NCBI RefSeq assembly: GCF_027023985.1
Contig: NZ_JALVTW010000009.1
Location: 1-50,854, forward strand
From: Persephonella sp.
Lineage (GTDB): Bacteria; Aquificota; Aquificia; Aquificales; Hydrogenothermaceae
Direction: 5' to 3'
Length of the DNA stretch: 50,854 nucleotides
Below, in pieces: positions 1-50,854 of this stretch. Both the position numbers and the translations under genes were made by a program. A model generated the notes under the pieces. That model was not told the DNA's origin, did no database searches, and saw only the letters and a list, made by a program, of their open reading frames with translations. The first letter of the stretch is position 1; each line of letters begins with the position of its first letter.

Positions 1-194
1 TCTTTAAACTCTGGAAAATCTTCTAATTTATTATTTATATATTCAATTAGATTTGGTCTTAAAAAATTCTTAAAATATTTTCTTTTTATTTTTAAAAGAT
101 TTACATATCCACTTTTACCTTCTATTTCTGCGCCTGCAAAAAGGTTCTCAAGAATATCCCAAAATCTTTTTTCATAAATTTCTTTTTGTTCCAT
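1..194 (-). CDS. Partial gene, N-terminus of a possible DNA methyltransferase
   Basis: An open frame starts at an ATG at 194 and runs off the left edge with no stop, giving about 64 residues that begin MEQKEIYEKRFWDIL and contain GAEIEGKSGYVNL. From memory, this layout (FWD.L...F.GAEIEGKSGY.NL..IK..YF) resembles the N-terminus of large site-specific adenine DNA methyltransferases found beside restriction genes. No catalytic motif lies inside the window, so the identity rests on this resemblance and on its position after hsdR on the same strand. The 179 bases between it and hsdR contain no intact gene that I can see. Confidence 0.45.
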   Translation of the reverse strand, partial: MEQKEIYEKRFWDILENLFAGAEIEGKSGYVNLLKIKRKYFKNFLRPNLIEYINNKLEDFPEFK

Positions 195-373
195 AAATTT
201 ATTATATTATATGGAACTGATATAAGTTTCCCTTCTATATCTACCAAATCTTGCATAGAATACAGGTTTCCTTAATTTTTGCGGCTATTGTCTTATCTCT
301 TTTTATTAACTGTCCTGTGCTTTTAAGTATCCTGAAAATGTAATTTTTCAAAAACAGAACATTTTAAAATAAA

Positions 374-3300
374 CTAAGCAGCAATAGGATAATCTTTATA
401 AAGTTCTTCTGCCTGCTTGTAGATAAAATTAACTAATTTTGATGTTGCTTTAAATTTGTGTTTCCTTAATATTCTTTTTATTGCAGTTCTTACTTTTGCT
501 TTATGTTGCTCACTTTTTGTCCAGTCAATAATAAGCTGTGATTTTATTTTTTCTGTTAGTTCCTTTGCTACATTTATAATTCTTTCATCATATTTACAGT
601 CTGAAGTTCCAATTAAAAGGTCATAAAAAGCTTCTTCTTCCTCTGAAAGTCCTAATTTTTCTCTACATGCGTTTATATTTTTAAGCTCTTTTGCTAAATC
701 CTGAAGTTGATTTATTACTTCTTCTACCGTTAGTATTCTGTTGTTATATTTTTTTATCAGTTCATCAATTCTTTCTTGAAATGATTTTCTTTTAGCTTTA
801 TTCCTTTTTAATCTTACTTTTATCTGGTCTTTTAAAAGACTTTCAAAAACTTTTATTCTCGCTTCTTTATTAGAAATATTATTTAGATATTTAATAAAAT
901 CAGGATCAAAAATTGAAACCTCTTCCTGCGTAGTATCTATTCCAAATATATTTTTTATCTTTGAAGCTTTAACTGATTTATCTACAAGATGTTTAACTGC
1001 ATTTTCTATTTCATCTGAAATATCCAGTTCTTTATGGGGATTATATTTTCTTATTATTCTTGCTACATTCTGGAAAAACTCTAAATCATCTTTTATCTCT
1101 ATTGCTTCTTTTTCTGTGCTAACCAGAGCAAAGGCTTTGGTTAATGCTGAAACTTGTTTTAAAAACTCTTTCATTTCGTTGGGGTCTTTTGTGATTTTAG
1201 TATATATTTCTTGAAGAAGTCTTGCTTGTTCAGTATTTGATAGCTTTTTCCAGTTTTCAAAATTTATTCTCCCAAGGTAAGACTTTACAATTTCATACTT
1301 TTCCAGCATTAGTTTTACAGCATCTTCTATTGGAATAACTGCATCCTTGATAATATCCTGTGTATAGACTGATAAGGATTTCTTTAAGTCATCTGTTATT
1401 CCTATGTAGTCAACTATAAGACCACCTGTTTTACCGGGATAAACTCTGTTTACTCTGGCTATTGCCTGTAAAAGAGAATGATTTTTCATAGGTTTGTCTA
1501 TATACATTGTAGAAACAACAGGAGCATCAAAACCTGTTAACCACATATCAACGACAATTACTATTTTTAACGGGTCATCTGGATTTTTAAATCTTGTTGC
1601 AAGTTCTTTTATCTCTTGCTGGCTTCTTGTGTGCGGCCAAAATTCCTGCGGGTCATGGCTTTTGCTTCCTGACATAACAACAGCTATTTCTGGGCAGTTT
1701 GGTTGTTTTTTCATAAGATTATACATCTCTACTGCTGCCGCTCTACTTACGCAAACAACCATAGCCTTTGTATCAAGTTCTAATGAGTTAAAATGCCTGA
1801 CTATATCTTTTGCTATTTTTTCCAATCTGTCTGGATTTCTTATAAGCATTTCAAGGGTTGAAAATCTTTTCTTCAGTCCTTCTTTTTTCTCTTCCTCAAT
1901 GGCTTTTGTAATATCTTCAAACTCAAGGTCTAAAAAATGCTCTGCAAGGTGTAGCTCTGTAAATCTTGCCTCATAGTAAATGGGAACTATAGTTCCATCT
2001 TCAACGGCATTTTTAATCGTATAAACTCCTGCATAATCTCCAAAGACGGCAGTTGTTGACCTGTCATCTGTTTCTATAGGTGTTCCTGTAAATCCTATAA
2101 ACATAGCATTTGGAAGGGCAAGTCTTACATTCTGGGCAAATTTTTTATACTGTGAGCGGTGGGCTTCGTCTGCAATTATAATTATGTTTTCCCTTTCTGA
2201 TATGGTAGGAAATTTTTTGCCTTCTTTTCTTTCTTCATCTGTTAGCTGGAATTTTTGGATTGTTGTAAATATTATTCCACCGGATTTTTTATCTAATTTT
2301 TCCCTTAAATCTTTTATACTGTCTGCTATTTCTACATACTCTTTTAGCTCGGTTTTTAAAAATGTTTTTGATAGCTGGTCGTCAAGTTCTGTTCTATCTG
2401 TTAGCATCACAACTGTCGGGTTTTTTAGCTCTTTAGACTTAATAGCTTTCCTGACATAAAAAACCATAGACAAAGACTTTCCGCTTCCCTGTGTATGCCA
2501 GAAAGTTCCTATTCTTTTGTCAGTGGAATTTAAAGCTTTTAATGTATTTTTAATTGCTTTTCTTACATCGTAAAATTGATGATACATAGCAATTTTTTTA
2601 ATGATAGTTTCTCCGTCTTTCTCAAATACTACAAAATCCTTTATGTATTCTAAAAGCCTTTCTTTATTAAATAATCCTTTTATTAAAACTTCTAAAGATG
2701 GTATTGTATCTTCTTGATAATCGTATTTATCTTTAATCCCTCTCCATTTTGAAAATCTATCGTAAGAAGCTGTTAGACTTCCTATTCTTGTTTCAAGTAG
2801 ATTACTGATTACTAAAATTTCGTTGTAATAAAAGATTTGAGGTGCAAGTTCTTTATAGTTTTGTATTTGTCTGTAAGCTTCTTTTAAGGATCTATCAAGA
2901 TTTTTTAATTCAAACAAAGCTATCGGAAGACCATTTATAAACAAAACAATATCAAATCTAACTCCATCTTTATTAACTTCTTTAACTACAAACTGATTAG
3001 CTACTAAGAACTGGTTATTTTCAGGGTTTTTAAAATCTATTAGTTTTACGATGTCTGTTTTTATGTTTCCCTTACTGTCTTTATACTCAACAGGAACGCC
3101 ATTTATAAGTAATTTGTGGAAATTTAAATTTGTATGTTCTAAACTTGGCTGAGCTATTGATAAAAGTCTTTTGTAAACCTCTTCTAATGTAGTTTCTGGT
3201 ATATGTGGATTTATTTTTTTTAGGCTTTCTAAAAATCTATTTTTCAGTATTACGCTTGATAGGTTTTCTCTTTCTTGATTTTCAGGAATTAACTGGCTTC

Positions 3301-3382
3301 CATGAATATAATCCCAACCTTCCCCTTCTAACCAATCTAAAGCTGGTTGTTCTACTAACTTGTCTTCTGTTATATTGCTCAT
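374..3382 (-). CDS. hsdR: Type I restriction enzyme R subunit (HsdR)
   Basis: This 1002-residue protein is the motor and nuclease subunit of a type I restriction-modification complex. It translocates and cuts DNA when HsdS meets an unmethylated target. The N-terminal third has the HSDR_N nuclease signature (FDIVLFINGLPIALFELKN, with the acidic residue and ELK of a PD-(D/E)XK fold). It is followed by the superfamily-2 motor: Walker A HTQGSGKS near residue 300, the DEAH box ADEAHRSQY and motif III GFTGTP. The C-terminal helical region binds the methylase core. Length is normal for the family and I see no frame break. The start ATG overlaps the stop of a decayed PIN toxin reading frame (ATGA). 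hsdR is therefore separated from hsdM and hsdS by an ATPase and a dead toxin-antitoxin pair. Confidence 0.96.
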   Translation of the reverse strand: MSNITEDKLVEQPALDWLEGEGWDYIHGSQLIPENQERENLSSVILKNRFLESLKKINPHIPETTLEEVYKRLLSIAQPSLEHTNLNFHKLLINGVPVEYKDSKGNIKTDIVKLIDFKNPENNQFLVANQFVVKEVNKDGVRFDIVLFINGLPIALFELKNLDRSLKEAYRQIQNYKELAPQIFYYNEILVISNLLETRIGSLTASYDRFSKWRGIKDKYDYQEDTIPSLEVLIKGLFNKERLLEYIKDFVVFEKDGETIIKKIAMYHQFYDVRKAIKNTLKALNSTDKRIGTFWHTQGSGKSLSMVFYVRKAIKSKELKNPTVVMLTDRTELDDQLSKTFLKTELKEYVEIADSIKDLREKLDKKSGGIIFTTIQKFQLTDEERKEGKKFPTISERENIIIIADEAHRSQYKKFAQNVRLALPNAMFIGFTGTPIETDDRSTTAVFGDYAGVYTIKNAVEDGTIVPIYYEARFTELHLAEHFLDLEFEDITKAIEEEKKEGLKKRFSTLEMLIRNPDRLEKIAKDIVRHFNSLELDTKAMVVCVSRAAAVEMYNLMKKQPNCPEIAVVMSGSKSHDPQEFWPHTRSQQEIKELATRFKNPDDPLKIVIVVDMWLTGFDAPVVSTMYIDKPMKNHSLLQAIARVNRVYPGKTGGLIVDYIGITDDLKKSLSVYTQDIIKDAVIPIEDAVKLMLEKYEIVKSYLGRINFENWKKLSNTEQARLLQEIYTKITKDPNEMKEFLKQVSALTKAFALVSTEKEAIEIKDDLEFFQNVARIIRKYNPHKELDISDEIENAVKHLVDKSVKASKIKNIFGIDTTQEEVSIFDPDFIKYLNNISNKEARIKVFESLLKDQIKVRLKRNKAKRKSFQERIDELIKKYNNRILTVEEVINQLQDLAKELKNINACREKLGLSEEEEAFYDLLIGTSDCKYDERIINVAKELTEKIKSQLIIDWTKSEQHKAKVRTAIKRILRKHKFKATSKLVNFIYKQAEELYKDYPIAA

Positions 3383-3598
3383 ATTAGTTTCTCTATAAAA
3401 TCTTTTGTGCTTATCTTTTTTATATCCGATGAGTAAAAATTATCATCGTTAGATAAAATTAAATCACACTCATTTTCTTTCTAAAAGAAGAGTATTTTCT
3501 AAATCTTTAAAGTTTTTGTCTTTTTGCATTATTTCTATTGCTTTTTCTGAATATTCGCTAATTACATTACCATCTACAAATACTCTTTTATAGTTCAC
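3379..3598 (-). pseudogene. Decayed PIN-domain (VapC-like) toxin
   Basis: A frame starting at GTG 3598 encodes a PIN-type N-terminus (YKRVFVDGNVISEYSEKA, with the metal-binding Asp) and then NFKDLENTLLL, and stops at 3470. The one-base-shifted frame continues with a typical PIN C-terminus (ENECDLILSNDDNFYSSD, then STKDFIEKL) and ends at 3379 inside the hsdR start codon. Even with the frames joined, the product is only about 72 residues, against about 130 for an intact PIN toxin, and the central part is missing. I read this as a toxin gene inactivated by an internal deletion plus a frameshift near 3473-3484. Confidence 0.7.
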
Positions 3599-3896
3599 TT
3601 CCCATTTGCTCCTTGATTTTTTGAATAATGAGATTTGGGTCTATTCCTTTAAAATACTTTCTTCTTTCTTTTATTCTTTTTAAAGCTTCTAACTTTTTCT
3701 TTTTTTCTATTTCTTTATAGACATTTTCTATAAGCTCTTATATTATCTTGCTTTGTGATTTATTCTCTATTTTTGCAAGTTCTTTTAGTTTTTCTTCAGT
3801 TTCTTTGAATAAAGTTATATTTTTTCTAACTTTGCTTTGTTTTTTACTTTTTAGTTTTATCTTTGCACCTTTTAAATTTTTGTTATACGCATAAAT
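3588..3896 (-). pseudogene. Decayed ribbon-helix-helix antitoxin
   Basis: The frame reads VRKNITLFKETEEKLKELA, then IENKSQSKII, a TAA stop at 3738-3740, and then ELIENVYKEIEKKKK and onward to a second stop at 3588. The first part matches the start of a ribbon-helix-helix antitoxin, and the part after the stop continues the same domain (usual form: SxSEIIRELIEE). A nonsense codon therefore interrupts a once continuous gene. There is no clear ATG start; the frame opens at an ATT near 3896. Its end overlaps the GTG start of the PIN remnant, the usual antitoxin-toxin coupling. Confidence 0.62.
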
Positions 3897-3928
3897 TTAT
3901 ACATAAACTAAATTGCGTCAACTTGGAT

Positions 3929-5089
3929 TTATAGGCTTTGATATTTTTCAAAACTATCAATTAATATTTTTTTGTTTGCTATAAATTCGTTAAACAGTTT
4001 AAGTTGCTTTTCGTTTAATTTTCTTCCATATTTTACTTCAATAAGAGTTTTATCATCTGTTAGAAAATCAAGTTCTATGCCATCTTGTAAAACATAACAA
4101 GGATTTTTATTTTTGATTTTTAGAAAAACTAAATTCTCAAAGACTGCTCCTAAATCCCTAAACCCTGTAATAACATTTCTTATTCCAACATCTCCAGCAT
4201 ATATTTTTTTGGGAGATTTTAGCCTTTCATTCAGTTTTCCACATCTTTCTATTGCATATATAATGTATGTGTCTAAAAAATATTCAAAAAATCTTTTTGC
4301 TGTATCTGGGCTTATGTCTAACACTTTTGATATTTTATTTAAACTTATCTGTTTCCCCGCTCTTTCCATTAGTAAGAAGAAAAATTCTTTTAAAGCTGTT
4401 TTTTCTTTTATGTTGTGCATAGCTATTATATCTTTATAAAGGATATCATCAATAAGCCGTTTTACGTATTCTAAATCCTCTGTTAAAACATATTCTGGAA
4501 TTCCTCCAATTTTCATATAATCCTCAAAATAAGCTTTTAATAAGTGTTTATCTGCTTTTTTAATTTTTATTCCTTTAAAGTTTAAGAATTCGTAAAAATC
4601 AAGTGGCAAAATTTCTGTAATTTTTTCTCTTCCTGTTAAAAAAGCTTTTTTGTCTTTTAGAACAGATGCTGAAGATGAAGAAACAAATATTTTTGCATTG
4701 TAAAGGTCGTATAGATTTTTTAACTGCACTGAAAAATCTTTTTTATATGTAATTTCATCTAAAAACAGATAAATTTTTTCTGAAAAAGGTATTTTTTGAA
4801 GCTTTAAATACTCTTCTATAATGTCTAATATGCTTAAATTTTCTAACTTATAGAAATCCAATGATATAAAGAATATACAATTTGGTAATACATTTTTTTC
4901 TTTTATCAATTTACTTATAAGTATTTTCATTATTGATGTTTTACCTATACGGCGAAGTCCTGTAATTATTTCAATAGATGGATTATCTATAGATGATATT
5001 AAAGGTATTGTATATTTAGGTCTATCAATGAAATCTGTTTTAAATTCTCCTTCCCACCATGGATTAAATCTGTAAAAAATCTCTTCCAA
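3929..5089 (-). CDS. AAA-type ATPase with DUF4143 domain
   Basis: This 386-residue protein belongs to the family with an N-terminal AAA_14 ATPase domain and a C-terminal DUF4143 domain, which has a restriction-nuclease-like fold. Visible are a Walker A motif GLRRIGKTS near residue 45, a Walker B segment IYLFLDEI near residue 105, a winged-helix-like stretch (SLNKISKVLDISPDTAKRFF) and the C-terminal ELDFLTDDKTLIEVKYGRK, with the D...E.K arrangement of that fold. The molecular role of the family is not established; members are common in thermophiles and accessory regions. It sits between hsdS and hsdR, and twin palindromes lie upstream, which suggests its own promoter and control separate from the restriction genes. 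Confidence 0.85.
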   Translation of the reverse strand: MEEIFYRFNPWWEGEFKTDFIDRPKYTIPLISSIDNPSIEIITGLRRIGKTSIMKILISKLIKEKNVLPNCIFFISLDFYKLENLSILDIIEEYLKLQKIPFSEKIYLFLDEITYKKDFSVQLKNLYDLYNAKIFVSSSSASVLKDKKAFLTGREKITEILPLDFYEFLNFKGIKIKKADKHLLKAYFEDYMKIGGIPEYVLTEDLEYVKRLIDDILYKDIIAMHNIKEKTALKEFFFLLMERAGKQISLNKISKVLDISPDTAKRFFEYFLDTYIIYAIERCGKLNERLKSPKKIYAGDVGIRNVITGFRDLGAVFENLVFLKIKNKNPCYVLQDGIELDFLTDDKTLIEVKYGRKLNEKQLKLFNEFIANKKILIDSFEKYQSL

Positions 5090-5123
5090 TTTATTTGTCC
5101 TTAGCTTAATAATTTATGTATAA

Positions 5124-5144
5124 ATATACGACACCATCGTATAT
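5124..5144. promoter_or_regulatory. Palindrome 1 upstream of the DUF4143 ATPase gene (candidate operator)
   Basis: Perfect inverted repeat with 8-bp arms ATATACGA and TCGTATAT around a 5-bp spacer. Its centre is 45 bp upstream of the ATPase start codon, inside the expected promoter region. A second copy of the core lies 33 bp further upstream. The regulator is unknown. Confidence 0.55.
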
Positions 5145-5157
5145 AAATCAAGAATTT

Positions 5158-5176
5158 TATACGATACTATCGTATA
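5158..5176. promoter_or_regulatory. Palindrome 2 upstream of the DUF4143 ATPase gene (candidate operator)
   Basis: Inverted repeat with 7-bp arms TATACGA and TCGTATA around a 5-bp spacer, sharing the core ACGA-N5-TCGT with palindrome 1. It lies two bases beyond the hsdS stop codon. No T run follows it, so a terminator is unlikely. Confidence 0.55.
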
Positions 5177-5178
5177 GT

Positions 5179-6495
5179 TTAAACTTTAACTCTGATTTGT
5201 CCTGTTATTAGCTTTGGTAGTAGTGTGTCTCGCAATTGGGTTAGAGTTTGGATTTGATTGTTTTGTTTTTTATTCATAATATTTTTAGCAAAATTTGAAA
5301 ATTTATTTTGTAATTCTTTGGGCGGAATATAAATTTTAAATGTTTTTAAAAAAGATTTTAATTGAAAATTACTAATTCCTGTGCTTTCTGTTTGATAATT
5401 AGCCATAACTCCTTTTGAGTAAAGATATTTCCAATAAAAATAAATAAATTCTGGTCTCGCACTTTTATTTACTATTAACTTACGGCAAAAATTGGAAAAT
5501 ACTAAAGGATATGTGGAGTTTTCTATTATGGATTTAGAAACATAAAAAATTCTACCTGTTGGTTGACCTTTAGTCCCGCCAGATAACTCAATCAAAAGTT
5601 CTCCTTCTTTTAACTTCCTTTTTTCTAAAGATGATGACTTTATATATCTTATTGGAAGGTTATCATACAACCCTATATCCAAATTTTTAAAATCTGTTCC
5701 TCTTATAGCATATACTTTTTTATTAAATTTACCTTTTACAGTTTCTTTTCCCCAATCTCCACCGATTGTATCTTTAATTAGCTCCCCAAAAGTTCCAACT
5801 CTCCATCCTTTAGGGATTTTTCCAAGTTCACTGTCTATAAATTCACCACCACTTGATTTATAGGGTTTTCCCTCTTCATTTGGAAACTCAAAATCTATAA
5901 ACCATCTCTTAAAAATAGTTTTTGCTATTTCTTCAAGGGTTTTATTTTGCTCCATTAAATTTTCTATCTGGTCGTCTATACTTCCTAAAATATCTGCAAT
6001 TTTTTCTTGTTCGGGTATAGGTGGGAGGAATATTTCCAATTGTTTTAAAGCAGAACCTGAAACTTCTTTAAAAGTTGAACCAGACGCTATACTTTCTAAT
6101 TTAGGTTTATTTAGTTTTAACCAATAATATAAAAATTCATTGTTAAGCTTATTCTTTTCTTTAATAATAAAAGAACGAAATCCTTGATTTGTAGCTAATT
6201 CCTTACCCGCAATAGCAACATAACCAATAGGTGCTCTTGAAGATAATAAAACTGTTCCTCTAGGTAAAAGTTTAGCTGATGATTTTTTTAATCCAAGTTC
6301 TGTGATATTTTTACTTCCCCTATAGATATATCTATATCGAAAATTTGATAAATCTTTAGGGGTTATCCAAGATATATTTCCATTCCAATATTTAGGATTT
6401 TTTGTTGAAGGAGTTCCACCACCTACAATTTCTGCAATCTCCCCCAACTTCCTAATTTCCCAACCTTCAGGGATTTTTATATTCATTATTTCCAT
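5179..6495 (-). CDS. hsdS: Type I restriction-modification specificity subunit (HsdS)
   Basis: This 438-residue protein chooses the DNA target for both methylation and cleavage. It has the standard layout of two target-recognition domains, each beginning with a GW..KLGE-type segment (IPEGWEIRKLGEIAEI at the start; GKIPKGWRVGTFGELIKD near residue 230). Each is followed by a helical spacer (PIPEQEKIADILGSIDDQIE near residue 160; a shorter one at the end, finishing LRDTLLPKLITGQIRV). Two possible ATG starts lie 9 bases apart (6495 and 6486); neither has a strong ribosome site. The start lies inside the end of the upstream small ORF (29-base overlap), so translation is probably coupled. Confidence 0.95.
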   Translation of the reverse strand: MEIMNIKIPEGWEIRKLGEIAEIVGGGTPSTKNPKYWNGNISWITPKDLSNFRYRYIYRGSKNITELGLKKSSAKLLPRGTVLLSSRAPIGYVAIAGKELATNQGFRSFIIKEKNKLNNEFLYYWLKLNKPKLESIASGSTFKEVSGSALKQLEIFLPPIPEQEKIADILGSIDDQIENLMEQNKTLEEIAKTIFKRWFIDFEFPNEEGKPYKSSGGEFIDSELGKIPKGWRVGTFGELIKDTIGGDWGKETVKGKFNKKVYAIRGTDFKNLDIGLYDNLPIRYIKSSSLEKRKLKEGELLIELSGGTKGQPTGRIFYVSKSIIENSTYPLVFSNFCRKLIVNKSARPEFIYFYWKYLYSKGVMANYQTESTGISNFQLKSFLKTFKIYIPPKELQNKFSNFAKNIMNKKQNNQIQTLTQLRDTLLPKLITGQIRVKV

Positions 6496-6928
6496 CTATA
6501 TATTCAATGTTTGGTTTATCCTTTCCTAAAATCACAAATAAAGCAAGTTTATATCTGTATTTTCCATTAGGATTTATAAAATCTTTTAGTTTCCTAATAT
6601 CATCTTTAAACTGTTTTTTATCACTCCACCATGTTTTAAATTCAATTGCTAACAAATTATATTCATTGCTTCCTCTTTTATGCAAAATAATATCTGGGTA
6701 TGTTCCATTAACAGAATGCTCTGTTCTTTTAACATCATCAAAATTTCTGTTGTATTCAAAATCCAAATCATAACCTTTAAACTCAGAATTTTTTAAAAGC
6801 TCATAAAAATAAATACCAAACCAAAAAACAATACTTCTTTCATGAACTCTATTTTCTATAAGATATTTTTGTTCCTGATAAACTTTATCCAAAGCTTTTT
6901 TTACAAGTTCAATTAAATTTTCATTCAA
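6467..6928 (-). CDS. Small PD-(D/E)XK nuclease-like protein within the hsd operon
   Basis: This 153-residue protein of unknown function is encoded between hsdM and hsdS. The segment GTYPDIILHKRGSNEYN followed by LLAIEFKTWW gives the D...ExK arrangement of a PD-(D/E)XK nuclease core, with a conserved-looking H-E-R-S segment (RVHERSIVFWFG) before it. It overlaps the hsdM end by 8 bases and the hsdS start by 29 bases, so all three are likely translated as a unit. It is not a standard type I subunit. It may be an accessory nuclease or a non-catalytic relative. The fold call is from motif pattern only. Confidence 0.7.
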   Translation of the reverse strand: MNENLIELVKKALDKVYQEQKYLIENRVHERSIVFWFGIYFYELLKNSEFKGYDLDFEYNRNFDDVKRTEHSVNGTYPDIILHKRGSNEYNLLAIEFKTWWSDKKQFKDDIRKLKDFINPNGKYRYKLALFVILGKDKPNIEYIDGNNEYKNP

Positions 6929-8522
6929 TCTTAAACCCCAGCTCTGCCAAATTTTGTTTTATCTTTTCCTCAAGCTCCCTTGACTTTTTAAATTGCTCTG
7001 ATAATTCTTTTGTTAACCTTGCCATTTTTTCTTCAAAAGGTTCGCTGTCTTCTTCTATTTCTGCAATTCCAACATAACGACCGGGAGTTAATATATAATC
7101 ATGTTCTTTAATTTCATCTATCGTTGCAACTTTACAAAAGCCTTCTATATCTTTATACTCTGGATAGCCTTTTTCTCCTCTGTAGCTTCTATAAGTGCTT
7201 GCTATTTTCTGAATATGTTCATCTGTAAACTCATTTAAATTTCTTGACACTGGATTATAAAGCTCCCTTGCATCTATAAATAGAGTTTCCCCTTTTCTGT
7301 TCCTAAATCTTTTATCTGCTTTATTTTTTGTTAAAATCCATATACAAGCTGGAATTTGCACGGTATAAAACATTTTAGGTGGCAGGGCAATTATACAATC
7401 TACAAGGTCATCTTCAATGATAGCTTTTCTTATTTCTCCTTCTTTTCCACCGGCAGATAAAGAACCATTAGCCATAACTGTTGCACAAATTCCGTTATCT
7501 GCTAAATGATAAATAAAATGCTGTATCCATAAAAAATTAGCATTTCCACTTTTTGCTTTGTTAGGGTCTTTAGGAACTACTCCATATTTAAATCTTACAT
7601 CTCCTTCAAGCTCTTGTGAGTTGTAGTTGTTATAGTTAAAAGGTGGATTAGTCAATATATAATCAGCTTTTAATGCTTTGTGTAAATCATTTGCTAAAGT
7701 ATCACCTTGTTTGATATTTTCAAAAGGTAATCCATGAATAGCAAGGTTCATTTTACATATTCTAACTGTTGCAGGGTTGCTTTCCTGTCCATATATACTT
7801 AAAGGTTTTCCTTTATGCCTTTTTACAAATTTTGCACTTTGAACAAACATTCCACCACTTCCACAGGCAGGGTCATAAATCCTTCCTTCCATAGGCTCTA
7901 TAAGTTCAACCATCAGTTTAACTATGCTTTCAGGTGTAAAAAATTCACCGCCTTTTTGCCCAAGTTTCTGTGAAAACTTACGCATAAAATATCCATAAAT
8001 AGTTCCGAATACATCACCAATGCTCTCATCTTTGTTTTCTATATATTCTTCATAATGGATATTATTAAAAATATTTAATAGCCTTCCTAATTTTTCAGGT
8101 GGTATTTCAGAGCGGACAAACTCTTTAGGTAAAACACCTTTTAAGGAAGGATTTTCATTTTCTATTTCAATCATAGCTTCATCTAAAAGCTTTGGTATAT
8201 CCTCAGAAGTTGCATTGTTTATTAGATATTCCCATCTTGCCTTTTCCGGAATATAAAAAATCCCTTGTGATATATACTCGTCTTTATCCTCTAAAATTTC
8301 TTTTTTTTCTTTTTCATCTTCAGTGAAATACTCACTTTCAGGGTCTTGTATTTCTTCTAATAACTGCTTTCTTCTTTTTTCAAAAGCATCAGAAACATAC
8401 TTCAAAAATAAAATTCCCAAAACAATATCTTTATACTTTGCTGGATCTATACTCCCCCATAACTCTGTTGCACTTTCCCAGAGTTTATTTTCAAGTTCTT
8501 TAAGTTTTTCCACTTTGGGCAT
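6921..8522 (-). CDS. hsdM: Type I restriction-modification methyltransferase subunit (HsdM)
   Basis: N6-adenine DNA methyltransferase subunit of the type I system, about 533 residues from the chosen start. It has the HsdM N-terminal helical domain (LWGSIDPAKYKDIVLGILFL), the SAM-binding motif I (IYDPACGSGGMF) and the catalytic motif IV (TNPPFN). I chose the ATG at 8522 because GGAG lies 8 bases upstream. Extending the frame to 8657 would run it through a tRNA-Leu gene, which cannot be right. It is the first gene of the hsd cluster, directly downstream of the tRNA on the same strand. Confidence 0.96.
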   Translation of the reverse strand: MPKVEKLKELENKLWESATELWGSIDPAKYKDIVLGILFLKYVSDAFEKRRKQLLEEIQDPESEYFTEDEKEKKEILEDKDEYISQGIFYIPEKARWEYLINNATSEDIPKLLDEAMIEIENENPSLKGVLPKEFVRSEIPPEKLGRLLNIFNNIHYEEYIENKDESIGDVFGTIYGYFMRKFSQKLGQKGGEFFTPESIVKLMVELIEPMEGRIYDPACGSGGMFVQSAKFVKRHKGKPLSIYGQESNPATVRICKMNLAIHGLPFENIKQGDTLANDLHKALKADYILTNPPFNYNNYNSQELEGDVRFKYGVVPKDPNKAKSGNANFLWIQHFIYHLADNGICATVMANGSLSAGGKEGEIRKAIIEDDLVDCIIALPPKMFYTVQIPACIWILTKNKADKRFRNRKGETLFIDARELYNPVSRNLNEFTDEHIQKIASTYRSYRGEKGYPEYKDIEGFCKVATIDEIKEHDYILTPGRYVGIAEIEEDSEPFEEKMARLTKELSEQFKKSRELEEKIKQNLAELGFKIE

Positions 8523-8579
8523 ATTATTCTCCATATAAAAAATTAGGGAAAATTGAACAAGGACTGGATTTAGTATTAA

Positions 8580-8663
8580 TGCCCGAGGCGGGAGTCGAAC
8601 CCGCACGCCCTTGCGGGCAGGGGATTTTGAGTCCCCCGCGTCTGCCAATTCCGCCACTCGGGC
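8580..8663 (-). tRNA. tRNA-Leu, anticodon CAA
   Basis: A complete cloverleaf with a long class II variable arm. The acceptor stem pairs GCCCGAG with CTCGGGC, the anticodon loop is CTCAAAA with anticodon CAA (complement of 8627-8629), the variable arm is built on CCCGCAAGGGC and the T loop carries GTTCGACTC. The discriminator base is A at 8580 and no CCA is encoded. It reads UUG leucine codons. The restriction region begins at its 3' side. Confidence 0.96.
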
Positions 8664-8678
8664 TCTTACATTATTATA

Positions 8679-8996
8679 TTATGAAATTGGCAGACAGGGA
8701 TATAAGCTTTCCGCTTTACCGTCTAATTTTCTTCCCCCTTCCTCAAGGAAATATCTAATCATTCCCTTTGGAGTTCCTTCTATTTTTATTGAGTAGCCAT
8801 TACCATCTTTATATATTTTGTCTGTTTTTAGATTAATTACCATTTCTCCTGCTTTATTATCATTTTCATCAAAAACTTCAATTAACATATGTTCTTTTCC
8901 CAGCTGATAAACCATTACACAGCCATTTTGGATATCTGGATATTCTTTTTTGACCAGTTCTTTTACAAATTCCGGAATGTTTTCTATCTTCTTCAT
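8679..8996 (-). CDS. Conserved-looking small protein of unknown function
   Basis: 105 residues, cytoplasmic (no signal peptide or membrane segment). I do not recognise the family. The sequence looks like a small alpha/beta protein: an N-terminal helix (IPEFVKELVKKEY), then alternating strands (CVMVYQLGKEHMLIEVFDE, GEMVINLKTDKIY, GYSIKIEGTPKGM). A good ribosome site (AGGAG 8 bases before the ATG) supports the start. It follows the 191-residue gene by 12 bases on the same strand and ends just before the tRNA-Leu, so it is probably the last gene of the lpx-linked operon. Confidence 0.75.
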   Translation of the reverse strand: MKKIENIPEFVKELVKKEYPDIQNGCVMVYQLGKEHMLIEVFDENDNKAGEMVINLKTDKIYKDGNGYSIKIEGTPKGMIRYFLEEGGRKLDGKAESLYPCLPIS

Positions 8997-9008
8997 GGCC
9001 GCTCTCCT

Positions 9009-9584
9009 TTAGATATTGTATTTTTCTTTTATTAACTGCCTTATTATTGATTTCAAAACCTTTTCTGCCTCTATATTTGTCAATATAAATTCTTTTTTTA
9101 GTTTTTCTATAGCTTTTTTCTGGAGAGCCTTTTTTTCCTCAGTTGGCATCTGTTTCCACAGATAGTTAATGACTTTTGTTTCTATGGCTATTTCTTGTAG
9201 TTCTTCTGGAATGTTTTCTATGTTTAATACTTCTTCTGGAATATTCAGCCTGTAAACTATTTCTTGCCAGTTTTTCTGTAGAGTATTTACAGTTTTAAGT
9301 GTTTCTTCTTTTGGTTTAACAGGTTTCTTAATATATTCTCTTAAAAAGGATAAATTCATTTTTTTCCTTTTTTCCGGAGGATATCTGGAAGCCTCTTTCC
9401 TTATAAGTTCCTTTAAGGTCTCAATAGGTATCTCTTTTTTTATACATTCTTTTAAGATTTGTTTATCTGTAGCTGAAAGGGAAATATTATAACCAGTTAC
9501 CCTTTTGATAAAGTTAGAGACTTTTCTAATATAAGCTGTTTCTGAAAGTTTTTGAGCCATAAGATTTTTTCGGATTAAAGGCAA
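9009..9584 (-). CDS. Helical protein of unknown function, lpx-linked
   Basis: 191 residues, very rich in Lys and Glu, predicted almost entirely helical, with no signal peptide. The first 80 residues (YNISLSATDKQILKECIKK, then EIPIETLKELIRKEASRYP) recall a short domain seen in unrelated delta-proteobacterial proteins in which a helix turn introduces a GIPL segment; no function is known for it. The start is uncertain: TTG at 9584 gives the longest form, while ATG at 9560 (MAQKLSE) is equally plausible, and neither has a clear ribosome site. It lies 5 bases after lpxI. Confidence 0.7.
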   Translation of the reverse strand: MPLIRKNLMAQKLSETAYIRKVSNFIKRVTGYNISLSATDKQILKECIKKEIPIETLKELIRKEASRYPPEKRKKMNLSFLREYIKKPVKPKEETLKTVNTLQKNWQEIVYRLNIPEEVLNIENIPEELQEIAIETKVINYLWKQMPTEEKKALQKKAIEKLKKEFILTNIEAEKVLKSIIRQLIKEKYNI

Positions 9585-9589
9585 TAAAG

Positions 9590-10405
9590 CTAAATATTTG
9601 ATAAATCAAAACCTATAACAGAAATACCGTATTTTTGGGCTAATTTTTTAAATTCTTCCCTTTCCACTAAAAATGTTTTCCCTGCCTCTATGGCAAGAAG
9701 TTTTGCCTTAGCTTTTTTCATAGATTTAAGGGTTTTAGTTCCAATAACAGGAACATCATATCTCATATCTTGATTTTTCCTTGCGACTTTACAAACGACT
9801 GTGTTTTCTCCTGCAAGCTCTCCGCCTCTTATTATGCACTTGTCTGTGCCTTCTAATCCCTCTACAGCAACTACTATTTTGTCTTTGACAACAACCGTCT
9901 GGCCAATATCAAGCTCTGCCACTTCTTTTGCTATTTTTAAACCAAATTCTGCATCTTCTATAAAGTGTTTTTCCGGATATTCTCCTGCAATTAAGCCTTC
10001 AGGAACCAAAAGGGAAGATAGATACGGCGTTGGGTCAATTGGATTAAATCCTTCTTTCTGAAGCTCTTTTAAAACTGCCTCAAGGATAGATTTTGCTCTT
10101 TTGTCCATTAATTGATTAAAAAATGTTCGTGCCCTTTTATCAAATCTGTGGATAGATTTTATAAGGTGAAAATGCTCTATTTTTCCCAGCATTACAACAT
10201 CAGATATATTATCTGCTTTCATACTGTCTATTAGCTTTTGACCTTCACCTAAATAAAGCCATTGAGTTGGTGCTATATTCTGAATTTTTTTGTCTGTAAT
10301 TCCTTTGATTGCATAGATTTTTAAGGATTTGCCTTGATTTACAGCTGACTTTGCAAATTCTACAGGAAGTTCTCCTGCACCTGCTATGAGACCAATTTTG
10401 CTCAT
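9590..10405 (-). CDS. lpxI: UDP-2,3-diacylglucosamine pyrophosphatase LpxI
   Basis: 271 residues of the LpxI (formerly DUF1009) family, which hydrolyses UDP-2,3-diacylglucosamine to lipid X in lipid A synthesis. It replaces the unrelated LpxH. Recognised by the N-terminal IGLIAGAGELPVEFA, the middle segment GFNPIDPTPYLSSLL followed by LVPEG, and the C-terminal DMRYDVPVIGTKTLKSMKKA and AIEAGKTFLVE. It overlaps lpxA by 4 bases, so the two steps are probably translationally coupled. Full length for the family. The active-site Asp usually found near the C-terminus corresponds to the DVPVIG segment. Confidence 0.93.
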   Translation of the reverse strand: MSKIGLIAGAGELPVEFAKSAVNQGKSLKIYAIKGITDKKIQNIAPTQWLYLGEGQKLIDSMKADNISDVVMLGKIEHFHLIKSIHRFDKRARTFFNQLMDKRAKSILEAVLKELQKEGFNPIDPTPYLSSLLVPEGLIAGEYPEKHFIEDAEFGLKIAKEVAELDIGQTVVVKDKIVVAVEGLEGTDKCIIRGGELAGENTVVCKVARKNQDMRYDVPVIGTKTLKSMKKAKAKLLAIEAGKTFLVEREEFKKLAQKYGISVIGFDLSNI

Positions 10406-11202
10406 TTCTTTTTCTTGGATGCTTCCGGAGCTATTCCTCTTTTTGAGGTTTTAATAAAATCAAGTAGCATTTTTATTTCTGGAGTTTGAGGAAGTTTTTG
10501 TTCTACTTCTTTGATACCTTCCTCCAGTGTTGGTGCTGTTCTGAATATTATTCTATAGGCTTCTTTAATCAATTTAATCTGTTCAGGGGTAAATCCCCTT
10601 CTTTTGAGCCCAACCAGATTTAATCCATATAACATAGCGTGGTTTTTTGAAGCTCTTGTAAAAGGTGGAATATCTTTATCTACTGCTGATGCCCCGCCTA
10701 CCATTGCATAATCACCAACTCTGCAGAACTGATGAATTGGTGTAAGTCCACCTATAAAAACATAGTTACCAATTTTCACATGACCTGCGAGGGTTACAGC
10801 ATTTGCAAGTATAGTATCATGACCAACTTTGCAATCATGGGCTATATGGACATAAGCCATAAGATAAGTATTATCTCCTATTCTTGTTATACCATCATCA
10901 AAGGAAGTTCCTCTATGAATAGTGGTATATTCTCTTATAGTTACATTATTACCTATTTCCACATAGGTTTCTTCCCCTTTAAATCCAAGGTGCTGGGGAA
11001 TACCTCCTATGACAACTCCTTCAGAAATATTACAATTTTCACCGATTGTAGTGAAATTTTTGATTTTTACATTTGAAGAAATTTCTGTGTTATCACCAAT
11101 CTTTACATGATCTTCAATAATAGAAAAGGGGCCAACTTTTACGTTGACCCCTAATTCTGCTTTATCTGAAACAATTGCTGTTGGATGGATTTCTACGCTC
11201 AA
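10402..11202 (-). CDS. lpxA: UDP-N-acetylglucosamine acyltransferase LpxA
   Basis: 266 residues. LpxA transfers a 3-hydroxyacyl chain from ACP to UDP-GlcNAc, the first step of lipid A synthesis. The N-terminal two thirds are hexapeptide repeats of the left-handed beta helix (HPTAIVSDKAELGVNVKVG; IGDNTYLMAYVHIAHDCKVG, including the catalytic His; CRVGDYAMVGGASAVDKDIPP). The C-terminal helical domain follows (LKRRGFTPEQIKLIKEAYR). The start codon is TTG at 11202, with GGTGG four bases before it. It lies 9 bases after trxA and overlaps lpxI, showing an outer membrane with lipid A. Confidence 0.96.
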   Translation of the reverse strand: MSVEIHPTAIVSDKAELGVNVKVGPFSIIEDHVKIGDNTEISSNVKIKNFTTIGENCNISEGVVIGGIPQHLGFKGEETYVEIGNNVTIREYTTIHRGTSFDDGITRIGDNTYLMAYVHIAHDCKVGHDTILANAVTLAGHVKIGNYVFIGGLTPIHQFCRVGDYAMVGGASAVDKDIPPFTRASKNHAMLYGLNLVGLKRRGFTPEQIKLIKEAYRIIFRTAPTLEEGIKEVEQKLPQTPEIKMLLDFIKTSKRGIAPEASKKKK

Positions 11203-11211
11203 TTATCCACC

Positions 11212-11529
11212 TTATACAAGGAGACTTTTAAGAACTTCTTTAGGTTGAACACCTACTTTTGTATCAACAACCTGTCCGTTTTTGAATACCATAATTGTTG
11301 GTATAGCTCTAATACCATATTTCATGGCAATATTTGGATTTTCATCTGTGTTAAGTTTACAAATCTTAGCTTTTCCTTCTAACTCTTCAGCTAATTCCTC
11401 AATTACAGGTGCAATTAATCTACATGGTCCACACCATGGAGCCCAGAAATCAACTAATACTGGTAAATCAGAATTTAAAACCTCCTGTTCCCAGTTAGAT
11501 TCGTTAACTATGCATACTTTGCCAGCCAT
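11212..11529 (-). CDS. trxA: Thioredoxin
   Basis: 105-residue cytoplasmic thioredoxin with the classic active site [14 protein letters not shown] and the cis-proline segment [13 protein letters not shown]. It reduces protein disulfides. It has no export signal, unlike the thioredoxin-like protein in the sox operon. It begins 3 bases after an ArsR-type regulator and is followed by lpxA, all on the minus strand. The regulator-thioredoxin pairing suggests redox- or sulfur-responsive expression, but that is inference. Confidence 0.97.
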
Positions 11530-11532
11530 ATT

Positions 11533-11844
11533 TTATTCCTCCTTTAGTAGTAGCTTATATATTTCCAGCGCTTTTTTGTTCTTTATATAGTAACAAACAA
11601 TAGAACCCTGTCTTTTATATCCTAATATACCCTTATTTCTTAAAACAGACAAGTGTTGTGATACATTAGGTTGTGGTAAATCCAGTGCTTCCCAGATATG
11701 TTTTACACATTTTTTTCCGGAGCTTAAAAATCCTATGATTTTTAGTCTATTTGGATGGGCAAGAGCTTTTAAAAGCTCAGCATTTTCTTCTAAGAACTCT
11801 TCGTCTTTCCATCTTTCTTTCTCATCATAAACAATTTCTTCCAT
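11533..11844 (-). CDS. ArsR-family transcriptional regulator with two cysteines
   Basis: A winged-helix repressor of about 103 residues: LLKALAHPNRLKIIGFL is the family signature, LPQPNVSQHLSVLRNKGIL is the recognition helix, and the wing follows. The only cysteines that I see are in GKKCVKHI, at the position before the recognition helix used by metal- and thiol-sensing members, and in the wing (SIVCYYI). The ATG at 11844 is preferred over an in-frame GTG at 11856 because AGGTGGGG ends 6 bases upstream of the ATG. It is the first gene of a run that continues into trxA, lpxA and lpxI. The signal could be a metal, a persulfide or disulfide formation; the sequence alone does not decide. Confidence 0.88.
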   Translation of the reverse strand: MEEIVYDEKERWKDEEFLEENAELLKALAHPNRLKIIGFLSSGKKCVKHIWEALDLPQPNVSQHLSVLRNKGILGYKRQGSIVCYYIKNKKALEIYKLLLKEE

Positions 11845-11940
11845 GATATTCCCCACCTATATACGTAATGATATTAGAATAATTATATATCAATTTGTGG
11901 TATAAATAAAGATGTTTTTGATATGTTTGATTAAATAAAA

Positions 11941-11968
11941 AAAAAGAGGGCATTAATGCCCTCTTTTT
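11941..11968 (-). terminator. Rho-independent terminator after sdhE
   Basis: Perfect inverted repeat with arms AAAAAGAGGGCAT and ATGCCCTCTTTTT, whose core is GAGGGCAT/ATGCCCTC. It starts at the last base of the sdhE stop codon. With A and T runs on both sides it could act in both directions, but only minus-strand transcription reaches it from a gene nearby. Confidence 0.88.
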
Positions 11969-12852
11969 TATGCTACTTTTCTGATAATATTTTCAGTTGA
12001 TATAACGTGCTTATTAAGACCAAGTTCTTCCGGTTTTAGACCTATTGCAAGGCCTATCATTTGAGGAAGGTGCAATACAGGCATTCCTATAGTAACACCA
12101 ATTCTTTCTTCTGCTTCTTCTTGCATCGCATCAAGCTGTGTATGGCAAAGTGGACAAGGTGTTACCATAAAGTCTGCTTTTTCTTCTTTTGCAGATTCTG
12201 CATCCATTGCTGTCAGTTTCAGAGTTACTTTATCTTCAGCTGACCAGAAAGAGTGGAATCCACAACAAGCAAGTCTTGCTGTGTGGTCAACTGGATTTCC
12301 ACCGAGTGCTTCTATAACCATCTCTATTGATTTTGGATTATCAGGGTCTTCATATCCGATGAGATATGGAGGTCTTATGATGTGGCAGCCATAAAATGGT
12401 GCTATATTAAAGTCTTTAAGTGGTCTTACAACCATTTCTTTGAGTTTATCCAGACCAACACCATCAATCACTTCCCATAAAAAGTGAGTAACTTCTGAAG
12501 TTCCTTTGTACTCAAGGCCTGCTTCTCTGAGGACTTCGTTAACTGCTTCTCTAAGTTCAGGGTCATTATCAAGTTTAAACTTAGCTTCCCTGAGCATAAG
12601 TGTGCAGGTATTACAGATAGTAAGCATATCAAGTCCAAGTTCTTCGGCAAGTGCAAGGTTCCTTGCATTTATTGTAAGAGCAAGAAATTCATCTTTTTCC
12701 TGAACAGCTCCGGCACCGCAGCATGTTGCAGCTTCCAATTCTATAAGTTCCATTCCAAGCTTTTCTGCAACTAATTTAGTAGATTCGTAAAGCTCGGGAG
12801 CTACACCCTTTGCAGAACATCCTGTATAAAAGGCGTATTTTAATTCAGCCAT
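11968..12852 (-). CDS. CCG-domain subunit of succinate dehydrogenase/fumarate reductase (SdhE/HdrB-like)
   Basis: 294 residues with two cysteine-rich CCG domains like those of heterodisulfide reductase subunit B: ATCCGAG with downstream TICNTC in the first half, and LACCGFHS with downstream [10 protein letters not shown] in the second. Such subunits replace the membrane anchor in non-classical succinate:quinone reductases and fumarate reductases, where they carry a noncubane iron-sulfur cluster and pass electrons to or from quinone or a thiol. It overlaps sdhB by one base. In an organism using the reductive TCA cycle it may work in the fumarate-reducing direction. The flavoprotein (SdhA) is not in this window. 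Confidence 0.88.
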
Positions 12853-13916
12853 TACTCATTACCTCCAGTTTCTGCATAGTTAAGTCTTTTTCTTGTTTTT
12901 CTTTTATCCTCATAAATAACACCCATAATTTGTGGAAGTCTAATTTTGACTTCTTTTTCTTTTTGTTTTGCAACTTCATATATTTTTTGAACTTCATCAA
13001 GTCTTTTTATTTTATGACCACCGAAGAAATCAGCATAATTAACTTTCCCTTTGAACATCATTTTAATTCCAAATGGTGCCCTTTTAATAGCACCAAGAAT
13101 TCCTTCCTGTCTCATTGGAAGAAGCATCTCGTTTAAGAGACCCCTGTTGTATATATCCTGTTCAAATATTTCTGCGTGGATTTCGCCGGGAGTTTTATAT
13201 CCGGCTTCAGCAGCCATTATTCTCAGTCTGATTATGTTTTCATAAGGCTGGACTTCTTTTGGACACCTGGTTGTGCATTCCATACATCTGACACACCATT
13301 CAAGGTTGAAATCTTCTAATATTGCTTCAAATCTTGCTTTTTTCTCACCATCTCTTGTATCTGCTATAAATCTGTAAGCCTTTGAATGAACCATAGGACC
13401 TAAGAAATCTTTATTAGCTTTTAATGCATTACAGTCTGACATACAGGAAGCACAAAGAATACAGTCTGAAGCAAAATCTATTCTGTGGTGGTCATAAGGG
13501 TCTTGTCTATATTCTGTTCCATCTTTTGGAGGGGGAGCTTTTGGGATAAACCATGGTTTAACTTTTTTCAGTTTATCAATAAGCCAGTCCATATCATAGA
13601 TTAGGTCTTTAAGTGGTCTTACATTTCCTATAGGCTCAACTGTAATTGTATCTGTTTGATATTTTTCAAGAAGATGTGTTATCTGGACTTTACAGGCCAA
13701 TGTTGCGTGACCGTTTATTCTCATAGCACAGGAACCACAAATAGCAGCACGGCAGTTATAACGGAAGGATATTGTCGGGTCTTGTTCTTCCTTTGCCTTG
13801 AAAAGTGCAGCAAGAACTGTCATTCCTTTTTCAACAGGAAGTTCATAGGTCTTGTAATAAGGCTCTGTATCTTTAGTAGGGTCGTATCTGAAAACTCTAA
13901 GTTTAAACTTTTCCAT
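12852..13916 (-). CDS. sdhB: Succinate dehydrogenase/fumarate reductase iron-sulfur subunit
   Basis: About 354 residues. The N-terminal ferredoxin domain binds a 2Fe-2S cluster ([11 protein letters not shown] and a fourth Cys in LACK). The C-terminal domain has [11 protein letters not shown] and [15 protein letters not shown]. In classical SdhB the second of these motifs lacks one cysteine and holds a 3Fe-4S cluster; here that position is Cys, so a second 4Fe-4S cluster is likely, as described for SdhE-type enzymes. The protein is about 100 residues longer than classical SdhB, with a Lys-rich tail. I chose ATG 13916, which has GGTGGG just upstream, rather than the longer frame to 14084. It pairs with the CCG subunit downstream. 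Confidence 0.93.
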
Positions 13917-14031
13917 CGTCCCACCTCTTCCTTTTGAAATAAGCACTGGTTGTTTAATTTTAAAAGGTTTTTCTGGAAAAATCAAAGTTTTTATAATCAA
14001 ATATATTTTTATATATAAGGGTGGCATAAAT

Positions 14032-14046
14032 ATATGCTTTGCATAT
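14032..14046. promoter_or_regulatory. Palindrome between sdhB and the archaemetzincin gene
   Basis: Inverted repeat ATATGC-TTT-GCATAT ending 11 bases before the archaemetzincin ATG, extendable outward with one mismatch or bulge in A+T-rich flanks. It may be an operator in the divergent sdhB/archaemetzincin interval or a short stem in the leader RNA. Weak evidence. Confidence 0.3.
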
Positions 14047-14057
14047 TTTATTAAGAT

Positions 14058-14597
14058 ATGAACTATACAGGTATCACCATACAACCTTATTATCCTGAAG
14101 ATAATTTTGATAAGGAAACTTTAACAAAAAGATTAGAGGATGTATTCTATCTACCTGTTAAATGGCTACCTCCTGCAGAAGTTCCACAGATTGCCTATAA
14201 TCCGGCCAGAAACCAGTTTATTGGTGATTATTTCTTAAGGGAACTTATTAATGTAAAAGACAATAAAGAAATTGCCCTTGGTATTGTTTCTGTGGATTTA
14301 TATGAGCCTGAACTAAATTTTGTATTTGGGGTGGCTTCTGCAGTTACAAAGACTGCTGTTATATCAACTTACCGTTTACATAACACTTTTTACGGACTTC
14401 CGGAAAATAAACAAATTTTTATTGACAGAATAACGAAAGAAGCAGTTCATGAAATAGGGCATACCCTTGGCCTTGGACATTGCCCTAATCCTGAATGTGT
14501 TATGCATTTTTCCAATTCTATAGTAGATACAGACCGTAAAAGCTATCTATTCTGTCCTTCATGTTATCAAAAAGTCCAAGCTGCAATTGGTTTATAA
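14058..14597 (+). CDS. amzA: Archaemetzincin-type zinc metalloprotease
   Basis: 179 residues with the archaemetzincin signature: HEIGHTLGLGHC (zinc ligands and catalytic Glu) followed by the cysteine pattern CPNPECVM and CPSC, which forms the second zinc site. The family are presumed cytosolic aminopeptidases or proteases with poorly known substrates, common in archaea and vertebrates and scattered in bacteria. No signal peptide is present. It reads away from sdhB and ends 30 bases before hisS. The ribosome site is weak (only TTAAGAT before the ATG), which may mean low expression. Confidence 0.92.
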   Translation: MNYTGITIQPYYPEDNFDKETLTKRLEDVFYLPVKWLPPAEVPQIAYNPARNQFIGDYFLRELINVKDNKEIALGIVSVDLYEPELNFVFGVASAVTKTAVISTYRLHNTFYGLPENKQIFIDRITKEAVHEIGHTLGLGHCPNPECVMHFSNSIVDTDRKSYLFCPSCYQKVQAAIGL

Positions 14598-14627
14598 TTT
14601 TGTTAAAACATCTCCGGAGGAGAAAAC

Positions 14628-15863
14628 TTGTCTGAGATAAAAAAAATCAGAGGATTTCAGGATATATACGGAGAAAATGCAAAAAAATATAGATATGTTG
14701 TTGATACTGCCAGAAAAATATTTGAGAAATATAATTTCAGCGAAATAATTCTTCCTTATGTTGAAGATGTTTCTTTATTTGTAAGGTCTGTAGGAGAAGC
14801 CACAGATATTGTCCAGAAAGAGATGTATGTATTTGAAGACAAAGGAGGCAGAAAGGTAGCCCTTAGACCTGAAGGAACGGCAAGTGCAGTCAGAGCTTAT
14901 ATTGAGGAAAGAATGTATGCACAAGGAGGATACCATAAGCTATTTTATGAAGGTGCTATGTTTAGACATGAAAGACCTCAGGCAGGAAGATACAGACAGT
15001 TTCACCAGATTGGTGCAGAGATTTTCGGGGTTTCTTCCCCTATGGCAGATGCAGAACTGATTAAAATGGTCAGTGATATCCTGAAAAACCTTGGAATTTC
15101 TACAAGACTTGAAATTAACACCCTCGGAGATTTTGAAAGTAGAAAAAAGTATATGGAAGTGCTCAGAGAATTTTTAGAAAGTAAAAGGGAGTTTTTATGT
15201 AAAGACTGTCAAAGTAGAATAGAGAGAAATCCCCTTAGAGTTTTAGACTGCAAAGTTGAAGGCTGTAAAGAAATCACAAAGGAAGCACCGGCTCTTATAG
15301 ATTTCTTATCTGAAGAAAGCCTTAAAAGATATGAAGAATTAAAAGAGTATTTAAAAGCTTTAAATATAGAATTTGTTGAAAATCCAAGACTGGTTAGGGG
15401 CTTGGACTATTACACTGATACGGTCTTTGAGTTTATCACAGATAAAATCGGTGCACAGGGGACTGTTGCTGCAGGCGGGAGATACGATACATTGGTGAAA
15501 CAGCTTGGAGGTCCTGACACTCCGGCACTGGGATTTGCAGCAGGAGTAGAGAGATTAATGCTTCTGGTGGAAAATTTACCAGAGGATAAACCTCTTGTGG
15601 TTGTGATACCTGTTGTTTCTGAATTTAATATTCAGGCATTAAAAGCAGCAGAAAAGCTGAGAAAAAACGGTATGAGAACAGAACTACTTCTTAAAGAAGG
15701 AAGTCTAAAATCAAAGATGAAAACAGCAAACAAACTTGGCGGTAAATTTGTTGTTTTTATATCAGAAAAACCTGAGCTAAAGGATATGGAAACAGGGGAA
15801 CAGGAAATATTTGAGAATATAGATGACCTTATAGATGTTTTGAAAGACAAAATTCAGGTTTGA
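14628..15863 (+). CDS. hisS: Histidyl-tRNA synthetase
   Basis: 411 residues. It charges tRNA-His with histidine. Class II motifs are visible: motif 2 region MFRHERPQAGRYRQFHQIGAE, the histidine-specific loops LVRGLDYYTDTVFEF and GGRYDTLVKQLGG, and motif 3 GFAAGVERLML. The C-terminal anticodon-binding domain follows (VVIPVVSEFN..ALKAAEKLR). The start is TTG at 14628 with a strong ribosome site (CCGGAGGAG) upstream. It is slightly shorter than the usual 420-430 residues but complete. The HisA1/HisA2 loops argue for HisS rather than the regulatory paralogue HisZ. Confidence 0.96.
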   Translation: MSEIKKIRGFQDIYGENAKKYRYVVDTARKIFEKYNFSEIILPYVEDVSLFVRSVGEATDIVQKEMYVFEDKGGRKVALRPEGTASAVRAYIEERMYAQGGYHKLFYEGAMFRHERPQAGRYRQFHQIGAEIFGVSSPMADAELIKMVSDILKNLGISTRLEINTLGDFESRKKYMEVLREFLESKREFLCKDCQSRIERNPLRVLDCKVEGCKEITKEAPALIDFLSEESLKRYEELKEYLKALNIEFVENPRLVRGLDYYTDTVFEFITDKIGAQGTVAAGGRYDTLVKQLGGPDTPALGFAAGVERLMLLVENLPEDKPLVVVIPVVSEFNIQALKAAEKLRKNGMRTELLLKEGSLKSKMKTANKLGGKFVVFISEKPELKDMETGEQEIFENIDDLIDVLKDKIQV

Positions 15864-16267
15864 TTGTTTAATTTTTTATAAAACTCAGCATATTTTCTGT
15901 CTGTTTTGGCTATATGATTTAAAAGCCAGGACAAAGATAAGGCTACAAGTTCATTTAAAGCTTTTTTATCCCCGCTTAAATACCTTTCTTTTTCTTCCTT
16001 ATACAGCTTTATAAACATATCATGAACCTTTTTATGATTTTCAAAATTATCAAATCCCATCTGCTGCATAAATTCTTCCTCAAATTTAAGATGTAAAATT
16101 AGATATTTTTCTAAATCATTAAAGAAATGTTTTATCGCCTCATCTCTATCAACATTACCGGCTAATTCTGTGTAAAAACTATTTAAGATATCCACCAATT
16201 TTTTATGTTGTTGGTCTATTTCCGGAATTCCCAGCTCAAATTCTTTCCCCCATTTTAAGATTTCCAT
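15854..16267 (-). CDS. Bacteriohemerythrin
   Basis: 137 residues forming a four-helix bundle that binds oxygen at a non-heme di-iron site. The ligand pattern is complete: IDQQHKKLVD (His), HLKFEEEFM (His and Glu), HKKVHDMF (His pair) and LLNHIAKTD (His and Asp). Such proteins carry, store or sense O2 in microaerophiles. The ATG has a strong ribosome site (AGGAGGGGGAAG). The gene faces hisS and overlaps its end by 10 bases. An FNR-type palindrome lies about 50 bases upstream of its start, which fits oxygen-responsive control. Confidence 0.94.
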   Translation of the reverse strand: MEILKWGKEFELGIPEIDQQHKKLVDILNSFYTELAGNVDRDEAIKHFFNDLEKYLILHLKFEEEFMQQMGFDNFENHKKVHDMFIKLYKEEKERYLSGDKKALNELVALSLSWLLNHIAKTDRKYAEFYKKLNNQT

Positions 16268-16302
16268 CTTCCCCCTCCTTATTTTTTGTTATAAATCTAT
16301 AG

Positions 16303-16330
16303 TTGACTTTGATAAAAATCAAGTTATATA
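16303..16330 (+). promoter_or_regulatory. Candidate sigma-70-type promoter for tgt
   Basis: TTGACT at 16303-16308 and TATATA at 16325-16330 with a 16-base spacer, about 95 bases upstream of the tgt start. The spacer is occupied entirely by the FNR-like palindrome described separately. Confidence 0.45.
16309..16322. promoter_or_regulatory. FNR/CRP-type palindrome between bacteriohemerythrin and tgt
   Basis: TTGAT-AAAA-ATCAA is an exact match to the classical FNR half-site pair. It lies in the divergent interval: 42 bases upstream of the bacteriohemerythrin start codon on one side, and between the -35 and -10 elements of a possible tgt promoter on the other. A bound regulator could activate the first and block the second. 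No FNR homologue is encoded in this window. Confidence 0.5.
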
Positions 16331-16404
16331 CAATTAACGGAATGTTCTTAAGATATTTTAGTTTGATAACAGTAAACTATATTGAGTATCTTATATTTTC
16401 ATAG

Positions 16405-17565
<1,161 letters not shown>

Positions 17566-17573
17566 GCGGAAAA

Positions 17574-18236
17574 ATGATAGGATTACTGAGAAAAAAGAAA
17601 AAAAAGGATGTAAAAATAGTTTACAGATATCCTAATGAAAGGGTTGCAATATTTATAGATGGCGGAAATATGTTCCATGCCATTAACGCAATGAAGATTA
17701 AGATAAATTATAAAAAACTGGTTGATATATTAAAAAAGGACAGATGGTTACTGAGGGCTTATTTTTATACAGGGGTGCCTTCTGGAGATTTACCTAAAGA
17801 AATAAGGGAGCAACTAAAAAAACAACAGGGATTTTTAAATGAACTGCAAAATCTGGGAATAAAAGTAAAAACTATTCCCCTTAAAAAAACCCCAGAAGGA
17901 TATATAGAAAAAGGAATAGATATCTTAATTGCAACAGATATGATAAGCCTTGCTTTCAAGGATGGCTACGATACGGCTATTCTGGTAAGCGGGGATAGTG
18001 ATTTTGTCCCTGTTGTTGAAAAAATACAGGAGCTTGGCAAAAGGGTAGAAACAGCAGCATTCAAAAAAACAAGCTCCTATGAGCTTAGAAGGGTGAGTGA
18101 TGAGTTTATTCTGCTTGATAATATAAAACATAAATTTTCTGTGCCTTTATATCAGGAGAAAAAACAAGAGCCTGAAAGATTTATTGATAGACTTAAAAAA
18201 TTCTTTGAAAAGCTTTTCAAAAGGAGTAAAAAATGA
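17574..18236 (+). CDS. NYN-domain (PIN-like) putative ribonuclease
   Basis: 220 residues. The NYN domain occupies residues 15-170 with the acidic metal-binding positions expected of a PIN-like nuclease: VAIFIDGGNMFHAI, GIDILIATDMISLA and VSGDSDFVPVVEKIQ. The C-terminal 50 residues are basic and probably disordered or RNA-binding. Family members (LabA/DUF88 type) are thought to act in RNA processing or decay; the substrate here is unknown. It follows tgt by 8 bases and overlaps the next gene by 4, so it is in an operon with tRNA modification, which mildly favours an RNA role. Confidence 0.9.
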   Translation: MIGLLRKKKKKDVKIVYRYPNERVAIFIDGGNMFHAINAMKIKINYKKLVDILKKDRWLLRAYFYTGVPSGDLPKEIREQLKKQQGFLNELQNLGIKVKTIPLKKTPEGYIEKGIDILIATDMISLAFKDGYDTAILVSGDSDFVPVVEKIQELGKRVETAAFKKTSSYELRRVSDEFILLDNIKHKFSVPLYQEKKQEPERFIDRLKKFFEKLFKRSKK

Positions 18237-19153
18237 GAAAGGTGGGATATATATACGATCCTATTTATCTTAAACATGATACAGGTGAAGGGCATCCTGA
18301 AAACCGCCATAGACTTGAGGCAATTAATGAGTATGTAGATTTAATAAAGGATAAGCTAATTCATATAAAACCCAGAAAAGCCACAGCAAAAGATATTGCA
18401 ATGGTTCATGACCCGTATTATCCACAGGAGATTATGGATTTATGCTCTGCAGGGGGAACTTATTTAGACCCTGATACAAGATGTTCAATTTTTAGCTATG
18501 AAGCTGCAATGTATGCAGCAGGGGCAGGGCTGGAAGCAGTAGATAGGATAAAAAATGGAGAGGTTGAAAGGGTTTTTGCCGCTGTTAGACCACCGGGACA
18601 TCACGCTGAGTATGCCAAGGCAATGGGATTTTGTATATTCAACAATATAGCAATTGCTGCCAGATATGCACAAAAACAGGGATTTGAAAAGGTTTTTATA
18701 GTTGATTTTGATGCTCACCACGGAAATGGAACCCAGAAAGCCTTTTATGAAGATGATACTGTCTTTTATTTCTCAACCCATCAATACCCATTTTATCCAG
18801 GAACAGGCTCAAAAGAGGAAAAAGGAAAAGGGAAAGGATACGGATATACTTATAATGTGCCTCTACCGGCAGGAACAGGGGATGATGTTTATTTAAAGGT
18901 TTATTCAGAAGAACTGCCACCTCTGGTAAAAGAGTTTAACCCGGATATCATACTGGTGTCTGCCGGATATGACCTTCATATAGATGACCCATTAACACTT
19001 CTTGAGGTTTCTACAGAAGGAATAGGAAAGATTGTTGAGAATATCTTAAAAACTGCAGATGTTCCATTTTTATTTATGTTAGAAGGTGGATACAACATCA
19101 TAGCCTTAGGGGAGAGTGTGAAGCTGACAATTGAGAAGATGTTAGAGATTTAA
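18233..19153 (+). CDS. Histone deacetylase/AcuC-like family deacetylase
   Basis: 306 residues of the zinc-dependent deacetylase family. The charge-relay and zinc ligands are visible: RPPGHHAEYAKAMGFC, then IVDFDAHHGNGTQ and SAGYDLHIDDPL with the second Asp ligand, and a final GGYN. Bacterial members remove acetyl groups from lysine in proteins (AcuC acts on acetyl-CoA synthetase) or from polyamines. The substrate cannot be told from sequence. It overlaps the NYN gene by 4 bases and converges with the ACP-phosphodiesterase-like gene with a 56-base overlap. Confidence 0.93.
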   Translation: MRKVGYIYDPIYLKHDTGEGHPENRHRLEAINEYVDLIKDKLIHIKPRKATAKDIAMVHDPYYPQEIMDLCSAGGTYLDPDTRCSIFSYEAAMYAAGAGLEAVDRIKNGEVERVFAAVRPPGHHAEYAKAMGFCIFNNIAIAARYAQKQGFEKVFIVDFDAHHGNGTQKAFYEDDTVFYFSTHQYPFYPGTGSKEEKGKGKGYGYTYNVPLPAGTGDDVYLKVYSEELPPLVKEFNPDIILVSAGYDLHIDDPLTLLEVSTEGIGKIVENILKTADVPFLFMLEGGYNIIALGESVKLTIEKMLEI

Positions 19154-19709
19154 CATATTCTTCTATCTGTGGTAAAAACTGCCAGAAATCCTGTTCAAAT
19201 TGGTTGTAATTTTTCCTGAAAATAGGGTAGCAATGGCTTAAGCTGCTATCCCTTTTAAATCTGTTTGATATTCTTTTAAAAACAAAATCTATATATTCAG
19301 GTTCCCTGTATCTGTAAAGCCAGTTTTCACTTTTTAGAAAAGGAAATATATCTTTTAGCCTTCCGGGTTTTGGCTCAATCGGTGAAAGGAGCTCATAAAA
19401 TCTCTGGGTAAATTCAAGTAAATCCTCCCCTGCAATCTTAGAAAAATGTTTGGCTAAAAAATGATCATATATCACATCAACGGCTATTCCTGAATATCTT
19501 TTTATTTCCTTTGGAAATCTGTTTTTACTATTTTTGAAAGTGCTGTTTTTCATTGAAAAGGCATCTATTTTCCGGTGGAGAAAAATTCCTTTTCTTATGT
19601 TTTCTGGAAAAATATCTTCCTGACCGGCCTTTACAAAATCCCCTAAAAAATTTCCTATCATTTCTTCAGGATCATTTTTCGAAAGGTAGATATGAAATAG
19701 AAAATTCAT
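19098..19709 (-). CDS. Acyl carrier protein phosphodiesterase-like protein (AcpH family)
   Basis: About 203 residues of the AcpH (DUF479) family, HD-type metal hydrolases that can release the 4'-phosphopantetheine arm from acyl carrier protein. Recognised by NFLFHIYLSKNDPEEMIGNFLGDFVK, split as FHIYLS and GNFLGDFVK, by KGIFLHRKIDAFS and by SGIAVDVIYDHFLAKHF. I start it at ATG 19709, which gives the family N-terminus; the frame stays open to 19880 but that part overlaps the murE start and looks non-coding. Its last 56 bases overlap the convergent deacetylase gene. Whether it really acts on ACP is unproven. Confidence 0.85.
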   Translation of the reverse strand: MNFLFHIYLSKNDPEEMIGNFLGDFVKAGQEDIFPENIRKGIFLHRKIDAFSMKNSTFKNSKNRFPKEIKRYSGIAVDVIYDHFLAKHFSKIAGEDLLEFTQRFYELLSPIEPKPGRLKDIFPFLKSENWLYRYREPEYIDFVFKRISNRFKRDSSLSHCYPIFRKNYNQFEQDFWQFLPQIEEYVKSLTSSQLSASHSPLRL

Positions 19710-19744
19710 AAATTTTCCTAAATATTTTTTAGAATAATTATGCC

Positions 19745-21238
19745 ATGAATAAGAGACTAGAAGAAATTTTTGAAGAAAAGCAGATTTTTTATAAGGGAAA
19801 TGATAAGCCTTTTTTATCTCTGGAAAATAATTCCCGGAATGTAAAGGAAGGCTCTGTATTTTTTGCAATAAAAGGAACAACTGCCGATGGGCACAGATTT
19901 ATCCCAGATGCTATAAAAAAAGGAGCTACCACAGTTGTTGTTCAGGATAAAGGAATTGCACAAAGCCTTAAAAACGAGTATCCACAGATAAATATTATTC
20001 TGGTGGAAAATACCAGAATAGCTCAGGCTGAAGCTGCACGGAAATTTTATAATTATCCGGATAAAAAACTAAAAATCATCGGGATAACAGGAACAAACGG
20101 TAAAACAACAACTTCCCATGTAATAGCCCAGTTTTTAGAAGCTTATGGGAAAAAAACAGGGATTATAGGGACAACAGGCTATAAGATTGGAAATAAAATC
20201 ATCTCAGAAGGTAGAACCACCCCTGATGCTATTCAGTGGTTTGGTTTGCTAGACAAATTTAGAAAAGAAGGTGCAGAATTTGTTGTTGCAGAAGTATCTT
20301 CACATGCCTTAGACCAGTATAGAGTATATGGCACTGAGTTTGATGCTGCAGTTTTTACAAATCTTTCCCATGACCATCTTGATTACCACAAAACACTGGA
20401 AGAATATTTTCTTGCAAAAAAAAGATTATTTGAACAGTTATCTATTGAAAAACCTGCTGTTATAAATGCAGATGATAAATATGGCAAAAGGCTAATTAAA
20501 GAGTTTAAAAATGCAGTTTCCTATGGCAAAGTCACTCAAGCAAATTTAAGAATAATTAGTTATAAACCATGTGATAGCCAGACCTGTATATATTTTGAAT
20601 ATAAGGGAAAAAGATTTGGTATAAAAACATCTCTCCTTGGGGATTTTAATGTCTACAACATGGCAGCTGCACTGCTGACTCTTATAAAAATAGGAGTGCC
20701 GCTGGAATTTCTGATTGAAAAAGCTCCGATTATAAAACCTGTAAGGGGTAGATTTGAGGTTATAGAAAAAGATGGGATAAAAGTTATTATTGATTATGCC
20801 CATACCCCGGATGCTCTGGAAAATGTCTTAAAAAGTATAAACAAAATAAAAGAAAAAAGAATTATCACAGTTTTTGGTGCAGGTGGAGACAGGGACAGGG
20901 AAAAAAGGCCATTAATGGGACAGGTGGCACAAAAGCTATCAGATATAGTAATCATAACCTCAGATAATCCCCGCTCAGAAGACCCTATGGATATTATCAA
21001 AGATATAAGGTCAGGATTAATTTCTGAGAAAGATGTTTTTGTGGAAATTAACAGGGAAAGGGCTATAAAAAAAGCAATTAATATGGCAGAAAAAGGGGAT
21101 ATTATTCTAATTGCAGGGAAAGGACATGAAACATACCAGATAATCGGAGATAAAGTTCTACATTTTGATGATAAAGAGGTGGCCGAAAAATATTTAAAAA
21201 AAGCAGCAGCACAGGCTGCTGCACAGGAAAAGTGCTAA
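19745..21238 (+). CDS. murE: UDP-N-acetylmuramoyl-tripeptide synthetase MurE
   Basis: 497 residues. It adds the third residue of the peptidoglycan stem peptide. The ATP-binding loop is GITGTNGKTTTSH; other Mur ligase segments are AEVSSHALDQYR, FTNLSHDHLDYH (with carbamylated-Lys region after it) and IDYAHTPDALE. The motif DNPRSEDP near residue 410 is the signature for meso-diaminopimelate as substrate. The start ATG lacks an obvious ribosome site. The last dozen residues (a run of Ala and Gln ending EKC) are unusual and coincide with a terminator for the opposite strand. Confidence 0.96.
   Translation: MNKRLEEIFEEKQIFYKGNDKPFLSLENNSRNVKEGSVFFAIKGTTADGHRFIPDAIKKGATTVVVQDKGIAQSLKNEYPQINIILVENTRIAQAEAARKFYNYPDKKLKIIGITGTNGKTTTSHVIAQFLEAYGKKTGIIGTTGYKIGNKIISEGRTTPDAIQWFGLLDKFRKEGAEFVVAEVSSHALDQYRVYGTEFDAAVFTNLSHDHLDYHKTLEEYFLAKKRLFEQLSIEKPAVINADDKYGKRLIKEFKNAVSYGKVTQANLRIISYKPCDSQTCIYFEYKGKRFGIKTSLLGDFNVYNMAAALLTLIKIGVPLEFLIEKAPIIKPVRGRFEVIEKDGIKVIIDYAHTPDALENVLKSINKIKEKRIITVFGAGGDRDREKRPLMGQVAQKLSDIVIITSDNPRSEDPMDIIKDIRSGLISEKDVFVEINRERAIKKAINMAEKGDIILIAGKGHETYQIIGDKVLHFDDKEVAEKYLKKAAAQAAAQEKC
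21190..21222 (-). terminator. Terminator of the sox operon, lying inside the murE coding end
   Basis: Read on the minus strand, GCAGCAGC-CTGT-GCTGCTGC forms a perfect 8-bp GC-rich stem with a 4-base loop (21203-21222), followed at once by seven Ts (complement of 21196-21202) and more A/T. This is a strong rho-independent terminator for transcription coming from the sox operon. On the plus strand the same bases encode the Ala/Gln tail of MurE. Confidence 0.85.
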
Positions 21239-21246
21239 GCTCAGGC

Positions 21247-21765
21247 TTACAGCAGGTCGGCAATTGCCGCATCTATTCGGGATTCCAATTCTTTTACAGC
21301 TTTTATCACTTCAGGATGGGATGTACCTTTTAATAGCAGATGGGATTTTGTTCTAACAATGTAGCTGTAATCATCATCTTCATACTGGTATACAGATACT
21401 ACCCAGGGGGACAGAACCATAGCATTAGGGTCAACGGTAAAAATTTTATAAAGGGTTGTTATACTTGTAACCAGTATATTCTGGATATAGGAAACTTTTA
21501 ATTTGTCAAAATCCGGGAATATCTTAACATTATTATTTAATGGGGCAGATGGGTCTGTTATGTCCACTACCGTTAGCTGGTGGGCTTTTAGATTTTCCAT
21601 CAAAATCTGGATGGCCTCATCTGCATCCATCTCCACCTTATAGATTACAAATCCTTCCCCGGAACTGACCTTCTGGGGAGGGGATTTTTTTGTATTTTTA
21701 TCTGCTGCTAAAGCTATCAGATTTAAACTTATCAAAAGTAAGAAAATAGTAAAAAATTTTTTCAT
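21247..21765 (-). CDS. Exported DUF302-like protein
   Basis: 172 residues with a signal peptide (MKKFFTIFLLLISLNLIALAA). The mature part resembles the DUF302 family: VIYKVEMDADEAIQILMENL, then HQLTVVDITDPSAPLNN, and VSPWVVSVYQYEDDD-like segments near the end. The function of the family is unknown. It lacks the lipobox and linker of its relative at 23047-23676. It is the last gene of the sox operon, 19 bases after the porin gene, and ends 8 bases from the convergent murE. A role in the cell envelope during sulfur oxidation is a guess from position. Confidence 0.72.
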   Translation of the reverse strand: MKKFFTIFLLLISLNLIALAADKNTKKSPPQKVSSGEGFVIYKVEMDADEAIQILMENLKAHQLTVVDITDPSAPLNNNVKIFPDFDKLKVSYIQNILVTSITTLYKIFTVDPNAMVLSPWVVSVYQYEDDDYSYIVRTKSHLLLKGTSHPEVIKAVKELESRIDAAIADLL

Positions 21766-21784
21766 CTTTTAGCCTCCAGAAATT

Positions 21785-23029
21785 TTAAATTTTGAACTGG
21801 AATCCAAGACCTACATAAGAAGCTTTAGCATCCTGTCCACTTCTATAATTTTCAACTTTTCCTGAAGTGTAATGAAGAATTACCTTTGCCCTTTGTTTCT
21901 GGATATACCAGTTAATACCGACATCCCAGTTTGTATTTTTCTTTTTCTTGTAAATAGAATTTCCATTGTCATCTGGATCAAATACACCGTAAGAAACAGC
22001 AGGTTGAATTATCTGTCCATTGCCCAGTTTAAAGTTATAGGCTGCTTTCACTTCCCATACCTTGTCTGTATAATCTGTGCCGTCTGACCAGTCCCTTTTG
22101 AGAATATCATACTCGGCTACAAAATCTACAGGACCGTAATTTGCAAGTATATCTGCACCATACATTTCATTTTTGTCAAATTCCTTTCCGCTACTGCCAA
22201 CTTTTCTATCAATACCTTCTCCCTGATGCGCATAGTTTAAGCCCAAGGTAATACCGTGTCTTCTACCGAAATATGTCTGTTTATAGCCTAATTTGTATTT
22301 TTTCATTTCCGGGTCTCCGATTGAAACAGCAACTCTGGCAGATACTAAAGGTGACCAATTTTTAGAGTCTGTGTAATTCTGGTCATCACCTACACCAAGG
22401 TTCCAGTTAAGACTCCATCCATGAGATTTATAGAGACCACCCCAGTTAACAAGGAATATTCTTCCGTTTCCTGAAGAAAATCCTGAATTTCCAGTGTCTG
22501 GTTTTCCAATAATATGCCTTCTCACATAAAAGTTTGGAAGTCCTTTTTCAAAAGAAATAACAGCAAAACCTGATGTGATACTTTCTTTTCCTATCTGTGG
22601 TCTGAAGTATCCCAGAGAGAAATTTGCCCATGTTTTGTCATAAGACCATGTGAAATAAGCATCCCATACCTCAAATTTTGAGTAGTTTAAACCTCCTGTT
22701 TTAACAGCACCCCTTGCAATATCAACAGGATTTAAGTCATCTCTACCAAGGTTGTCATGTGCAAACCATATCTTCCAGGACAGATTTTTCATAAGATGTC
22801 CTTTAAATCCAAATCTACCTCTTCTGATGTATATATCTCCTTTGTTTTCTTTTAGTCCTGTTGCACCGGGTACATCAACATTTGTTCCGTAAATGCCCCA
22901 TATCTGTCCCATAAGGAAAATCTCCAGGTCTTTACCTTCTCCAAAGTAGAACTTAGGACCGGCATTTGCTGTCCCTGTTATTAATGCCGCTGCTGTTAAT
23001 GATGCCACTGTTAAACCAACTTTTTTCAT
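21785..23029 (-). CDS. Outer-membrane porin, OprO/OprP-like
   Basis: 414 residues with a signal peptide (cleavage near ANAGPKF) and alternating amphipathic strands rich in aromatic residues, ending in a C-terminal GLGFQFKI typical of outer-membrane beta barrels. The pattern of YIRRGRFGFKGHLMKNLSWK resembles phosphate-selective porin O/P family members. In this operon it may admit thiosulfate or another anion, which is inference. A strong ribosome site (AAGGAGG) precedes the ATG. It lies between two DUF302-like genes, which may act with it. Confidence 0.82.
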   Translation of the reverse strand: MKKVGLTVASLTAAALITGTANAGPKFYFGEGKDLEIFLMGQIWGIYGTNVDVPGATGLKENKGDIYIRRGRFGFKGHLMKNLSWKIWFAHDNLGRDDLNPVDIARGAVKTGGLNYSKFEVWDAYFTWSYDKTWANFSLGYFRPQIGKESITSGFAVISFEKGLPNFYVRRHIIGKPDTGNSGFSSGNGRIFLVNWGGLYKSHGWSLNWNLGVGDDQNYTDSKNWSPLVSARVAVSIGDPEMKKYKLGYKQTYFGRRHGITLGLNYAHQGEGIDRKVGSSGKEFDKNEMYGADILANYGPVDFVAEYDILKRDWSDGTDYTDKVWEVKAAYNFKLGNGQIIQPAVSYGVFDPDDNGNSIYKKKKNTNWDVGINWYIQKQRAKVILHYTSGKVENYRSGQDAKASYVGLGFQFKI

Positions 23030-23046
23030 CTCTCTAAACCTCCTTA

Positions 23047-23676
23047 TTATTTAGAAGTAATTTCATCTATGATTTTTTTTAGCTGCAAATCATGTTTTTT
23101 AAGGATTTGTATTGCCTTAAGGTCAGGATTTCCCATATATCTGATGGCTATTGATGGTTTTACCATTCCTATAACCAGAAGGCCATCTTTATTTCTGTAT
23201 GTGTAAAGCCTGTATGGACAAAATCCTACAAGCTGGGGATTATGCCTGAGAACAAAATAACCATCTGATAATTTGCATATCAGATATATATTCATATCCT
23301 TCCAAAAATCCTTTCTTCCCTGCTCTTCCATACCTTTTGTCACATGGGAAACTTTAATAATTTTGAAATTTGCTTCTTCAAGGGCAGATTTTATAAGGAG
23401 GTCTGCCTCTTCCATATTCATATTAACTGTGGATTCATATATATCTGGAATTTCCCCCTCTTCTTCGTCAACAGGAGCAGGGTTGTATCCCCTATGGTTT
23501 TTGTTTTTAGATGTTTTCTGAGGTTTTTCTTTTGTCGCAACCACTTTTTTAGGTGGTATATATTCATCATCATCCTCATCTCTGGTAGACCATTCCATAG
23601 CTGTCACACAGCCTGTAAGGTTCAACAGTAGTCCTATTAGCAAAACCATAGAGAATACTTTTTTAATCAAGTGCAT
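23047..23676 (-). CDS. DUF302-like lipoprotein
   Basis: About 209 residues. A hydrophobic signal ends in a lipobox LNLTGC, so the protein is probably lipid-anchored. A charged, low-complexity linker (acidic run and Lys/Pro-rich stretch) follows, then a C-terminal domain like DUF302 (NMNMEEADLLIKSALEEANF, and GFCPYRLYTYR before VIGMVKPS). I use ATG 23676 next to AGGAGGT; an in-frame TTG two codons later gives better spacing. The longer frame to 23703 would run into soxB. It overlaps the soxB end by 10 bases. Function unknown. Confidence 0.78.
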   Translation of the reverse strand: MHLIKKVFSMVLLIGLLLNLTGCVTAMEWSTRDEDDDEYIPPKKVVATKEKPQKTSKNKNHRGYNPAPVDEEEGEIPDIYESTVNMNMEEADLLIKSALEEANFKIIKVSHVTKGMEEQGRKDFWKDMNIYLICKLSDGYFVLRHNPQLVGFCPYRLYTYRNKDGLLVIGMVKPSIAIRYMGNPDLKAIQILKKHDLQLKKIIDEITSK

Positions 23677-25406
23677 ATACCTCCTTTTTGGGGACATCCA
23701 CATTTCACATCCAGCACTTTAACGTTTGACTGGAGTGGTGGGTTAACTGTTTTATGCCTTTTTAAATAGTCAATTACAATATCATAAACAGGTCTGTGCC
23801 CTGGTCTTACCTTAGTTCCTGCTTTGTAAAGATTTCCGCCCCATGCTGATATTACATAAGACCTTTTTGGGTCTAAATCTTTACCGTTTACCTTAATATT
23901 CCTGAGTCTTTTACCTGCAGGTGCTCCCAATTTAATCTCATACTCAACCCCTAATAGCCTGCTCATATCTCCACCTTGCTGATAAAGGGGATTTTTGTTA
24001 AATACGTTGTCTGCAACATCTTCCAAAATCATTTTCAGTTTTTCACCAGTCATCTCAAATGTGTAAACATCCGGATATGTAATGGCTGTCATTTCGTAAA
24101 CATTATCAACTGTTATATCTTCTCCCGGTAAGATTGTTGTTCCCCAGCGATATCCTGGAGTAAACACTATCTCCGCATCTGTTTCTTCTTTGATTGCTTC
24201 GCTAATCACCCTGTCAAATGTTGAGTAGAATGTGTCTCTCTTGTATAGGATTTGTTCTGTTTTTGCCAGTTTTTGTGAAAGTTTTTTCTCATAAGGCTTG
24301 TATATAGACTCAACGAGTTTTTGCATATCAGGGTCAGGTTTTATAAAGTTAGAAGCTATAGGTATCAGTTTGTAATTCCACTTCCTAATCTTGCCGTTTT
24401 TTACATCAAGGTCTAATCTGCCTAAATATTTACCGTGTGACCCAGCAATAACAATCATCGTGTTGTTTACAAAAATTGGTTTTGGAGATGGGTCATGGGT
24501 ATGGCCACTGAATATTATGTCTATTCCTTTTACCATTTTTGCTAATGCCTGGTCTAATGCGAAACCATCATGGGAAAGTAAAACAACAAGGTCAACTTTT
24601 TTCTGGTTTCTAAGCTCATCTACAAACTGCTGGAGTCTTTCTGGCTGAATACCGAAAGTCCAGCCTTCTGTAAACTGTTTAGGATTTGCAATTGGTGTGT
24701 ATGGAAAAGCATTCCCGATAATTCCTATTTTTACACCGCCAACCTCTTTTATTACATAAGGAGAAAATACTAATTCTTCCCACATCTGGTCAGAAATATT
24801 CTGGGCTATAAAATCAGCTTTAAGGTGGTTTTCAACAAGTTCCTGAACCCTTTCTTTACCGTATGTAAACTCCCAGTGCCCTACCATAACATCTATTCCA
24901 AGGGCATTCTGGACATCTACTATTGCCTTTGCCTTTGTAAAAAGTGCAACAGCTGTGCCCTGCCATGTATCTCCTGAATCCATAAACAGAACTTTATCTT
25001 TCCCTCTTTCTGCAATTATCTGTTTTACCAGTGTTGCCATATAGGCAACACCACCCATTTTTCCGTATTTATGGGCAAGTTCAGGAAAATCAATATAGGT
25101 ATCAAAATAGGCTCGTAGTGTTCCCGGCTTTATACCGTAGTATTTCAGATAAGCCTCACCGCATAAAAATCCGGGATTTCCTACAAGGGATGGATGGGAT
25201 AAAAGGGTTGATGGTTCTCTCCAGTATAATGGCTTAAGATGGGCATGCATGTCGCATATATGCAGCAGTGTTACATTACCTACAGGTTTAAATTCCATTA
25301 ATTTTTCAGGTGAAAGTTTGCTCAGCTGGGCAAGGGCATTACCACTTGCCAGTGATAAACCGGCTATTGCAGCAAGTTCAAGGAAATCTCTTCTTGTTAA
25401 ATTCAT
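23667..25406 (-). CDS. soxB: Thiosulfohydrolase SoxB
   Basis: 579 residues with a Tat signal (TRRDFLELAAIAG). SoxB hydrolyses the terminal sulfonate from the sulfur chain carried on SoxY and releases sulfate in the periplasm. It belongs to the dimanganese 5'-nucleotidase superfamily; metal ligands are in CDMHAHLKP, MDSGDTWQGTA, GHWEFTYG, LLSHDGF and SGHTHDP. The C-terminal nucleotidase domain follows from about residue 350. The ribosome site GGGAGG precedes the ATG. It lies between soxA and the DUF302 lipoprotein. Confidence 0.96.
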   Translation of the reverse strand: MNLTRRDFLELAAIAGLSLASGNALAQLSKLSPEKLMEFKPVGNVTLLHICDMHAHLKPLYWREPSTLLSHPSLVGNPGFLCGEAYLKYYGIKPGTLRAYFDTYIDFPELAHKYGKMGGVAYMATLVKQIIAERGKDKVLFMDSGDTWQGTAVALFTKAKAIVDVQNALGIDVMVGHWEFTYGKERVQELVENHLKADFIAQNISDQMWEELVFSPYVIKEVGGVKIGIIGNAFPYTPIANPKQFTEGWTFGIQPERLQQFVDELRNQKKVDLVVLLSHDGFALDQALAKMVKGIDIIFSGHTHDPSPKPIFVNNTMIVIAGSHGKYLGRLDLDVKNGKIRKWNYKLIPIASNFIKPDPDMQKLVESIYKPYEKKLSQKLAKTEQILYKRDTFYSTFDRVISEAIKEETDAEIVFTPGYRWGTTILPGEDITVDNVYEMTAITYPDVYTFEMTGEKLKMILEDVADNVFNKNPLYQQGGDMSRLLGVEYEIKLGAPAGKRLRNIKVNGKDLDPKRSYVISAWGGNLYKAGTKVRPGHRPVYDIVIDYLKRHKTVNPPLQSNVKVLDVKCGCPQKGGICT

Positions 25407-25416
25407 CTTAGCCTCC

Positions 25417-26217
25417 CTATCTCCTTAGCCCAGGAGTTTTAAGTTCTGCTCCGTTTGAAAGTGATTTTACGTATAGTTCAAGGGCAACCATTTCTTTTGA
25501 ACCGAGGGGTAACTTTTTCTGACCACCCTGTTTCTGACATCCCTGAAATCTTTGTTGAAGTGTCTGAACTTTGTTTTTAGTCATTCTGAAAGCAGGCCAG
25601 TGGTCTGCTGCTGTTGTTCCCTTTATTCCGTTATATTCAAATCCAAGGGGTTTTAAGTGTTGCATTCTAAGAACTTTTCCTGCTGCAAATTCATGGCATA
25701 CCTGACAGGAAAGATTTCTTACACCTCTTTTCAAAGTAAATATGTATCTGCCGTATTTCAGATATTCCTTTGCTATAGGAGATTTTGTATCAACATTGAT
25801 TTTTGTTCCCTGTGCCAGATAGTAGAGATATGTTGTAAGGGCTGTATTTTCTTTACTTTTTAGAGAGAAAGGTTTCATATCCATATATTTGCTCTGGCAT
25901 ATCTGTATTCTCTGTTCCAGATTGATTATCATGCCGGCATCCTTGTCATATTTAGGATAATAAGCTGCTGCCGTAGCTACCCTGTCTTCCACTGAACCAT
26001 TTTTTGTGTGGCAGGATGCACAGGATATTTTTTTAGGCCCCATTGGCTTTTCAAATAGACTTCCTCCAACTTCCTCTGCAAAAACTTCTCCCGGGTTAAT
26101 ACCTTCCTGATATAGTTTCCAGTCTTCCTCAGATATTGCCTGACCAGCCTCCTCTGCTATAACACCAGAGGTAAGGCCTATACATAAGCCAAGCATACCA
26201 ATATATTTGAGTTTCAT
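25417..26217 (-). CDS. soxA: Sulfur oxidation c-type cytochrome SoxA
   Basis: 266 residues with a signal peptide (cleaved near IAEEAG). It pairs with SoxX to attach thiosulfate to the SoxY cysteine oxidatively. Two heme c motifs are visible, CASCH near residue 60 and CQVCH near residue 170, so this is the diheme type. The active-site cysteine is expected in RFQGCQKQGG near residue 230, and another paired Cys occurs in RIQICQSKY. It follows soxZ by 11 bases and precedes soxB by 10. Confidence 0.95.
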   Translation of the reverse strand: MKLKYIGMLGLCIGLTSGVIAEEAGQAISEEDWKLYQEGINPGEVFAEEVGGSLFEKPMGPKKISCASCHTKNGSVEDRVATAAAYYPKYDKDAGMIINLEQRIQICQSKYMDMKPFSLKSKENTALTTYLYYLAQGTKINVDTKSPIAKEYLKYGRYIFTLKRGVRNLSCQVCHEFAAGKVLRMQHLKPLGFEYNGIKGTTAADHWPAFRMTKNKVQTLQQRFQGCQKQGGQKKLPLGSKEMVALELYVKSLSNGAELKTPGLRR

Positions 26218-26228
26218 TTTTAAACCTC

Positions 26229-26558
26229 CTATTGTGGTTTAATCTGGATTGTTTTCTCTGTAACTTCTCCTTTGTTGTCTTTCCATACCATTTTTAATGG
26301 AGCTGCTTTATCTGCTTTCAGATAAAAGGAAAAGTATGGGTTTGCACTTACAGAGGCATTAACATCAATTGTTGTGACAAGGTCATTTCCGTAATAAACT
26401 TCCACCTTGTTTATATAGTGGGCGGGGATGATTTTCCCTGTTTTTTTGTCCTTTACCAGACCTGTATGCATAGGATGCATAATCACAGAATCTATTCTGA
26501 TTATGTCTCCTTTTTTATATCTTCTTGGTTTTACTTTGATTAATGCTGTTCTACCCAT
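26229..26558 (-). CDS. soxZ: Sulfur carrier partner SoxZ
   Basis: 109 residues, the immunoglobulin-like partner of SoxY. Segments typical of SoxZ are the start TALIKVKPRRYKKGDIIRI, HPMHTGLVKD, GKIIPAHYINKVEVYYG, and SANPYFSFYLKAD. It has no signal of its own and is exported as a complex with the Tat-targeted SoxY, as in the known systems. It starts 22 bases after soxY with a good ribosome site (AGGAGG). Confidence 0.96.
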   Translation of the reverse strand: MGRTALIKVKPRRYKKGDIIRIDSVIMHPMHTGLVKDKKTGKIIPAHYINKVEVYYGNDLVTTIDVNASVSANPYFSFYLKADKAAPLKMVWKDNKGEVTEKTIQIKPQ

Positions 26559-26580
26559 TTTTATTTCCTCCTTTTATTTT

Positions 26581-27039
26581 TTATCCACATCCACCGATTG
26601 TTACTTTGATTGGCTTTTTAGCCATGATAAATGAGCCATCTTTAAGCTCAGCAACAGCATAAACATTCATCGTTTTGGCCAGTCTTATCCTTGTTGCAAA
26701 ATAAGGTTTCCCATTTTGTGGTGTGAAATGGATACTACATGACCACGGGTCATGGTTTTTGTCTGCGAAAATATGAATTGCTTTTACATCTTCTATTGGT
26801 TTTGCTACCTCAACTTTAATTGGAACTACTGCACCGTTCTCTGCAATTGATGGTGCTATGAGCTTTACTTCTTTGGATTCTACAGGTGTTTTACCTTTTG
26901 TAATTTCTTTTAGGGCTTCCTCAAAACTTCTTTTCCTCAGCTCAGCTTTAGCCTGAAAACTATCCACCATCACCGAAGGACTTACCAGTATAACTGCTCC
27001 GGTGGCAGCAGCCACTTTAAGAAAATCTCTCCTTTTCAT
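26581..27039 (-). CDS. soxY: Sulfur carrier protein SoxY
   Basis: 152 residues with a Tat signal (MKRRDFLKVAAATG). SoxY carries pathway intermediates on the cysteine of its C-terminal swinging arm, here ending VTIGGCG. The usual core features are visible: AENGAVVPIKVEV, IHIFADKNHDPW, and TRIRLAKTMNVYAVAEL. The arm ends GGCG with no residues after, as is common. It lies between the thioredoxin-like gene and soxZ; SoxYZ forms the heterodimer on which SoxAX and SoxB act. Confidence 0.96.
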   Translation of the reverse strand: MKRRDFLKVAAATGAVILVSPSVMVDSFQAKAELRKRSFEEALKEITKGKTPVESKEVKLIAPSIAENGAVVPIKVEVAKPIEDVKAIHIFADKNHDPWSCSIHFTPQNGKPYFATRIRLAKTMNVYAVAELKDGSFIMAKKPIKVTIGGCG

Positions 27040-27051
27040 CTTTGACCTCCT

Positions 27052-27489
27052 TTATTTTTCTTCTGTAAAAAATTCATTCATGGATTTTTGTTTGTATGCT
27101 CCGGAGTAGAAATATCTGAGTATTTTTAGAAACTCTTCTTTACTCCATGCTCCAAAAAGACTCTTTATTTTTGTGCCGTCAGGTTTAACAAAATGGAATG
27201 TTGGAGTTCCCAGATATCCGTATTCTTCCTTTACAAATGCCCCATCTTCACTACACTTACGGACTTTCACAGGAATAAAATATCTATTCACTATTTCCTG
27301 CACTTCAGAGGATTTAAACGTGGTTGCTTCCATTTTTTTGCAGTAATGGCATTTTGGGGAGTAAATATAGATTAGAATTATCTTTTTCTCCTTTTGGGCT
27401 CTGGAAAATCCATCTTCCAGAGATAACCACTTTATATCTGCGTAAGAAATCCCTGCCATTAAAAAAAACAGAAGAACCACTTTTCTCAT
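27052..27489 (-). CDS. Exported thioredoxin-like protein of the sox operon (SoxW-like)
   Basis: 145 residues with a signal peptide (MRKVVLLFFLMAGISYA) and a thioredoxin fold: active site SPKCHYCKKME, and cis-Pro segment YLGTPTFHFV. It probably keeps the SoxY cysteine or the cytochrome cysteines reduced in the periplasm, the role proposed for SoxW/SoxS in other sox clusters. The CHYC sequence suits a reductant of the DsbD-linked type. It lies between soxX and soxY with gaps of only 3 and 12 bases. The exact family name is uncertain. Confidence 0.88.
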   Translation of the reverse strand: MRKVVLLFFLMAGISYADIKWLSLEDGFSRAQKEKKIILIYIYSPKCHYCKKMEATTFKSSEVQEIVNRYFIPVKVRKCSEDGAFVKEEYGYLGTPTFHFVKPDGTKIKSLFGAWSKEEFLKILRYFYSGAYKQKSMNEFFTEEK

Positions 27490-27492
27490 CTT

Positions 27493-28011
27493 TTACTCCA
27501 GAGAGAGGATAAATGCAGCAAGTGCACATACATCATCGTATGTAAGCTTTCCGGTTGTAAGATTAACTGTCATTATGTTGTAATAAGGTTCCTTTTTATA
27601 TTCAGGCGGAATTTGAACTCTGTAGTCTGCTATTCTCTGATAAAGCCATGAGATTGTCTTTTTCTGTCCTCCAAGATAAGGTGCCTTCATAAGTGTGTTT
27701 TTGTAATGGGCAAGGTTTGGTCCTATATTTCCACAACCTACAGAACCGGGTGCACAGTGACATGCAACACAGTTTGCAGCTTTTTTGTTGTTAAACAACT
27801 TTTTACCGATAGGTGCCATCTTTTTAATGAACTTAGGATTGTCCAGTTTACAGTTAGACGGAACTGCATAATGTCTGGGTCCCGGGGGAATATCTTTTAG
27901 CATGATTTCTTTTGCATCAGGATGCTCAAACTGAATCTGTCCAGCTTTGGAATCTGTTGAAAAAACAGATATTGTCAGGATACCTGATAAAAGCAGGTAT
28001 AGATACTTCAT
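27493..28011 (-). CDS. soxX: Sulfur oxidation c-type cytochrome SoxX
   Basis: About 172 residues with a signal peptide and one heme c motif (CVACH, followed by CAPGSVGCGNIGPNL). It accepts electrons from SoxA when thiosulfate is linked to SoxY. The likely Met ligand is in NIMTVNL. I start at ATG 28011: GGAGG lies 8 bases upstream, and the sigma-54 promoter would place the transcript start about 20 bases before the start codon. The longer frame upstream would overlap that promoter. First gene of the sox operon. Confidence 0.94.
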   Translation of the reverse strand: MKYLYLLLSGILTISVFSTDSKAGQIQFEHPDAKEIMLKDIPPGPRHYAVPSNCKLDNPKFIKKMAPIGKKLFNNKKAANCVACHCAPGSVGCGNIGPNLAHYKNTLMKAPYLGGQKKTISWLYQRIADYRVQIPPEYKKEPYYNIMTVNLTTGKLTYDDVCALAAFILSLE

Positions 28012-28043
28012 CTGCACAACCTCCTTTTTTCTTCTTTTAAATA

Positions 28044-28058
28044 GCAACAGATGTGCCA
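28044..28058 (-). promoter_or_regulatory. Sigma-54 promoter of the sox operon
   Basis: On the minus strand the sequence is TGGCAC-ATCTG-TTGC, followed by T. The invariant GG and GC pairs are exactly 10 bases apart, as sigma-54 RNA polymerase requires. Transcription should start near 28032, about 20 bases before the soxX start codon and just ahead of its ribosome site. A sigma-54 activator is encoded immediately upstream. Confidence 0.88.
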
Positions 28059-28130
28059 AAATTGATTAAACCGGTAAGTAATTGATGTTTAAGGAATTTT
28101 TCAGATGTAAAGGACAGGCTGATAGATTTC

Positions 28131-28146
28131 TGTCCCAAACGGAACA
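28131..28146. promoter_or_regulatory. Upstream activator site 1 of the sox promoter
   Basis: TGTCCC-AAAC-GGAACA, one mismatch from the perfect palindrome at 28164-28179. It is centred about 106 bases before the predicted sox transcript start, a usual distance for an NtrC-type activator. Confidence 0.72.
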
Positions 28147-28163
28147 ATTTATAAAAAAGGGAC

Positions 28164-28179
28164 TGTCCCAAATGGGACA
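28164..28179. promoter_or_regulatory. Upstream activator site 2 of the sox promoter
   Basis: Perfect palindrome TGTCCC-AAAT-GGGACA, centred 33 bp from site 1 (three helical turns, so both would face the same side of the DNA). It ends one base beyond the stop codon of the NtrC-type regulator gene. Confidence 0.78.
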
Positions 28180-28180
28180 A

Positions 28181-29515
28181 TCAGGCTTGGAGCAGACCGA
28201 AATTTTTCATCTTTGTTCTAAGTTGTTTTCTTGATATCCCCAGTTTTTGAGCTGCTTTTGTCTGATTCCAGTTTGTTTCTTCAAGGACTTTTAGTATTAC
28301 CCTTTTTTCAAGTTCAAGGAGATTTAGTTCTCCGGATATTTCCGGTGCCGAAGTTGAGGTTGTTTTATTTTTAGTTATCCTTGGAGGAAGATGCTCAGTT
28401 GTAATTACATCATACTGACACATAACAACTGCTCTTTCTATGGCATTTTCAAGCTCCCTGACATTACCTTTCCATTCATAATTCATAAGAACTTCCATTG
28501 CATCTTTATCAATATCAACAATATTTTTCCTGTTTATCTGACTGTATTTTTTTAGAAAATGTTTTGCCAGTAATGGAATGTCCTCTTTTCTTTCTCTGAG
28601 GGGAGGAACTTTTAGATGAACTACATTTATTCTGTAAAATAAATCCTCTCTAAATCTCCCTTCTGAGACCATCTTTTCAAGGTCTCTGTTAGTAGCTGCA
28701 ATAACTCTACATCTTACAGGAACAGTATTTGTTCCTCCAAGTCTGTAAAATTCTTTTTCCTGCAAAACCCTCAAAAGCTTAGCCTGTGAGATTGGGTCTA
28801 ACTCTCCAACTTCATCTAAAAATAATGTTCCATCTGCAGCCAGTTCTATTTTACCTTTTGCATTACCTGTTGCACCGGTATAAGCTCCTTTTTCATGGCC
28901 AAATAGTTCATTTTCAAAAAGTTCCACCGGAATTGCAGAACAGTTCAGGGCAACAAATGGTTTGTCCTTTCTGGAGGATAATTTATGTATTGCTTTTGCC
29001 ACAAGTTCCTTTCCTGTTCCGCTTTCTCCTTCTATTAGCACTGTTGATTCGCTTTTACTTACAATATCTATCTCTTTAAAAAGTTCTTTCATAAGCGGGG
29101 ATTTTCCTATTATCCCTGCAAACTCTTCTATATTTTCAAAACCATTTTTCTCGGTTTTTTCTATAAGAAAATGAATAATCTTCAAGAGATTTTCTGCATC
29201 TATAGGCTTTGATATATAATGGGATGCTCGTTTTCTCATTGCCTCAACGGCACCATCTATTGAGCCATAGGCGGTTATCATAACAAAGGGAGTTTCCTTG
29301 TCCTTTTCCCTAAAATACTGAAGAATCTCCATTCCTGTTCCATCTGGTAATCTGTAATCACTCAAGATAATATCAAATCTACCGGCTGCAATATGTTTTA
29401 AAGCTTCCTTTTTGTTCTCGGCAGTTGTTACCTGAAAATTCTGGTCTTCAAGGAACTTTTTAATTACTTTAAGAATGCTTTGCTCATCATCAATTAATAA
29501 AACTCTGTAACCCAT
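28181..29515 (-). CDS. NtrC-type sigma-54-dependent response regulator
   Basis: About 444 residues. Receiver domain at residues 1-120 (phosphoacceptor Asp 53 in LSDYRLPDG, acidic pair DD at 9-10), AAA+ ATPase domain (Walker A GESGTGKE; sigma-54 contact loop GAYTGA in place of GAFTGA; LFLDEVGEL), and a C-terminal FIS-type helix-turn-helix (NWNQTKAAQKLGISRKQLR). The ATG at 29515 has GGAG upstream. It is the likely activator of the sox operon: the sigma-54 promoter and twin palindromes lie directly downstream. Its partner is probably the kinase at 31432-33021. The Phe-to-Tyr change in the loop is known in some activators. Confidence 0.94.
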   Translation of the reverse strand: MGYRVLLIDDEQSILKVIKKFLEDQNFQVTTAENKKEALKHIAAGRFDIILSDYRLPDGTGMEILQYFREKDKETPFVMITAYGSIDGAVEAMRKRASHYISKPIDAENLLKIIHFLIEKTEKNGFENIEEFAGIIGKSPLMKELFKEIDIVSKSESTVLIEGESGTGKELVAKAIHKLSSRKDKPFVALNCSAIPVELFENELFGHEKGAYTGATGNAKGKIELAADGTLFLDEVGELDPISQAKLLRVLQEKEFYRLGGTNTVPVRCRVIAATNRDLEKMVSEGRFREDLFYRINVVHLKVPPLRERKEDIPLLAKHFLKKYSQINRKNIVDIDKDAMEVLMNYEWKGNVRELENAIERAVVMCQYDVITTEHLPPRITKNKTTSTSAPEISGELNLLELEKRVILKVLEETNWNQTKAAQKLGISRKQLRTKMKNFGLLQA

Positions 29516-29543
29516 GGTCTGCTCCTTATTAATTTTTATAATA

Positions 29544-29572
29544 ATTATAAAAATTGACACTACAATATGTAA
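29544..29572 (-). promoter_or_regulatory. Candidate promoter for the response regulator gene
   Basis: On the minus strand TATAAT (complement of 29544-29549) lies 17 bases after TTACAT (complement of 29567-29572). The -10 is perfect and the -35 is poor. It overlaps the divergent promoter for the dsrE-like genes. Confidence 0.4.
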
Positions 29573-29581
29573 ATATATTTT
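29554..29581 (+). promoter_or_regulatory. Candidate promoter for the dsrE-like/kinase operon
   Basis: TTGACA at 29554-29559 is a perfect -35. TATTTT follows after 16 bases (29576-29581). It overlaps the divergent promoter, so the two may compete. Confidence 0.45.
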
Positions 29582-29617
29582 TTATATTAAACATAATTCA
29601 ATTTACAGGAGGTTGCC

Positions 29618-30088
29618 ATGAAAAAATTAGTTTTATTGGTTTTTCTGCTGATTATTTCTTTTTCTAAAGGAGAAGAGCAGGATGTGGCAAAGATAGTAAT
29701 AGACTTTCGTTCAGGGGATTTACATATATTTGAAAACTATCTGATAAACGGTCTTGCAAACAATATCCAGTATTATAGGGACAACCTTAAGGAGTTAAAA
29801 GTCGTAGTAGTGGTACATGGAGATGGGTATAAATTTTTCATAAAAAATTTAGACAAATCACCTTATAAGGATGAAGTTCAACTTAAGAAAAAACAGAAGG
29901 AGTTAAAGGAAAGATTAGAAAATCTGGTGAAATTTTATGGAGTGAGATTTGAGATGTGTAAGGCAGGAATGAAGGCAAGGGGAATATCTGAGGATAATAT
30001 CTATCCATTTGTGAAACCTGTTTATTCAGCACTTGTTGGGCTTGTTAACTGGCAAAACAAAGGATATGCATACATGGTTTTCCAGTAA
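29618..30088 (+). CDS. Exported DsrE-like protein 1
   Basis: 156 residues with a signal peptide (MKKLVLLVFLLIISFSKG). The mature part matches the DsrE/DsrF/TusD-like fold: ELKVVVVVHGDGYKFF, then GVRFEMCKAGMKARGI with the conserved Cys 114, and ending VGLVNWQNKGYAYMVF. Cytoplasmic relatives carry sulfur as a persulfide on the equivalent cysteine; here the protein is exported. Ribosome site AGGAGG. It is the first gene of an operon with a second DsrE-like protein, a binding protein and a histidine kinase, divergent from the sox activator. A sulfur-binding role in sensing is inference. Confidence 0.83.
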   Translation: MKKLVLLVFLLIISFSKGEEQDVAKIVIDFRSGDLHIFENYLINGLANNIQYYRDNLKELKVVVVVHGDGYKFFIKNLDKSPYKDEVQLKKKQKELKERLENLVKFYGVRFEMCKAGMKARGISEDNIYPFVKPVYSALVGLVNWQNKGYAYMVFQ

Positions 30089-30100
30089 GGAGGATTTAAA

Positions 30101-30613
30101 ATGAGAGTGTTAATTGCTTTTATGGTCTTTGTTTTTATGGTTTTTGCAGCAGAAAAAGGTGCAAAGCTGGAAATATCTGACAGCACATATCCTTCTTTGA
30201 AAGTGGTTTACGACTGGAATCTATCCAGACCTGAAGATGTAGATAAGGCCTTAAATTTTATCAGCAACCATATAAAAGCATATAACCAGTATGCACCATT
30301 GGAAGAGGTCGAGATAGTTGTTGTTAGTCACGGTGCAGAAGTTCCTGTTTTTGCTAAACAGAATGAAAAATATTTCAAAAAAATAGTTGAGAGGATTAAA
30401 AACTTTCATGACTCTTATGGTGTAAAGTTCTACATCTGCTATAACGCTGCAAGGGCTTTCGGTTTTGATAAGGAAGATTTTCCCTCTTATGTGATACTCA
30501 CACCTGCTGGGGTTGCAAAACTGGCAGCACTGCAGGAAGAAGGATATCGTCTTGTTCCGGCTGTAGTTCATGATTTTGAACCTATAAAAAAGAAATATGG
30601 TAAGCAAAAATGA
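30101..30613 (+). CDS. Exported DsrE-like protein 2
   Basis: 170 residues with a signal peptide (MRVLIAFMVFVFMVFAA). Same fold as its neighbour: EVEIVVVSHGAEVPVF, GVKFYICYNAARAFGF with Cys 113 at the same place, and VAKLAALQEEGYRLV. The two proteins have diverged strongly but keep the cysteine, which suggests a pair or heteromer rather than a recent duplicate. It overlaps the next gene by 4 bases. Confidence 0.82.
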   Translation: MRVLIAFMVFVFMVFAAEKGAKLEISDSTYPSLKVVYDWNLSRPEDVDKALNFISNHIKAYNQYAPLEEVEIVVVSHGAEVPVFAKQNEKYFKKIVERIKNFHDSYGVKFYICYNAARAFGFDKEDFPSYVILTPAGVAKLAALQEEGYRLVPAVVHDFEPIKKKYGKQK

Positions 30614-31428
30614 GACCTGCTGCCGCTTTCCTTTTGTTTTTTTCCTTGTTTTTTTCCTCCTTAGCTTCTGAACGGCTGCTTCTGGCCGTTCTTTCTTCAG
30701 GAAGTCCTGTTCAGGAATATAAAAAATTCAAAAATTTGTCTGCTTACCTTGAGGAAAAACTGAATAAAAAAGTTGAGCTTAAAATATTTGGCAATTATGA
30801 GAATCTATTGAGATATTACGATGAGCATTTTGTAGATGTTTCTATAGTATGCCCTGTTGTTTACTACAAAATACTTGAAAAACATAAAGTTGATGCAGCT
30901 GCAGTAGTTAAGATTAAAGGGGATATTATGGAAGCAGGGGTAATTGTTGCAAGGAAAAATGGAGATATATCCTCCATAAAAGATTTAAAAGGTAAAAAGA
31001 TAACCCTTGGCAGTAGTATATGTGCCAGTAACTGTATAATGCCCCTCTATGTTCTAAGCAAAAATGGCATTAAATACACAGATATATCTGATATGTGGAG
31101 TTCTGGAAGCGATAGGGCAGCAATACTTGCCGTCATCTCAGGTCTGGCAGATGCAGCAGGAGTCAAGGAAGAAAGTGCTTATAAATTTTTAGGAAGGGGC
31201 ATAAAAATAATTGCCAAATCCCCCTCTGTCCCAAGATATATTGTAGTAATCAACAAAGCTTTACCTGAAAAAGAACAAAAACAGATAAAAAATGCTCTCT
31301 TTTCTTTGAAAGAAAAAAATCTACTTGGAAAAATAGGTATTGACGGATTTGAAAGACCAAGTCCTGAAATGTTCAGTATAGTTAAGGATTATAATGATAT
31401 ACTATCTCAATACCCATTACTGAAGTAA
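30610..31428 (+). CDS. PhnD-like periplasmic binding protein with a CxxxC motif
   Basis: 272 residues with a signal peptide. The family (phosphate/phosphite/phosphonate-type binding proteins) is recognised from LLAVLSSGSPVQEYKKF, FVDVSIVCPVVYY and GDISSIKDLKGKKITLGS. Where transport-type members have a Ser/Gly-rich anion-binding loop, this one reads SSICASNCIMP, giving Cys 138 and Cys 142; Cys 81 is also close to the expected ligand pocket. No permease or ATPase gene is near. Binding proteins of this family without transport partners often deliver a signal to a kinase, and the next gene is one. Ligand unknown; an oxyanion or sulfur compound is plausible. Confidence 0.83.
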   Translation: MRPAAAFLLFFSLFFSSLASERLLLAVLSSGSPVQEYKKFKNLSAYLEEKLNKKVELKIFGNYENLLRYYDEHFVDVSIVCPVVYYKILEKHKVDAAAVVKIKGDIMEAGVIVARKNGDISSIKDLKGKKITLGSSICASNCIMPLYVLSKNGIKYTDISDMWSSGSDRAAILAVISGLADAAGVKEESAYKFLGRGIKIIAKSPSVPRYIVVINKALPEKEQKQIKNALFSLKEKNLLGKIGIDGFERPSPEMFSIVKDYNDILSQYPLLK

Positions 31429-31431
31429 AGT

Positions 31432-33021
31432 ATGAGACTAAATTTTATTAAAAAACTATCTATAAGATGGAAAGTAGCCCTTGCCACATCATTTTATATA
31501 CTACTTGTTCTTTTAGGGGCAATTTTTTTCACAGCCTTTAGCTTTGAGCAAAAACTACTCAAAGAAAAAAATCAGAGCATTGTTGAAAATATCAAAAACA
31601 TAATAGAAAGCTATAAAGATAGCTTCGTCCTGAAAAATCTTGACAGAATTGATGAAATGACCCGGAAAATTGACAATCTACCCTCTGTATTTTTTGTCAG
31701 AGTGCTGGACGCAGAAGGAAGGGTTATAGGAGATACAGACCTGTCAAATCTTGGAACTATAAAAAAGGAGCTCCTGAAAAATATTAAAGGCAAGCCCCAG
31801 ATTAAAAAGAAAGAAAATATAGTTTCATTTTACTATCCGGTCAAAGTAGATTCAGATACTATAGGCTATGTGCTAACAAAATACGACCTGAATATACTCA
31901 AAGCAACTATAGACAGGGAAATTTTTAAGATACTTGTTCAAACCTTTGTAATTGCTGCCATGGTTATCGGTGCCTCATTTTTAGGTGTTTTTCTAATATC
32001 AGGACATATGGTTAAGCCCCTTATAGACCTGAAAAATAAAATATCCGGAATTACAACATCCTATATAGACAGTTCAAAACTTGACCTTAAACCTGTTATA
32101 TATACAAAAGATAAGAACTGTGTAAAATCCCTTTCCGGAGAATGCTGGCTTGTTTCAGAAAAAGGCAGTGAGATACTTCTTGATTTAGGGGATATCGCTC
32201 TCAAAGAATGTTCAACCTGTGAAAAATTTAAACAGCTTTCAGGGGACGAGATACAGCAGTTAAACTACTCATTTTATATGATGGTCGCATCTTTAAAGGA
32301 TTATCTTAGAAAATTAGATGAAGCCCATAGAGAACGGGAAACTCTCAATTGTATGGCAACTATGGGAGAAATGAGTGCAAAAATAGCCCATGAAGTAAAA
32401 AATGCCCTGTATGCTATAGGAAATGCGGCAAATTACCTGAGAAACAATATAGACAATGAACTGGTTAAAGAGTTTTCAGGGGTCATAAAGGACGAAGTTA
32501 ACAGACTTAACAAAATGACAGTATCATTCCTGAACTTTTCAAAACTGATAGAGCCACAATTCCAGCCTGGAAACATAAACCAAGAGATTAAAAATTCAGC
32601 TATGCTTCTAAAACCGGATATGGATGATGAAGGAATTCAGCTCATTATAGAAACAGACCCAAATATGCCGGAATTTGAGTTTGATAAAAATCTTATTAAG
32701 CAGATGCTTTTTAATCTGATATTAAACAGTATAGATGCCCTGAAAAACAAAAAAGGTGATAAATTTATAAAAATAAAAACCGAATATATAAAACTAAGGG
32801 ACAGGGATATAGCAAGAATAATTATTGAGGATAATGGAGAGGGAATTTCCCGGGAAAATAGGGAAAAAATATTTAAGCCCTTCTTCACCACAAAACAAAA
32901 AGGAACGGGACTGGGACTGCCTATGGTTTATAAAATTGTTTTCAGCCATAATGGAACAATAAGCATGGATTCAGAAGAAGGAAAAGGCACAATATTTACT
33001 ATAGATTTAAGGATAAAATGA
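31432..33021 (+). CDS. Membrane histidine kinase with cysteine-rich linker
   Basis: 529 residues. TM1 at about 14-37, an extracytoplasmic sensor region 38-165, TM2 at about 167-192, a HAMP-like linker, then a cysteine module (Cys 230, 238, 260, 263: KNC, GECW, KECSTC) before the kinase core. The phosphoacceptor is His 320 in KIAHEVKNALYAIGN. The catalytic domain has DNGEGIS and TGLGLPMVYKIV, the NtrB-like type. The module recalls a CW...C..C pattern that I remember from other kinase linkers, where its role is unclear. It probably phosphorylates the NtrC-type regulator encoded divergently. Confidence 0.92.
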   Translation: MRLNFIKKLSIRWKVALATSFYILLVLLGAIFFTAFSFEQKLLKEKNQSIVENIKNIIESYKDSFVLKNLDRIDEMTRKIDNLPSVFFVRVLDAEGRVIGDTDLSNLGTIKKELLKNIKGKPQIKKKENIVSFYYPVKVDSDTIGYVLTKYDLNILKATIDREIFKILVQTFVIAAMVIGASFLGVFLISGHMVKPLIDLKNKISGITTSYIDSSKLDLKPVIYTKDKNCVKSLSGECWLVSEKGSEILLDLGDIALKECSTCEKFKQLSGDEIQQLNYSFYMMVASLKDYLRKLDEAHRERETLNCMATMGEMSAKIAHEVKNALYAIGNAANYLRNNIDNELVKEFSGVIKDEVNRLNKMTVSFLNFSKLIEPQFQPGNINQEIKNSAMLLKPDMDDEGIQLIIETDPNMPEFEFDKNLIKQMLFNLILNSIDALKNKKGDKFIKIKTEYIKLRDRDIARIIIEDNGEGISRENREKIFKPFFTTKQKGTGLGLPMVYKIVFSHNGTISMDSEEGKGTIFTIDLRIK

Positions 33022-34787
33022 AAAAGATAATTTTAGCGTTTATTTTACTATTTAATATTTCTTTTGCCTTTGAACAATGCCTGAAGTTATTCAAAAATGA
33101 AGAATTCCTAAAAGCCCAGCAATGTTTTTCACAGGTAAAATATACAGACCCTTTATATCCCTATGCTCTCTATTACCTGCTTAAAACCAAAGTTTATACA
33201 GGGGAAAATTATGCTGATTTACTACCCCAAATGGAAAAATTTAAAAACACTGCTGTTTATAGCTATTTTTATTTATATCTTGCTTCTATAAACAGGTATA
33301 AAAACCCTCAGCTTGCCTTTGAATACTGGTCAAAAATAGACAAGGATGCACTTTTTAAGGATGATATTCCGTTTTACTACTACCTGAAATACCGGATTGA
33401 TAAGGCTTTAAAAGTAGACCCTATAGAAGACGCAAAAGATATATCTCTTTATTTTCCTTATGACAGGTTTTACGGCTATCCGGTGGTTTTTGAAAATATA
33501 AATTCTTTATCTGAAAATGAAAAATTTAATGTTTTAGACAGACTTGCAGCAAAAAGAATGTTCACAAAGGCAATATATCTGCTTCCATATATTAAAGATG
33601 GTCAAAAAAAATATCTTTATAGCGCCGTTTTATATATGAAAAATAGGAAATATACTCAGGCCGAATATTTTATTTCTTTACTTGAAGGTAAATACAGAGC
33701 TTCTGCAATCTATTCATACATATTTTTTCAGAGAAAAATGTCAGAGAAAAAAAGATATTTTAAAGAGCTGCTAAAATACAATGACAAAAAGTTAGTCCAA
33801 AAAGCAGCAAACTATCTGATGAAAAAGAGTTTTTACCGCCAAAACTACAAGGATTTCTTTTACTATGCACAATTTATCCCCCGAAAAAGCGGATATTACT
33901 CAAATAGACTATGGTTTTTGTTCCTTTACTACTACATACACGGCAAAAAATACAAAGCAGCAAAAATACTTGAAAAAAATACAAGATATTTTTCAGAAAA
34001 ACCTAAAATCTACTACTGGCTGTATTTGTCTTACAAAGATACAAATAGGGCTAAAGCATACAAATATTTAAGGAAAGCTGCAGGGATAAAACTGTTAGAT
34101 TTCTATGTTATCCGAGCCAGAGAAAAATTAGGACTACCGTTATTTGAAGGAAAACCTATGTTCCTGAAGTTCTACCAGAACAAAAACCTTGATATGATTG
34201 CAAAGCTAAAACCTATAGATTACAAAGCTGCCTATATAGAAGCCAGATATTTTATGAAAAAGCATGGAGTAGAATCTATAGTCAATGTATTTCCAGAGCT
34301 GGCAGCTAGAAAATTAGCAGATAAAAAATACCTTGTTCGTTACTCATACCCAAAACCATTTACACAATATACAAAAGATAATTTTGTCTATGCCATAATG
34401 AGACAAGAAAGCTTCTTTGATCCTTATGTAATTTCCTTTGCTAATGCTGTTGGGCTTATGCAGATAATCCCCTCAACTGCAAAATGGATAGCAAAACAGA
34501 AAAAAGATAAAAATTTTGATGTTGTTCAGTTATTTATTCCCCAGAAAAATATTGATTATGGTGTATGGTATATAAACTACTTAAAAAATATTTTTAAGGA
34601 TAATTTATTCTATGTCGCTGCTGCTTACAACGGAGGTGAAGGGACTGTAAGAAGGACACTTAAAAGATATAAAATTAGAAATATAGAAGAATTTATTGAG
34701 CTTTTACCTTACAGAGAAACAAGGTATTATGTAAAATATGTTTATAGGCATTTCCAAGCCTATAATACGCTTTATAGGAAAAAATAA
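33018..34787 (+). CDS. Soluble lytic murein transglycosylase
   Basis: 589 residues with a signal peptide (ending ISFAFEQ). The long middle part is alpha-helical and TPR-like, as in Slt70. The C-terminal SLT domain has the catalytic Glu in MRQESFFDPYVIS, followed by ANAVGLMQIIPSTAKWIA and AAYNGGEGTVRRTL. It cleaves peptidoglycan glycan strands with formation of anhydromuramic acid. The start overlaps the kinase gene by 4 bases and its stop overlaps ribE by one base, but its function has no evident link to either. Confidence 0.93.
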   Translation: MKKIILAFILLFNISFAFEQCLKLFKNEEFLKAQQCFSQVKYTDPLYPYALYYLLKTKVYTGENYADLLPQMEKFKNTAVYSYFYLYLASINRYKNPQLAFEYWSKIDKDALFKDDIPFYYYLKYRIDKALKVDPIEDAKDISLYFPYDRFYGYPVVFENINSLSENEKFNVLDRLAAKRMFTKAIYLLPYIKDGQKKYLYSAVLYMKNRKYTQAEYFISLLEGKYRASAIYSYIFFQRKMSEKKRYFKELLKYNDKKLVQKAANYLMKKSFYRQNYKDFFYYAQFIPRKSGYYSNRLWFLFLYYYIHGKKYKAAKILEKNTRYFSEKPKIYYWLYLSYKDTNRAKAYKYLRKAAGIKLLDFYVIRAREKLGLPLFEGKPMFLKFYQNKNLDMIAKLKPIDYKAAYIEARYFMKKHGVESIVNVFPELAARKLADKKYLVRYSYPKPFTQYTKDNFVYAIMRQESFFDPYVISFANAVGLMQIIPSTAKWIAKQKKDKNFDVVQLFIPQKNIDYGVWYINYLKNIFKDNLFYVAAAYNGGEGTVRRTLKRYKIRNIEEFIELLPYRETRYYVKYVYRHFQAYNTLYRKK

Positions 34788-35413
34788 TGTTTACCGGACT
34801 AATTGAAGAAATAGGAAAGATACAGGAAATAAAACCTAAAACAAACGGAATAGAGATTAAAGTTTCAGCCCGAAAAGTTCTTGAAGATTCCCAGATCGGA
34901 GATAGCATAGCTATAAATGGTGTGTGCCTAACCATAACAGAACTTGGGAATGATTATTTTAAATTTGATGTATCGCAGGAAACCCTTGACAGGTCAACAT
35001 TTAAATATCTAAAAAAAGGAGATTATGTTAATCTGGAAAGGGCGTTAAGGCCTTCTGACAGGCTGGGAGGTCATATTGTTCAGGGTCATGTAGATACTGT
35101 AGGAGAAATCAAAAGTATTATTCCTAAAGGGGAGCATACGGAATTTGTGTTTACATTTCCTTCTAAATATTCAAATCTTATTGTGGAAAAGGGTTCAATT
35201 GCAATAGATGGTATTAGTCTAACCATTAATTATATTCAGGACAATAGTTTTTCTATTAATATAATCCCCCATACAATACAAAACACAAATCTCCAGTATA
35301 AAAAAATAGGGGATAAGGTTAATATAGAGTTTGATATACTCGGCAAATATGTAAACAGAATACTTGGTAAAACTACAGAAAATAACCTTGAAAAACTACT
35401 TGAGAATTTTTAA
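34787..35413 (+). CDS. ribE: Riboflavin synthase, alpha chain
   Basis: 208 residues made of two homologous lumazine-binding domains. The first begins MFTGLIEEIGKI and has IGDSIAINGVCLTIT and the linker GGHIVQGHVDTVG; the second repeats the pattern with SIAIDGISLTINYI. It converts two molecules of 6,7-dimethyl-8-ribityllumazine to riboflavin. It starts on the last base of the lytic transglycosylase gene, so no room exists for an FMN riboswitch upstream. Full length. Confidence 0.96.
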   Translation: MFTGLIEEIGKIQEIKPKTNGIEIKVSARKVLEDSQIGDSIAINGVCLTITELGNDYFKFDVSQETLDRSTFKYLKKGDYVNLERALRPSDRLGGHIVQGHVDTVGEIKSIIPKGEHTEFVFTFPSKYSNLIVEKGSIAIDGISLTINYIQDNSFSINIIPHTIQNTNLQYKKIGDKVNIEFDILGKYVNRILGKTTENNLEKLLENF

Positions 35414-35415
35414 AA

Positions 35416-36588
35416 ATGGCAAAAAAAAAGAAAAAACAAAAACCATACGGAAACGTAAAACCTAAAAACTACAGAGCAATATATGAGGAAAAGTTTTATA
35501 ACATTCTCTTCCAGCTAAGATATCCTTTAATGACTGTTATTTTCTTTACAACCTTAGGCGTTTTAATGCTTATGATTTTAAACAACAAAAGCGATGGAGA
35601 AAGTGTTCTTAATTACTTTTTCCATACAATAATCACATTTTCCACCGTCGGATATACAGAAGGATACGATGTTGACCCTCAGCATCTTATGATAAATAGA
35701 TTTTTCACAAGTATTTTTATTATTATCACTCTGCCTCTTGTTTATATGTATGGCCTTGTAATGACTGTTAATGTGTTTTTGACAAATAATATTGATGAAA
35801 TCTTTAGATACTGGAGGATGTATAAAAGGATGGAAAAATTAAAAGACCACTATATAATCTGCCATTTTAATGGAATTACAAAGGAGGTTATGAAAAACCT
35901 TAAAAGAAGAAAAATCAAATATGTCCTAATTGAACCTGACCCTGCCAAAGAAAAGGAAATAATTGAGTTCGGAACAGAGTTTTATGTGATTGATGAACCT
36001 CATAAAAGGTCGGTTCTCCTTGGTGTAGGGATAGAAAAAGCCAAAGGATTAATCACAGCATTTGAGGAAAACACACAGGATATATCCGTAATAGTTACTG
36101 CAAGGCTAATCAGACCTGATAAGGATAACTTCTATGTATTCTCTACTGCTACAACCGAGGGTGCAGCTGAGAAGATGAAATTACTTGGTGCCAATGAAGT
36201 TATTGTGCCGGACGTTGCTGTTGGAAGAAGAATAACTTCTTTTGTTCTACATCCACCATCTCCTGTGCTTTCAGGTTTCCTTGAAAAGATTGCTTATGGA
36301 GAGAGAACAGATATTGACATCATGGAAATAAGGGTTGAACCAAATTCTGACCTGATAGGCAAAAAACTCAAGGATATCCATATGAGACAGGAAACAGGGG
36401 CAACGATTGTAGCAATTATCAGGGAAGATGGAAAGATGAAAATAGCCCCTTCAGGAGATACACAGATAAAAGAAGGAGATACCCTAATCGTTTTAGGACA
36501 CCCTAAAGCTCTCAAAAGGGCTGAAGTTTTCTTTGAAGAACATACACAGGAAGAAAATGAAAAAGAAGAGGTAAAGGCAAATGATTAA
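35416..36588 (+). CDS. Two-TM potassium channel with RCK (TrkA-N/TrkA-C) domains
   Basis: 390 residues. A Lys-rich start, TM1 near residues 37-60, pore helix and filter ITFSTVGYTEG, TM2 near residues 95-120, then a cytoplasmic RCK N domain and C domain (LIGKKLKDIHMRQETGATIVA and the closing EGDTLIVLGHPKAL). The nucleotide-binding turn, normally GxGxxG, reads HFNGITKEV and lacks the first glycines, so it may not bind NAD or nucleotides in the usual way. It overlaps the next small membrane protein by 8 bases. It resembles MthK/Kch-type channels. Confidence 0.92.
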   Translation: MAKKKKKQKPYGNVKPKNYRAIYEEKFYNILFQLRYPLMTVIFFTTLGVLMLMILNNKSDGESVLNYFFHTIITFSTVGYTEGYDVDPQHLMINRFFTSIFIIITLPLVYMYGLVMTVNVFLTNNIDEIFRYWRMYKRMEKLKDHYIICHFNGITKEVMKNLKRRKIKYVLIEPDPAKEKEIIEFGTEFYVIDEPHKRSVLLGVGIEKAKGLITAFEENTQDISVIVTARLIRPDKDNFYVFSTATTEGAAEKMKLLGANEVIVPDVAVGRRITSFVLHPPSPVLSGFLEKIAYGERTDIDIMEIRVEPNSDLIGKKLKDIHMRQETGATIVAIIREDGKMKIAPSGDTQIKEGDTLIVLGHPKALKRAEVFFEEHTQEENEKEEVKAND

Positions 36589-36931
36589 TTGGGGAAAGGT
36601 ATGGTCAGACTTTTTTATATTTCTTGCTCTTACCAGTAATGTTGGTTTTATATTCAGTCATGACCCTTATCAACTTGTTATTGCAATAGGTGTTAACTTA
36701 CTTGCTACTGTTTTAAAATTTGGAGCTAAGAAAATACTTGCAGCAGAACTACTGGCAACTGCGTTTGTTGCAGATTTACACTTGATACCTGCAACTATTC
36801 TTTATTTTACAGGAACACACGTTCCACTTGCTATCGGTCTCGCGATTGGGGCAGCTGTTGCTAACGTAATTTCAATAATAATGCTAATTATAGAAGTGAT
36901 ATTTGAATACAAACGAGAAGAAGAAGAGTAA
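36581..36931 (+). CDS. Small membrane protein paired with the potassium channel
   Basis: 116 residues with about three or four hydrophobic helices (WSDFFIFLALTSNVGFIFS; LVIAIGVNLLATVLKFG; IGLAIGAAVANVISIIML) and an acidic tail. I recall a similar small family (DUF6394) next to RCK-type channels in Campylobacterota, but I cannot confirm it. The 8-base overlap with the channel gene argues for joint function, for example as an accessory subunit. It converges with queA with no spacing and no visible terminator. Confidence 0.72.
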   Translation: MINWGKVWSDFFIFLALTSNVGFIFSHDPYQLVIAIGVNLLATVLKFGAKKILAAELLATAFVADLHLIPATILYFTGTHVPLAIGLAIGAAVANVISIIMLIIEVIFEYKREEEE

Positions 36932-37945
36932 TTACAGTATTAACATCGCATCTCCATAAGAAAAAAAACGATATTTTTGCTGGATTGCTTCATTATAAGC
37001 TTTAAAAATAAATTCTTTACCTGCAAAGGCAGATACAAGAAGTATCAATGTAGATTTAGGAAGATGAAAGTTAGTTATTAGAGCATCTACCATTTTGAAT
37101 TGATATGGAGGGTATATGAATATATCGCTGAACCCCTCCTTTTTTCCTGTTTGTGCATAAGTTTCCAGAGTTCTAACAACTGTTGTTCCAACAGCTATAA
37201 CCCTTTTGCCTTTTTCTTTTGTTTCCCTAATTGCTTGTAGAGTTTCCTCAGGTATTTGGTAAAACTCCTCATGCATTTTATGTTTTGTTATATCTTCTGT
37301 TTGTATAGGTCTGAATGTTCCCAGCCCCACATGGAGAGTGCAAAAAGCTTTTTTAATTCCTTTTTTTTCAAGTTTCTTTAAGAGCTCCTGTGTAAAATGT
37401 AGTCCAGCCGTCGGAGATGCTACAGCCCCTTCCTTTCTGGCAAAAACAGTCTGATAGGTTTCTTTATCTCTTTCCTCGTCTTCCCTTTCTATATAAGGAG
37501 GCAGAGGGATATGGCCGTATTTGTTTATAAGCTTTTTTATATTATCCCCGATTAGTTTTACTCTGGCTTTTCCTTCCTGATATTTTTCCAGTAGAACAGC
37601 TTTAAAATCCTCTCCAATTATTACTTCCTGTCCGGGCTTTAATCTTTTTATATTTTTGATTAAAACTTCCCATTCATTGTCTGTGTAAGGTCTAAGGAGA
37701 AGGATTTCTATTTTGGCACCTGTGGTTTTTCTGCCTATCAATCTTGCAGGTATAACCTTTGTATCATTTAAGACCAGTAAATCTCCCTCTTCCAGATAAT
37801 CTACAATATCCCTGAATATCCGATGTTCTATTTTCTGGGTTTTCCTGTCCAGAACCATAAGTCTGCAGCTATCTCTTGGCTCTACAGGATACTTTGCTAT
37901 AAGCTCTTCTGGAAGATAGTAATCGTAATCTGATAGTTTTATCAT
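36932..37945 (-). CDS. queA: S-adenosylmethionine:tRNA ribosyltransferase-isomerase QueA
   Basis: 337 residues. It transfers the ribosyl group of SAM to preQ1 in tRNA, making epoxyqueuosine after Tgt has acted. Signature segments: YYLPEELIAKYPVEPRDSCR at the start, LLVLNDTKVIPARLIG, ASPTAGLHFTQELL, LHVGLGTFRPI and TNFHLPKSTLILLVSAFAG. It overlaps the DUF2905 gene by 4 bases. Length is normal. Confidence 0.97.
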   Translation of the reverse strand: MIKLSDYDYYLPEELIAKYPVEPRDSCRLMVLDRKTQKIEHRIFRDIVDYLEEGDLLVLNDTKVIPARLIGRKTTGAKIEILLLRPYTDNEWEVLIKNIKRLKPGQEVIIGEDFKAVLLEKYQEGKARVKLIGDNIKKLINKYGHIPLPPYIEREDEERDKETYQTVFARKEGAVASPTAGLHFTQELLKKLEKKGIKKAFCTLHVGLGTFRPIQTEDITKHKMHEEFYQIPEETLQAIRETKEKGKRVIAVGTTVVRTLETYAQTGKKEGFSDIFIYPPYQFKMVDALITNFHLPKSTLILLVSAFAGKEFIFKAYNEAIQQKYRFFSYGDAMLIL

Positions 37946-38166
37946 CGCGATATTTTTGATAGTAGTATGAATATTAAGGATAAAACAATACTTATTAGAA
38001 TTGATGTGGTAATCGGGAAGTAAAACACAAAATTATCCCTTTTTATATAAATATCCCCCGGTAGTTTCCCGAGTCCAAAGGGTAGTTTTTCAAAAAACAT
38101 AATGATTAGCCCTAAAACCACTATAAAAAGCCCTATGATAACAAGTGTTTTTCCTATACCTTCCAT
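37942..38166 (-). CDS. DUF2905 family membrane protein
   Basis: 74 residues with two membrane helices. The family signature is the loop FGLGKLPGDIYIKRDNF between them. Function unknown, but the family is often found beside ruvB or queA, as here. It overlaps the queA start by 4 bases, so it is probably the first gene of this small operon. Confidence 0.9.
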   Translation of the reverse strand: MEGIGKTLVIIGLFIVVLGLIIMFFEKLPFGLGKLPGDIYIKRDNFVFYFPITTSILISIVLSLIFILLSKISR

Positions 38167-38211
38167 TTTTCCTTCTTTAAGTTAGTTTCTTAGCGAATTA
38201 AAAAATATACT

Positions 38212-38445
38212 TTATTTTTTCTGTTTCAACAAAGTTTTTTCACAATATTTCACATAGCTTTCAGGGATATATAACTCTTCCTTTCCATTTTTTATAACCA
38301 TTTTTATATGGGTTTTATGGGTTTGGACATAATTTGCAAGACATTTAATCATTTTTTTGTCTTTTATAGAGCTTAGTTTTACTGTTTTTTCTTCGGCCAC
38401 TACTGGTAAAGCTATCAGTAAAATCCCAGCTAATATCTTCTTCAT
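38212..38445 (-). CDS. Small exported protein of unknown function
   Basis: 77 residues: a signal peptide (MKKILAGILLIALPVVA) and a Lys-rich mature part of about 60 residues with two cysteines (IKCLANYVQTHKTH and YCEKTLLKQKK), which could form a disulfide in the periplasm. I do not recognise the family. A ribosome site (GGGGTGG) precedes the ATG. It is 45 bases upstream of DUF2905 on the same strand. Confidence 0.65.
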   Translation of the reverse strand: MKKILAGILLIALPVVAEEKTVKLSSIKDKKMIKCLANYVQTHKTHIKMVIKNGKEELYIPESYVKYCEKTLLKQKK

Positions 38446-38617
38446 TGTCCACCCCTTAAAACTTCTTTATAAGCTTATTTTATAACTAAAAATTGTTAAA
38501 TATATCAACAAAATAATGTTGTCATTGTTATTTTCTGATTTTAGTTTTAAAATTATTGCTCAAAGTTGTTAATAAAAAATTAGTAATAAATAAATTATCA
38601 ATTGGGGGTAAGTCAAG

Positions 38618-39709
38618 ATGAAAAAAAGAAAATTATTAGGTGCTGTTTTACTGGGGGGAAGTTTATTCTTCCTTGGAAATAGTGCCGATGCTCAGGACAT
38701 TTCCCATTATCAAAAAGTCGCACTGATGAATTGTTGTGATGGTGATTTAGACGGCGATGGTGTTGATGATTATGGAGACCTTTGTCCTGGAACACCAAAA
38801 GGTGCTCCGGTAAATGAATACGGTTGTCCAAAAGATAGTGATAAAGATGGTGTTCCAGATTACAGAGATAAATGTCCACACACACCAAAAGGTCTGAAAG
38901 TTGATACAAACGGATGTGCACCTGATAGTGATAAAGATGGGGTTCCAGATGCACTTGACAAATGTCCGGGAACACCTGCAGGCGTTAAGGTAGATGAAAA
39001 AGGCTGCCCTGTGGATAGCGATAAGGATGGTGTAACAGACGACAAAGACAAATGTCCAAATACACCGGCAGGTGTTAAGGTTGATGCAAACGGATGTGCT
39101 TTAGACAGTGACCATGATGGAGTTGCTGATTATAAGGACAAATGTCCTGACACTCCAGCAGGAGTAAAAGTTGACGCAAATGGTTGTCCATTAGATAGCG
39201 ATGGAGATGGAGTTGCAGATACACAGGACAAATGTCCAAATACACCAGCCGGTGTTAAAGTTGATGCTACAGGATGTCCACTGGACAGCGATCATGACGG
39301 TGTTGCTGATTACATGGACAAATGTCCAAACACTCCTGCCGGTGCCAAAGTAGATGCAAACGGTTGTATGATGGAAGTAAGACTTGAAATACACTTTGAT
39401 ACAGATAAGGCTGTGGTAAAACCTGTTTATTATCCTGAGATAGAAAAAGTTGCAAAATATCTTAAAGAACATCCAGATGTAAAAATTGAAATTCAAGGAC
39501 ATACAGACAGCACAGGCTCAGCTAAATATAACCTCAGACTTTCTCAAAAAAGAGCAGAAGCAGTTAAGGAAATCCTCGTTAAGAAATACGGTATTTCCCC
39601 TGACAGAATAATTGCAAAAGGATACGGGGAAGCTATGCCAATAGCTCCAAATAATACACCAGAAGGAAGGGCTAAGAACAGAAGGGTTGTAGTTAAAATA
39701 ATAAAATAA
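38618..39709 (+). CDS. OmpA-family outer-membrane protein with TSP3-type calcium-binding repeats
   Basis: 363 residues. A signal peptide (cleaved near ADAQDIS), then seven thrombospondin type 3-like repeats at about residues 40-252, each with a DSDxDGVxD calcium-binding stretch followed by KCPxTPxGxKVDxxGC, then an OmpA peptidoglycan-binding domain (IHFDTDKAVVKP, IEIQGHTDSTG, NLRLSQKRAEAVK, GRAKNRRVVVKI). There is no N-terminal beta barrel, so the protein probably ties the outer membrane or a surface complex to the cell wall with a rigid calcium-filled stalk. The ribosome site is GGGGGT. Its own terminator follows. Confidence 0.95.
   Translation: MKKRKLLGAVLLGGSLFFLGNSADAQDISHYQKVALMNCCDGDLDGDGVDDYGDLCPGTPKGAPVNEYGCPKDSDKDGVPDYRDKCPHTPKGLKVDTNGCAPDSDKDGVPDALDKCPGTPAGVKVDEKGCPVDSDKDGVTDDKDKCPNTPAGVKVDANGCALDSDHDGVADYKDKCPDTPAGVKVDANGCPLDSDGDGVADTQDKCPNTPAGVKVDATGCPLDSDHDGVADYMDKCPNTPAGAKVDANGCMMEVRLEIHFDTDKAVVKPVYYPEIEKVAKYLKEHPDVKIEIQGHTDSTGSAKYNLRLSQKRAEAVKEILVKKYGISPDRIIAKGYGEAMPIAPNNTPEGRAKNRRVVVKIIK
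38735..39373 (+). repeat. Seven tandem repeats of about 90 bp in the OmpA-family gene
   Basis: Units of about 90 bases (30 codons) encode the TSP3-like repeats. The protein pattern is far better kept than the DNA, with many synonymous differences between units, so the array is old rather than recently expanded. Units 3 to 7 are most alike. Confidence 0.9.
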
Positions 39710-39717
39710 GCTTTTTA

Positions 39718-39739
39718 GGGGACGGTCAGTCCCCTTTTT
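39718..39739 (+). terminator. Rho-independent terminator after the OmpA-family gene
   Basis: GGGGAC-GGTCA-GTCCCC hairpin (39718-39734) followed by TTTTT. It begins 8 bases after the stop codon and ends 5 bases before the comEC start. Confidence 0.92.
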
Positions 39740-39744
39740 CTCTT

Positions 39745-41421
39745 ATGTATTACTTTTTTATCTATGCCTTTTTCTCTCTGATTTCAGGCATTCTCCTGTC
39801 CACCTTATATTCATTTAGCATTCCGGTTTATATCCCTCTATCTTTACTACTTATCTCATTTTTTATAGATTTACGAATTTCTAAAGTCATTATTTTCGTT
39901 TCTATATTCTTGCTGGGAATTGCTTTAAACAAATCTCCAAAAATACAGGATACTTACATAAATCCGGCCTTTATTCAGTGTAAGGTTTCTTCTATACCTT
40001 ATTTTTCTGAGAGATTTACGGTTTTTCCCTGTTATGTGTTTAACAGCGATAAAAATTTTTTGAAAAACCAAAAGATTACTGTTTATCTAAAAGAGGAAAA
40101 CAGACAGATATTCCTTTTTTCACAGGTAAGCTTTTTTGGTAAAGTTTTGATTGAAAATAAAGAAATCAAAGCTATGGCCTATAAAAATTTTATTCAAGTT
40201 AGAAATAACAACTTTTATCTTTTTGCAAAACTAAAAAACTTTCTAATAAACAGATATAGCTTGTCTTCTTTGAATAGCAGGACTTATAATCTCGGACTTG
40301 CACTTATATTTGGAGAAAAAGGATATCTAAGTTACAAAGAGAAAAACAGATTTATTAATGCAGGAACATCACATCTACTTGCAATTTCAGGAATGCATAT
40401 CGGAATTATCCTATCCTTGATACTTTTCTTATTTTCATTTAACCGGAGATTGTCTTACGGTATAGGAATTGGGCTGCTCTCAGTATATCCATTCTTCACA
40501 GGTCTTCATATTCCGGTAATCAGAGCATCAATAATGGGTGTGCTTTATTTAGTGTCCAAAATAAAGTATCTGAAAGTAGAACCTATTAATATTCTCTTTT
40601 TTGTTGGTTTTGTTGTTTTGATATTCTCTCCGAAAGCTATATACCAGCCGGGTTTTCAGCTTTCTTTTATTGCTGTTTTGGGAATTATTCTCTATCTAGA
40701 ATTGATACTAAAAAATTTTAAAAACAGATATATCACCTGGATTTATCAGTCTATTATGCTTTCCATTATTGCTACAATTTTCACTGCTCCTGTGGTTATG
40801 TATCATTTTGGTAAATTTTCTATTGCAACAATTCTGGCAACACCTGTGCTTATACTAATCTTATTTCCCTATTTGTTTTTCTCAATCATAAACCTTTTTA
40901 CTTTTTTTAGCATTGCTCTCCTTGTAAAAATAATGGATTTAATTGGGTATTTATTCTTAAAAACTAATGATTTCTTTGCAGGGCTGGGACTTTCTCAAAA
41001 TGGCTTTGCTCCATCGCTTTTAATGGTGATTATTTTTCTCTTACTTGCAACAGGAATTAGATTTTTGAAAATACCTGCTTTAATAAAGGCTATACTGCTT
41101 ATTTTTTCATTTTTAATATTTGTGGATTTAAGCTACGTCAGGGATAATTCTTACAGAATTTTTGTTTTCAAAAAACTAAAAAGGCCTGACTGGATAGTTA
41201 TTTCCCCTTATGGTGAATGTTTTGTAAGTAAAAAATCCGATGCTATTCTTTCTGTTGCCAATAAAAATGGCTGTAAAAAAGTATATTCCCGTAGATTTTT
41301 AAAATTTGCTGAAACTACAACAGATATAAAAGTGATTAAGAATATAGTAGAAATAAATGGCAAATTAATAAAGCTGAAAAATGAGAATTATTCGGTAAAA
41401 GTCCAGCCTAATGATAATTAG
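39745..41421 (+). CDS. comEC: ComEC/Rec2-type DNA uptake channel, short form
   Basis: 558 residues with many membrane helices. The Competence domain is recognised by AGTSHLLAISGMHIGI near residue 215, PVIRASIMGVLYLVS and QPGFQLSFIAVLGI. ComEC forms the inner-membrane channel for transforming DNA. Typical proteins have 700-800 residues and end with a metallo-beta-lactamase-like nuclease domain; no HxHxDH motif is present here, and the end is a short soluble tail. The start has no ribosome site and lies 5 bases after a terminator, so the true start may be further in, and the transcript must come from read-through or an internal promoter. It overlaps the next, convergent gene by 14 bases. Confidence 0.85.
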   Translation: MYYFFIYAFFSLISGILLSTLYSFSIPVYIPLSLLLISFFIDLRISKVIIFVSIFLLGIALNKSPKIQDTYINPAFIQCKVSSIPYFSERFTVFPCYVFNSDKNFLKNQKITVYLKEENRQIFLFSQVSFFGKVLIENKEIKAMAYKNFIQVRNNNFYLFAKLKNFLINRYSLSSLNSRTYNLGLALIFGEKGYLSYKEKNRFINAGTSHLLAISGMHIGIILSLILFLFSFNRRLSYGIGIGLLSVYPFFTGLHIPVIRASIMGVLYLVSKIKYLKVEPINILFFVGFVVLIFSPKAIYQPGFQLSFIAVLGIILYLELILKNFKNRYITWIYQSIMLSIIATIFTAPVVMYHFGKFSIATILATPVLILILFPYLFFSIINLFTFFSIALLVKIMDLIGYLFLKTNDFFAGLGLSQNGFAPSLLMVIIFLLLATGIRFLKIPALIKAILLIFSFLIFVDLSYVRDNSYRIFVFKKLKRPDWIVISPYGECFVSKKSDAILSVANKNGCKKVYSRRFLKFAETTTDIKVIKNIVEINGKLIKLKNENYSVKVQPNDN

Positions 41422-41707
41422 TAAAGTATAAATATCCAAAATATATTGCCGCTATTAGAGCAAGGAAGAATATCAACTTAGAGAAAAATCTAAGTGTCAT
41501 TCCTGCAAATCTAAGAAATAAAATAAATATCATTATTGCTATTGCTATTAGTGTGTAACTACCTTCAGGTGTATCCACCATTTTATTTGCAGGTGGAGGA
41601 AGTATCTTTTTTACATACTCTTTGAAGTCTTTTTTCTTTTCTTCCACAAAACCGCTGAAAGCTTTTTTTAAGTGCTTTTTATCCCCATAAATATCAAGTG
41701 GATCCAT
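41408..41707 (-). CDS. Small membrane protein of unknown function
   Basis: 99 residues: a charged N-terminal half (KKHLKKAFSGFVEEKKKDF) that is probably an amphipathic helix, then two membrane helices (LIAIAIMIFILFLRFAG and LIFFLALIAAIYFGYLYF). I do not recognise it. A ribosome site (GGGAGG) precedes the ATG. It converges with comEC and diverges from mqnC. Confidence 0.65.
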   Translation of the reverse strand: MDPLDIYGDKKHLKKAFSGFVEEKKKDFKEYVKKILPPPANKMVDTPEGSYTLIAIAIMIFILFLRFAGMTLRFFSKLIFFLALIAAIYFGYLYFTNYH

Positions 41708-41757
41708 TAACTATAGGAACCTCCCTTTTTATAATTTTATAATTCTAATATAAAAAA

Positions 41758-41785
41758 TTGTTTTACAAAAATTAAATTATATAAT
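41758..41785 (+). promoter_or_regulatory. Candidate sigma-70-type promoter for mqnC
   Basis: TTGTTT at 41758-41763 and a perfect TATAAT at 41780-41785 with a 16-base spacer, about 35 bases before the mqnC start. Confidence 0.5.
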
Positions 41786-41820
41786 TATTAAACATCCTCA
41801 AACCAAAAGCGAGGTTAAAG

Positions 41821-42924
41821 ATGGCTACAATATCTTATCGGATAGATGAAATTTTTGAAAAAGTTCTAAATAAAGAAAGGATTTCTAATGAAGAAGCTCT
41901 TTTTCTTTTAAAAGAGGCTGACCTTTTGACACTTGGTAAACTGGCAAACTATGTTCGGAAAGAAAAACATCCTGATGATGTTGTTACATTTGTTGTTGAT
42001 AGAAATGTAAATTACACAAATGTATGTGTTGCAGGATGTAAATTCTGCGCATTCCAGACAAAAAGGAATGCCCCTGATGCTTATCTTCTGGACTTAGATG
42101 AGATTTTTGCAAAGATACAGGAGCTTGTGGACTGGGGCGGGACAACTCTACTGATGCAAGGAGGACTTAATCCAGACTTAAAACTGGATTTCTATGTGGA
42201 AATGTTCAGTAGAATTAAAGAAAAATTCCCGCAAATACAGGTTCATTCCTTATCTGCAGCTGAGATTTTATACATATCAAAGCTGGAAAAAATGACCACT
42301 AAAGAAGTGTTAAAAATCTTACATGAAGCCGGCCTTGATAGCCTTCCAGGAGGTGGTGCAGAAATACTTTCAGATGAAATAAGACAGCAGATATCATACG
42401 GTAAAGTATCTGCAAAACAATGGCTTCAGGTTCATAGAGAAGCCCATGAACTTGGGATGAAAACCACAGCAACAATGATGTTTGGGCATATAGAAAAACC
42501 GGAACATATAATTGAGCATTTAAGCTACATAAGGGAATTACAGGATGAATCTTTAAAAAATAACAAAGGTTATTTTACAGCATTTATCCCATGGACATTC
42601 CAGAAAGGAGGAACACAACTTGACCATATAGATACTGCCACAACAGTTTATTATCTAAAGGTTTTGGCAGTTTCAAGGATATATCTGGATAATTTTGAGA
42701 ATATCCAATCATCACACGTAACTCAAACAATGAAAATAGGACCTGTAGGACTACACTTTGGCGCAAATGATTTAGGTAGCACAATGATTGAGGAGAATGT
42801 GGTGGCTTCTACCGGATGGAAAGTTGCAGCACCGAGACCTGAAAAAATGGCGGATATCATAAAAAAGGCCGGTTTCAAACCTGCCCAGAGGGATACATAT
42901 TACAACATTGTTAAATATTTCTAA
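41821..42924 (+). CDS. mqnC: Cyclic dehypoxanthine futalosine synthase MqnC
   Basis: 367 residues, a radical SAM enzyme of the futalosine route to menaquinone. The cluster motif is CVAGCKFC, preceded by DRNVNYTNV. LLMQGGLNPDLKLDFY and the segment SLPGGGAEILSDEIRQQIS followed by SAKQWLQVHREAH separate MqnC from the related MqnE and from CofH. It closes the cyclic intermediate from dehypoxanthine futalosine. The rest of the route is outside the window. Ribosome site GAGG. It converges with cdsA with a 14-base overlap. Confidence 0.93.
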   Translation: MATISYRIDEIFEKVLNKERISNEEALFLLKEADLLTLGKLANYVRKEKHPDDVVTFVVDRNVNYTNVCVAGCKFCAFQTKRNAPDAYLLDLDEIFAKIQELVDWGGTTLLMQGGLNPDLKLDFYVEMFSRIKEKFPQIQVHSLSAAEILYISKLEKMTTKEVLKILHEAGLDSLPGGGAEILSDEIRQQISYGKVSAKQWLQVHREAHELGMKTTATMMFGHIEKPEHIIEHLSYIRELQDESLKNNKGYFTAFIPWTFQKGGTQLDHIDTATTVYYLKVLAVSRIYLDNFENIQSSHVTQTMKIGPVGLHFGANDLGSTMIEENVVASTGWKVAAPRPEKMADIIKKAGFKPAQRDTYYNIVKYF

Positions 42925-43678
42925 CAATTTCTATATAAGAAACAAAGACAACAGAAGCAAATATAAGAGCGTCTATTCTGTCTAAAATCCCGCCATGTCC
43001 GGGGATAAGGTGGGATGAATCTTTTTCTCCCACCTGTCTTTTTATAAAACTTTCAAATAAATCTCCTATCTGCATAAAAATAGCTGCCAGAATAACAGGA
43101 ATAATAAAGCTTATCAAACCAAAAAAATAAGCAACCAGCCCACCGGCAACAACTGAACCTATAAAACTACCTATAGCACCTTCCCATGTCTTTTTAGGAG
43201 AAAGTCTTGGGGCAAGTTTATGTTTTCCTATAGCTTTTCCCACAAAATAAGCCATCGTATCTCCAGCCCATACAGTCGCAAACAAAACGAATATCAGATA
43301 TCTGTTCTCTTGATGGAGTATTGCTATAGCAGAGATAAAAAAAACAGCATATATAAGGCCTGTTATTGAAGCACCAAGAGTTTCCAGTTTATAAAATTTA
43401 TTTGCCACGTAAAATCCATAAAGAAAAATGATAAACAGAGATAAATAAGCAGAAACAAAAAGTAAAGCAATTGAAGATAAAAATCCGATAACAGCGGCTT
43501 CAACAGGGTTTAATTCAGAATATTTCTTTGATAAAAGGTGAAAAACTTCCCATGTGCCAATTGAAGCAATCACAGCAATAGCTATTTTAAAAGCCCAGAC
43601 AGGCAAATATAAAACGGCTGCAATTGCAATTGCAGCCAGAATAATACCGGATATGGTTCTTACAGCTAAATCACCCAT
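42911..43678 (-). CDS. cdsA: Phosphatidate cytidylyltransferase
   Basis: 255 residues with about seven membrane helices. It makes CDP-diacylglycerol from phosphatidate and CTP, the branch point of phospholipid synthesis. The family signature is complete: LSPKKTWEGAIGSFIGS and then the C-terminal KRQVGEKDSSHLIPGHGG followed by LDRIDAL. It shares one base with the uppS stop, a very common cdsA-uppS arrangement. Confidence 0.96.
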   Translation of the reverse strand: MGDLAVRTISGIILAAIAIAAVLYLPVWAFKIAIAVIASIGTWEVFHLLSKKYSELNPVEAAVIGFLSSIALLFVSAYLSLFIIFLYGFYVANKFYKLETLGASITGLIYAVFFISAIAILHQENRYLIFVLFATVWAGDTMAYFVGKAIGKHKLAPRLSPKKTWEGAIGSFIGSVVAGGLVAYFFGLISFIIPVILAAIFMQIGDLFESFIKRQVGEKDSSHLIPGHGGILDRIDALIFASVVFVSYIEIVRNI

Positions 43679-44376
43679 TAAGTCAGAACCTTTCCAAACC
43701 TTCTCTCTCTACTTTGATATTCATAAAGTGCCTTTAAAAATTCTTCCCTATTAAAATCAGGCCAGAGTGTTTCCGTAAAGTAAAACTCTGTATATGCAGT
43801 CTGCCAGAGCATAAAATTGGATATTCTTTCTTCACCGCTTGTTCTTATTAATAAATCCGGTTCCGGCATTTCAGGTATATATAAAAACTGTTTAAAATCT
43901 TCCTCTGTTATATTCTGTTTTCCACTTTTTATAGCCTTATTCACCGCATCAATTATTTCTGCCTTTCCACTGTAATTAAGGGCAACAACAAAATTCATTG
44001 AACCACATTCTTTTGTAGCTTCTTCCCCTTCCTCAACAGATTTTTTAATCATCTCCGGAAGCTCATCAATTCTTCCCATAAAACGCAGTCTGATATCCCT
44101 TTTTATAAGCTCCGGAACTTTTTTATTTATATACTCAACAAGCAAAGACATTATCGCCTCAACTTCTTCTTTAGGCCTGCCCCAGTTCTCTGTTGAAAAT
44201 GCAAAGACTGTCAGCCATTTTATTCCAACATCTCTGGCAAAATCTATAACTTCTTCAACCCTTTTGGCACCCTCCCTGTGCCCAAAAACCCGTGGTAATC
44301 CCCTTCGTCTCGCCCATCTTCCATTTCCATCCATTATAATGGCAACATGCTCAGGGATTTTATACAAGTTTTCCAT
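43678..44376 (-). CDS. uppS: Undecaprenyl diphosphate synthase (isoprenyl transferase)
   Basis: 232 residues. It condenses isopentenyl diphosphate units in cis to make the lipid carrier for peptidoglycan and LPS. The catalytic Asp is in IIMDGNGRWARRRGLPR, followed by GHREGAKRVEEV; other conserved segments are LTVFAFSTENWGRP and the C-terminal DLLIRTSGEERISNF plus TLWPDF. It is 1 base from the TPR gene upstream and shares a base with cdsA. Confidence 0.97.
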   Translation of the reverse strand: MENLYKIPEHVAIIMDGNGRWARRRGLPRVFGHREGAKRVEEVIDFARDVGIKWLTVFAFSTENWGRPKEEVEAIMSLLVEYINKKVPELIKRDIRLRFMGRIDELPEMIKKSVEEGEEATKECGSMNFVVALNYSGKAEIIDAVNKAIKSGKQNITEEDFKQFLYIPEMPEPDLLIRTSGEERISNFMLWQTAYTEFYFTETLWPDFNREEFLKALYEYQSRERRFGKVLT

Positions 44377-44377
44377 T

Positions 44378-45070
44378 TTACTGGATTACCTCTAATTTTT
44401 TACGTGCCAGTTCTGCTTCTTCTGTATCAGGAAACTTTTGGATAATCTTCTGATAAAGCTTTATAGCCTTATCTATTTCTCCTAATTTTTCAAGGGAAAA
44501 TCCTTTTTTAAGCATTGCAGCAGGAAGTTTATTACAATCTTTGATTTCTCCTGTTTCACACCCTTTGATAAGTTCATCAAATTTTTTAATAGCTTCTTCA
44601 TACTTTCCTTCAACATAATAGGTTTGACCTACCCAGAAAAGAGCATTATCATACAGTTCTGAATCTTTATATTTTTTAACAAACTCCTGAAATGCTTCCC
44701 GTGCTTCTTTTATCTTTCCTTTGTAGTAGTTATCTAAACCATATTTATATAATTCCTCCGGATTTTGAGGAAATTTGACTTTTTCCTCCCCTTCACGTGG
44801 AAGGTTTTCAATAGGTGCACCTGTTGGTTTTTCAAAGGTTTTCATTTTTTGTATTTCTATAGCATTCTGAGATGCTACTTTTGAAACTTCATCAACTCTT
44901 CTGGAAAGATTAGAAATATCAGATTCCATTTTAGATTGCTTCTCTTTAAGCTGAGAAACCTCCTGCTTAACTTCTATCAATTCCCTTTGAAGGGTGTCTA
45001 TCTCTTCCTTGTTTGCACATCCTGCAACAATCACAGCTGCAGCAGGCAGTAAAACCAAATATTTTTTCAT
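44378..45070 (-). CDS. CpoB/YbgF-like lipoprotein with coiled coil and TPR repeats
   Basis: 230 residues. A signal ending in the lipobox VIVAGC, a coiled coil at about residues 25-80 (TLQRELIEVKQEVSQLKEKQ), then three TPR repeats from residue 105 (LYKYGLDNYYKGKIKEAREA, ALFWVGQTYYVEGKYEEAIK, LKKGFSLEKLGEIDKAIKLY). This is the layout of CpoB/YbgF, which coordinates outer-membrane constriction and peptidoglycan synthesis with Tol-Pal. Here it carries a lipid anchor and no tol genes are near, so the exact role is open. It starts the operon with uppS and cdsA. Confidence 0.82.
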   Translation of the reverse strand: MKKYLVLLPAAAVIVAGCANKEEIDTLQRELIEVKQEVSQLKEKQSKMESDISNLSRRVDEVSKVASQNAIEIQKMKTFEKPTGAPIENLPREGEEKVKFPQNPEELYKYGLDNYYKGKIKEAREAFQEFVKKYKDSELYDNALFWVGQTYYVEGKYEEAIKKFDELIKGCETGEIKDCNKLPAAMLKKGFSLEKLGEIDKAIKLYQKIIQKFPDTEEAELARKKLEVIQ

Positions 45071-45194
45071 TTTTACCTCCCTCTTAAATACAATATATGC
45101 AATTTTTTTTCGGCAAATATCATAATCTGGTTAGAAATTTAGTGTATAGTTTATATATTTTACAGAAAAATGATTAGCTGGAGGTTACAACATT

Positions 45195-46493
45195 TTGAAA
45201 ATAGGAGTAATCAGTCTTGGCTGTCCTAAGAATCTGGTTGATACAGAGCTTGTTTTAGGAAAATTAAATGCATCTAAGGTTGAAATAACACCGAATTTAA
45301 AAGAAGCAGATGTAATTCTTATAAATACCTGTGGATTTATAGATGCAGCAAAGGAAGAGTCTATAAACACAATTCTTGAAGTAGCACAGCTAAAGGAAAA
45401 AGGAAATAAAAAAATAATTGTTACAGGATGCCTTGTTGAAAGATACAAAAATGAACTGGAAAAAGAAATTCCGGAAGTTGATATGTTTATAGACCTTAAA
45501 GAAGAATTAATGATTCCGGAAAAATTAGGATTAAAACCTGAGAAAAATATAGACCTGTATCAAAACAGATTAATAACCACACCTTCTCACACAGCATACC
45601 TGAAAATATCAGAAGGATGTGACCATACCTGCGCTTTCTGTGCAATCCCTTCAATAAGGGGAAAACACAGAAGCCGTTCAATAGAAAGTATAGTTGAAGA
45701 AGCAAAGGCTTTAGCAGACAAAGGAGTAAAAGAGATTAATATCGTGTCCCAAGATACCAGCTTTTATGGAATTGACCTGTATGGGAAACCAATGTTATGG
45801 GAGCTTATATCTAAGCTTGAAAAAATAGAAGATATAAAATGGATAAGACTTTATTACCTTTATCCTACAACTGTAAACGAAGAGTTTTTCAAAAAAATGG
45901 CAGATAGTGACAAAGTCGTTAAATACCTTGAAATGCCTATCCAGCATACAGAAGACAAACTTCTAAAAGACATGATGAGAGGATACAGAAAAAACAGAAT
46001 AGAAAAAATTCTTGAATGGAAAGAAAAATACATACCGGAAGCGGCAATAAGAACTGCTGTTATAGTCGGATTTCCAACAGAAACAGAAAAAGATTTTGAA
46101 AATATGAAAAGATTTATACAGGAAGCTAAATTTGACTGGCTTGGGGTCTTTACATATTCACATGAAGAAGGAACACCTGCTTATAAACAATTTGAGGATA
46201 TAATCCCTGAAGAAGAAAAAATAAGAAGGAAAAATGAGATAAATCTTGTGCAAGAAAAAATAACAGAAGAAAAAAATAGACAGCTTATCGGAAAAGAAAT
46301 GGAAATCCTTGTTGATGGATTTTCTGAAGAGTGGGAAACTCTCCCTGTAGGAAGGACTTACAGGTCTGCATTTGATATAGATGGAATTACATATATTGAA
46401 ACCACAGAGCCTATAAAACCTGGAGAATTTGTAAAAGCCAAAATAAAGGATGTTGTTGATATCGTTGATACTGTAGGAGAGGTTATAGATTGA
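45195..46493 (+). CDS. rimO: Ribosomal protein S12 methylthiotransferase RimO
   Basis: 432 residues. RimO adds a methylthio group to an aspartate of ribosomal protein S12. Three domains: N-terminal UPF0004 with cysteines in SLGCPKNLVD, NTCGFIDAAKEES and TGCLVERY (one 4Fe-4S cluster); radical SAM with SEGCDHTCAFCAIPSIRGKHRS; and a C-terminal TRAM domain. SLGCPKNLVD distinguishes RimO from MiaB. The start is TTG at 45195 after GGAGG. It is the first gene of a run to infC, with no promoter that I can assign firmly. Confidence 0.95.
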   Translation: MKIGVISLGCPKNLVDTELVLGKLNASKVEITPNLKEADVILINTCGFIDAAKEESINTILEVAQLKEKGNKKIIVTGCLVERYKNELEKEIPEVDMFIDLKEELMIPEKLGLKPEKNIDLYQNRLITTPSHTAYLKISEGCDHTCAFCAIPSIRGKHRSRSIESIVEEAKALADKGVKEINIVSQDTSFYGIDLYGKPMLWELISKLEKIEDIKWIRLYYLYPTTVNEEFFKKMADSDKVVKYLEMPIQHTEDKLLKDMMRGYRKNRIEKILEWKEKYIPEAAIRTAVIVGFPTETEKDFENMKRFIQEAKFDWLGVFTYSHEEGTPAYKQFEDIIPEEEKIRRKNEINLVQEKITEEKNRQLIGKEMEILVDGFSEEWETLPVGRTYRSAFDIDGITYIETTEPIKPGEFVKAKIKDVVDIVDTVGEVID

Positions 46494-46552
46494 TATCTAT
46501 TTTCAAAAAATGTAAAATTTTCAGCGGATTTTAGATATTTCAGGAGGAATTA

Positions 46553-47611
46553 TTGAGAAGGATAAAAGACCTTAGACCTATAAAATTTGAAAACGATACT
46601 CTTTATGCTATAAATCAACTACTTCTTCCTGAAGAGCTTAAATGGGAAGAACTTAAAACCTATCAGGATGTAGCAAAAGCGATTAAAGATATGATTATCA
46701 GAGGGGCTCCATTAATTGGAATAGTGGGGGCTTATGGTTTTGCAATTGGAATAAAGCAATTAGTGGATGAAAGAAAAGATTTTTCAGAGGCTCAAAAAAT
46801 CCTTGATACCCTAAAAAACACACGGCCAACTGCTGTAAATCTCTTCTGGGCACTGGATAGGATCTGGAATAAGTTTGAAAAGTATTTAAATCAAAATAAA
46901 TCTCCAGAAGAAATCGTAAAACTCCTATTTAAAGAAGCAAATAGAATAGAACTTGAAGATTACCATGCCAATAAATCAATAGGAGGGTACGGACAGGTAT
47001 TGCTTCCACAAAAGGCAAATGTCCTAACCCACTGCAACACCGGTGCTCTTGCAACGTCTGGCTGGGGAACGGCACTGGGAGTAATAAGAAGTGCCTATGA
47101 AGAAGGAAAAGATATTACCGTTTTTGTTGATGAGACAAGACCATATCTACAAGGGGCAAGGCTAACAGCATGGGAATTAGTTTATGAAGAAATTCCCCAT
47201 TATTTAATTACAGATAATTCTGCCGGTTTTTTAATGGCAATGGGAAAAATAGATGCAATTATCGTAGGTGCAGATAGAATAACCAGGAATGGAGATGTAG
47301 CCAATAAAATCGGAACATACTCACTTTCCGTTTTAGCAAAGGAACATAACATTCCATTTTATGTTGCTGCACCAACTTCAACATTTGACCTTGAAACAGC
47401 CTCAGGAAAGGATATAGTTATAGAAGAAAGGTCAGAAGATGAAGTTAAAAAATGTGGAGGATGTGATATAGCTCCAGAAGAGACAAAAGCCATTAATTAT
47501 TCCTTTGATATCACCCCTGCAGCTAACATTTCTGCAATAATTACCGAAAAAGGAATAATATCCCACATAGATGAAGAGCATATTACAAAATTCTTAAAGT
47601 TTAGAGGTTAA
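46553..47611 (+). CDS. mtnA: Methylthioribose-1-phosphate isomerase
   Basis: 352 residues, related to eIF2B subunits. It converts methylthioribose-1-phosphate to methylthioribulose-1-phosphate in methionine salvage. Signature segments: [34 protein letters not shown] with the catalytic Cys, the catalytic Asp in [19 protein letters not shown], and [12 protein letters not shown]. The start is TTG with AGGAGG 6 bases upstream. No SAM riboswitch is seen in the 59 bases before it. The next gene follows after 2 bases. Confidence 0.96.
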
Positions 47612-47613
47612 CT

Positions 47614-48597
47614 ATGAAGGTAGTAGCCATAGGTGGTGGGACAGGATTATCTTCACTACTTAGAGGAATAAAACATCTGGTTCCGGATACAATACAGGAG
47701 CTTTCTGCAATAGTAACAGTTGCAGATAACGGTGGAAGCTCTGGAAGACTCAGAGAAGAAATGCAAATACCTGCCCCAGGAGATATAAGAAACTGCATTG
47801 TAGCCCTTGCCGAAGATGAGGATATTCTGGCAAAGGTTTTTCAATATAGATTTTCTGAAGGAGAAGGTCTAAAAGGACATAGTTTTGGAAACCTGTTTTT
47901 ATCTGTTTTAACTAAGATAACAGGAGATTTCCTTGAAGCTGTTGAAATCACATCTGATATCCTTAAGATTAAAGGTAAAATTATCCCATCTACAGACCAA
48001 ATTGTTGATATAGTTGCAGAGTTTACAGATGGCGCTGTAATAAAAGGAGAAACCCAGATTACAGAATACGGCAAAAAGCTAAAAGGCAAGATTAAAAAAA
48101 TCTGGATGGAACCTTCCGACGTAAAAGCCCCTGAAGAAGCAATTAAAGAAATCAAAAATGCCGATGTGATAATTCTGGGACCCGGTAGTTTGTTCACAAG
48201 TATAATCCCAAACCTGCTGGTAAAAGATATTAAAGATGCAATATTAGAAAGTAAAGCATACAAAATTTATATCTGTAACGTTATGACCCAGTATGGGGAA
48301 ACTGACCAGTTCACAGCTTCAGACCATATAAAAGCTATCCATAAAGTTGTAGGGAAACCATTTATAAATGCTGCAATAATTAACACCAAAATTCCACCGG
48401 ATAAACTGCTTAAAAAATATTTGAAAGAAAATGCTGAACCGGTCACAGCAGATGCCGGGAATATATCCAGAATGGGAATAACAGTATACGCTGAAGATTT
48501 ACTGAATGTCGGAGACTATGTAAGACATGACCCTGAAAAATTAACCGCTGTTCTTGTTAAAATATTTAATCAGATAAAACATAAAAGCATTGTTTAA
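47614..48597 (+). CDS. YvcK/CofD-like protein (gluconeogenesis factor family)
   Basis: 327 residues with a Rossmann-like nucleotide-sugar-binding fold: VAIGGGTGLSSLLRGIK at the start, TVADNGGSSGRLREE, PAPGDIRNCIVAL, KGHSFGNLFLSVL, and LGPGSLFTSIIPNLLV. YvcK proteins bind UDP-sugars and affect carbon use and cell shape. The close relative CofD makes coenzyme F420, but the gene context does not include F420 genes. Its stop overlaps the nadB start. Confidence 0.92.
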   Translation: MKVVAIGGGTGLSSLLRGIKHLVPDTIQELSAIVTVADNGGSSGRLREEMQIPAPGDIRNCIVALAEDEDILAKVFQYRFSEGEGLKGHSFGNLFLSVLTKITGDFLEAVEITSDILKIKGKIIPSTDQIVDIVAEFTDGAVIKGETQITEYGKKLKGKIKKIWMEPSDVKAPEEAIKEIKNADVIILGPGSLFTSIIPNLLVKDIKDAILESKAYKIYICNVMTQYGETDQFTASDHIKAIHKVVGKPFINAAIINTKIPPDKLLKKYLKENAEPVTADAGNISRMGITVYAEDLLNVGDYVRHDPEKLTAVLVKIFNQIKHKSIV

Positions 48598-50165
48598 TGG
48601 ATAGATACCTTTCAGAATTTGATACAAAAACACTACCAGAAATAAAAACAGATACGGTAATAGTAGGAGCAGGTCTGGCAGGGCTAACAGTTGCATATCA
48701 ACTTTTACGTCTTGGAATAAAACCTCTGATTATAACCAAAAAACCTCCGGATATATCAAACTCATTTCTTGCACAGGGCGGTATAGCCGCTGCTATTGGC
48801 AAAGACGATGATCCTGAATACCATTATATAGATACAATTAAAGCAGGAAAGGGACTATGTATTGAAAAAAATGTCAGAGTCCTGGTTGAAGAGGGATTAG
48901 AAAGGGTTATAGACCTTATAAATTTAGGTGTCCCTTTTGATAGATATAACGGGGAAATCCTACTTACTAGAGAAGGAGCCCATTCCCATAGACGGGTTTT
49001 ACATATAAAAGATAAAACAGGTGCACAGATAAGCTCAACAATATATAACCTTGTTAAAGACCAAATTAATCTTTATACAGGATACTATCTTGAAGAAATT
49101 CTTACTGCAGATGATATATACACAGGAATAATAATCAGCAACGGAAAGGAAAAAAAATTAATAAGAAGCAAATCCTTGGTTCTCGCAACAGGAGGCTACA
49201 GTCCTATATACAAAAGAAACACATCGGCATATAACATATCAGGGGATAGTATATCTGCTGCCTATAGGGCAGGATGTATTCTCAGAGACCTTGAGTTTAT
49301 TCAGTTCCATCCTACAGCACTTTATGTTGAAGGGTATCCTGCATACCTCCTAACAGAAGCACTTAGAGGAGAAGGAGCACTACTTATAAATGAAAAAGGG
49401 GAAAGATTTGTAAATGAGATGAAACCCCGTGATGAAGTTTCAAGGGCAATTTTTAACCAGTATAAACAGGGGCACAAAGTATTTTTAGACCTGAACCCTC
49501 TTAAAGAAAAAGGAATAAGTATAGCAAAAAGATTTCCAACAATATATGCCCTTATTACAGAATTTGGTTTTCAAGACAGTTTAAAGATTCCTGTAAGTCC
49601 AGCAGCACATTATTCAATAGGAGGAATAAAAGCTACAGCAAACGGAAAAACAAACATTCAAGGATTTTTTGCTGTCGGCGAGGTATCCTGCACCGGCATT
49701 CACGGAGCAAACAGACTGGCAAGTAATTCTCTCCTTGAATGTGTTACATTTGGATACAAAACAGCATATTCAGTTTATACTTATAATCTGTATTCCGAAA
49801 TAAAAAATGTTCATATTAAGAGTAGCTTAGGCTTAGATAGAGAAATGTCCCATAAACAAAAACTTGAAATCTTGGCAAAAATCAAAGAAATAATGTGGGA
49901 AAATGTAGGCCTTGAAAGGTCTGAAGACACTTTAAAAACGGCACTTGAAGAAATCAAAGAAATTCAGGAACAACTAAAAAAATTCTCAAACGTTAGATAT
50001 TTACTTGATTTGACATATTTATCAGAGGGTATAATATTATCAGCATTAAGCAGAAAAGAAAGCAGAGGAACACATTACAGAATAGATTTTCCTGAAGAAA
50101 AAGAGGAATACAGAAAACATACAACAACTTATAATAATTTAAAAATAAAACTGGAGGTAGATTAG
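48597..50165 (+). CDS. nadB: L-aspartate oxidase NadB
   Basis: 522 residues, an FAD enzyme that oxidises aspartate to iminoaspartate in NAD synthesis. The FAD-binding site is VIVGAGLAGLTVAYQL; other segments are NSFLAQGGIAAAIG, the substrate region HRRVLHIKDKTG, FIQFHPTALY, HYSIGGIKA and GIHGANRLASNSLLEC, which separate it from fumarate reductase flavoproteins. A C-terminal helical domain follows. Under anaerobic conditions such enzymes can use fumarate in place of O2. It overlaps the previous gene by one base and ends 2 bases before infC. Confidence 0.96.
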   Translation: MDRYLSEFDTKTLPEIKTDTVIVGAGLAGLTVAYQLLRLGIKPLIITKKPPDISNSFLAQGGIAAAIGKDDDPEYHYIDTIKAGKGLCIEKNVRVLVEEGLERVIDLINLGVPFDRYNGEILLTREGAHSHRRVLHIKDKTGAQISSTIYNLVKDQINLYTGYYLEEILTADDIYTGIIISNGKEKKLIRSKSLVLATGGYSPIYKRNTSAYNISGDSISAAYRAGCILRDLEFIQFHPTALYVEGYPAYLLTEALRGEGALLINEKGERFVNEMKPRDEVSRAIFNQYKQGHKVFLDLNPLKEKGISIAKRFPTIYALITEFGFQDSLKIPVSPAAHYSIGGIKATANGKTNIQGFFAVGEVSCTGIHGANRLASNSLLECVTFGYKTAYSVYTYNLYSEIKNVHIKSSLGLDREMSHKQKLEILAKIKEIMWENVGLERSEDTLKTALEEIKEIQEQLKKFSNVRYLLDLTYLSEGIILSALSRKESRGTHYRIDFPEEKEEYRKHTTTYNNLKIKLEVD

Positions 50166-50167
50166 TC

Positions 50168-50686
50168 ATTCAGGAGTTAAGAATTAATAACCAGATTAGA
50201 GCAAAAGAAGTAAGGCTCATTGACGAGAAAGGGCAGAACTTGGGAATTGTTCCTATTGAAGAAGCACTTAGACTGGCAGAAGAGAAGAACCTTGACCTTG
50301 TAGAAGTATCTCCAAATGCAAATCCCCCTGTATGCAAGATAATGGATTACGGGAAATACAAGTTCGAACAGAAGAAAAAAGAAAAAGAAGCCAAGAAAAA
50401 GCAGAAAGCCAAAATGCAAAATGTCAAAGAGATTAAATTTAGGATAAAAATTGAAGACCACGATTATCAAACAAAAGTAAGACACATTAGAGAATTTATT
50501 GAGCATGGAGACAAGGTCAAGGTATGGATATGGTTCAGAGGAAGGGAGAATGTTCATCCAGAATTAGGAGAAAAACTCGCCAACAGAATTATTGAAGATG
50601 TTTCTGACATAGCCAAAGTAGAAAAACCACCTAAAAAAGAAGGGAGAAACATGCTGTTTACCCTTGTTCCAAAAACAAATAAATAG
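50168..50686 (+). CDS. infC: Translation initiation factor IF-3, with an ATT start codon
   Basis: About 172 residues. IF-3 binds the 30S subunit and rejects wrong start codons. N domain: QELRINNQIRAKEVRLID, then NLGIVPIEEALRLAEEKNLDLVEVSP and CKIMDYGKYKFEQ; C domain: KEIKFRIKIEDHDYQTKVRH and KVWIWFRGRE. The first ATG lies at 50240, inside the N domain, so the real start is upstream. The frame opens just after nadB; the ATT at 50168 follows GGAGG by 10 bases and yields the family N-terminus. An AUU start is the known basis of IF-3 autoregulation in E. coli. Confidence 0.93.
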   Translation: MQELRINNQIRAKEVRLIDEKGQNLGIVPIEEALRLAEEKNLDLVEVSPNANPPVCKIMDYGKYKFEQKKKEKEAKKKQKAKMQNVKEIKFRIKIEDHDYQTKVRHIREFIEHGDKVKVWIWFRGRENVHPELGEKLANRIIEDVSDIAKVEKPPKKEGRNMLFTLVPKTNK

Positions 50687-50695
50687 ACATAGATT

Positions 50696-50719
50696 GCCCT
50701 GACATTTGTCAGGGCAGAG
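50696..50719 (+). terminator. Terminator-like hairpin after infC
   Basis: GCCCTGAC-ATTT-GTCAGGGC forms a perfect 8-bp stem, 9 bases after the infC stop. The T run after it is short and set back (AGAGTTTT), so termination may be partial. The usual followers of infC, rpmI and rplT, are not next to it. Confidence 0.7.
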
Positions 50720-50734
50720 TTTTACAATAGATAA

Positions 50735-50854
50735 ATGGCAAAATTTGATAGAACTTTAAGAGATATAATCCAAAACATACCCCAAAAGTTTATAAGCATT
50801 CTAACAGGTAAAAAAGGCTCTAAAATCCTTGATAATACTTTTCCCTCCACTAAA
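50735..50854 (+). CDS. Partial gene at the window end, unknown
   Basis: An ATG at 50735 opens a frame of 40 codons with no stop before the window edge. It begins MAKFDRTLRDIIQNIPQK and contains FISILTGKKGSKILDN. The start pattern recalls Rpn/PD-(D/E)XK transposase-like proteins that are frequent in thermophiles, but 40 residues are too few to decide. No clear ribosome site. Confidence 0.45.
   Translation, partial: MAKFDRTLRDIIQNIPQKFISILTGKKGSKILDNTFPSTK

Follow-up and report, generated by a model that had tools for sequence, protein, structure and literature searches.

SoxR, a member of the ArsR family, is a repressor of sox. In Thermus, sox is under the control of TTHA1953, a CsoR-family protein, as described in PMC10318464. 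The closest counterpart of the locus analysed here is the TspS/TspR system of Acidithiobacillus caldus, an unrelated bacterium of acid mines, in which, according to a review of Acidithiobacillus (PMC6335251, citing Li et al. 2017), phosphorylated TspR binds the UAS TGTCCCAAATGGGACA of the sox-II cluster; the review also names thiosulfate as the proposed signal for TspS. SoxR and TTHA1953 likewise control sox transcription, but they belong to other regulator families and act without sigma-54.

The window, a 50.9-kb stretch of DNA from Persephonella, a thermophilic sulfur bacterium, contains a locus that is very probably a TspS/TspR sigma-54 switch for its sox operon, as judged from sequence comparison. 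The core of this finding is thus a known system, here in Aquificota. The features of the locus, in window coordinates, are:

21785..23029, minus strand: porin (Porin_O_P), end of the sox cluster
23047..23703, minus strand: DUF302 lipoprotein-like gene in the sox cluster
23667..25406, minus strand: soxB (TIGR04486)
25417..26217, minus strand: soxA (TIGR04484)
26229..26558, minus strand: soxZ (TIGR04490)
26581..27039, minus strand: soxY (TIGR04488)
27052..27489, minus strand: thioredoxin-like gene, soxW-type
27493..28011, minus strand: soxX (TIGR04485, over cut-off)
28011..28043, minus strand: predicted soxX leader, with AGGAGG at 28025-28020, ATG at 28011-28009 and a predicted start of transcription at about 28033
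28058 to 28044, minus strand: sigma-54 -24/-12 promoter of soxX, TGGCACATCTGTTGC, with GG-N10-GC spacing, conserved in relatives
28131-28146, plus-strand reading: inner TspR dyad (predicted UAS), TGTCCCAAACGGAACA, one mismatch
28164-28179, plus-strand reading: outer TspR dyad (predicted UAS), TGTCCCAAATGGGACA, perfect
28181..29515, minus strand: tspR, encoding a response regulator (receiver domain, sigma-54 AAA+ domain, Fis-type HTH) whose recognition helix is LGISRKQLRTKMKN
29618..30088, plus strand: exported DsrE-like protein 1 (PF02635)
30101..30613, plus strand: exported DsrE-like protein 2 (PF02635)
30610..31428, plus strand: "TspX", PhnD/AioX-like periplasmic binding protein (PF12974; matches to ArrX and PtxB), proposed oxyanion sensor, a neighbour of tspS elsewhere too
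31432..33021, plus strand: tspS, histidine kinase in the membrane, its linker rich in cysteines (C230, C238, C260, C263)

The operon is ordered soxX-W-Y-Z-A-B, followed by the genes for the DUF302 protein and the porin. tspR lies directly upstream in the same direction, and the DsrE-like pair, tspX and tspS are divergent from it. On the minus strand, the region before soxX reads TGTCCCATTTGGGACA-N17-TGTTCCGTTTGGGACA-N72-TGGCACATCTGTTGC-...-AGGAGG-N8-ATG, and we place the soxX start at the ATG at 28011 rather than at the mechanically called TTG at 28059. The predicted start of transcription puts the two dyads at about -105 and -138. The initial annotation had described this architecture from the letters of the window, and its sigma-54 element with exact GG-N10-GC spacing is correct to the base. 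Its two 16-bp palindromes, one with a single mismatch and with centres 33 bp apart, were found as described, as was the activator gene one base from the outer palindrome (the regulator ORF ends at 28181 and the dyad at 28179). The rpoN gene on which such a promoter would depend is present in the genome of the window (G000, 1.90 Mb, 99.97% complete) on contig C29 (E 2.3e-58).

We regard it as very improbable that the promoter and dyads are chance matches or functionless relics. A dyad with up to two mismatches is by itself common by chance, at 42 per genome and with no excess over a reversed control, and such dyads were accordingly rejected as a genome-wide regulon. The full architecture, a sigma-54 site with two dyads within 150 bp, nevertheless has a single instance in the window and was produced by none of 100 dinucleotide-preserving shuffles, and across eight genera its spacing is kept while its sequence changes. 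The window holds no strict TGGCAY-N5-TTGC other than TGGCACATCTGTTGC, against an expectation of 0.29 for each dinucleotide shuffle, and the outer dyad is the only perfect dyad in the genome, where the next best carry one mismatch.

A full-text literature search for TGTCCCAAATGGGACA matched a single paper, the Acidithiobacillus review (PMC6335251), and the outer dyad is identical to the published A. caldus TspR UAS at 16 of 16 positions. Because of this identity, we assign the locus to the TspS/TspR-sigma-54 sox switch known since 2017. The initial annotation had held that sigma-54 control of sox would be a different logic; since that control was already reported for A. caldus, the novelty is lower than it had estimated. 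An Acidithiobacillaceae locus (L206), probably from A. caldus, has the order phnD-like-tspS-tspR-TGTCCCAAATGGGACA-sigma-54 site-soxX-Y-Z-A-B. It thus has in common with the window the 16-bp site, a sigma-54 promoter before soxX, an NtrC-type regulator directly upstream of the sox operon and a PhnD-like gene adjoining tspS. The TspR of the window is 44-45% identical overall to Acidithiobacillus TspR proteins, and the recognition helix LGISRKQLRTKMKN is identical in the window, L206, L211 and others. The kinases are homologous at 26% identity, but tspS of the window is divergent from tspR rather than directly upstream of it, is preceded by the two exported DsrE-like genes, and encodes a cysteine-rich linker that Acidithiobacillus TspS lacks. 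At the A. caldus-type locus, one dyad is present within one mismatch, against two in the window, which have centres 33 bp apart and lie closer to the promoter. In the Acidithiobacillus relatives L210 (5042-5057, 3598-4944) and L161 (6849-6984, 5397-6740), a TspR-type dyad and a sigma-54-like site precede a gene for an exported protein of ~448 residues that has no Pfam match and looks porin-like by eye.

Among 136 Aquificota genomes searched, strong TspR orthologs (cut-off E<=1e-110) are confined to the family of the window, in 26 genomes at 457-973 bits, one of them a pseudogene; we take this family to be the Hydrogenothermaceae, as the named loci among the TspR-bearing records are Persephonella, Sulfurihydrogenibium and Hydrogenothermaceae. 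Twenty-three genomes had tspR, soxX and enough upstream sequence for comparison. All 23 contain the sigma-54 site (15 with no mismatch, eight with one), and in 20 a dyad departs from TGTCC-N6-GGACA by no more than two mismatches; the palindromes are therefore present upstream of sox in close relatives of the window. The other three (G066-G068) carry a degenerate dyad pair with three mismatches, 33 bp apart. Within a pair, the dyads keep a distance of 21-23 or 32-35 bp, about two or three helical turns, and promoter and dyads are conserved across eight genera of the family.

G101, which carries sox and is the only complete relative lacking a TspR ortholog at the cut-off, has neither element at sox, the best matches carrying three mismatches. 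We read this genome as a natural experiment in which regulator, operator and promoter have been lost jointly. In the sister family, 30 soxX loci that lack a TspR of this kind have upstream stretches, taken approximately, that contain no sigma-54 site or dyad with fewer than two mismatches. Some further sites (L095-L103) and the perfect dyads of Aquificaceae have no sigma-54 partner at the right spacing and were taken as chance. In G079 (L091, L336), 11 in-frame stops interrupt tspR and soxX too has decayed, but the dyad, the sigma-54 site and most sox genes are still there; we interpret this as a sox locus in decay.

These comparisons bear on a second alternative, namely that TspR is a mere neighbour and the dyads are the operator of another regulator, such as an ArsR repressor of the SoxR type or a different sigma-54 activator. 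NtrC-type genes are common, and the same dyad and promoter stand before a small RNA in G101 and G104. Neither of these genomes has a TspR ortholog at the cut-off, and they may therefore use a further regulator that recognises this site. At the sox operon of the window, however, such a regulator is improbable: the dyad is identical to the reported TspR site, dyads co-occur and are jointly lost with tspR, regulators picked by the DNA motif only have a helix in common, and the listed ORFs surrounding the operon include none recognised as ArsR-type. The proposal of the initial annotation that this activator switches sox is likewise supported by the identity of the dyad, its conservation in the family, the joint loss in G101 and the invariant helix.

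The helix was recovered from DNA in a blind scan of 84,980 genomes, which used only the dyad and a sigma-54 site with 51-111 bp between them and yielded 67 stretches. Most of these, being without TspR or sox neighbours, are probably chance. Beyond the known groups, the scan picked up sox-like clusters in Candidatus Acididesulfobacter (L154) and a deltaproteobacterial MAG (L129), as well as kinase-regulator pairs from Desulfobulbaceae/Desulfobacterales and from Nitrospirota. The regulators beside the motif carry LGISRKQLRTKMKN (most) or a near copy of it, ISRKQ[LI][RSI]TKMK[NKH], with one ITRKQ, a helix unlike that of all paralogs examined. In a tree, the helix-bearing regulators fall on one side, but the deep node that unites the TspR of the window with the Acidithiobacillus proteins is weakly supported (65/92), and the Acidithiobacillus branch also takes in a long-branch paralog (L181). 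In view of this weak basal support, a shared ancestry of all helix-bearing regulators is likely rather than proven. Two further targets from the scan look sulfur-related: L151 is a rhodanese by Pfam, and L164, judged by eye only, resembles a YeeE/YedE membrane protein.

The sensing step resembles systems known from arsenic and sulfur oxyanions. AioX-AioS-AioR and ArrX-ArrS-ArrR each combine a periplasmic PhnD-fold protein, a membrane kinase and a regulator upstream of an RpoN promoter (PMC5908839), and PF12974 (PhnD-like) domains sense tetrathionate in TtrS and thiosulfate in ThsS (PMC5408782). The PF12974 module is fused to the kinase in TtrS/TtrR and ThsS/ThsR, whereas in the window it is a separate protein. 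The regulators TtrR and ThsR are not known to be sigma-54 activators. The solved relatives of TspX include ArrX (E 6e-11) and PtxB, and its C81 is aligned with a cysteine in a loop of ArrX. The ligand of AioX is contacted by C106, a residue conserved among AioX, ArrX and ArxX (PMC5908839); C81 would occupy the same position, and both C81 and C138 are kept in TspX of Aquificota and Acidithiobacillus. The identity of TspX to the Aio and Arr proteins is low, and here the target is sox and the ligand presumably a sulfur oxyanion.

The adjacency of tspS to a PhnD/AioX-like gene suggests a three-component sensor like AioXSR, which is our best guess for TspX-TspS-TspR. Alternatively, and for the sensing step only, TspS may sense alone through its own periplasmic domain or its cysteine-rich linker, the PhnD-like and DsrE-like genes being unrelated neighbours. 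The linker cysteines, between the membrane part and HisKA, are conserved in Aquificota, fuller in Nitrospirota and absent in Acidithiobacillus, and the linker is a possible redox or metal input; moreover, the role of the separate protein is putative, and ThsS has a PhnD-like domain built into the kinase (PMC5408782). We nonetheless consider sensing by TspS alone rather unlikely, since, although gene order varies, a PhnD-like gene adjoins tspS in most readable Aquificota loci, in two loci of Nitrospirota and in Acidithiobacillus, and AioX-AioS-AioR provides a precedent (PMC5908839).

With TspX as the candidate sensor, the switch would operate as follows. A periplasmic signal, most likely thiosulfate and possibly bound by TspX, would render TspS active, and TspS would then phosphorylate TspR. 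TspR would bind the two TGTCCC-N4-GGGACA dyads on one face of the DNA (33 bp corresponding to three turns), ~105 and 138 bp upstream of the start, and loop to sigma-54 RNA polymerase at TGGCAC-N5-TTGC. Use of ATP by TspR would open the promoter, allowing transcription of soxX and the genes behind it. Within this scheme, thiosulfate as the ligand, the phosphorylation and the sensor role of TspX are the parts that we infer.

Dyad and promoter sites away from sox, in relatives outside the genus of the window, led to a conserved small-RNA-like element. It lies behind an O-methyltransferase gene in genera g2, g3, g6, g7, g9 and g10 and elsewhere in G077; a match in G074 is tentative. The loci are L245:1407-1515 (minus strand), L252, L254, L257, L262-L266, L276, L279, L093, L247 and L305, and tentatively L307. 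The element comprises two dyads or half-dyads, a sigma-54 site TTGG[CT]AT-N5/6-TT[GT], a strong terminator and unpaired stretches rich in C, and would specify an RNA of ~75-105 nt with the unpaired stretches CCUGCUGCUA and CUACCUCCUCC, which could pair with ribosome-binding sites. At the loci listed, the element shows the stretches CCTGCTGCTA and CTACCTCCTCC together with the terminator. The terminator stem differs between genera yet pairs throughout (compensatory pairs), and an Rfam search of the loci matched no family. At L282/L247 (G097:C1:523073-526342), a transposase gene stands between a TspR dyad and the small RNA promoter, ~1 kb apart.

Covariance hits in the genome of the window itself (G000 C37 and C29, E ~0.015) were rejected as false or as another C-rich RNA, of sigma-70 type. 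The genus of the window has a conserved C-rich RNA motif distinct from the small RNA element (L310, at G000:C29:14029-14150 on the minus strand, L300, L302, L303, L306, L308 and L309). In it, TTGACA..TATATT is followed by CACCTCCCCCCTCCCTCCCCC and a terminator, and it lies upstream of an ORF whose product begins M[IF]PIKDNIP.

The putative small RNA probably belongs to the same circuit as TspR. It is one of two unreported additions to the known system: this RNA of sister genera, apparently in that circuit, and a sensor partner that is likely to bind thiosulfate. The broader proposal, that the TspR-type signal also drives this unreported small RNA and that TGTCCC-N4-GGGACA together with RKQLRTKMKN marks a wide family of sulfur-sensing regulators in several phyla, seems to us evenly balanced between true and false.

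Two distant phyla, Aquificota and Acidithiobacillia, thus appear to use the same sox switch down to the 16-bp operator and the helix that reads it. A testable prediction is that these chemolithotrophs sense thiosulfate through a free AioX-like protein. If the broader proposal is true, thiosulfate sensing would have both a transcriptional arm, acting on sox, and a post-transcriptional one.
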